Positions 1 to 64,000 of a DNA stretch of 64,000 nt are shown here, in pieces. The stretch is from Pyrocephalus nanus (lineage: Eukaryota > Chordata > Aves > Passeriformes > Tyrannidae). Made by a program: the position numbers and the translations under genes. The stretch covers positions 8,279,001 through 8,343,000 of the forward strand of contig CM076275.1 of assembly GCA_038380795.1 (NCBI GenBank), given 5' to 3'. The number at the start of each line of letters is the position of its first letter. Position 1 is the stretch's first letter. Below the pieces are notes generated by a model, which was given only the letters and a program-made list of their open reading frames with translations, did no database searches and was not told where the DNA came from.

Positions 1-2
1 CC

Positions 3-4400
<4,398 letters not shown>

Positions 4401-4640
4401 GGTGTGGAGGGGCTGACCCTCCCGCCCACGGCCGCTCGCCTCTCCTCACTGTGCCCCCCGCCTCACCTCGGTGGGCTCCCCTCCTCCGCGGGGGGCCCCG
4501 GTGCTCTCCTGCCCCGCGGGGGCCCCCGGGGCTCCCTCCATCCTCCTGCCCCATCCCCGCGGGGTGACCCCGGCCGTCCCGTCCCCCTCTCCGCGGGCAC
4601 GCGGCTACCCCGTGCCGTAGGGAAGGACCGTGCTGGACCC

Positions 4641-4646
4641 AATAAA
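4641..4646 (+). terminator. FAM193B: FAM193B poly(A) signal
   Basis: Canonical AATAAA 241 nt after the FAM193B stop codon, followed by a T-rich stretch. It gives a 3' UTR of about 260 nt and leaves only about 150 bp before the DDX41 promoter. Confidence 0.9.
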
Positions 4647-4807
4647 GAACTTTTTAATTTTTTATTTTATTTAAACACCGCTGTCTGCTGCTTTCTGCCG
4701 CGGCGGGGGGGGGGGGGGAAATGAATAGCGCGTTCTGCGCAAGTTTGGCCGTCGCGGGGTCCCGTCGGGCCGGGTCGCGTCTCCCGCGCTGTGGCGCCTT
4801 TCCTCGC

Positions 4808-4870
4808 GTTGCTAGGCGACGGCGCTGCGCGTGTTGACGTCACTTCCGCGGTCGGTTCCGGGAAGGCGCC
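4808..4870 (+). promoter_or_regulatory. DDX41: DDX41 core promoter: X-box, CRE and ETS motifs
   Basis: TATA-less, CpG-rich promoter immediately before the DDX41 start codon. GTTGCTAGGCGAC (4808-4820) fits the RFX X-box pattern, TGACGTCA (4835-4842) is a full palindromic CRE, and CACTTCCG (4841-4848) is an ETS/GABPA core overlapping it. An RFX site followed by a CRE and an ETS core is typical of constitutively active promoters. Factor binding is inferred from motif match only. Confidence 0.7.
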
Positions 4871-9820
<4,950 letters not shown>

Positions 9821-10522
9821 CCTGGGGAGTGTGCTGCCCCACATTCCCCCCTCAACACAGGTCTGGGCTTCCTTTCAGCCCAGGGGCCTGTTCTGCACTG
9901 CTGTGGCCCCTTTTCCATGCTTTGGCCACTGGGATTGTTGCCAGCCTCAGCCTGATGAAGCTCCTGCCCTGGGAGGAAATGTGTGGAGCTGTGCTGCAAC
10001 AGCGTGTTACATCAGCGGGGACATGTTGGGCAAGCAGGTAGCATGTCTGAGGGCAAGAGGAACCCCAGGTGGGGCAACTTGTCTGTGGCCAGCTGCCTGC
10101 TGCCCCTGCCAGCCCCCTACAGTGGCATCACCAGGGTCTTACATTGCTCCTCTCCAGAGCTCCTCAATTCCTCCATGTCCACCCCTTACCTGGTATTGTC
10201 CATCCTCAGGGGGTGGCTGTTCCTGCATCCCCAGACTTGCTGGGATGCAGCCGGGGCGAGGTGGTGCATGTTGGGCGCTCCCGGAGCCGCTTCCTGTGCT
10301 CTGCCCCCGCGTTCTGCCCCACTGCCCTGCAATGGGGAGGGCGGGCACACGGACACCTCCTGTGGCCCAGCCTCTGCCCCCCATCCCACACCCCGAAAAG
10401 GGGAAGTCGCTGTGAGAAGGAAGTCTGCCCCATGCCCTTCCTTCGGCTGCAGCAGTCACATTTTCTCCGCTGCGGGTAACCCAAGTCCCTTGTCCTCGTG
10501 CTGGCCGGGGTGGACTGGTCCC
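9821..10522 (+). other. DDX41-DOK3 junction: DDX41 3' UTR without its own AATAAA
   Basis: Seven hundred bases between the DDX41 stop and the DOK3 start codon. I see no AATAAA or ATTAAA here and no coding exon. The stretch must hold the start of the DDX41 3' UTR and the DOK3 promoter and 5' UTR. There is no TATA box; an AGAAGGAAGTC ETS-type core near 10415-10425 would suit a haematopoietic promoter but is weak evidence alone. Confidence 0.6.
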
Positions 10523-13500
10523 ATGGAGAGACCGGTGAAGGATGGGATCCTCTATGTGCAGCACTCCAAATTTGGAAAGGTAAAGGGTGGATTTGGGGCT
10601 TTTAGAGGGTTTGCCCTGATCTGATGACGCCAGCCCCCAGGCCCTCGGCAACCTGGGAAAAGGGGGGACTGGAGTCAGATGCCTTGGAAATACTGTGGGG
10701 GGAAAAACTTCCTCTCCCAGGGGGGAGCCCTGGGCCCTGCAGCCCCAGGAGTGGGGTTCTCCCTGCGGCTGAGGAAACTCATCCATGTGGGCACACACTT
10801 GGGCTCACCCCTGTGCAGGGTCCGTCTTCTCGCTTGGTCACCGCGTGAGTCACAGTGGAACAATAAACGTGTATTACTGTGGCCCAGTTCCAGTGTGTGT
10901 GTGTGGGAGCCCCAGGGCAGCACGTGGGATGTGGCCCTGCGCCCAGCCCTCCTTCCACCTGGCCCAGGGGGCCAGCAGCATCCATGGGACACCCTCATGG
11001 CTTGAGCTGCTCCCCTGCACCCTCGGGGCAGGCGCTGAGAGCCACAGCCCTTGGGGAAGGGTACAGGGGATATGGTGGGAGACCCTGGGGTTGGGCCAAC
11101 TGCAGGGAACTGTTGCGTGTTGGTGAAGAAGGTCCTGCTGTCACACTGGCCATGCCGTGGCAGGGTCCTGTGGTGGTCTCAGTGGATGTATGGGGCTGCA
11201 ATCACTCTCTGACCTCCCTGGTGTGCGAGAGCCAAGCCCTGGAAGCTCAGCAGGCAGCCGGCCCTGTGTGCACGGGGCCAGTGCCTTGCCTTGCAGGAGA
11301 CAGGCGGGCTGGGGGCGGTGGGTATTTTGGGTGTTTGGTTGCATCTGGTTCCTGCAGGGTGGAGGCTCTGCTGCACTTTTGAAGCACATGGGGACACGCG
11401 CCCCCGCTATCCCATGACAGGCTGGGAAGGTGCTGGTGCTGCAGAGGCTCCCCTGGGAGGAAGCAGGCTGCTCAGCAGATGTGGGGCTGCCAGCAGGAGC
11501 CCCAGTAGCTCAAAATGGCTTTAATTTGCATCAGGGTCTGTCCTGAGAACAGCTCGAGCTCAGCTGCAGCGGTGGCAGGCCAGCACTTGCAGCGGGGAAC
11601 AAAGAGCAGGACCTGGTGCTCAGGGAGCCAGGAGTGAGCATGACTCACCCAGCAAGCTATGCCAAGCCCGCCTGGGGCAAGGCCCCCCTCGACCCAGCTT
11701 TAGGACTGCCCTGCCCCACAGTCTGGGGGTCTGCACTGTCCCCAGCTCTCCAAACCCTCCTGCAGCACCTGGCGGGTGCAGGCTGGGATGTCCCCTGTAC
11801 CACTCCTGCCACATACGGCTCTTCCCAAGTGCTGCTGGCCCCACATGGAGCGCAGCACTGCCAGGATGCAGCAGGCAGCTCCTTGCTGACCCATTTTTTC
11901 CCTGCCTGTGCCCCTCCCGTTCCTCAGAGGTCCTGGAGGAAGATGCGAGCCCAGCTGTTCGCCGCCAGCCCCTCCGGCGTGGCCCGCATGGAGAAGTTCG
12001 ACGTGCGGGATGACAGCACAGCCCCAGAGAAGACGCCCCCGCAGCGCTGTGCCCGCCGGGTGATCCGCCTCTCAGACTGCGTCTCCGTGGGCCCAGCGGG
12101 CACGGAGAACTGCCCCAAAGCCACCTCTGCCTTCTACCTCACCACCACGGAGAAGAGCTACGTGCTGGCAGCTGAGCAGCGGGATGAGTGGATTGCCCAG
12201 CTCTGCCAGCTGGCCTTCCAGGTACTGTGGGCTCTGGCAGAGCCAGGAGTCCTTGTATTGCTCCTGCTTGGATGAACTGGAGGGCTCGGGGCCGGCAGGG
12301 GGCTTGTGCTCCCTGCTGTCCCAGACCGTGCTCACGTTCCTCTGTTTCAGGGTGCAAAAGAGACAATGCCGAGTAGTGCCATGACCCAGCCCAGCCCCTC
12401 TGTCCCCATGGAGGAGAACTCTCTCTACTCTTCCTGGCAGGACTGTATGTGCAGGGGTGGGGGGTAGGGCTGCCATGGGCTCCAGATCAGTGCTGCAGTG
12501 CTGACCCCTGCCCTGTTCTGCTCCTGCAGTGACGGAATTCCTGGTGCTGGTGGTCCAGACAGATGCGTCCACGCGCTGTGGCCTGCAAGGGCAGTATCTG
12601 CTCTCCGCCCTTCCCCAGAGCCTGACTCTAAAGGACCTGCAGTCCCGCCAGCCCCTGCTTACCTGGCCCTACCCCTTCCTCCGCAAGTTTGGCCAGGATC
12701 AGGTGAGTCCCCTGATCCCTCCTTGGGGCTGCTGGCTCCCCAGGATGGATGCCAGCCCCTCACCCTCCCCTCTGGCCCTGCAGGCTGTTTTCTCCTTTGA
12801 GGCTGGTCGCCGCAGTGACTCCGGCGAGGGCACCTTCACCTTCAGCACCCCGCGGGCCCCTGAGCTCTGCCGGGCTGTGGCTGCTGCCATTGCCTGCCAG
12901 CAACAGGGCAAGGACACCCCAGACCCCAGACTCTTCTGCGTCCCAGAGCCCCAGCTCTCTGCACAGGGCCCTGAACCCCAACCCTGGGGACCTGGGACAG
13001 AGGATCCCCAGCCCAGGCCAGTCCTGGGGGGGTCACAGCCTGCCTCCCATGGCACTGCCAGTCTCCTCCACTTCACCCCGCCAGACCCAGAGGGCTCGTG
13101 CCCCATCGTCTACGCCTCCATCGCACGGGGCCACCAGCCCCTCTTTGTGCCAGGGCAGCCGGGCTCTTGTGAGCCCTGGGCCGCGGGGAAGCCACTCCCT
13201 GAGCATCTCTATGAGAACATCTTCACCGCGGAACCGCTTCCAGTCGGGACACAGGAAGAGGAGGAGGAAGGGCAGTGGGAGCTGGGGTGCCGACAGGCGC
13301 CCGAGGGCCACAGCAGCGAGGGGGGACCCCTCTATGACAACCGGGCCGCCCTGGCACAGCCCACCGGGGCCGCGGGCTGGGGGCGTGGGGGGCAGGAGGC
13401 GCTGCTGGGGCGCTCCAGGCACAAGCCTCATAGCACCCTTCGGGCTAAGCTGGTGCGGCTGCTGAGCCGGGAGAGCGCCGGGGCGCGGGACTGGGCCTGA
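10523..13500 (+). CDS. DOK3: DOK3, Dok-family PH/PTB adaptor
   Basis: Five coding exons at 10523-10579, 11928-12221, 12351-12444, 12530-12702 and 12784-13500 give 444 aa (human 496). Exon 1 starts MERPVKDGILYVQHSKFGK, matching the human start of the PH domain (IKDGILYQQHVKFGK). The PH domain continues in exon 2 (about residues 5-117, with SPSGVARMEKFDVRDD and RRVIRLSDCVSV). The IRS-type PTB domain runs from EENSLYSSWQ through LTEFLVLVVQTD, WPYPFLRKFGQD and AVFSFEAGRRSDSGEG (about residues 135-260). The C-terminal tail keeps tyrosine motifs IVYASI, EHLYENIF and PLYDN. Family knowledge: DOK3 is a membrane-recruited adaptor that restrains immune-receptor signalling through SHIP1 and Grb2 once phosphorylated. 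Intron 1 (1.35 kb) contains a complete-looking poly(A) site. The stop is 22 bp before a poly(A) signal, so the 3' UTR is very short. Confidence 0.95.
10862..10867 (+). terminator. Poly(A) signal in DOK3 intron 1, candidate DDX41 3' end
   Basis: AATAAA at 10862-10867, followed about 25-40 nt later by a GU-rich element (alternating TG at 10893-10906). That is the full arrangement of a strong cleavage site. It is the first canonical signal after the DDX41 stop codon (9820), yet it sits 283 bp inside DOK3 intron 1. It would give DDX41 a 3' UTR of about 1.06 kb overlapping DOK3 exon 1 on the same strand, or would truncate DOK3 transcripts after exon 1. Confidence 0.7.
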
Positions 13501-13521
13501 TGCGGTCGGTGCCGTTCGGTC

Positions 13522-13527
13522 AATAAA
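13522..13527 (+). terminator. DOK3: DOK3 poly(A) signal
   Basis: AATAAA 22 nt after the DOK3 stop codon. Transcripts should end near 13545, about 90 bp before the CCAAT box of the PDLIM7 promoter. Confidence 0.9.
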
Positions 13528-13633
13528 GGCCCTGCCCGGACCCGGCTCCGCCGCTGCTGCGGAGGGGGCAGCTCTCGCCTCTCCGCCAGGGGGCGCCGCC
13601 GTGCCCGCCCCGCCGGCTAGAGGCGCGCGCGCT

Positions 13634-13776
13634 GATTGGCCGAGCCACCCACCGGCCCCGCCCCGTCCCGGTGCTACATAAGGCGGGTCCGGGCCGGGCG
13701 GGGGCGGTGCCCGGGTTCGAGTCCCGTGTCCGCCCGCTCCGTTCGGCTGCGCTCCGCCGAGCCCCCGCTGCCGCGG
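13634..13776 (+). promoter_or_regulatory. PDLIM7: PDLIM7 main promoter and non-coding exon 1
   Basis: A compact promoter: inverted CCAAT box (GATTGG, 13634-13639), GC box CCCCGCCCC (13656-13664) and a TATA-like TACATAAG (13675-13682), so transcription should start near 13705. A short untranslated exon would end at 13776 before donor GTGAGT. The region is a CpG island continuing to about 14400. Confidence 0.7.
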
Positions 13777-14200
13777 GTGAGTGCGGGAGGCCTGGGCACG
13801 GCGGGGAGCTCCGCGCTCTCCGGAGGCGGGATGGGGGCGCCAGGGGTGGAGGACTGGGGCCTGGGTCGGGGCGAAGGCGGGTGGTCGGGGTCGGGCCCGT
13901 GCGGGGCAGAGCCGGCGGCCCCGACCCCCGGGAGGGGCGGTGCTGTGGGATGGGGAGGGGCCGCGTGGCCCCCCGCGGGGCAGGGGGGCTCCCCAGCAGT
14001 AGGAGGGGCTGCCCAGGCTGTGCGCGCTGGGGACCCCCGGTCCGGCCGGGCCCGGTTCGGCCGGGCGGGGTGCGGGGTGTCCGCCCCGTCCCGGCGCCTC
14101 GCTCGGGCTTGCGCGGCTGCCGAGCGCCGGGAATGCCTGACACGCAGCTCTTCCCCCGGCCCTCCCGAGCGGGGAGCGGGCTGGTGTCGTCTTACACGCC

Positions 14201-14370
14201 TTATATAGCCCGCACCGGCCCGGAGAGAGCGGGGGCACGCTGGCCCCCGGCCCTGCAGCCGCCCTGCCGGCCCGTGCGGGGCGCGGGGAGTCCCACAGAC
14301 GGCCCCGCTCCACCCCGACAGGAAGGTCCTGGGGCGTTTCGCGGGGGTCTGGCGGCTCCGGCGGCTCCAG
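14201..14370 (+). promoter_or_regulatory. PDLIM7: Candidate second PDLIM7 promoter and alternative first exon
   Basis: TTATATAG at 14201-14208 is a better TATA box than the upstream one, and CCTTATATAG (14199-14208) is one mismatch from an SRF CArG box. A start near 14232 would give an untranslated exon ending at 14370 (TCCAG before GTGAGG), able to splice to the coding exon at 15022. This would suit muscle expression, but there is no direct evidence of use. Confidence 0.45.
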
Positions 14371-15023
14371 GTGAGGGGTGACAAGAGTCTGGTGCCGGCC
14401 CATCTGCCCGGAGCCTTGGCCGGCTGACAGCTGTCAGGCAGGGGAGCCCTGGGATTCCCTCCCGCCGAAGCCCTGGAGATGGGCTCACTCCCAGGGAGCA
14501 TCTGCTCAGCCGGCTGCTGGAGTGCCAGCCTGGCTACTCTGCCAGGCGCCTCGGGTGGCATCATGCAGCTCCTGCGCTGCTGCTGCTGCTAATTCATCCG
14601 GCAAAAACGCTTCTGGTTCATATCCCTCCATACCTGCTGTTGCTTCTCTGCAGTCTAAACAGCCTTGGCTCTCTGCAGTGTGAGTTCCTGGGGTGCTGCA
14701 AGAGAGAGCACAGCCCAGGTTTGGGAGGAGAACAGAGCCCACAGACACTCCACTGTGGGTGGCAGCAGGGCTGTGCCTGGCTCTCTGGCACTAGTCAGTG
14801 TTAGCCTGGGCCCCTCAGCTCTGACGTCCTGAAGGAGATGCTGATGGATTTGGGGTGCGTCTCTAACCACAGTGTAGGATGGTCAGGGTGGAGTTGCAGC
14901 TGGAAATGTGGCCTGCCTCCTCCTGTCCTACCCTGCCAAGCACTGGGCCCCCTCCTCGGCTGCTCTCCCTGCACTGTTCCCATGTATCCTAATGCCAGGA
15001 TCACACCCTCTTCCCTTGCAGAG

Positions 15024-18000
15024 ATGGGCGACATGGAGTCCTACAAGGTGATGCTGAACGGGCCAGCACCCTGGGGCTTCAGGCTGCAGGGAGGGAAGGA
15101 TTTCAGCATGCCACTCTCCGTCTCCAGGGTAAGAGAAGCCGAAGCTGGTGACACCCATCCTTCCCCCTGCCTCTGTGGGGGGGAGGCTGTGGCGGCAGTG
15201 TCCGGGAATGTGGCGGCTGAGTCGGAGTCCTACAGGGGATGCAGATGAGTTGGGGCCCCGGGAGTGCTGCATCCTGCCCTGCCTGGCTCCACGTAGCCTC
15301 TTTGGTGCCTTATCAGCTGCAGCCCGGCACGGGGGTGTTCCGGGCAGAGAACTGCGGCAGAGATGTGAAATGCTGCACAGCCTCTGCAGAGGGGGGCAGG
15401 GGAGGCCCCTTCCGGAGCATGCCCACCGCAGGGGGAGGGAATCTGCTCTCTGAGATGTGGGACTGCCTTCCTGATCCACATCCCAATGCTGGGATCGGCA
15501 TCCCAGGACCCAGCCAGCGTCCTTCTGCCCTCCCTTCCACTACGCGGCTCCTAACTCCATGCCTGAGCTCGTCCCTGAAATGGGCAGGGAGAGGAGGAAG
15601 TTGCTGCTGCTTCCTGCACAGTGACATGATTCCCTCCACAAAACTATTCCATTTCTCCAGGGAGAGCCATTGTGCCACAGCTGGTTGCCACTGAGGCCTC
15701 AGGTTTGAGCTGTGCCCAGTGCAATGCTCAGCCAGGCCAGGTCTGTCCACGGGCGGGTGCTGGCCACGTCTCTGGCCACGCAATTGCCTTATAAGCCTTG
15801 GAATGTGACTGCAATGCCTGTGCCTCTGGCGCTCGGGCAGCTGGCACGGAGGCTGCTTCTCGAAGGACAGCTTTGCTCGTGGCACCGGACGCTGCGTGGG
15901 GCCCTGTCCCCAGCACGAGCTTGGCACTGTGTGCCTGTCCCAGAGGACACGGATCTCTGCAGCACCCAGGCAGGGAGGATGGCCCCTGAGGGCACTATGT
16001 GAGGCTGGAGTCACCAGCACTGCTACCCCAGGGCCTGCTGATCTCTGCTGAGCATGCAGAGAAGGCTTCAGCGAGTTTATTCTCTAAAAAATGTTTCTCT
16101 TGGCTGCGAGCCAGCGCTTAACAAAGGGTCTGGTCGGATGGAGGAGCCTCCCAAAGCCCGGGGCAGGGGCCTTGTGAAGCAGCACTTGGTGGGGCTTGGG
16201 CAGTGCTGCCATCAGGAGCAGTGAGGGCATTCCCAGGGGATGTAGCCAGCTTTGGGGGGCTCTCTGTTAAGACCAGGCTGCCTGGCAGGGCGATGTGCTC
16301 TGTCTGATGGGAGGGGGTGAGCCTTGCGCTGCTCTGCACCCCAGAGACATTCCCAGCCTCGGAGCTCTTGCCCAGAGCACGCTGCTGCCCTTGGCCACCA
16401 CTTCCCATGAACTTGCCCTGCTAAAGCAGGGTGGAAGGAAGCATCCTGCCCTGGCTTTGAGGGCTGCAATGGAGTCCTGCTCTGTGGGGCTGAGGAGCAT
16501 AGGGGGAAAGCAGCACTGGCATGTGCTCTGGCTCTTGGCTGTATCACTCAGTGTGACACTACTGGGTGAGCTGTCAGGCTGCTGCAGCTCACTGGCCACA
16601 CACAAAAGAGGTGCCACCATGGCCCCCTGCACATGGACCTCCTGTGGCAAGGGGCTCTGCTGAGGTACTGACCCTGGGGCAGACTGTATGCCACAGTTCC
16701 TGCGGCAGAGCCAGGTGGGTGGGGCTCTGTCCTGGGGGTCCCTGGAAGGGGTGGCAGGTGGGCACCTCTCTGGGCGGGGTGACAGAGATGCAGGGAACAA
16801 AGGACTGGCTGGGTGGAGAAGGGAGAAAGGAAACCCTGGGTTTAGGTTAGCAGGCCTGGGTGGGAAGCGGGAGGGCTGGCACTGCTACGGCTCCTGGCTC
16901 AGCTGGCACCTGCCACAGGAGTTTCCTGGCATGCCAGCATGGAGGGGGACGGGAAGTGCTGACCGGGCTGGGTGAGGCTGTGTGACGCAGCCTGACGTGC
17001 TCTCCCCTTCCCGGCTGGCCGTGTGAAAACCTTTCCAAGCTACTGCTCCTGCCTCCAAACCCACACAGCCACCCCGTGCCTTCCCCAGCCCTCCAGGGCA
17101 GCAAGCTGGGGCTTGCAGCGGCATTGCCAGCCGGCACCGCTGCTGCCGAGGGCATCCTCCCGTGCTGGTCAGGAGGAGCAGGCACTGGGCTGGGGGGTGG
17201 CAGCGGGATGCAGGAAGAGCCGATCCACATCCAACCCGTCTATGGGGTTTGGCCTCACATGGAGCGCCAGTGTTGGCGTAGGGAAGGGGAATGTGGCTCT
17301 GGGGTGAGCCAGGCTCTGTGCACGGGCAAGGAGGGGCGAGGACTCAGCGGCAGGGATTTTTCAGCCCTCTGACAGTGCTGGGAATCTGGCTCACTCCTTT
17401 TATGTTCATGTCGAACAGGACTTGAGGAAATACTTGGTCCAGGTCCAAGTGCCTCGAGTTCTTCCATGCTGGAGGAGCAGGAATGGCTGCACCCTGCCCA
17501 CGTCTGTCTGTCTGTCAGTGCCTGGGAGCTGTGTGTGGTGCTTCGGGCCCTGCTCGCCTCTGGCTGTGCATCCCTGGTGGGAGGGGAGGGCAGGACAGCC
17601 TCCACTTCCCAGCACGGGGCTGATGTAGAACAGTGCCATGGAGCCACAGCGGGGGCAAGGCACATCCCTGGCACTGTGGCCAGGAAGGAGAACCCGTGGC
17701 CGTGCTCTTGGCTATCCCGGTGGGGCGATGTCTGGGGGAGCAGCGTGGGTGGGGGCGGTTTTCTCCCTGCCTTGGGAGGGCTCCTGCTCCTCTGTGGGAA
17801 TGAGGTAATGTCTGCGCCTGCTGGGAATGGGACGGGAGCATGGAGCGCAGGCAGCTGGGGGAGTGCCCAAGGGGTGCCTCCCCTGACCCCCCCCTCGCCC
17901 CAGGCGAAGGGCTGGACATGCCTGTGGTTTGCAGTGAGATGTGGGCTGCCCAAAGGGCCCTGACTCACTGTGCTCCCTTCCTGCCCCGGGACCACAGGGA

Positions 18001-21000
18001 TGGCTCTGAGGGGTGGCTGGGCTTCCTGCCGAGGCTGAGCCAGCACCGCCTCTGTGTTTGGCCTCATGAGGATGAGGCTCTGGGGTGCTGGCATAGTCCC
18101 CAGCCATGCCAAAGGGCAGGGGCTGGGCAATGCCCAGGGGTACTGCTTTGCTCGCTGCTGCTGCCGAGAGGAAGAAGCTGCTCTGGCTGGGCTCATGCAC
18201 TGGGAAATGAGGAGTGAGCTGGATGTTCCCACATTCCCCTGGGTCAGGCCTGTGTGGGTATCCTGTGCTGGGCTGGAGAGCCTGAGTCCCAACAGGCCCC
18301 TACCTTCCTAAAGATGAGGACATCCCTCTACTCCTGAGCCAGCACTTGGCTGTTTCAGCTCTCCCTGATCCTATCTGTCTTGCAGCTGACTCCAGGTGGG
18401 AAGGCGGCTCAGGCTGGTGTGGGAGTGGGTGACTGGGTGCTGTACATCGACGGGGAGAGCACCAGTGCCATGACACACATTGAGGCCCAGAACAGGATCC
18501 GTGCCTGTGGGGACAGGCTCTGCCTCACCCTGAGCAGGTAGGAATCGTGGGTCCTGCAAACATGGGTTCCTGGTGTGGCCAAAGCAGAGCCAGGGCTATC
18601 TACCAGCATCTCCATATCCTGCCATCACTGATCCAGCTCAGAGCTGGGCAGCCCCTGGCTGAGTCTGAGGGCTCAGCTTGGCTGGATGAGGCTTAGCCTG
18701 GCTGTGAGCTACAGGGCAGTGCCAGCGGGCCATGGCTCCCCTTGGATGGTTGTTGCATCCCTGGGGTACCAGTGTCCCAGCAGTGCCTGGGCCAGTTCCA
18801 GCACCTGCCTATCTGTCTCCTCTCTTGCAGAGCCCAGAACCAGCTGGGGAAGCCGCAGAAGGTACGTGTCACTCCTGGTGCTGCAGTGGCAGCTCAGCCT
18901 CATCTCAGGGGAAGGGAATCTCTGAGTGTAGATGGATAAATAAACTTTGCTCCTGTGGCTCACAGGCTTTTAGGGGACTGGGGTGCGTTTGGAGGTCTAG
19001 ATAACCCTGCTGGAGTAGCAGCTCTGACCTCTGGCACCGTGGAGGATCGGAGAGAGCTATGTCTGCCCAGGAGGCAGCTTGGTCCAGGCTGTTCCCCTGC
19101 TTGTGCTGGGCTTGGGCAGGGGTACAGAAGGGTCAGTGCAGGGGAGGAGATCGGGCAGGTGCAGCACCGTGTTTGCTGGTGCTGGGGAGTGCCCTGGCAC
19201 AGGGAGGCAGGGCTGAGGCTGGTGACCAGTGGCTCCTGGATGGAAGCTACCTACGCGGGTTCAGCTTTGTGCCACAGGATGGTTGCAATGGGTGTGTGTG
19301 CATGCACCGCCCTGCCATGGGCAGCAGCGTCTGGGGCACCTACTAATCCTCCAACGACCCTCAGGCTGGGTTTGTGACCTGCTGTCACTGGGCTGGCTAC
19401 CCTGTGGAGAGTGGTGCCAGCCTGACAGAGCCCGGTGTCTGAGGTGCACGTGCTCTCCAGCTTTCCTACCTGGCTGCCTGCTGAGCTGCCTGGCCCGGGG
19501 CTGCCCCTTGCATGCTGCTTGACGTGTGAGCCCATGTCTGTGTGTTTTGTCTCGCTCAGGACTCACTCCCCTGCTCTGAACCCCTGAAATATAACTTCGC
19601 TCCCAGCACCGCCCTCAACAAAACAGCTCGGCCCTTCGGGGCTGGCTCGCCTCCGAACCCACGGCCCGGGCTGGTGACGAAACCCGTGACGTACGCGCCC
19701 CTGGCGCCCGCCTGCACCCCCCAGCACAATGGGTATGTTGCTGTCCATCCTGCTCCCTGAGGACTGGGGGGAGCCCGCTGCCCGGCCCTGCTGCGCCTTG
19801 CATGCCAGACACCGTGGGTGGGAGTGGGTGAGAGTGCCCGTGCCGGGGTCCCCGGTGGCTGGTGCTGAGGTGGCACAACAGGACTGTTGCACACGGGGAC
19901 ACACAGCCACACTCGTGCTGATCTCTAGCTCAGGGATGTGTCAGCCTGTGTCCTGCAAGGCATGACACAGCAGCTGTAGCAGGACTCTGGCTGGCATCTG
20001 CAGCAGCAGGGAAACAGTGGCTGCCTGGGGATGTCCTGCTGGTTCCCCGGCTGCCAGGATAGGGTGGGCAGCGTGAAGCCCCCCAGCACTGCACAGCACC
20101 ATCCTCACCCAGCTCTGCTCAGCTGCCTGTGTCTGGCAGCTCCTGGTCCTGAGAGAGCTACTGTAGTGCCCTGGAACTGGGCAGGTGAGTGGGATGTGGC
20201 ACTGGCTGCCCTGGGCACCCAGGCCTGTTCTCGGGGTTGATGGAGCACAGTCTGGTCCATTGGCATCTGCCCCTGTGCCCCAGTGTGCTCCCAGCCCTGG
20301 GCTAGCCGGGTGTGAGTCTCAGGGGTAAGGGGACTAATGTAGGCCATAGGTGAACTCTGGAAACTTCTTGGGTGCTGCAGGTCTAATTTCACCTTCCTTT
20401 TTCTTTCTTTCTCTCCTCCCTTTCTCTTTCCCTCTCCCTACAGGTGCTGAGCCTTGACAAGTCAGTAAGCCTTTTGCCTATTCTCTCTATCTTCCCTGCA
20501 TGCCTATTCCCTGCTATTGCCCTGTTCTCCTGGGCAGGGCCAGCCTGGGGATGGGCAGCACATGCTGCTCTGCCCATGTGGGTGGGTCACTTTTGGCAGC
20601 AAGCTGTCCCCAACCTGAAGGGCAACTGCTGCCTGTCTCTGCCAGTTGCTGGGGCCCTGGAGTGTCCTTGTGTGTGGTCCCTTCCCTGCTCCCCAAGATG
20701 TGGCTCGGCCAGACAAGGGCTGATGGGCTGTGCTAGGCACCCTGCCCAGGGGCAGGTGGCATGCCATGGGCAGTCACTAGGCTCTGGTGCAGCTCCCCTG
20801 ATGGTGGTGTTTTGACCTTGGCTTATTCTTGCTCTGTCCTTTCTCCTTGTGGCCCTTGGGGCCGGTATAATACTGTCAGGAATGGTGGTCAGTCCGAAGT
20901 TGGTCCTTCGTGGGCCAGGTCTTTACTGGGGGGAAGTAGAGGGGTGGGGAGTAAGGCGGCGTGTGGTGTCTTGAGTATTGGTGTGCTGTGGCTCTTTGCC

Positions 21001-24000
21001 AGGGGAGGTGTGGGGCAGTCCTAGGGAAGTGATGCCATGAGATCTGTCAGATTTGACAGATGACTCTGTCACTCACAGGCAGCCCCCTCAGCTGCTGGAG
21101 CCCCCCAGCAGCCCCGTGTGCGACCCTGTGAAGCTGCGGATGTTAGAGGACATTGATGACTCGCAGCCCCACAGCTGGACCTCCCAGTCCCGCTCCTTCC
21201 GCAAACTGGCCCGGCTGGTGGGCGCAGACAGCAGTGAGTTGCTGTGGGGCATTGTGGCACTTGAGTGTTGGTTTTGGCCCCATGTGGCCCCTGTGGGCCA
21301 GCTGAGCCAGTGGGAGCTGCCCGGGGCTGTGTGTGGGCTTGTGGTGGTGCCACTGGTCTGGGGCTGTGCTCTGCCCCATGGCTGGGCAGGGCTGTGCAAT
21401 GAGGCAGGTGGGTGGCTGGAGGAGAGGGTGTTTTCCCTTTCCTTTTCCATTTCTTTTGTCTCTGAGCCTCAGTTGCCGCAGACTGACTCTGTCTCCCCCT
21501 TTCTCTCATGTTGCATTCAGTGGAGGATGGTGAGGATGAGCTTGTTAAAAAGCCCAGGTAAGGGGAGCGTATACAGGGGTGGCAGCAGGAGCCACAAGAT
21601 GCTCAGCACACCTGGCTACTTCATCCTCACAGCTTGCAGTCACTCTGGGGATGCTCTTTGCCCTGTTGCTGTTTCTTCTTTCCTCCTCCTCTATCCTCTC
21701 CCCTCCCCAGAGCCGAGTGTTTGGTGGAGCTGCAGAGCCTGCCCTGCGCTCAACCCACCGTGGGCACTGCCAGTGCTCAGCCACTGCTCTGTCACTTTGG
21801 GAGGGTCCTGCCTGGATACCCACCGGCCAGACAGGATGTCCTGTGCCGGGTAGGACCCTCTGGGCACTGCTGGCACCAGGCTGGGGAGACCAATCTCTGC
21901 CACTGCTATTTAAGCAAACGGTATCTGGAGAAGGCTGGTGGCACTAGCAACACCTTGCTGGGGGTGCTCTGAGGTTCCAGGCATTGCCTGGACCTGGGGC
22001 ACAGTGTGCTATGAGACTGGCGTGCAGTTGCTGGGCAGAGCTGGGTGGGCGTCACCGACTTCTCCTTGTGCTGGAACGTGTTCATGAGGGATGGGCTGAG
22101 CGCTGGTCAAATACTGAGTGTTGTGCTGCTATTTTTTCCAATATCACAGGGATGCCCATGGGTCCAGCTGGGGCACAGTGGAGCAGTGGTGAGTGCGGTG
22201 GTTTGACAAGGGCACCTTTGGGAGCACTACCCTGTGCTGAAGCAGGGTCTGTGCTTGGTGTTGGCTGAGCTCCTGCCCTCTGTCACTCACAGGCAGCCCC
22301 CTCAGCTGCTGGAGCCCCCCAGAAGCCCCGGGTGTGATCCTGGGAAGCTGCGGATGTTAGAGGACGCTGAGGACTGGCAGCCCCGCACCGGGACCTCCCA
22401 GTCCCGCTCCTTCCGCAAACTGGCCCAGCTGACAGGCACAGATGGCAGTGAGTTCCTGCAGGGCCTGGTGCTGGCTGGGGGCAATGAACTGTGTTAGCCA
22501 GAATCTGGCAGAGGCTGTGGGGTCATGTGGCACTAAAGGTTTGGTTTTGGCCCCCTTGAGGGCAGCTGAGCCAGCGGGAGCTGCCCAGGGCTGTGTGTGA
22601 GCTCGTGGTGGTGTCACTGGTCTGGGGCTGTGCTCTGCCCCATGGCCGGGCTATGCAATGGGGTAAGGGGATGGTGGGGGGGGGTCAGTTTTCCTCCTTT
22701 CCCTTCCTGCTGTGCCTGGTCCTTGGTTGCCACAGACTGACTCCATCTTCCCTTTTTTTTCCTGCTGTGTGCAGTGGAGGATGGTGAGGATGAGCTTGTT
22801 AAAAAGCCCAGGTAAGGGAACCGTATGCTGGAGTGGCAGTAGGAGCTACAAAGTGCCTACTCTGGGCTCAGCCCACCTGGTTGCTTCATCCTCACAGCTT
22901 GCAGTCACTCTAGAGAAGCTCTCTGCCCTGTTGTTCTTTCTTCTCTCCTCTCTTTGTCCTCCACCCTCAGGTCCCTCCCTCTTCTCCATGTCCCTGGAGA
23001 TGAGCTGCTGGCAGAGCTGCAGAGCCAGCCCCTTGCTCACCCCACAACAGGCACCGTTGGTGCTCAGCCACTGCTGACCATCACCTTGGGAGGGTCCTGC
23101 CCAGTCACCCACCTGCCAGATGGGGTCCCCAAATGGGGTGTCCCTGTGCTGGGTAGGACCTGCTGGGCACTGCTGGCACAGAGCTGGGGAGGCTGAGATG
23201 CAGCACTGTATGCTGGACACAGTGGGTGGGGGTGGCTGGTGGCACTGATAACACCTTGATTGGGGTGTTGGGAGTTCCTGGGCAGGGACTGGACCTGGGG
23301 TACGATGTTTTGGGGGGCTGTGGAATGGCTGTAAGGCTGGTCAGGAGTGAATGCTGATGGCATTTCCATGAGGCTTGTGTATCCCTGATGCGGTGGGGGC
23401 ATACGGGAAGGACGGGCTAAGCCACGGGTCAACCACTGACTGTTGTGCCACTGTTCTTTCTGATGCCACAGGGATGCCCGTGGGTCCAGCTGGGGTGTGG
23501 GGCAACAGCGGTGAGTGCCAGGGTCTGGCAGAGGTGTTGGCATGTGCCAGGGCACCTTTGGGAGCACTACCCTGTGCTGAAGCAGGGTCTGTGCTTGGTG
23601 TTGGCTGAGCTCCTGCCCTCTGTCACTCACAGGCAGCCCCCTCAGCTGCTGGAGCCCCCCAGCAGCCCCGTGTGCGACCCTGTGAAGCTGCGGATGTTGC
23701 AGGACATTGATGACTCTCAGCCCCACACCTGGACCTCCCAGTCCCGCTCCTTCCGCAAACTGGCCCGGCTGGTGGGCGCAGACAGCAGTGAGTTCCCTTG
23801 TGGCCTGGTGCTGGCTGACCGGCCGGGTGTGCTCAGCTTTGCTGGAGCATTTGGAATCAGATAAAAGCTGTGGTGTGTTGTGGCAGTGGGGCATTGGTTT
23901 TGGCCCCATGTGGGCCCTCTGTGGCAGCTGAGCCAGTGGGAGCTGCCCAGGGCTGTGTGCAGGCTCATGGTGGTGCCACTGGTCTGGTGCCATCCTCTGC

Positions 24001-27000
24001 CTCATGGTCAGGCAGGACTGTGCATTGGGGCAGGGGGGCAGCAGGAGGAGAGGACGCTTTGTTTTCCTTTCCCTTCCCTTTCCTTCCTGCTGTGAGTGGG
24101 CCTCAGTTGCCACAGACTGACTCCATCTCCCCCTTTCTCTCCTGTTGCACTTAGTGGAGGATGGTGAGGAAGAGCTTGATAAAAAGCCCAGGTAAGGGGA
24201 GCATGTGAATTAGTGGCAACAGGATCCACAGGGTGCCCACCTTGGGCTCAGCCCACCTGGCTGCTTCATCCTCTCAGCTTGCAGTCACTCTGGGGATGCT
24301 CTCTGCTCTGTGCAGATTCTTTTTTCCCTCTGGGTCCTCTCCCAGACTCAGGCTGTTTCCAGAGCTGCACAACAGGCAACACCAGTGCTCAGCCACTGCT
24401 CTGACTTTCACCTCAGGAGAGTCCTGCCTGGGGACCCACCTGTCAGATAGGCTGTCCCCAAACAGGGTGTCCCCATGTGAGATGTGCAGGCAGGGCCGTC
24501 TGAGCACTGCTGGCACAGAGCTGGGGAGGCCAAAGTGCAGCACCGTGTGTTGGACACAGTGGGTAGGGGTGGCTGATGGCACTGACAGCACCTTGTGAGG
24601 GGTTGGGAGCTGCTAGGCAGCAACTGGTCTTGGGCGTTGTGTCCTGTGTGGCTGTGGAGCAGCTGCAAGGCTGGTTGGGAGTCACTGCTGCCAGCATTTT
24701 CACATAGCTTGTGCCTCCATGGGACTGAGTGCATGTGGGAGGGACAGACTGAGCCCTGGATCAACCACTGACTATTGTGCTGCTGTTTTTTCTGATGCCA
24801 CAGGGATGACCATGGGTCCAGCTGGGGTATGGTGGAGCAGCGGTGAGTGCCAGGGTCTGGCAGAGGTGTTGGCCTGTGCCAAAGGGCACCTTTGGGAGCA
24901 CTACCCTGTGCTGAAGCAGGGTCTGTGCTTGGTGTTGGCTGAGCTGCTGCCCTCTGTCACTCACAGGCAGCCCCCTCAGCTGCTGGAGCCCCCCAGAAGC
25001 CCCGGGTGTGATCCCGGGAAGCTGCGGATGTTAGAGGACGCTGAGGACTGGCAGCCCCGCACCGGGACCTCCCAGTCCCGCTCCTTCCGCAAACTGGCCC
25101 AGCTGACGGGCACAGATGGCAGTGAGTTCCTGCAGGGCCTGGCACTGGCTGGGGGCGATGGACTGTGTTGGGGTAGCCAGAATCTGGCAGAGGCTGTGGG
25201 GTCACGTGGCACCAGGGCTTTGGTTTTGGCTCCAAACCACCCCTTGAGGGCAGCTGAGCCAGCGGGAGCTGCCCAGGGCTGTGTGTGAGCTCGTGGTGGT
25301 GCCACTGGTCTGGGGCTGTGCTCTGCCCCATGGCCGGGCAGGGCTGTGCAATGGGGTAAGGGGATGGTGGGTGGGGGGGGTCAGTTTTCCTCCTTTTCCT
25401 TTTCCTTGCCCTTTCCCTTCCTGTTGTGCCTGGGCCTTGATTGCAGCAGACTGAATCTGTCTCCCCCTTTCTCTCATGTTGCGCTCAGTGGAGGATGGTG
25501 AGGTTGAGCTTGTTAAAAAGCCCAGGTAAGGGGAGTGTGTGCAGGGGCTGCATGTCCCAGGCAGGTGTCTGGGCACTGCTGGCTCTGAGCTGGGGATGCT
25601 GAGCTGCACCTTAGTTTTTTGGGCATGTGGGTGGTGGAGGAGTCTGATGGCAGTGGGAAACCTGGCTATGCAATGTTGGGAGGTGCTGGGTAGTGCCTGC
25701 ACTTAGGGCACATTGTCCCTTGAGCCTGGTGTGGAGCTCCCAGGTGGATAGACTCACCTGGGTGAGTACCACCAGCTTGTTTGCCGTCACCCCTGCTGCT
25801 TGTGGTGATTCTCAGGAAGCTCTTTGCCCTGTAGTGGTTTCTTGTCTCCCTCTCCATCCTCTCCCAGAACTGACCTGTAGGCAGAGCCACAGAACCCCCC
25901 TTTCCTCACCCCACAACAGACACTGCCAGTGCTCAGCCACTGCTTTGACTCACCTTGGGAGGGTCCTGCCTGGACACATACGCCATACAGGTGTCCTCAA
26001 ATGGTGTCCCTATGCCAGGCAGACCTCTGGGCACTGCTGGCACCCAGCTGAGGAGGCTGAGATGCAGCACTGTGTGCTGGACACAGTGAGTGGGGGTGGC
26101 TGGTGGCACTGACAGCACCTTGATTGGGGTGTTGGGAGGCACTGGGCAGGAACTAGTCTGGGGCATGATGTCCTGTGGGGCCATGGAATGGCTGCAAGGC
26201 TGGTCAGGAGTGAATGCTGTCAACATTTCCATGAGGCTCGTGTATCTCTGAGGCTGTGGGTGTGTACATGAGGGATGGGTTGAGCCATGGGTCAACCACT
26301 GACTGTTGTGCCGCCGTTTTCTCAATGCCACAGGGATGTCCGTGGGTCCAGCTGGGGCATGGTGGAGCAGCGGTGAGTGCCAGGGTCTGGCAGAGGTGTT
26401 GGCCTGTGCCAGGGCACCTCTGGGAGCACTACCCTGTGCTGAAGCAGGGTCTGTGCTTGGTGTTGGCTGAGCTGCTGCCCTCTGTCACTCACAGGCAGCC
26501 CCCTCAGCTGCTGGAGCCCCCCAGAAGCCCCGGGTGTGATCCCGGGAAGCTGCGGATGTTAGAGGACGCTGAGGACTGGCAGCCCCGCACCGGGACCTCC
26601 CAGTCCCGCTCCTTCCGCAAACTGGCCCAGCTGACGGGCACAGATGGCAGTGAGTTCCTGCAGGGCCTGGTGCTGGCTGGGGGCGATGGACTTTGCCTGG
26701 GTTGCTGGAGCCCAACAGGGGCTGTGTTGTGGCACCGTAGTGTTGTTCTTGGCCCCATGTGGTCCCCATGGGTTTCTGAGCCAGCAGGAGCTGCCCGGGG
26801 CTGTGTGTGGGCTCGTGGTGGTGCCGTTGGTCTGGGGCTGTGCTCTGCCCCATGGCTGGGCAGGGCTGTGCCTTGGAGCAGAGGGATGGCAGGTGGGGAG
26901 GTCGGTTTTCCTCCCTTCCCTTTCCCCTTCTGCTGTGCCTGGGCCTTGGTCTCTGCAGACTGACTCTGTTTCCTCCTTTTTCTCCTGCTGCGCTCAGTGG

Positions 27001-29814
27001 AGGATCATGATGAGGTGTTTGTTAGGAAGCCCAGGTAAGGGGAGTGTGTGGCAGCAGAAGCCCTGTGGGGCTGCATGTCCTGGGCAGGACCTGTTGGGCA
27101 TTGTTGCACCTCAGCTGGGAATGCTGAACTGTGCTGTTGTGTCCCAGAAACGGCAGGTTGGGGGTGGCTGATGGCACTGGCAAAATCCTGCTGGGGTGTT
27201 TTGATGTTTGGGCAGCACCTGCACCTGGGGCATGGTGTCCTATGGGCCTGGCATGGGGCAGCTGGGCAGAGCTGGTGGGTGTCACCCGCTTCTCCCTGTG
27301 TGGGGCAGGGAAGGGAGCCAGGGCTGTTCCTTGCTCCGTGAAGCTGGGCAGGAATGGTGCACTGCACCCCATTTTTTTACCTTCACCTGTCTGTGATGCC
27401 TTCTGCCCTGGTGCTGTGGTCCTTGGGTCCCAGCTCTGCCCAGTTTGCTCTGCCACTAATAAAAGCTCCTGGGTTCGTAACCATCACCTTCTTGTGATTG
27501 CCCTGGAGAGGCATAGAGCCACAGGCTCTCCCTCTGTCCCTGTTTCCTCTCTCGAGTGGGCTGTGCCTCTCTGGCCCTGGCTTGCCCTGCTTGTCCCCAA
27601 ATCTGCTGAGTTGTGCCCCAGGGCTTCCTGCATCAAGTTGGGTCCAAGCCCCTCTGCACCCCAGTGTGACTATGAGTGATCACCATGTGTGAGCAGGCAG
27701 CCAGAGTCTGGGTGGTACCCGGGGTCCCTGGTCAATCCAAAGCAGCCCAGATCCCTCCCTCCTGCTGCTCCTCAGACCACCAAAGTGGGTATCAGACACC
27801 CCAGTGGTGCTGTGTCTTGGCAGGACTGATGGTACCTCATCACCAAACCAGCTACCGGCTGGGCACGGGGGCTTGGCCAGGTCCTGCCTGCTTGTTGGGG
27901 TGGGGGGCCCTGCCTGCACCCTCTGGGCAGCAGAGTGGGGCAGGCTGGATTAACTGCGTGTTCTGTAGCCAGGTCTCCGTGTCGGACCCATCTCCAGGAG
28001 CAGCGATGAAGACTGAGTCGGGACTAGGTGAGCAAAACATCTCTGGGCTTTTTAGGAGAGGAGTGGGGCTGCTGGGGGATGCCACTCGCCCAGCCACAGG
28101 TTCTGGGAGAGGGCTGCAGAGGGATCAGGACTGTTGTAGAGACTTGTGTGTGCATGCAGCCCCCAGGACCCCCACTGCCACCCCCGGCCCCACCAGCCGC
28201 CCACCCTGGGCTGTGGACCCGTCGTTCGCCGAGCGCTACGCCCCGGACAAGACGAGCACGGTGGTGAGCAAGCACAGCCAGCCGGCCACGCCGACCCCCA
28301 TGCAGAACCGCAGCTCCATCGTGCAGGCGGCCCAGCAGGCCCCCGAGGGGCCCGGCCGCACCCCCCTCTGCTACAAGTGCAACAAGGTCATCAGGTGAGC
28401 CCTGGCCACCGCCACCCCCTGCCAGCATCCTGGGCCCTGGCGTGGCTGACATGGCTCTGTCCTGCTGCAGGGGGCGGTACCTGGTGGCACTGGGACATTA
28501 TTACCATCCCGAGGAGTTCATCTGCTGCCAGTGCAGGAAGGTGCTGGATGAGGGCGGCTTCTTCGAGGAGAAAGGCTCCATCTTCTGCCCAAAGTGCTAC
28601 GACACACGCTACGCGCCCAGCTGTGCCAAGTGCAAGAAGAAGATCACTGGGGTGAGTGTCCCTCAGCCTCTCCTGCACCTCCTGTCCTTGCTCCCTGCTC
28701 ACCTACGGGTGCCTGGCTCTGTCCCTTCCCACCATGATCCCAACCCATGGGATCCCTTCTCCCTTCCTGCCCTGGGCGGTCCTGCCCCTGACTGACAGTG
28801 TCTCCCCTCCAGGAGGTCATGCATGCGCTGAAGATGACCTGGCACGTGCAGTGCTTCACTTGCAATGCCTGCAAAACTCCCATCCGCAACCGAGCCTTCT
28901 ACATGGAGGAGGGACAGCCCTACTGCGAGAGAGGTAGGACCCGGCGACCCCATGTGTCGCCCCATGTGGCCCTGGTGCACTGTTGGGGCTCAGCAGCTGC
29001 CCACACGGGTGGGGGGATGAGCTGCCCTGGGCCATGGGGAGCTCCTGCAGCCCTGAGCCTCTATCCCAGTCCTCCCGGTGGTGCCATTGCTCCTGTGTTG
29101 CCATGGTGATGAGGGAGGATGTACATCAAAGTGAGTGCTGCACCCTGGGAGATGAGGTTTGCCTCCTCCCTGCAGCCCTGTGGTGGCCGGGCCACCTGCC
29201 CGACACAGGCACTTTACCTGGGTGTCTGGGGCATCGTCCCCTCAGGACTGGCAGCAGGTTGGCCCCAGGCTGTGCCTGTGGGATCCTGGCTGAGGTGCTG
29301 CCCTGCTCCCCCAAGATGAGGGGCTGTGGTGCAGAGAAACGCTGACCTGGGCTCTACCTCTCCACACAGACTATGAGAAGATGTTTGGCACCAAGTGCCG
29401 TGGCTGTGACTTCAAGATCGATGCTGGGGACCGGTTCCTGGAGGCGCTGGGGTTCAGCTGGCACGACACTTGCTTCGTCTGTGCGGTAAGACTTGTGCCT
29501 GTGTCTCTCCCCGACAGTCACGCCCTGCGTGGGGTACACCAGCAGCACAGGGACCCTGTTGCCACAAGGTTTTCCCTACTTGACTCTATGCTGGGGGCTT
29601 GAGAATTGGCTCTGAGAGCCTTTTGGTCCCTGCTACCTGTGTGACACCAGTGCTGGGCTTTGGGGGTGGGGGAGACCTGGAGGCTGACTCAGTCCCCTGA
29701 CCTGACTACCTGTACTCTCCTCCCCAGATCTGCCAGACCAACCTGGAAGGGAAGACGTTCTACTCCAAGAAGGACAAGCCGCTCTGCAAGAGCCATGCTT
29801 TCTCCCATGTGTGA
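15024..29814 (+). CDS. PDLIM7: PDLIM7 (Enigma/LMP-1), PDZ-LIM scaffold with an expanded middle
   Basis: Invariant coding exons: 15024-15128, 18386-18537, 18831-18861, 19560-19732, then the repeat array, then 27969-28027, 28160-28394, 28471-28651, 28813-28933, 29370-29485, 29728-29814. The PDZ domain begins [20 protein letters not shown]; a ZM motif ([11 protein letters not shown]) follows; three LIM domains are seen as CYKC...CCQC, CAKC...CNAC and CRGC...CAIC, ending CKSHAFSHV as in human. Between ZM and LIM lie five A-B exon pairs and four candidate C exons, all phase-compatible. The protein is 419 aa with no unit, 483 with one (human 457), 739 with five, and 791 with the C exons. Family knowledge: Enigma binds actin-associated tropomyosin and alpha-actinin through PDZ, and kinases or receptors through LIM. 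Two in-frame ATGs exist (15024 and 15033); the second aligns with the human start, but the first is in equally good context. Confidence 0.95.
15129..18385 (+). other. PDLIM7 intron 2, nothing coding seen
   Basis: The largest PDLIM7 intron (3.26 kb) separates the two PDZ exons. I see no exon with conserved family sequence, no recognisable transposon and no RNA gene. Open frames here are short and GC-driven. Confidence 0.6.
20400..20464 (+). other. PDLIM7: Long pyrimidine tract with candidate 21-nt poison microexon
   Basis: In PDLIM7 intron 5, a pyrimidine-only run of about 40 nt ends in CTACAG (acceptor at 20443). It is followed by 21 nt (20444-20464) and a donor-like GTAAGC. Spliced after exon 5 (which ends AATGG), the reading would be AAT GGG TGC TGA, a stop. 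It could give a PDZ-plus-ZM short form or trigger decay. The tract is real; exon status is speculative. Confidence 0.3.
21079..21557 (+). repeat. PDLIM7: PDLIM7 unit 1: exons A1 (21079-21233) and B1 (21521-21557)
   Basis: Class I unit. A1 encodes [20 protein letters not shown], then [20 protein letters not shown] and [12 protein letters not shown]1 encodes [12 protein letters not shown]. Its left flank (GATCTGTCAGATTTGACAGA) differs from that of all other units, so it probably keeps the original intron boundary. All splice sites are canonical. Confidence 0.9.
22150..22188 (+). other. PDLIM7: Candidate exon C1 between units 1 and 2
   Basis: 39 nt between a T-rich tract ending TATCACAG and donor GTGAGT. 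Read in the phase left by exon B it is open: [14 protein letters not shown], joining in frame to A2 (QPPQLL). The same structure recurs at three other inter-unit positions. Confidence 0.65.
22293..22811 (+). repeat. PDLIM7: PDLIM7 unit 2: exons A2 (22293-22447) and B2 (22775-22811)
   Basis: Class II unit, closest to human: [20 protein letters not shown] then [12 protein letters not shown]2 encodes [12 protein letters not shown], identical to B1. A2 differs from A4 and A5 at only two synonymous sites (CCT/CCC and ACA/ACG). Confidence 0.9.
23472..23510 (+). other. PDLIM7: Candidate exon C2 between units 2 and 3
   Basis: 39 nt after TCTGATGCCACAG and before GTGAGT. Open in phase: [14 protein letters not shown]. 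Compared with the other copies, GVGQQ replaces G(T/M)VEQ, but the length and both splice signals are kept. Confidence 0.65.
23633..24191 (+). repeat. PDLIM7: PDLIM7 unit 3: exons A3 (23633-23787) and B3 (24155-24191)
   Basis: Class I unit: [20 protein letters not shown] then [11 protein letters not shown]. It is distinguished from A1 by Glu to Gln and Ser to Thr changes. B3 encodes [12 protein letters not shown]. Its B acceptor is TTAG rather than CAG. Confidence 0.9.
24804..24842 (+). other. PDLIM7: Candidate exon C3 between units 3 and 4
   Basis: 39 nt after TTTTTTCTGATGCCACAG and before GTGAGT. Open in phase: [14 protein letters not shown]. Confidence 0.65.
24967..25525 (+). repeat. PDLIM7: PDLIM7 unit 4: exons A4 (24967-25121) and B4 (25489-25525)
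   Basis: Class II unit. The 155 nt of A4 are identical to A5 at every position I compared, although the introns on both sides differ. B4 encodes [12 protein letters not shown]. Confidence 0.9.
26334..26372 (+). other. PDLIM7: Candidate exon C4 between units 4 and 5
   Basis: 39 nt after GTTTTCTCAATGCCACAG and before GTGAGT. Open in phase: [14 protein letters not shown]. Confidence 0.65.
26495..27034 (+). repeat. PDLIM7: PDLIM7 unit 5: exons A5 (26495-26649) and B5 (26998-27034)
   Basis: Class II unit with A identical to A4 but the most diverged [14 protein letters not shown]5 ends CCCAG; spliced to 27969 it gives KP-SQVSVSD, matching human KK-SSQVPRTE in position. No C-like element follows this last unit. 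Confidence 0.9.
27458..27463 (+). terminator. PDLIM7: Intronic poly(A) signal after the PDLIM7 array
   Basis: AATAAA (within CTAATAAAAG) 424 bp after exon B5 and 506 bp before the next constitutive exon. Reading past any B exon gives CCC AGG TAA, an immediate stop, so a transcript ending here would encode a PDZ-plus-repeat protein without LIM domains. Usage is unproven. Confidence 0.45.
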
Positions 29815-30605
29815 GGGGTGGAAGTTCAGCTGTGCCCACGCGTGCCCCTGGCCCTGCATGCTCCTCTTCCCCCATCCTGATGCCTCCAGGGAGCCAGGCT
29901 GGGCCCTTGGCCCTTCCCCTTGCTCCTGCCGCTTTCCTGGCAGCTCCTGGCCTGAATTCAGCTGGAGACAGTGCTGGGTGCAGAGCCCTTATAGCTGGGT
30001 GGCTTCTTCTGTGCTTCCTGACTGGCCCTAGGAGCCCTGGGAAGGGGACGCTGCATGGATCTCCTGCCCCTGAACCACGCAGCATAGTGGGCACAGCTGT
30101 GCCGAGGCTGGAATCAGGGATGCTCTGGCACAGCCAGGCTGCTCCCTTCCTGCCTGGCAGCTCAGTGCTGGGGCAGGGATGTTCCTATCACATCCCTGAA
30201 TGGGTGAGGACCAGGCCCCTGCCACACTCTTCCTCACCTTCCCTGCTGTGTGCTTAGTACTTGGGGCTGGAAACCCAGCCCTGCTCCCCTGCCCACAGCA
30301 ACCCCCCAGTCACCCCACAAACTGTTGCAGTGGCTTCCTGCCCTGGCTGCATTCCAATGAGAGTCTGTGCCTTGCCAGCTCACTGCTCCCCTGAAGCTGG
30401 CAGCACCCCCAGCCTGGTGTGCCCCAGCCCTGAGCTGGCAGCGTGTGCTGATGGCCAGCTGGCCGTCTGCTCCCGCAAGGCTTGGGCACAGCTTCCTACC
30501 AAAGAGTGCTCTGCCACCACCGTCCTGGGCCCATCGATGCCTCCACCCAACCCACACCCTCCAGTCAGGCTGCACTGATGTAGCCACAGTGCTTTTAGTG
30601 CCTTT

Positions 30606-30611
30606 AATAAA
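30606..30611 (+). terminator. PDLIM7: PDLIM7 poly(A) signal
   Basis: AATAAA 792 nt after the PDLIM7 stop codon, the first canonical signal downstream, followed by a GT-containing stretch. The 3' UTR is about 810 nt. Confidence 0.85.
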
Positions 30612-30631
30612 CACATCTCTGCGAGTGCCGG

Positions 30632-33029
30632 CTGTCTCCAGGCCTGCGGTTTTGCCGAGTGAGGTGCAGCCAGCTGGGAAGGTCATGCTCTGCCCTCATC
30701 CTGCTCCCCCCTGGGGCCTGACTCAGCTCCTTCCAGCTTTCCAGGGAAAATCTTCGCCTCAGATTTCTCCTCCTCTGCCCGCGCCAGCCTGGGCTGGACC
30801 CCTTAGGCTGCCTGGGTCATCCCTCTGTGTTTGTAGCAGGCAGGATCACTAACAGAGGCAGTAACTAATCTGAGGGGCAAAATGGGGCAGGGGTCTCACC
30901 TTGGTAGTCCCCACTTACCTGGCAGTGTCCTCTGTGCCCTGGCCCTGAGTCCTGCACAGGGGACAAGAAGTCATGGGACACGTGTGCACCGGCTCTGGGC
31001 GTTCTCCGGCATGGAGCAGCCAAGCGTTCGCTCACGCGATGCAGCTGCTGTCCCAGAGGATGGGTGTGAGGCTGTGCCGGCACCTCCGCCTGGAACAGGC
31101 TCGAGGGCAGCGGGTGTGGGGAAGCGGGTGTTCTCCTCCTGCTCTGCTCTGACAGCTGGAACGGTCATTAATAATTGCAGCTCTTGCAGTGATGAGCAAT
31201 TGTAAGGGAGATTGTCTTGCTAATCTACTGGAAGGTTCTGCCGGGGGCAGGAGCTGGCTAGGGGAAGCCAAATGCCTCCTGGCATTACCCAGATCTGGGC
31301 AGCAGTGCCACATCTTCCTACTGCCAGCTACAGGAGTGCAAAACCCCATCAAAGATGAGGCAGGGAAAAGAGGAGTGATGGAAAATGGCTGGGGCTGGGC
31401 TGGGTGCTCAGGCTGTGCCACATGTGAGCAGTGGGATGGTCACACTGAGGAGCAGCAGGACACAGCTGTTAAAAGGGACAGAAACAGACAGTGCCTGCCT
31501 GGCAGGGCTGGGAGGAGCAGGGATGGGTGAGTGCCTGAGCGTGAGTCCCAGCTGTGCAGCCAAGGTCAGGGGAAGCACAGGGGAAGGTGAGGCGGCTGCG
31601 GCCCCACGTGAGCAGCTACCGAGCCAACCCTGGCTCAGCCAGGACAGCAACAGTGAGTGGAGGGCAGGGAAAAGGCAGGGGGAGGCAGCCGTGCGGGACG
31701 GAGCCTTCGGTGGTAGCACGGCCTGGGAACAGGTTCTGCCAGCTCAGCCCGGGGGTGCCCGGCCTTGGATGAGGGCCAGGGCAGAGCCATAGAGCCCCAG
31801 CCAGCCCCCCTGTGCCACTGCCAGGTCTGCACTCACAGAGGCTCAGCTCCTTTGGGTTCATGCCCTGTTGCCTCTGGCCCTACTGATGATGGCTCTACCA
31901 CCCAAGGTGCCTCTGTGCTTTGCCAAGAGCAGCTCTTGCCCACCAGCTCTGCGCACCATGTGAGGAGCTTGTGCACAGGCAGCGGAAGGAGGGTCTCGGG
32001 TGGGCTGTGGAGGTGGAGCCTTGGGAGGGGCTGCAGCCTCGCTGCTCTGAGAACAAAGCCTGGCAGCAGCAGGCTCAGGGCTCCCACCATGTCCCTGAGC
32101 AGGGTCCCGCCACATCCACCCCCAAAGCCATCTGATCCTCTTGTGGGGCGCCTGCCACGGCCCCAGCCCCCTCACTGGCCCCAGCAGCTGCTCTGCAGCT
32201 GCTCCCGAACTCTCACAACCTCTTAGGGCGGCTCTCACTCGGAAATGCTGGTGCAAGGAGGGCATGAGGGGAGCAGACAGCACAGGCAGGGCCCATAGCA
32301 CTCTGTTCCCTGTCCCACTTGGCTCATCCACAGGCTACTCTGAAGGGCTTGGTTTGGGAAGGGTCACACTACCAACAACCTCATCCTGCAGGGATCAGGC
32401 CACTGCTGCTCCAGCAGAGAGACCCCTTCAGCACAGTTCTGGTCCAGGCTGGGGGCAGTGCTGGGGGACAAGGTGGCACTGCCTGCCCTGGCAGGAGCAT
32501 GAGGACCTGGCTTGGAGCCCCTGCAGAGCCCTGCGTGGGTCAGTGCAAATGCAACTGTGAGAGTTTACACAGAGGCAAAACCTCCTGGGAAAGGTGCGGT
32601 TGGACAGAGCCTGGCAGGGTTCTGAAAGGAGGCAAGGACTGGGGGTAGTAGGCATGGAGAGGCAGGCAGGCAGCAAAGGGGCCCCCCAAAAGGCTGTGCC
32701 CACTGACTCCTCACAGCAGTGAGGGCACAGCTGGGTGTGTGGGGCAGAGCCCACGGTGCCGCGTCCTTGGAGAGGAAACCTCGGGCACGACGGCTCTGTG
32801 GAGGGGAGCTGAAGGCATAGGAAGCCGGGTGTTGCTGTGTCCCCTGAGTGAAGAGGACATGGGGAGGGGGAGAGTCCGGGGACGGAGAGGACCACCAAGT
32901 GAGGTTCCCCAGGGTGCAGGTTCCCGGGGGGGCAGCACAGGATGCAGGTTCCCAGGGCGGAGATGAGAAACCACCCGGGGTACATGTTCCTGTAAGAAGC
33001 TGAGATGGGATTCAGTGTCCCTGGGGCGG
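30632..33029. other. PDLIM7-DBN1 intergenic region
   Basis: 2.4 kb with no gene, RNA gene or transposon that I can recognise. A local AT-rich patch at about 31150-31215 (GGTCATTAATAATTGCAGCT and nearby GAGCAATTGTAAG) stands out against the GC-rich surroundings. It contains homeodomain-like TAAT cores and could be an enhancer; this is inference from composition only. Confidence 0.5.
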
Positions 33030-34110
33030 GGGAAGACCCGGGGCGCGGTGTTGCGGGGACTGAGCAGAGCCCGGGCTGCGGGATGCCGGGGGCGAACCGT
33101 GTGCGGGGGCAGCCCTGTGCGGGGGCGATGCCACCCGCATCTCCGGGGTCCCGGCCAGGGGGCCGGTCGGCGCAGTCGGCGGCGTGCCCTGGGGGCGCCC
33201 CGGGGGCGCGGCGGGGGCGGGGGCCGGTCGGCGGGGGGCGGAGGGGAGGGGAGGGGGGCCGCCGTTCGCGGCGCTAGGACCGGGCGCGGCGGCGGGCGGA
33301 GCCTCCCCGCCGCTCGCCCCTCCGCCCGGCCGCTGCGGCAGTGTCTCGGAGGCGGGCAGGCGGCCGGTCCCTCCGGTCCCCCGGCAGCATCCCGGCCCTG
33401 CCATGGCTGGCGTCGGCTTCGCGGCGCACCGCCTGGAGCTGCTCGCCTCCTACCAGGACGTGATCGGCGAGGATAGCCCCACCGACTGGTGAGCGCGCCC
33501 GCCGCCGCCGCCGCCCCTTTGTCCCCGCCGCCGCCGCCGCCCTTTGTGCACGGAGCCGCCCGGTAACACCGGCCGCGCCCCGCGCTGCGCCCCCCGCCGT
33601 CCCCGGGAGCCCCGGCACACAAAGGCGGGCGGGGCGGCGGGGGGTGTGCCCGGCCCGCCGGCTCCGGTGCCCGCACCTGCCCTCCGCCGCCGCACCGGGC
33701 CGGGGCGCGGTCCCCGCTTTGTCTGCGCCGGGCCGGCACGTGCGAGCGCCGGGACCCGCCGCCCCCCGGAGCCCCCGGCGCGACCCCCGCCGGGCAGCGA
33801 GAGCCGGGAACGGGCGATCCGCGCACGGCGGGGAGGGCCCCGGGGGGCTCCCTGATGCTGGGCCCGGCCCTGGTCCCTCGCCATTGTCTGGAGCCGGAGC
33901 CGCGGGCAGGAGCGCCCGGGGGCGGGGGATGGGGAGGGGATCGGGGCGCCCCCAGCCCAGCCCCGCTCCCCAACCGGTCCCGCTCCCCGCTCGGCCACGC
34001 CGGTACCCCGACAGCAGGCGGTCCCGCTGCTCGGCGGGGCGAGGCCTGCGGCCGCGGGGTCATCAAGCATCCCCCGCCGCCCCGCTGTCCCCGAATCCCC
34101 CAAGTTCCAG
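33030..34110 (+). promoter_or_regulatory. DBN1: DBN1 CpG-island promoter
   Basis: About 1.1 kb of extremely GC- and CpG-rich DNA surrounds the DBN1 start codon at 33403, with many GGGGCGG-type Sp1 sites and no TATA box. It also covers (CCG)n runs near 33505-33540, just inside intron 1. Long open frames on both strands here are compositional. Confidence 0.75.
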
Positions 34111-37100
34111 GGGTGCTACATCCCTGGGGGACCTCGGTGCGTCGGCCTGGGATTGCCCCGGCGGGCTGGGATTGCTGCGGACTTGGGGTGGGGGGTGGCT
34201 CTCTCCGGTGGGACCCCCCGGCTGCCCACCCTGCCCTCCATGCCTCAGTGCGGGGCACCCGGTTCTGCGGTGCCGGGGCCCGGCTGGATCCAGGCCCCGC
34301 TGCAGGGAGCATCGCCCGCTGCCAGCCCGCATCCCCCAGCGCCCACCCGCATCTCCCACTCCACCCGGGTGCCGTGGGGCTGGCTGGGGCCGTCCGAGGC
34401 CGTCTGCCCCGAGACCCCCTCGTTGCCCCCCAGGGTGCCTGTGCCGTGCGGGGATGCTGCCGGCACGCCGGGGTGCAGCTCTCTGGGCAGAGCCGGAGCA
34501 CTGGGCGGTGTGGGGTGCTGGGTGCATGCTGTGCATGATGCTCTCAGAGGGGGCGGGGAGGGGGCTACCGTGCACCCACCACACAGCCGGGGCACCCACC
34601 TCCCAGCTGGGCTGCACCCACCGCCCAGCCGGACACACGCCCATCTTTAGCCGAGTCCCTGCTCTCGGGACAGGGCTGCGTGGGCCTGCGTAGGACCCGG
34701 TCCCCACCAGCCCTGGGGTCTCCATGGGGCCCCGCGACCCCGCCGGCAACCCAAGGGCGCTGTGGGCAAGCGCCGTGCTTGTTGCCGGCCAGGCGGCAGC
34801 TGTCAGCTCTGGGTACATCTCGCTTCCCGGCATCCGCTGCAAAGGAGCCGTCCCTGCCAAAGCTGCTGAGAACAGCAGAATCGGTTCCCGGGAAGGCGAG
34901 TGCTGATGCCGGGTCTCCCCCCACCCTCTCCAGCGTTGAGGCCGGCCGGGCAGTGATCCCTAGCCACCCCCGTCCTCGGAACTGAGATTGCCGTCGTTCC
35001 CAGCTGCTCCATCCCATGGCCACCGGGGTGCCTGGCACTCGGTGCCGGTGATAGCACCATCCCTCCTGCAGGGCCCGGTGCCGGGGTGCAGGATGAGGGG
35101 TGATGTTGGAGGGGCTGCATCGGGCAAGGTGATGGGGACAATCTCACGGGGTGGGGGCCCAGCCTGGCTGAGCCAGTTTCTGGGAGGACACTGCGCCAGA
35201 GCCCCGGTCCTGGGCTGGTGCCGAGGGATGCCGCGTTCTTGCCCAGCCGGGATCCCTGTGTTTAGTCTGGGATTCCCCCTGCTCCAGCCCGGTCCTGGAG
35301 GGTCCGACCATCCCCTCCCCCTGCCCGGCCCCGCGAAGGCTGCTGGGGCCCATTACTCGATCGGAAAGGAATTTGGTGCTGCTTTCTGAGCACGCCGACT
35401 CCCTGGAGCTCCCAGCTACATTGGAAACACATGTGCCGGGGCTGGGACGGGAGGCTGGGGCAATGTGACCCCGCCATGGCGTGAGGGGTGGGCTGCTGTG
35501 GGAGCCCTGGGTGCTGGCACCCAGAGGTGCTGCTCTGCTGGCTCCAGTGAGCAGCGGGGCCATGCAAGGGCAGTGGGGCCATGCTCCCCTTGATGGAGTG
35601 ATGGGAGATCCTTGCTGGAGCCCCTAACCTACAGGGAGGCCTCCCTGGGCTGCATGGGCCACCTCCACCCACGAGTGACCCACATACCTGGAGCCCTGGG
35701 GTAGGAAGGGACTGTATGGGTTGGGTTGAGGGATTAAAGCCCATGGAAGGAAAGTAAATGGTGCACGATGGTTCAAGCACCCGCTGTGGCACAGCTGGTC
35801 CCCACTGCCGGGGGTCATGGTGATGCTGTCGGGCTGTGGGTCACAGGGGGCACCCTGGGGGATGCTGCTGGCCCCAGCATGGCCCCCTGTCCCATGGACT
35901 GGAAACCTCCATGCAGTGTGGGGTCAGACCGTGCTGCTGGGCTGTGTCCATGGCAAGTCCCAGCTGCCCTGGGAGCACCCCTGGGTGCAGGCAGCAGCCC
36001 TGTGCTCAGACACCACCCAGCATGGCAGGGTTTCAGGGGGGGAGAGGAGGCAGTGGATGCCCCCAGCACCCACAGGGCTCCCAAGGCAGTGATGCCGTGG
36101 CTCTGCCCTACTTCTTTCCTCCCATCTGCAGGCGGCTGCATCCCACCCTGCCAGCCTCCACCCCGCGGCCCAGCGCTCCCCCAAACTGCTGCTGTCTTCC
36201 CTCATTCCTGGGGGATCAGGGGCTACATTTTCCACCCTTCCCCGGCACAGGCATCACAGACGGCACTTTGCAGCTGTTCCAGGCCTGGAAGCTGGCGCCG
36301 GCTGGGGCGACCGATTAGCGGGATCGGGATGTGCGGATTAAAGTCAATCTTGTTGGTGCAATTATCTGCGGCTGGCTGCCAGGGGCTTGGGGGGCGGCGG
36401 GTGCTGGAGTCGGAGGGAGGCCCTCTCCCTGTTAGGCACCTGCCTGCCTTCCCCCTGCTTTTTAGCTCCAGCAACAGCCCTATTTTGGGGGTGGCTGTGC
36501 CCATAGACCCTCGACTCCTGTCCCCCCAGGCTGTGGCTGGAAGCTGTGAGCTCTGGTGAGGATGGTTCTGCCCGGCACCGCAGGGATTTTGGGGCTTCAA
36601 TAAGCATTGTGTGGGCACCACCAGCCGAATGCTGATCGGCAGAGCTGTGGTGCAGCGATGTGGGGGATCCAGCACGGGCGGCCCCGGCTTTCCGGGTGCA
36701 GCGCGTGACGGTGGCAGGCAGGTTTGGGTGCCTGCCAGGCCCCGCAGGTCCCTGCTGCCTGCCTGCCTCCCCCGCTCCCCTCCACTAATCACCTCGTCAT
36801 CGGGGCGAGCTGCATCCCAGCTGGGATGGGGGGGTTGCCATGGTGACGGAGGATGCTGGTTGCCTAGCGACATCCATCCCCTCGCCCACCCGCCCTGGAT
36901 CAATTTGGAATGTGTGGTCCCCTCTCCGTTGCTGGCTGTGTGCCCCTGGGGAGGTGCGGGTTGGTGGGGGTCCCCGTGGAGCCTCTGGGGGGGCTGGCCA
37001 GGGCATGGTGGGAGCGACAGGGGGTTTCCCATCAGCTGGGAATGGTTTCCAAGGAACAGTCTCCATGACGGCCCCATCACACCCCGGCGGCACATTGATT

Positions 37101-40100
37101 TGCTGCTGCTGGTGCTCCGGCGTCCTCCCCCAGCCTGGTGCCTGCTGGGCTGGTGGCTCACGCAGACGGGCACGTGAGCGGCCCTAGGTTCCTACTGGGG
37201 GCACGGGGCTGTCCCCAAACCTGGTCACTAGCTGGCAGGGTCGTGGGGGGACAGGGATGGGTGTGCATAGAGCTGTGAGGCTGTGGTGGCTTGTGGCACA
37301 GCAGTCAGTGGGTCCTTGTGCCCAAGTGACTCTTCTGTCCCCAAAACTTCTGACCCTGCTCTGTGGCTGCCAGCAAGGACGGGTGGATGAACCCTGCCCC
37401 ATATCCTACCTGCCTTGCCTGGTAGCCTGGCCCTTGATGATGGTGATGGACAAAGGTTTGGGGTGGTTATATGGTGGCTTGGGGGACACCCAGCCAGTCC
37501 CCCAGGACCTGCCCTGACCTCAGTGTGACCAGGATGGGGAGGTGGGGGGTCCTCCTCACACTCGCTCTGGCTGTAGTTCACCCACACTATCTCCCCAGGG
37601 CCCTCTACACGTATGAGGATGGCTCTGATGACCTGAAGCTGGCAGCATCAGGAGGTAAGGTCCTCTGTCCCCTCTGCTGGCTCAGCTCTGCCAGTGTTTT
37701 CCCTGGCACCCATTCCTGGTGCTGAGTGGACATGGGCTGACGGTGCTGTGCCAGGTGGAGGTTTGCTGGAGCTCTCCGGCCACTTTGAGATCCAGAAGGT
37801 GATGTATGGCTTCTGCAGCGTCAAGGACCCCCAGGCCGTGCTCCCCAAATATGTACTCGTCAACTGGGTGAGTGTGTGTGGGGGCCATGCTGAGGGGGGG
37901 CTGTGCTGTGGCCGTGGGGACATGGCTGGGTGTGAGCGAGGAACTGGCAGTGGCCAGGGAGGTACAGGTGCCCCACAGTCCCGCTGTCCCGTGGTGGTCA
38001 GTGGGGTGGGGGTCACCCTGCTGCCCCTCCCGGCTCAGCCCCTCCCTGGCTGCCACAGGTGGGTGAGGATGTGCCAGATGCCCGCAAATGCGCCTGCGCC
38101 AGCCACGTAGCCAAGATCGCCGAGTTCTTCCAGGTGGGTGACACGACGGAGGGGGACAATGCTGCCGGGGCACCAACCCTGAACCCTGATGGCTGCTTGT
38201 CCTCCCCAGGGTGTCGATGTCATCGTCAACGCCAGCAGCGTGGAGGACATTGACCCGGGGGCCATCGGGCAGCGGCTCTCCAACGGGCTGGCCCGTGTCT
38301 CCAGCCCGGTGCTGCACCGCCTGCGGCTGCGCGAGGACGAGAACGCCGAGCCCGTGGTAATGTCCCCATGGCAGCGATGGCGATGGTGGCGGGTCTGGGG
38401 CCTCCCTTCCGCCCGGGGCTCCTGTCTGCTGCAGCCCCTCACCCTGTGTGCCACTTACTGTCATCCCCCCTCGCTGATCCCAGCCCCTCCACCCCCCCCA
38501 CCTCTCCTCCGTCCCAGGGCACCACTTACCAGAAAACTGACGCCACCGTGGAGATGAAGCGGCTCAACCGGGAGCAGTTCTGGGAGCAGGCCAAGGTGGG
38601 GTATGGGGGAGCAGCCGGTAGCCCCAGGGAGCGGGTGGGGTGAGTGGTGGGCAGCCGTCTTATTCACCCCCACACACACCAGAAAGAGGAGGAATTGCGT
38701 AAGGAGGAAGAGCGGAAAAAGGCCCTGGATGCCCGGCTGAGGTTTGAGCAGGAACGGATGGAGCAGGAGCGGCTGGAGCAGGAGGAGCGGGAGCGGCGCT
38801 ACCGGGAGCGCGAGGAGCAGATCGAGGAGCACAGGCATGGCAGGGACCGGGTGGGATGTGGGTGCAGGATGTCTGAGCACGTGCTGCGGGTGGCCGGGTG
38901 GGCACATGGTTGTTCCTCATGGGGTGGGGTTGGGGCAGGTACCGGTAGGAGCCGGTGCCCAGCGCCTCTCCCCCGTGCCCCCACGGCAGGAGGAAGCAGC
39001 AGAGCTTGGAGGCAGAGGAGGCCCGGCAGCGCCTGAAGGAGCAGTCCATCTTTGTAAGTTGGAGTCGGGCCTGCCACTGGGCATCACCCCCAGGGAAGGG
39101 ATTTTCCCAGATGGATGCCCAGGACCTCCCAGAGCTTGGGAGGTGATGCTGCATCTCTTCCCAGGGGGACCAGCAAGAGGAGGATGACAGGCAGCAGTTC
39201 AGGAAATCGGAGTCAGAGGTGGAGGTGAGTGTGGTGATGGCCGTGCCCAGTGCTAGTCCTTGCTCGCCAGCCAGCAGTGCCCACAGCTGGATGGGGATGC
39301 CTCTGGAGGGTGCATGGAGGGTGGTCCCACAGCCTCAACCCACCAGGGCAGTGGGGCTCAGCCTTCCCCATCCACACAGGAGGCTGCTGCCATCATTGCT
39401 CAGCGGCCCGACAACCCCCGGGACTTCTTCAAGCAACAGGAGCGGGTGGCATCTGGCAGCAGCGATGCTGTCTCACCAGGCAGCCACAGGACAGGTGAGC
39501 AGCTGAGGAGGGGCTGTGGGCAGCAGGGTGGGCACTGAGAGACTAGGGGGGCCTGTGGAGCAGGTGAGTGTGGTGTCACAGCTCAACAAGTCATAGTGGG
39601 ATGTGGAGTGACCAGGGATGCAATGGGGGTGGGGTGTGTACCCTCTGCCATCCCTGGCATCACGGTTCTGGATGCCAAGGTCACAAGGATGGCAGGGTTC
39701 ATCCTGCTCTGCTGTGCCACCATCACTGACATCATCACCGCCACTGCCACTGCAAATCACGTGGCCCCTGCAGCTGGGGCAGCTTGGCAGGACTGGATGT
39801 CTGGGTGTTTTCAGCAAAAGGGGGCTCACCCTGCTCAGTGTCGTCCGCTCACCTGTCACAGCACTGCACCAGCAGGCAGGTTGGGTGCGTGGTTGGTACG
39901 GCAGGAGAGGCAGCTGAAAGTCCAGGGATTGCTTGGGAATACATCCCATGATGACAGCCAAAAGGGGCAGGAGTGAGCAAGGCAGATGTGGGGCACTCAG
40001 TGTGGTGCCAGCTGTGCCCCATGGAGAGGCCGGTCTGCCCCACAGTCTGGGTTCCAGCCCCAGGATTGTTTTTGCGGCTCTTGGACAGGGTCTGGCTGTC

Positions 40101-43100
40101 CTGGTGGGTGCCTCCAGCCGTGGGGCCGTGTCATGGTGCTGTGCAGGGGCAGCTGTGCCGGGGGGCTGTGCCATGGGTCTGTGCCAGGAGGAAGCCTGTG
40201 ATGTGTGCCCTTGCTGTGGTGTTGTGCCATGGGCTGTGCCATGGGGCTGTGCTGGGGGGTTGTGCTGTGGTGCTGTGCCTCGGGGCAGTGCTGTGGGCTG
40301 TGCCGTGGGGCCGTGCCGTGGGTTGAGCCATAGATTCACACTGTGGGGCTGTGCTGTGCTTGAGCACATAGTTGGTCCCACGGCCGTGTTCTGGGCTCTC
40401 TCCTCACCTGACCAGGCAGTGCTGCCTCACATCTTTCTGTCCTGCTGCCTTTCCATCCTCTTGTCCTGCCATTCTCCTGCCACGCTGTCAGTGTTGCCTC
40501 CCATCCCTCTGGCCTCCCATCCCGGTGCCCTGGTGCTCCAGCCCCACCATAACTGCACTGAGCAGGGACTGACCCATCTCTTTGCTCTCTCTTTCTCTCT
40601 CTCCGTCTGTCCGTCCGTCTGTCTTTCTCTCACAGGTCGTCTGCACTGTCCTTTCATAAAGACAGCTGACAGTGGGCCGCCTTCTTCCTCCTCCTCCTCC
40701 TCCTCCCCCCCGCGGACCCCCTTCCCCTATATCACCTGCCACCGCACCCCAAATCTCTCCTCTTTCTTCCCATGTAGGTAGCTGGGAGCTCCCGGGCACA
40801 CAGCTCCGGGGGGCCGAGCCACGGGCCCCCAGCCCCACGGCACACCGGACCGACAGCGGAGGCATCGCCCCTCCTGTGGGCACCCTAAGGGGGACGAGCA
40901 CCCAGGCGGGACCGTGCCCACACCCCTGGGCACTTGGCGTGCCCTGGCCGGGGCTGTGCCCCTGGGGAGGGAGTGTTGGGCAGGCTATGCCCTTGGGTCA
41001 GATGGGGACAGGGCAGAGCTGTGCCTGGGGAGTTGATGCTCTGTGGTGGGATGGAGCAGACTGTGCCCATGGGGTAGAGAGGGCACAGGGCAGGTTCTGC
41101 CAATGGGGCAGAAAGGGCATGGGACAGCTATGCCCTGGATCATGCAGGACTGTGCCTATGGAGCAGCATGGGATGGAAAAAGTGATGCCCTGGATCATGT
41201 GGAGCTGTGCCGAAGGGCAGGCGACGGGCCATGTAGGGTTATGCCCCTGCCAAGCATGGGTGACAGGGCACAAAGCTGTACCTGCAGAGGCAAAGCAGTG
41301 CCAGCGCAGTGCCAAGGCACAGGTGGGCGACATGTGGGCAGGGCCAGTGTGCACCATGGCAGGTATGGGGCTGCCAGTTCCCGTACTGGTGGGGTGGTGG
41401 GGGTGCCTGGAGGGGGTGTGGTGGTTGCTGCACCCATGGGAGCCTCTGCCTGGCCACCCCGGAGGGGAAGACATGGTGGCTGGTACATGATGATGTGCAT
41501 TTGGCAGCTGGCGGCTGGGTTGGTGTAGGGCAGGAGCGGTGCTGGGGTGATGGTCCCCCCCTCGATGTGGGCAGCCCTCCCACGCCACCCCATCTCCCTT
41601 GTCTGCAGGCAGCCAGTCGGACGCCTTCCGCAAGGTCTCGGCAGCGGGCTGCAGCCCCTGCGAGCCCAGCCCGGCCACCACGCCGCTGGGCGACCCGGGC
41701 ACCCGCGCGTCCGCTGACGAGACGCCGGCAACGCCCAAAGGTGGGCGCAGGGCTGGCGCTGCCTCCCCCTACCCGGGGCTACCCGGGCCCACCCCCATGG
41801 TTTGCCACAGTGCATCCCCCACAGCAGCCCCCTGGCTCTGCTGCAGCCCCCCTGTGGCCCTGCCAACCGCCCATGCATTGCTCAGTGCATCTGTGCTGTC
41901 CCATCTGCATCCCTCAGCATACCCCCACTATCTCTGCTGTGTCTCACAGCACATTCCGTGCTGCAGCCCCCCTGGCTCTGCTGCAGCCCCCCCTGCAGCG
42001 CTGCCAACTGCCTTTGCATCACTCAGTGCATCTGTGCTGTCCCGTCTGTACCCCTTGGCGTATCCCCCCCATCTCTGCTGTGTCCCCCAGCACATCCCCG
42101 CCGTTCCTGCTGTTCCGTGCCGCTGCATCCCCGCCATCTCTGCTGCATCCCCCAGTGCAGCCCTGCCGTCGTTGCTGCATCCCTGCTGACTCCGGTGCAT
42201 TTCGTGGCACCAGTGCATCCCTGCTGTCTCTGCTGCAGCCCCTGCCATGCATCCCCCCATCTCCAGTGCATTTCCCATGCTCTGTACATGCTGGCTGTCC
42301 CTGCTGCACATCCCAGTGATGCTGCCCTATCTGCACCATCCCACTGTACCATCCTTGCCAAGGCTGCTGCATCCCCCTGTGCATCCCCTCTGCCCCTGTT
42401 TACCCCACTGAATCTGAGCCAGTTCTGCTGCAGGCGCCATGTGTCCCTGCTGCATCCCCACTTGGCCCATTGACCTCTTCTGGTGCATCCCAGCTTTCCC
42501 TTCTCCCATCCCCTCCACAGCCACTTCTGCCTCCCAGCTGCTCCCTAAGGGATCACCTTGCCCCTTCATGTCCCCTCACTCCCTGGAGTCCCCTGGTCCC
42601 CTGGTGCATGCCACAGTCCCTTCCCTGTCCAGCCACTCCCACCCATCCCTGCAGCATCCCCACATTGTGCCCAGTCCATAGGACCCCAAATCCCCTCCAG
42701 CTGCAGCCCTGTTCCTGGGTGACACCCAGCCCTGGATGAGGGTGTCTGTCCCCACTGACTGCTGTCCCCTCCTTGCAGAGTCCCCCAGCCCCAGCGCACA
42801 GGAGCCCGGGCCAGCCACGCCCGAGCAGCACTGGCCCTTCCCAGGGCCCGAGGACAAGGCCACTGAGCCCCCCGGGGATGAGCCCAGCAGCCCCAGGCCG
42901 GTGTGGACAGCGGGGGGTGATGCCCTGGGGGACCTGGTGACCCTGGAGCCCACCGAGCCCTCCCCACTGCCCATGGCTGCTGAGCCTCAGACTGGGGAGG
43001 CTCCCAACCCTGAGAGCCTCATCGACCTGTGGCAGAGTGATGGGGCAACACCCCCAGCTGCTTGGCCCCTTCCTGCTGCCCCTGTCCCCGAAGCCCCCCC

Positions 43101-43684
43101 ATCTGCACTGCCTGAAGAGGGGGCTCTGCTGAGCCTGGACGAGCTGCCTGAGCCCCCCGCCACCTTCTGCGACGTGGAGCAGGAGGATGAGGAAGAGCAT
43201 GAAGCAGCTGGCGAGGGGGACCCCCAGTCCCAGGATCTCGGCTGCCAACATGTGCCCCAGGAGGACAGTCCAGGCAGAGAGAGTCCCCCCATCACCAATG
43301 GGGAGATGGCCCCCAAGGATGGGACACCAGGTCGTGGGGAGCAGGTGAGCACCACCGGCGGGTGGGAGGTCAGGGTGTGGTGGGGTAGCCAGGGGGGTCC
43401 TGACCACCTACTCCCACCCCTCAGGCCAGCGAGGGCTATTTCAGCCAGTCCCAGGAGGAGGAGGTGCCCCCCCCCGAGGAGCTGTCGGCCAAAGCCCCCC
43501 AGCCCATCTTCTACAACAAGCCCCCAGGTGAGTGAGGACAGTGAGGAGTGAGGTCTGTCTGTCCCTCCATGGGGCACCCCAAGCCATCTTGACCCTCCCT
43601 CCCTGTCCTCCAGAGATCGACATCACATGCTGGGATGCAGACCCCCTGCCCGAGGAGGAGGAGAGCTTTGGGGGGGCCCTGTAA
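33403..43684 (+). CDS. DBN1: DBN1, drebrin (F-actin side-binding protein)
   Basis: Fifteen coding exons: 33403-33488, 37599-37654, 37755-37867, 38059-38133, 38210-38356, 38518-38595, 38683-38834, 38990-39053, 39165-39224, 39380-39494, 40636-40773, 41609-41740, 42779-43344, 43425-43527, 43614-43684. All included, this is 651 aa. The ADF-H domain covers about residues 1-135 ([49 protein letters not shown]). A charged single-helix/coiled-coil region follows ([20 protein letters not shown]). The tail has one Homer-type PPxxF motif (PPATF, 43153-43167); the human second one (PPPVF) reads PQPIF here. The C-terminus is [20 protein letters not shown]. Family knowledge: drebrin binds actin filaments and shapes dendritic spines and growth cones. 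Intron 7 is GC-AG. Exons at 40636 and 41609 are optional cassettes. Confidence 0.97.
36305..36390. promoter_or_regulatory. Conserved-element-like patch in DBN1 intron 1
   Basis: Within the 4.1-kb GC-rich intron 1, this patch has balanced composition and a dense run of short motifs: CCGATTAGCG, GGATTAAAGTCAATC, GTTGGTGCAATTATC. GATTA is a bicoid/OTX-type core and CAATTA a homeodomain core. It reads like a conserved neural enhancer, but conservation cannot be checked here. Confidence 0.35.
36834..36871. promoter_or_regulatory. Paired RFX X-box motifs in DBN1 intron 1
   Basis: GTTGCCATGGTGAC (36834-36847) and GTTGCCTAGCGAC (36859-36871) both fit the X-box pattern RYYNYY-N(1-3)-RRNRAC. They lie in the same orientation, 25 bp apart start to start. 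RFX factors commonly bind such sites in neural and ciliary genes. Confidence 0.45.
40120..40340 (+). repeat. Imperfect GCTGTGCCATGGG-type repeats in a DBN1 intron
   Basis: A run of loosely repeated GGGCTGTGCCATGGGGCTGTG modules upstream of the drebrin A exon. Period varies between about 10 and 20 bp. It generates spurious long open frames on both strands. Confidence 0.7.
40636..40773 (+). other. DBN1: Drebrin A-specific cassette exon (46 aa)
   Basis: 138 nt, phase 1 at both ends, encoding [16 protein letters not shown], a serine run and [20 protein letters not shown]. It matches the mammalian adult-neuron drebrin A insert in length and sequence. Spliced to 41609 it gives FFP-C-SQSD; skipped, exon 10 joins 41609 as TG-SQSD (drebrin E type). 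The acceptor has a strong pyrimidine tract; donor is CAT before GTAGGT. Confidence 0.92.
41609..41740 (+). other. DBN1: DBN1 second cassette exon (44 codons)
   Basis: 132 nt, also phase 1 at both ends, encoding [20 protein letters not shown] and ADETPATPK. Skipping it joins exon 10 to 42779 in frame. This fits what is known of chicken drebrin, where one insert distinguishes E1 from E2 and a second makes A. The correspondence of this exon with that first insert is my inference. Confidence 0.75.
41824..42103 (+). repeat. 140-bp direct duplication in a DBN1 intron
   Basis: Positions 41824-41963 and 41964-42103 align throughout (both start with CAGCCCCCCTGGCTCTGCTG-like sequence and contain CAGTGCATCTGTGCTGTCCC), with scattered substitutions. 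Shorter CTGCATCCC repeats continue to about 42400. Confidence 0.8.
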
Positions 43685-44060
43685 GCCCAGGCCCCGCTGC
43701 CGGCGCAGGCAGCCTGCCCCGGCCGGCGCGGGGCACGAGGGGGCTGCAGCCAGGGGCCGGGCCCCCCCCTCACCCCACTGGGGCCCCGCAGGATGAGGCC
43801 TCCAGGTGGGGGCCGCCCCGCTGCAACCCCGCCCCGGGGCACCTTTTACAGCCCCCCCTTCTCCTCTCTTTTTTAAGTTGTCGGTAGGAGCCGTGTCAGC
43901 CCCCCAGCCCCCCCTTAGCAGCCCCCCCGATATTCCAGTGCCCCTTTGGGGGGGACGACACACACGCTCGCATCCCCTGCCTGGCTGTGGGACAGGGTCC
44001 TCGTTCTCTTCGTGCCCCCCCAGGAGTCCCCCAGTACTTTGCACGAGTTCAAAGAAAAGA

Positions 44061-44083
44061 AATAATAATAATAATAATAATAA
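44061..44083 (+). repeat. (AAT)n microsatellite in the DBN1 3' UTR
   Basis: Seven AAT triplets ending in AATAAAAG. It creates an AATAAA at 44079-44084 and is followed by another at 44095-44100. Variable length here could alter poly(A)-site choice. Confidence 0.85.
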
Positions 44084-44094
44084 AAGAATATGGC

Positions 44095-44100
44095 AATAAA
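44095..44100 (+). terminator. DBN1: DBN1 proximal poly(A) signal
   Basis: AATAAA 411 nt after the DBN1 stop, next to the (AAT)n run. It may serve as a proximal alternative to the site at 44314. Confidence 0.55.
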
Positions 44101-44313
44101 GTGACCCACCCGAGGCGAGGCTGCAGCCAGCGGCGTCCCCCCCCAAATCCCAGCAGGGAGCTGGTGTGGGGGCTTTTACCCCTTCCCGACTCCCTCCTTG
44201 CTGGGAGCCCCGTCCCCCCCTGCTTGGCCCCTGCTTGGCCCCTCTCCCTTTGTTCCCCTTGGAAACTTTTTGGAAAGCACAAGTTCTGTACCGGCAGTGT
44301 GCTCATGTCTGTT

Positions 44314-44323
44314 AATAAATAAA
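44314..44323 (+). terminator. DBN1: DBN1 distal poly(A) signal (overlapping AATAAATAAA)
   Basis: Two overlapping AATAAA hexamers, preceded by GTACCGGCAGTGTGCTCATG, a stretch I recognise from the end of mammalian DBN1 mRNAs. This is therefore the likely main 3' end, near 44345. Confidence 0.9.
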
Positions 44324-44430
44324 GCGTCTCCCATGGGGGCTGCAGCCTGCTGGGGGGGCAGGGAGGGCTGGGAGAGGTGTGGGGATCCCATGATGCCAGC
44401 CTGCGGGGAGGCAATCCCGAGCCACAAACT

Positions 44431-44436
44431 TTTATT
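44431..44436 (-). terminator. PRR7: PRR7 poly(A) signal
   Basis: TTTATT on the + strand is AATAAA on the - strand, 223 nt after the PRR7 stop. Cleavage near 44415 would leave about 70 bp between PRR7 and DBN1 3' ends, which converge. Confidence 0.85.
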
Positions 44437-44658
44437 CTCAAACTGTAACAAACAAAAAGTTTAAGAAACAGAGCAGAGTCCGGGTCCCCAGCGACCCCGG
44501 CCATGGGGGGGCTGGCGGGGGCCAGACGGGGAACCAGCCCCTTCCGCGCCGGCGGCGATGGCCCGCGCCGGGGCGGGTGTCCCCGAGGTGACACGGGCAA
44601 TCAAAACCACCCACCCCCCAGGTGCATGGCAAGGTCTGGGGGTCCCCCGCGGCCGCCG

Positions 44659-45477
44659 TTACACGGCGGTAGTCCTGCCGAAGAGGGGCATGGAGACCGG
44701 GAGGTGCCAGGGTCCCGGCTCGTAGGTGTCCCTGCTGCTGAGCTCCGAGTCCGTCCAGCTGGGAAACATGCGTGGGGAGCACTCCTGCTGCAGATAGAGG
44801 TCCGGGCAGGCAGGGCCAGGGCTGGCTGAGCGGGGCAGGTGCAGTGCCGAACCATAGCCGGCATCGAGGAAAAGCGGTTTATAGCTGGGGGGCTGCTCCT
44901 GCTTCTCCAGCCGCTCGTGGCTCAGGAAAGGGGCGTTGATTTTGCGGTAGAGCCCCCGAGTGTCCATCAACACCTCGCTGTATGGTGGGGGGGGCTCTGC
45001 CATCAACAGAGCTTCCTCATAGCACGGCGGCTTTGACAGGTCCGACTCTGCAAGGCAAAGCCCCCCCCGGACCCCTGCTGCCGTCAGTGCTGCGCTCCGG
45101 CTCTCACGTCGTATCCCCCCCAAAACAGGGGGAGGAACGTGCTCCGGGGATGCGAGAGCCCCTCCCTGCTCCTTACCGTGCCGGCAGCTCCAGGGCCGGG
45201 GGGGTGGGATGTGGTGGGGGTGATGATGATGGTGGGGGTCGAGGCGGAGGCGGTGGGGAATGGCGATGCCGGGGGGGCTGCCCCTGTAACCCTCATAGTG
45301 CAGTGGCTCCATCTCCAGCGCGCGCAGGCTCTGCTCCCGCAGCCGCTCCTCCTGCTGCCGCTTCACCCGCCGCCGCAGGTAGCTGCAGAAGCAGCACAGC
45401 AGCACGATGAGCCCCCAGATGAGCCAGAAGCCCGCGAAGCAGGTGAGGAAGGTGTAGGTGCCCTGGGACATCACCAT
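44659..45477 (-). CDS. PRR7: PRR7, transmembrane proline-rich synaptic protein
   Basis: Two coding exons, 45177-45477 and 44659-45047, joined across a 129-bp intron (donor CACG|GTAAGG, acceptor TTGCAG|AGTCGG). Spliced, 229 aa; reading through, 272 aa. The start [20 protein letters not shown] and the end [13 protein letters not shown] are nearly identical to human. There is a short N-terminal ectodomain, one membrane segment (about residues 9-31) with a juxtamembrane CC-x-C cluster suited to palmitoylation, then a basic stretch. The tail has a short histidine-rich segment, PPCY, PPPY and PPSY motifs, [11 protein letters not shown], and a C-terminal TTAV PDZ ligand. Family knowledge: PRR7 sits in the postsynaptic density, binds PSD-95 and can signal to the nucleus through Jun; it also occurs in T cells. 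The splice joins H-E-SDLSKPP as in human ...ESDMSKPP. The 5' UTR part of this exon begins at 45491, after CCCCCCAG. Confidence 0.95.
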
Positions 45478-46756
45478 CTTGGCTGCCGGACCTGGGGGGA
45501 GGCCCCCGCCTTTCCCTGCCCTCGGGGTGGGGGACGGGATGCTCAGGGCGGCGGCAGGGTCAGGGAGGACCCGATGCTGTCAGGGCCGCCGAGGGCATCT
45601 CCCCGGGCCGTGCCCGGCGCCGACTCCTCTGGCCCGCGGGCGCCTGCCGTCAGGGGTCCATCCTCGCCATGGAGCTGGGGGGGGCTGGAGCGGGTGGGTC
45701 AGGCCTGGGTGCGCTGGGCGGGCGGCGGGGCAGGGGGCCGGCGGGGCGGGCGGCGGGGGGATGGGGCTGGCGGGGTCCCGCTGCCCATCGCTGGGGGGGG
45801 ACCGCCGGGGTGGGGGCCCTGCAACGAGACAGACGCGAGCGTGAGCGACACGGAAACGTGGACGCCCTGTTCCCATGGTGACTCGCTCCACATGCGCCGC
45901 AGTGCCCGCAGCCGGGGGGGGGACCGTGCCTGGCCCCCCTCATGCACCCCATCATTGCCTCCATGGCTGCAAACCTGCACACCCCATCCAGAACCTCCCT
46001 ACAGTGCTGCTGGGCACTCTGGGGCAGCAGATGGATGTTGTGGTCCTGACCTTTCAGATCATGGGGTGCCCACTGGGATCCCCTTCTCCTGCTCACCCAG
46101 CACACCCCAAATTGGATGCTGAGCCCAGGCTGCTCATTCACTCCTGTGCTGCCACACAGCAGGGTGCCCTGGGGTGCCTCGGGGAGAATGAGGGATGTGC
46201 AGAGCTGCCAGTTGCCGGTGGCACGTGGCGCTTGCAAGAGCACGTGCACTGTGGCCATCGCTGGCCTCGCAGCCAGCCAAGGAGGCTCAGGGGATGGTGG
46301 CACCTCGACACAGCAATGCAGGACCAAGGGGTGGTGAGGATGGGAACCATCACCTCCAGGTCCCAGCCCTCAAGCAGGGTGATGGCTCAGTCACGTCCAG
46401 CCCAGCACCGAGTGACAACGGTGTGTGCCTGGGGCAGGTGTGCCCCGCAGTGGGCAGGGAGCAGCACCCATGGGTGCTCACAGGCAGGCACGTAAGCACC
46501 CATCAGGATTCTCATTGTGGTGGTGTGGGTGAAAACGGGCTCGGCAGCAGGGAGGAGGATGAGCCTGGAGCGGCGGCAGCCGAGGGCTGGGCAACCACGG
46601 AGGCACCATTGCTCTCATGTGGCTCCGCTCAGACACGGGTGAAGGGGTGCGGGGTGCTCGACCACCCCTCGGACCAGGGCCACGCTGCTGGCAAGGGGCC
46701 ACGGCAGTGCCACCAGGTGCTGAGGGTGCTGGCAGGGCCGGAGGGCCGAGCCCGGC

Positions 46757-46820
46757 GGAAGGAAGGAGCAATGGGGAAGGAAGGAGCAATGGGGAAGGAA
46801 GGAGCAATGGGGAAGGAAGG
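46757..46820. repeat. 18-bp minisatellite, 3.5 copies
   Basis: Three exact copies of GGAAGGAAGGAGCAATGG at 46757-46810 plus a partial fourth, in the PRR7 5' intron. Confidence 0.95.
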
Positions 46821-47149
46821 GGTCAGGGGCCCTGGCCACTGGCAGGCAGTGGGGGCTCCTCCATCACGCAGACAAACGCGTGGGCAGAGTCAGTGCTGCG
46901 ATGTGGGTGTCTGGGGAGGGGGTCCCCGCTGCCCGTCTGAGGCCACTGGGTGCGGGCAGAGCTCGCCGGCCGCGGCTGCAACAGGCTCCGCGCCGGCAGC
47001 CTGGGCATCCCCGAGGAGGGGGGCACCGTGCGGGAAGGGCCGTGGGTCGAGCCCCGGGATGACGGCAAGGGGGACACCGGCAAGCGGTGCAGGATGGCTG
47101 GCGGCGCCGCGGACCGGGGGCGTTCGCAGCTGGGGCGTGCGGGGGGAGC

Positions 47150-47960
47150 GGGGCTGCCGGGGACGTGCGGGCTGGGGGAGGAGCGGGGCCGGGCTGGAGA
47201 CACTCATACCGGGCGGGGAGCGGAGCGGCCGCCGAGCCGGGCCTCGCCGGTACCCTCGGGCCGCTCCGCTGCCTCCGGCCGCGGCCTGGGCCCCGCTACC
47301 CGCGTCGCATCCCTGCCCGGTGCCTCCGGCGGAGGGTGACACCCCGGCGGGGAACCTCCCCGCTCCCAGTGCCGGGCGCGGCACCCCTTCCTCATCACCA
47401 TCCTCCTCCTCCTCCCCGGGGGCGCGCGCCCGCCGGGGCCGGACGGGAGATTCGCGCCCCGGTCCGCGCCGCGCGCCCCCGCCCCGGCCCCGCTGCCCCC
47501 GCACCGCGCAACAGGCGGAGGCGCCGCGCCCGCTCCCTCCGCGGCTCCCGTTACCGGCGGCGGCGGCGCACGTGGCTCAGGCGGCGGGCGGCGGCTCCAT
47601 AGGGCGGCGGGGGAGGGGGCCCGGTGCGCGCCCGGTGCGCGGCACCGCCGCCGCCTCCCGGCGCTGCCTTTGTCTCCGGTGAGCGCTCCCGCGCCGCCGC
47701 CGCGCGCCGCCCCGCCCGTCCGGGCTCCCGCCCCGCCGCTCCGCCCCGCCCTCGGCTCGGGGAGGGACCCGCGGGCCCCCCGCGCTCCCCGCCCCAGGAC
47801 CCGCCGCCACCCGGGGGCTACCGGCGGGGAGACCGGCATTGACACGGGATTCCCCCTCCCCGCCCCCACGGAACGGCGGTGGGATGCCGGTGGCGAGAGG
47901 GCTGGGGTATCCCCCGGCGGTGGCCGCGGGAGCCCCACGGGATGGGGGACGGGGATCTCC
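47150..47960 (-). promoter_or_regulatory. PRR7: PRR7 CpG-island promoter and candidate non-coding exon 1
   Basis: A CpG island upstream of PRR7 on the - strand. A likely untranslated first exon ends at 47555, with GCCGCCG before donor GTAACG on the - strand, and would splice to the acceptor at 45492-45494, an intron of about 2.06 kb. No TATA box. The transcription start was not located; about 47600-47700 is plausible. Confidence 0.5.
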
Positions 47961-50585
47961 GGGTGGCGGCTCCCAGTCCGGAGAGATGATGGCCCCGCGA
48001 TGCCTCGTGGGGTGGTGCCACGGGCTCCCACTGTCGGTGGCCTCGCACTCGCCCGGGGGTGCTCAGGGTTGCAACCACCCGCTCCCCCAGGGCCATCCAG
48101 ACCCTCCTCAGGGGGTGACAACCAAGTGCTCCCGGGGGGATGGCCATGCCAGTGCAGGGACACCAGCAGGGAGGGCAGCCCAGCCGCTGGCAAGGCCTTA
48201 ACGGGCACTGCTACAGCCCCTCCCAGGCACTGCAGTGGGATGAGTGGCTCTGTGGGACAGTGGTGCCAGCCTGGCCCACAGGACAGTGAGGGACAGAAGT
48301 GGCACTGGGTGACATGGCAGTCTGTCCTGGGGTCACCCTGCTCCCTTGGGGCTGCCGTACCCCAAAGCAGAACCCTTGTCAGCCTGGCCTGAGCAACTGT
48401 CCCCTGTGCTGGGGCTCTCCCAGCCATTTGCTATCGGTGGAGGGGGGGAATTGTCACCAGCTCTTCTCTGCTGTGACTGAGGCCAGTAGTCGTGGCATTC
48501 CTGGGAGACCGCTCTGGTTCCTTGGGACTGCACCAAGCTTGGGGGCAAAAGTCCCTGCTGTCCCTTCGCTGCACCCTGGAGCTGTGGCAGGAGCAGGGCA
48601 GCATGGTTACGGGACAGAGCTGAGCTGGATGCTGGGTGGGTGATAGGGTGTGGGTGCCCCACGCAGGCCATGACCCCGCCGCTGCTTCCTCCCCGTGGGC
48701 AGGGTGGTGGGTGCCCGCTGCGGCTGCACACACGGCGCATTGTTCTGCCAGGGCCTGGCCGGAAGGACTTCCTCCATCCCAGCCAGGGAATGACCCGGGG
48801 AATCCACTGGCAATCTGCTCCCGCCACAGCCAGGCATTAGCAGCTCTGGCAGCTGGCCAAGCCCCACCACCTCACTAGCAGCAGGGCCACAGTGGCCATG
48901 TGTCCCCCCGGCCCCCTTGGCTCTGGCCCAGACTCACCTTGCTGGAACTCGCCTCCTGCGATCCAACCTCACAGTGCGGCCGTGGCAGCCGGGCAGCGCC
49001 GGCTCGATGGTTGTGGGGGTGCCCCAGCAGCACCCAGGGCGGGCAGGGAGCTGCGGCCATGCGGGGGGGATGGGGTGCTCCCTTGAGGCATGGGCACCAC
49101 GGAGGTGGAGGGCACGGCGGGGTCTGCGGGCATTGTCAGGCCAGGCCAAGGGTGGGTGAAGGGAGCCAGGCCTCCGGCCCCACCAGCACCGGGGGCCGGG
49201 AGCTGCCTTCCCCTTCCCGTCCCCTTCCCCAAGGCAGCGGGGGGAGGCAGGCGGGGGAGCGCTCCCCGAACCACATGGTGGGCTGGAGGAGGAGCTGTTG
49301 CCCAGGCAACAGCTGAGAGCATCCTTCACCCCTGAAAATGGTGTGTGGAGCTGCTGCCACAGCCCTACAGTGTGGGGCACTGCCTGGGGCCCCCAGGACC
49401 CACCCAGAGCTCACCTGTGTACGTGGGGTCCAGATCAACCCGCTACAGCTGTGGCCATACACCAGCATCCCCATACCTGCATGCTGCTAGCCCTCAGCAA
49501 GGACAGGGATGGGGACGAAACATACCCTAAATGTTGAGGCACTATGGGGCAGGGGGAGCTTGGGACAGGCAGAGCCCATTCCCTGCCCTGCTCAGGGCTG
49601 GCCATGGCTCTTCTCACACCCCGGCCCTGCCCCAGAACCACCCTGACTTGTGACAGGTACACGAACATGCTGATGACCCTGGGACCTTGGTGCCAGGGTG
49701 TCATGGCCCAGGCAGTGCCAGGAGGGCGGCACAAGTATCCCAACCAATGCAGTGGGAATAGCAATCTCCAGGCACTCCCCATCCCCCCGCCTGCTTTCCT
49801 TCCTTCCACGGCTGCAGAAAATTCCTGGATTTTACCCCAAGATGCCCCCTCTGAGTGAGAACTCCTCCTCGGCCCGCTCCCATAGCAACTGTTCCCTAGC
49901 TACCGGCCGCACTTGCTATTCTCATCCCAGTGCAGCTGCGTGTGGCCCCCCCGCGCTGCGCACAGGAGCTGTCGCTGCTGCTGCCAGCCCTGAACCCCAA
50001 AACCACCCTGCATCCCCTGTCCAGGCTGCCCCCTTCTCCTGCTCCCCCCTGGTGATAGTCACGGCCTTCACCCCACATCACCCTGCAGTGTTCCCCCTTC
50101 GAGGGGCTGTTCCTTGTGCTAAATTAACTCTATCCCAGAGAAAACCAGGACAAGCATTGTGTGCTGGCATGAGGTCACCATTCATGGTGGCCCCCCGAAG
50201 TAGCGATGCACAGTGACCAGAGGGCAGCAGGACTCTGTCCCAGCCCCACAGCACACCTGTGACAGCCCAGGAGGGGCTGTGCTGAGCGCCCCAGAGGGGA
50301 CTACACCAGACATGAGCATCCCAACAGTACAAGGCCTTGTACCTGTAATGCCCCCACACTGACCCAAACCATGCAGCAGAAGCCACTGAGGGCCATCTGT
50401 GGCACCCAGAGCTCAGCCAGCATCAGGCCTTGCCCTGGAGGGCAACCCCTGCTTCCCTGCAGAGCATGAGCTCAAGCAGGGTCCATGGCAGTTCAGAAAC
50501 TGGGATCTCTGCTCCCCTCCTTACAACCACCAATCCCATATGGCCCAGAGTAGGCCCCCCTGTGACATGAGAGCAACACCAGGCA
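47961..50585. other. PRR7-GRK6 intergenic region
   Basis: 2.6 kb without a gene I can support. Open frames are GC-driven and show no protein family. Features seen are the palindromic X-box at 49297 and several G-rich tracts. Confidence 0.55.
49297..49310. promoter_or_regulatory. Palindromic RFX X-box between PRR7 and GRK6
   Basis: GTTGCCCAGGCAAC is a textbook X-box and the core of a 22-bp near-perfect inverted repeat (AGCT on each side). An E-box CAGCTG overlaps its right edge. It lies about 1.6 kb upstream of the candidate PRR7 first exon. Confidence 0.5.
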
Positions 50586-50589
50586 CGGC

Positions 50590-51996
50590 GAATCTTTACA
50601 CTTAACAAAAGGTTAAAAATTTAAATACTCTCCAACTTTAGTGCAAGGCAAGCAAATGATACCACAGGTCCAAGTAGGTGCTCAGCCCCCCTGGGGGGCC
50701 TGGCTCAGAAAGAGCAGAGGCAGCAGCACACGCACACACACGTGTGTGCACACATACAGAGAAGGGATGAGTTATTGCTCAGGACACGGCTAGGACAGGT
50801 GTGTACAAGAGGGGACAGGACAAAAAAGAGAAGAGGTGGGCTGAGCCCTGTGCTGTTCCTCAGGGAGGGCTCCAGCCCCTCCACTCTACCCTGCCCATGG
50901 GCACAGGAGCTGTGCTGGCTCTCCAGGACCCCTAGGGACACACACTAAGGTGGTCCCAGCCCACTTACTCTTGGGTCACAGCTCCATGTGAACCAAGGAA
51001 GGGACATTCCCTTTACCACAGCTTTGTTCCCCAAGAGCAGGGTCCCTTATGTGTCTGTTCCTCCGACACCGAGCAGGGCCTCGAGACGGCAGCACCCCTG
51101 GCACGCACAGGTCCAGAGCTGGTGGAACCATGCTGGGACCATCCTGCAGCATGCCAGGGATCAGACCAACCCTGTGGACCCAGCAAGAGCAGGTACCGCA
51201 GGAGTGGCTGTGTCCTGCTGTGCCAGGGGTCTGGAGAGGGGCTTGGGATCAGCTTGCCGGTAGCATGTGTGAGATGAGGCAGGAGGCAGCAGGATCCAGC
51301 AAGACAGGGAAGCGAGGACGAGGCAGTGACGCTCTGCTGCCAGGACGTAATTGAGATGCTTTGGCACAGTGCTTTCCTGTGCCTTGGGGCTGAGCAACGG
51401 ACTCCGCTGGAGCCAGGGATACCTCAGCACGGCCAGAAAGGTCCAGGAAAGATGCTTTAGACACCTCAAGGCACAGAAGGCCTCTGCCCAGGACTCCCTG
51501 GAACAACGCTGGGACTGTCACTCCCCCCATAGGAGGACATTTGTGCCTGTGACAGGGTGGGGGCAGTGCAAGCCCCCACCTATAGATTAAAAACTGACAT
51601 GTGATATGTACAGACTGACATATATAAATATACATCAAACTTGCAGTGCCACTTTGGCACCATGGAATGTGTCAGCAGAGCTGCTCCAGCCTGGCCTTGG
51701 CCCACGCTGGCATGATCCCTCCCTCCCACCCTGGGCCCAGGAGGAGAGAGGCAGCAGCACCATCCCAAGTGGCACATTTGGAAGCGTCCGGGTTTGTCTC
51801 AGAGGTTGCCCATGGACAGAGGCATCTCAGCCTGAGCCATGTGCTGCTGCCAGCCTTGGAGTCATCCTCACAGTCTTCAAATACAGATGTGTAAAGCTGT
51901 AAACAAATCCACCTTGTAGGGCTACTGCAATCATGTCCTTCAGGCTGGGCACTCGGAGAGGCAAGGGAGTCTCAGGGGTGGAGAAAAATCTGTGCT
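50590..51996 (-). other. GRK6: GRK6 3' UTR (extent uncertain)
   Basis: Non-coding sequence after the GRK6 stop. No AATAAA or ATTAAA appears on the - strand. The only 3'-end-like patch is AT-rich at about 50590-50642, where the variant ACTAAA (50637-50642) is followed by TTTAAATTTTTAACC and TTTTGTTAAGTG. I propose, weakly, that transcripts end there. Confidence 0.4.
50727..50755. repeat. Alternating CA/TG dinucleotide tract
   Basis: CACACGCACACACACGTGTG followed by TGCACACAT: strictly alternating purine-pyrimidine with an internal inverted repeat, a Z-DNA-prone type of sequence, at the probable end of GRK6. Confidence 0.8.

Positions 51997-64000
<12,004 letters not shown>

Follow-up and report, generated by a model that had tools for sequence, protein, structure and literature searches.

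The closest described relative of the locus analysed here is single-unit PDLIM7 (Enigma), with which it shares a PDZ domain, a ZM-type segment, a QSRSFR linker unit encoded by an A-B exon pair, and three LIM domains, all in the same order. Human PDLIM7 has one such unit, as do the other mammals compared (23/23 proteins), whereas the bird locus analysed here has an array. Annotated avian isoforms, for example chicken isoform 2, contain the same A/B/C array and the same 17-nt exon, and differ in that unit number and order vary by lineage. Tandem exon arrays, in which head-to-tail copies have compatible phases, are familiar from Dscam, titin PEVK and nebulin; here, by contrast, a three-exon cassette is repeated, several units are joined in one protein, and copy number differs between species and possibly within chicken. 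In the PDZ-LIM family itself, Zasp52/ZASP isoforms vary linker length by tissue-specific splicing, as described in PMC9751615; there the variable parts are long disordered regions, whereas bird PDLIM7 has tandem copies of one cassette. A further parallel is the variable segment of avian fast troponin T, again a muscle filament protein that gained an alternatively spliced part specifically in the bird lineage; it is reported in adult avian pectoral muscle, and for Galliformes and Craciformes. It differs in being a Glu-rich, metal-binding N-terminal segment with no PDZ-LIM link (PMC8559874, PMC4012202). A search of the open-access literature, with most subscription journals outside its reach, found no description of the PDLIM7 array; the array is already in public annotation, with no describing paper found.

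The window is a stretch of 64,000 nt (C17:8279001-8343000, on a contig of 18.6 Mb in a genome of 1.07 Gb and 153 contigs) and contains PDLIM7 (Enigma) of a neognath bird on its + strand, the strand of every feature given below. Upstream coding exons e1 (15024-15128), e2 (18386-18537) and e3 (18831-18861) together carry the PDZ domain, and e4 (19560-19732) the ZM-type segment. Downstream of the array, e5 (27969-28027) is followed by e6 (28160-28394), e7 (28471-28651), e8 (28813-28933), e9 (29370-29485) and e10 (29728-29814). Taken together, e5-e10 (27969-29814) encode three LIM domains and the stop. The N-terminal PDZ domain scores 54.1 bits against Pfam PDZ (cut-off 23.2), and its best matches among solved structures are PDLIM7 PDZ domains; the C-terminal LIM domains are found as three stretches (140.1 bits). 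Judged by the names of its protein matches, the gene is PDLIM7 rather than PDLIM5 or LDB3: the named matches listed are PDLIM7 (PDLI7, Enigma), the remainder hypothetical or unnamed. The first-pass annotation had named the same gene, and the PDZ domain, the three LIM domains and a DUF4749 piece agree with it. Among the matches listed, the nearest proteins to a spliced 739-aa model (17-nt entry, all units) come from manakins, Pseudopipra (95.7% identity), Manacus (95.4%) and Chiroxiphia (95.0%), with all 739 residues aligned.

Between the ZM exon e4 and the LIM exons, the interval 21079-27034 holds A and B exons in five copies each, every one of them with an open frame and bordered by an AG acceptor and a GT donor. 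The A exons are A1 (21079-21233, type I, phase 2 to 1), A2 (22293-22447, type II), A3 (23633-23787, type I), A4 (24967-25121, type II) and A5 (26495-26649, type II), each of 155 nt, A4 and A5 being identical over their whole length. B1 (21521-21557, phase 1 to 2), B2 (22775-22811), B3 (24155-24191) and B4 (25489-25525) measure 37 nt, as does B5 (26998-27034), which is of a terminal type, with the VFVRKP-like end that is usual for the last unit of neognath arrays. A third exon of 39 nt, C, precedes every A exon except the first: C2 (22150-22188, phase 2 to 2), C3 (23472-23510, open, with GT/AG sites), C4 (24804-24842) and C5 (26334-26372). The full unit is thus a three-exon cassette, C-A-B, of 77 aa, and unit 1 has no C. 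Together with its flanks (for example the spacer at 22060-22292, upstream of A2), C is confined within the window to the positions ahead of A2-A5 (E up to 1e-3); the search detected no homologous flanks ahead of A1 or beyond B5. A unit consisting of the A-B pair only was dropped once exon C was seen. Translation through the C-A intron, suggested by open frames, was also rejected: from C, the frame hits TGA at the donor.

The first-pass annotation had described a five-fold SRSFR exon pair in an interval that runs exactly from the start of A1 to the end of B5. Its five A and five B exons stand, as do their open frames and intact splice sites; its unit was one exon short, since C had been overlooked. 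The 17-nt alternative exon discussed below was overlooked as well. Its proposal that symmetric phases make whole units frame-neutral holds in all 162 combinations after e4, and the same is true of 162/162 after the 17-nt exon. Three kinds of broken unit were tried behind e4, namely two A exons in succession, an A lacking its B and a B lacking its A, and each loses the frame. As had also been proposed, the splice that skips all units stays in frame, giving a protein of 419 aa on entry from e4; with all five units and C the product is 791 aa, a range of 372 residues, where the first-pass annotation had given over 300.

Head-to-tail homologous exons with homologous introns identify the locus as a tandem exon duplication array, and this anatomy is near certain. 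Chance is excluded by the identity of the A exons (86.5-100%) and of the introns (62-99%). A 30-nt pattern across the A acceptor has matches at exactly these five places in the genome. Tandem Repeats Finder, with a period limit of 500, did not detect the array, which a general repeat search of the window does detect. An assembly artefact or collapsed paralogues can be given very little credence. Although a three-unit block repeated in one chicken contig could be a duplication error there, the copies in the window differ in their introns and in start-to-start spacing (1214, 1340, 1334 and 1528 nt), and five units also occur in proteins of three other species, all manakins; together, the uneven spacing, the diverged introns and these proteins refute an artefact for the window.

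All of the 120 best protein matches are bird proteins with three to seven units, under 44 species labels (two of which lump close taxa): three units in 5, four in 37, five in 59, six in 18 and seven in 1. They include the 808-aa chicken isoform 2, a non-X-numbered record with six units. These RefSeq-type sets contradict the earlier suggestion that the array is missing from bird annotations; it does hold for the listed records named 'PDLI7 protein, partial', which have zero units in 23/23. Among 34 further listed proteins, 31 have four to nine units and three are mammalian long forms with one. A third protein set is confined to about 152-485 residues and therefore brings out forms with few units. 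Its 119 new rows include proteins of mammals (20), squamates (6) and turtles (3), every one of them with a single unit, and four of palaeognaths (one unit in ostrich, one and zero in the two from emu, zero in rhea); of the remaining 86, which are neognath or unnamed, 46 have zero units and 40 have one. One unit is therefore found in 23/23 mammal proteins (20 plus the 3 long forms), as the first-pass annotation had it, and in 6/6 squamate and 3/3 turtle proteins. These figures count proteins among the matches listed and are not censuses; no crocodilian protein is among those matches.

Among annotated isoforms, those of manakins have 0, 1, 4 or 5 units and those of chicken 0, 1, 4, 5, 6, 7 or 9, and whole units are missing in some manakin isoforms. 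Mutual exclusion, with one copy per transcript, is not the pattern found: annotated proteins join three to nine units. Most isoforms are gene predictions, and three contain apparent intron translation. With moderate confidence, alternative splicing may drop or keep whole units.

Searched against its own genome, the 77-aa unit hits all five A exons and a single piece of C; elsewhere it matches an exon on C6 and, weakly, C10 (E 0.073). The C6 exon is 68% identical to the unit and occurs once (DASKKRLIEDTEDWHPRTGTTQSRSFRILAQITGTD); we take it to belong to a PDLIM5- or LDB3-type paralogue. Given this single occurrence, PDLIM7 seems to be the only gene with such an expansion, as far as the exons within reach of the unit search go.

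A comparison of units had been proposed earlier as a means of dating the expansion. The tree built for this purpose has 81 units, 63 columns, many open forks and a midpoint root, and it sets the 75 neognath units apart, with support 100/98, from six outgroup units, two of them from mammals and one each from ostrich, emu, turtle and lizard. FRIL and NKSS, two features of the units outside birds, are retained in ostrich and emu. This separation from the outgroup units places the expansion probably in the neognath stem; the array, or as a minimum the common ancestor of today's copies, probably postdates the palaeognath split. As controls of detection, a turtle protein with five or six units would score 1239-1315 bits, above the lowest listed match (1091), and one with four units 1053 bits, below it. 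For an ostrich protein that had six units but lacked the ZM exon, the expected score is 1079 bits, narrowly below 1091, so that the absence of palaeognaths from the further list is weak evidence; a palaeognath array of their own is possible. The data strongly suggest that one ancestral A-B unit would have been amplified after the neognath/palaeognath split.

Identity between units is uneven along the cassette. A exons are 86.5-100% identical, A-B introns 73-91% and B-C introns 62-80%; between units 2-5, C-A introns reach 93-99%, against 77-92% in the C exons beside them. In sliding windows, the near-identical tract runs from the C donor into A. The simplest reading of this pattern is gene conversion, which it suggests; a conserved control element for splicing in the C-A intron is a possible alternative. 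Two types of A exon are present, type I (1 and 3) and type II (2, 4 and 5). Between types dN is 0.141-0.148 and dS 0.105-0.154, and within types dN is 0-0.017; dN between types is high for its dS, which is not the picture expected if plain purifying selection acted on each unit. Exchange between units could keep them alike without selection.

The order of A exons, I-II-I-II-II, is common to the window, Chiroxiphia, Chloebia and Corvus, and Melospiza has one more II. A VF-type end is found in the last B exon of 133/151 proteins with at least three units, some of which seem to lack the true last unit, and in 86/595 internal B exons. In Columba, A2-A6 have identical protein sequence. Chicken proteins from a contig of 17,905,061 bases have up to nine units, with units 3-5 repeated as 6-8, and those from a contig of 17,936,364 bases up to six. 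To judge from their lengths, the two contigs represent two assemblies, and the difference between six and nine units could reflect polymorphism or an assembly error. Internal units would have been swapped by unequal crossing-over and gene conversion, with the first and last keeping their identity, a step for which the pattern argues strongly; copy number still varies through such exchange among internal units.

C-type segments are annotated in bird isoforms. By pattern match, 443 of the 595 gaps between successive units hold such a segment; in 37 B runs directly into A, and the other 115 show neither pattern. C is thus not an idle open frame. C3 is absent from 9/9 listed manakin isoforms that retain unit 3, in which B2 joins A3 directly, and a C at the unit-3 position is used in the songbirds Melospiza and Chloebia. 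By its open frame and GT/AG sites, the window's own C3 is a candidate exon, with a use that manakin isoforms do not support.

The array can also be entered from a 17-nt alternative exon (20444-20460; VLSLDK), which links e3 to a unit and replaces the ZM exon. It presumably corresponds to the 17-bp insertion of human LMP-3. The VLSLDK peptide is annotated in manakin isoforms, and VQSLDK in chicken records. In the window, e4 joined to this exon reads NGC and then a stop, in both its 17-nt and its 21-nt form. Chicken, emu and mammal proteins continue in that frame (GCRALTSQ, GCRALT and GCRPLTSQ), so the stop is not universal. The ZM exon and the 17-nt exon may be, with moderate confidence, alternative entries to the array, with the frame forcing exclusivity in this species. 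A stricter rule would be an either/or switch, in which the 17-nt exon with the array forms one class of protein and ZM without units the other, the array replacing the function of ZM. Besides the stop in the window, the five chicken records that are non-X-numbered, deposited or from UniProt (isoforms 1, 2 and 3, Enigma protein beta and the UniProt entry), conform to it in 5/5 cases, with ZM and zero units or the 17-nt exon and one or six. The 273 proteins divide into 90 with the 17-nt peptide only, 166 with ZM only, 2 with both and 15 with neither; zero-unit proteins are 0 of the 90, but 119 of the 166 have at least one unit (among them mammals and reptiles, with ZM and one unit, and many predicted bird isoforms). 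The 2/273 with both peptides also depart from the rule, as do 6/36 chicken rows that read a related exon after ZM in another frame (GCRAL) with four to six units. The switch is accordingly a doubtful general account; for chicken only, the either/or rule is suggestive.

The repeated motif is kept. QSR[ST]F..L occurs in 216 of the 225 distinct A peptides and QSR[ST]FR in 189, which keep R at +2 and with it a kinase-type S/T-x-R. In the 75 aligned neognath units, the core Q, S, R, F, L and G positions are 100% conserved, whereas at many flanking positions the commonest residue is found in only 39-70%. The unit aligns to positions 58-86 of the 93 in the Pfam DUF4749 profile; two window-derived queries score 22.8 and 18.6 bits, below the cut-off of 28.7, and 4/6 proteins tested exceed it. 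The core QSRSFRxLAxLTGT, in the C-terminal part of DUF4749, is probably the ALP motif. Published work describes the ALP motif as having a putative PKC site (PMC1781342) and most of it as present in Pdlim7 (PMC3305314). A 2022 review considers the motif too little known to discuss, and its Table 1 lists protein kinase C with LIM by pull-down in the Enigma-region rows (PMC9751615).

In both structure models the linker is nearly unstructured and of very low confidence. With one unit, a helix is modelled at residues 140-149, in the unit, at low confidence (pLDDT block mean 36); the five-unit model of 726 residues has no helix in the array and is poor throughout (mean pLDDT 37.3). PDLIM linkers are described in PMC10754285 as intrinsically disordered, with predicted linker contacts to alpha-actinin and LIM domains. 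The units could then be a rheostat of length, flexible disordered spacer between the PDZ and LIM ends to which the motif adds little. The models, the described disorder, and the variation in unit number among species and from one chicken contig to the other all agree with a spacer, but conservation within units is uneven (core against flanks) and a pure spacer needs none; we regard the spacer as unlikely, if a serious contender. Exchange between units could yield part of the uneven conservation.

A mostly neutral array is a further possibility on the improbable side that still deserves weight. The working isoforms would be those with zero or one unit, and the extra units, being frame-neutral, would usually be skipped and tolerated. 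Two of the five chicken records do have zero units and two have one, and the UniProt chicken entry is a zero-unit form. However, the fifth record (isoform 2) has six units, all A and B exons are open in the window, the core is kept in the 216 A peptides mentioned above, and the passerine unit order is common to suboscines and oscines.

As a tentative best guess, the number of ALP-motif sites would be tuned by splicing and by copy number, a matter of valency. Each unit might, on weak grounds, display a short ALP-motif helix in a disordered linker, as a docking and kinase-target site, in a scaffold whose LIM domains would bind actin-associated partners and protein kinase C. Unit number could then perhaps set the valency and reach of the scaffold and its count of phosphorylation sites. 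The whole chain, from an amplified cassette array through exchange and splicing choice to the tuning of valency, stands at about an even chance, and the valency step taken alone at rather less. In an extended form, which is a speculative and rather unlikely model, neognath PDLIM7 would be a digital scaffold: splicing and genomic copy number would set the count of ALP-motif helices beside the LIM domains, each with a kinase-type serine, the frame-locked choice between ZM and the 17-nt exon would select a ZM mode or an array mode, and copy number, maybe polymorphic in chicken (six against nine), could track muscle type or flight demand.

Many birds can thus build a PDLIM7 protein in which one short conserved motif is repeated a variable number of times. 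A single gene so provides a copy-number series of what is probably the orphan ALP motif, spanning many lineages of birds and perhaps present even within a single domestic species, and this offers a direct test of what the motif binds and of whether valency matters for the cytoskeleton or the Z-disc. In published work, chicken Pdlim7 (LMP4) serves as a model for the localisation of Tbx5 in heart and limb. As the UniProt entry is the zero-unit form, work that rests on this chicken form alone may have missed the array forms.

The alternative exon that follows the ZM exon e4 (window 20444-20464, + strand) reads NGC and then a stop in Pyrocephalus nanus, closing a frame that stays open in chicken, emu and mammal proteins. 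Judged from the sequence, if this exon were included after e4, translation would end ahead of the LIM domains and leave a short product made up of the PDZ and ZM parts. This predicted form of PDLIM7 would be comparable to the 'blocking' isoforms reported for Zasp, a fly PDZ-LIM family protein (PMC9751615). A LIM-less 3' end could lie downstream of the array: the + strand between 15000 and 30300 holds two AATAAA motifs in total, and one of them (window 27458, + strand) is located in the intron separating the last B exon, B5, from exon e5.

In chicken, the unit number differs between two contigs, with up to 9 units in the annotated proteins P0121-P0129 vs. up to 6 in P0008, P0085 and P0089; the larger number reflects a three-unit block that is present twice, exact at the protein level. 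Database isoform counts are inflated, because some annotated bird isoforms (P0006, P0007, P0091) seem to include translated intron.

Elsewhere in the Pyrocephalus nanus genome, contig C6 carries one lone, probably paralogous exon (L011), whose core, SRSFRILAQITGTD, is ancestral-looking in sequence. Around PDLIM7, open frames at window 1-14000 and 38000-61000 resemble, by their translations, DDX41, DOK3, DBN1, PRR7 and GRK6, the gene order of human 5q35.
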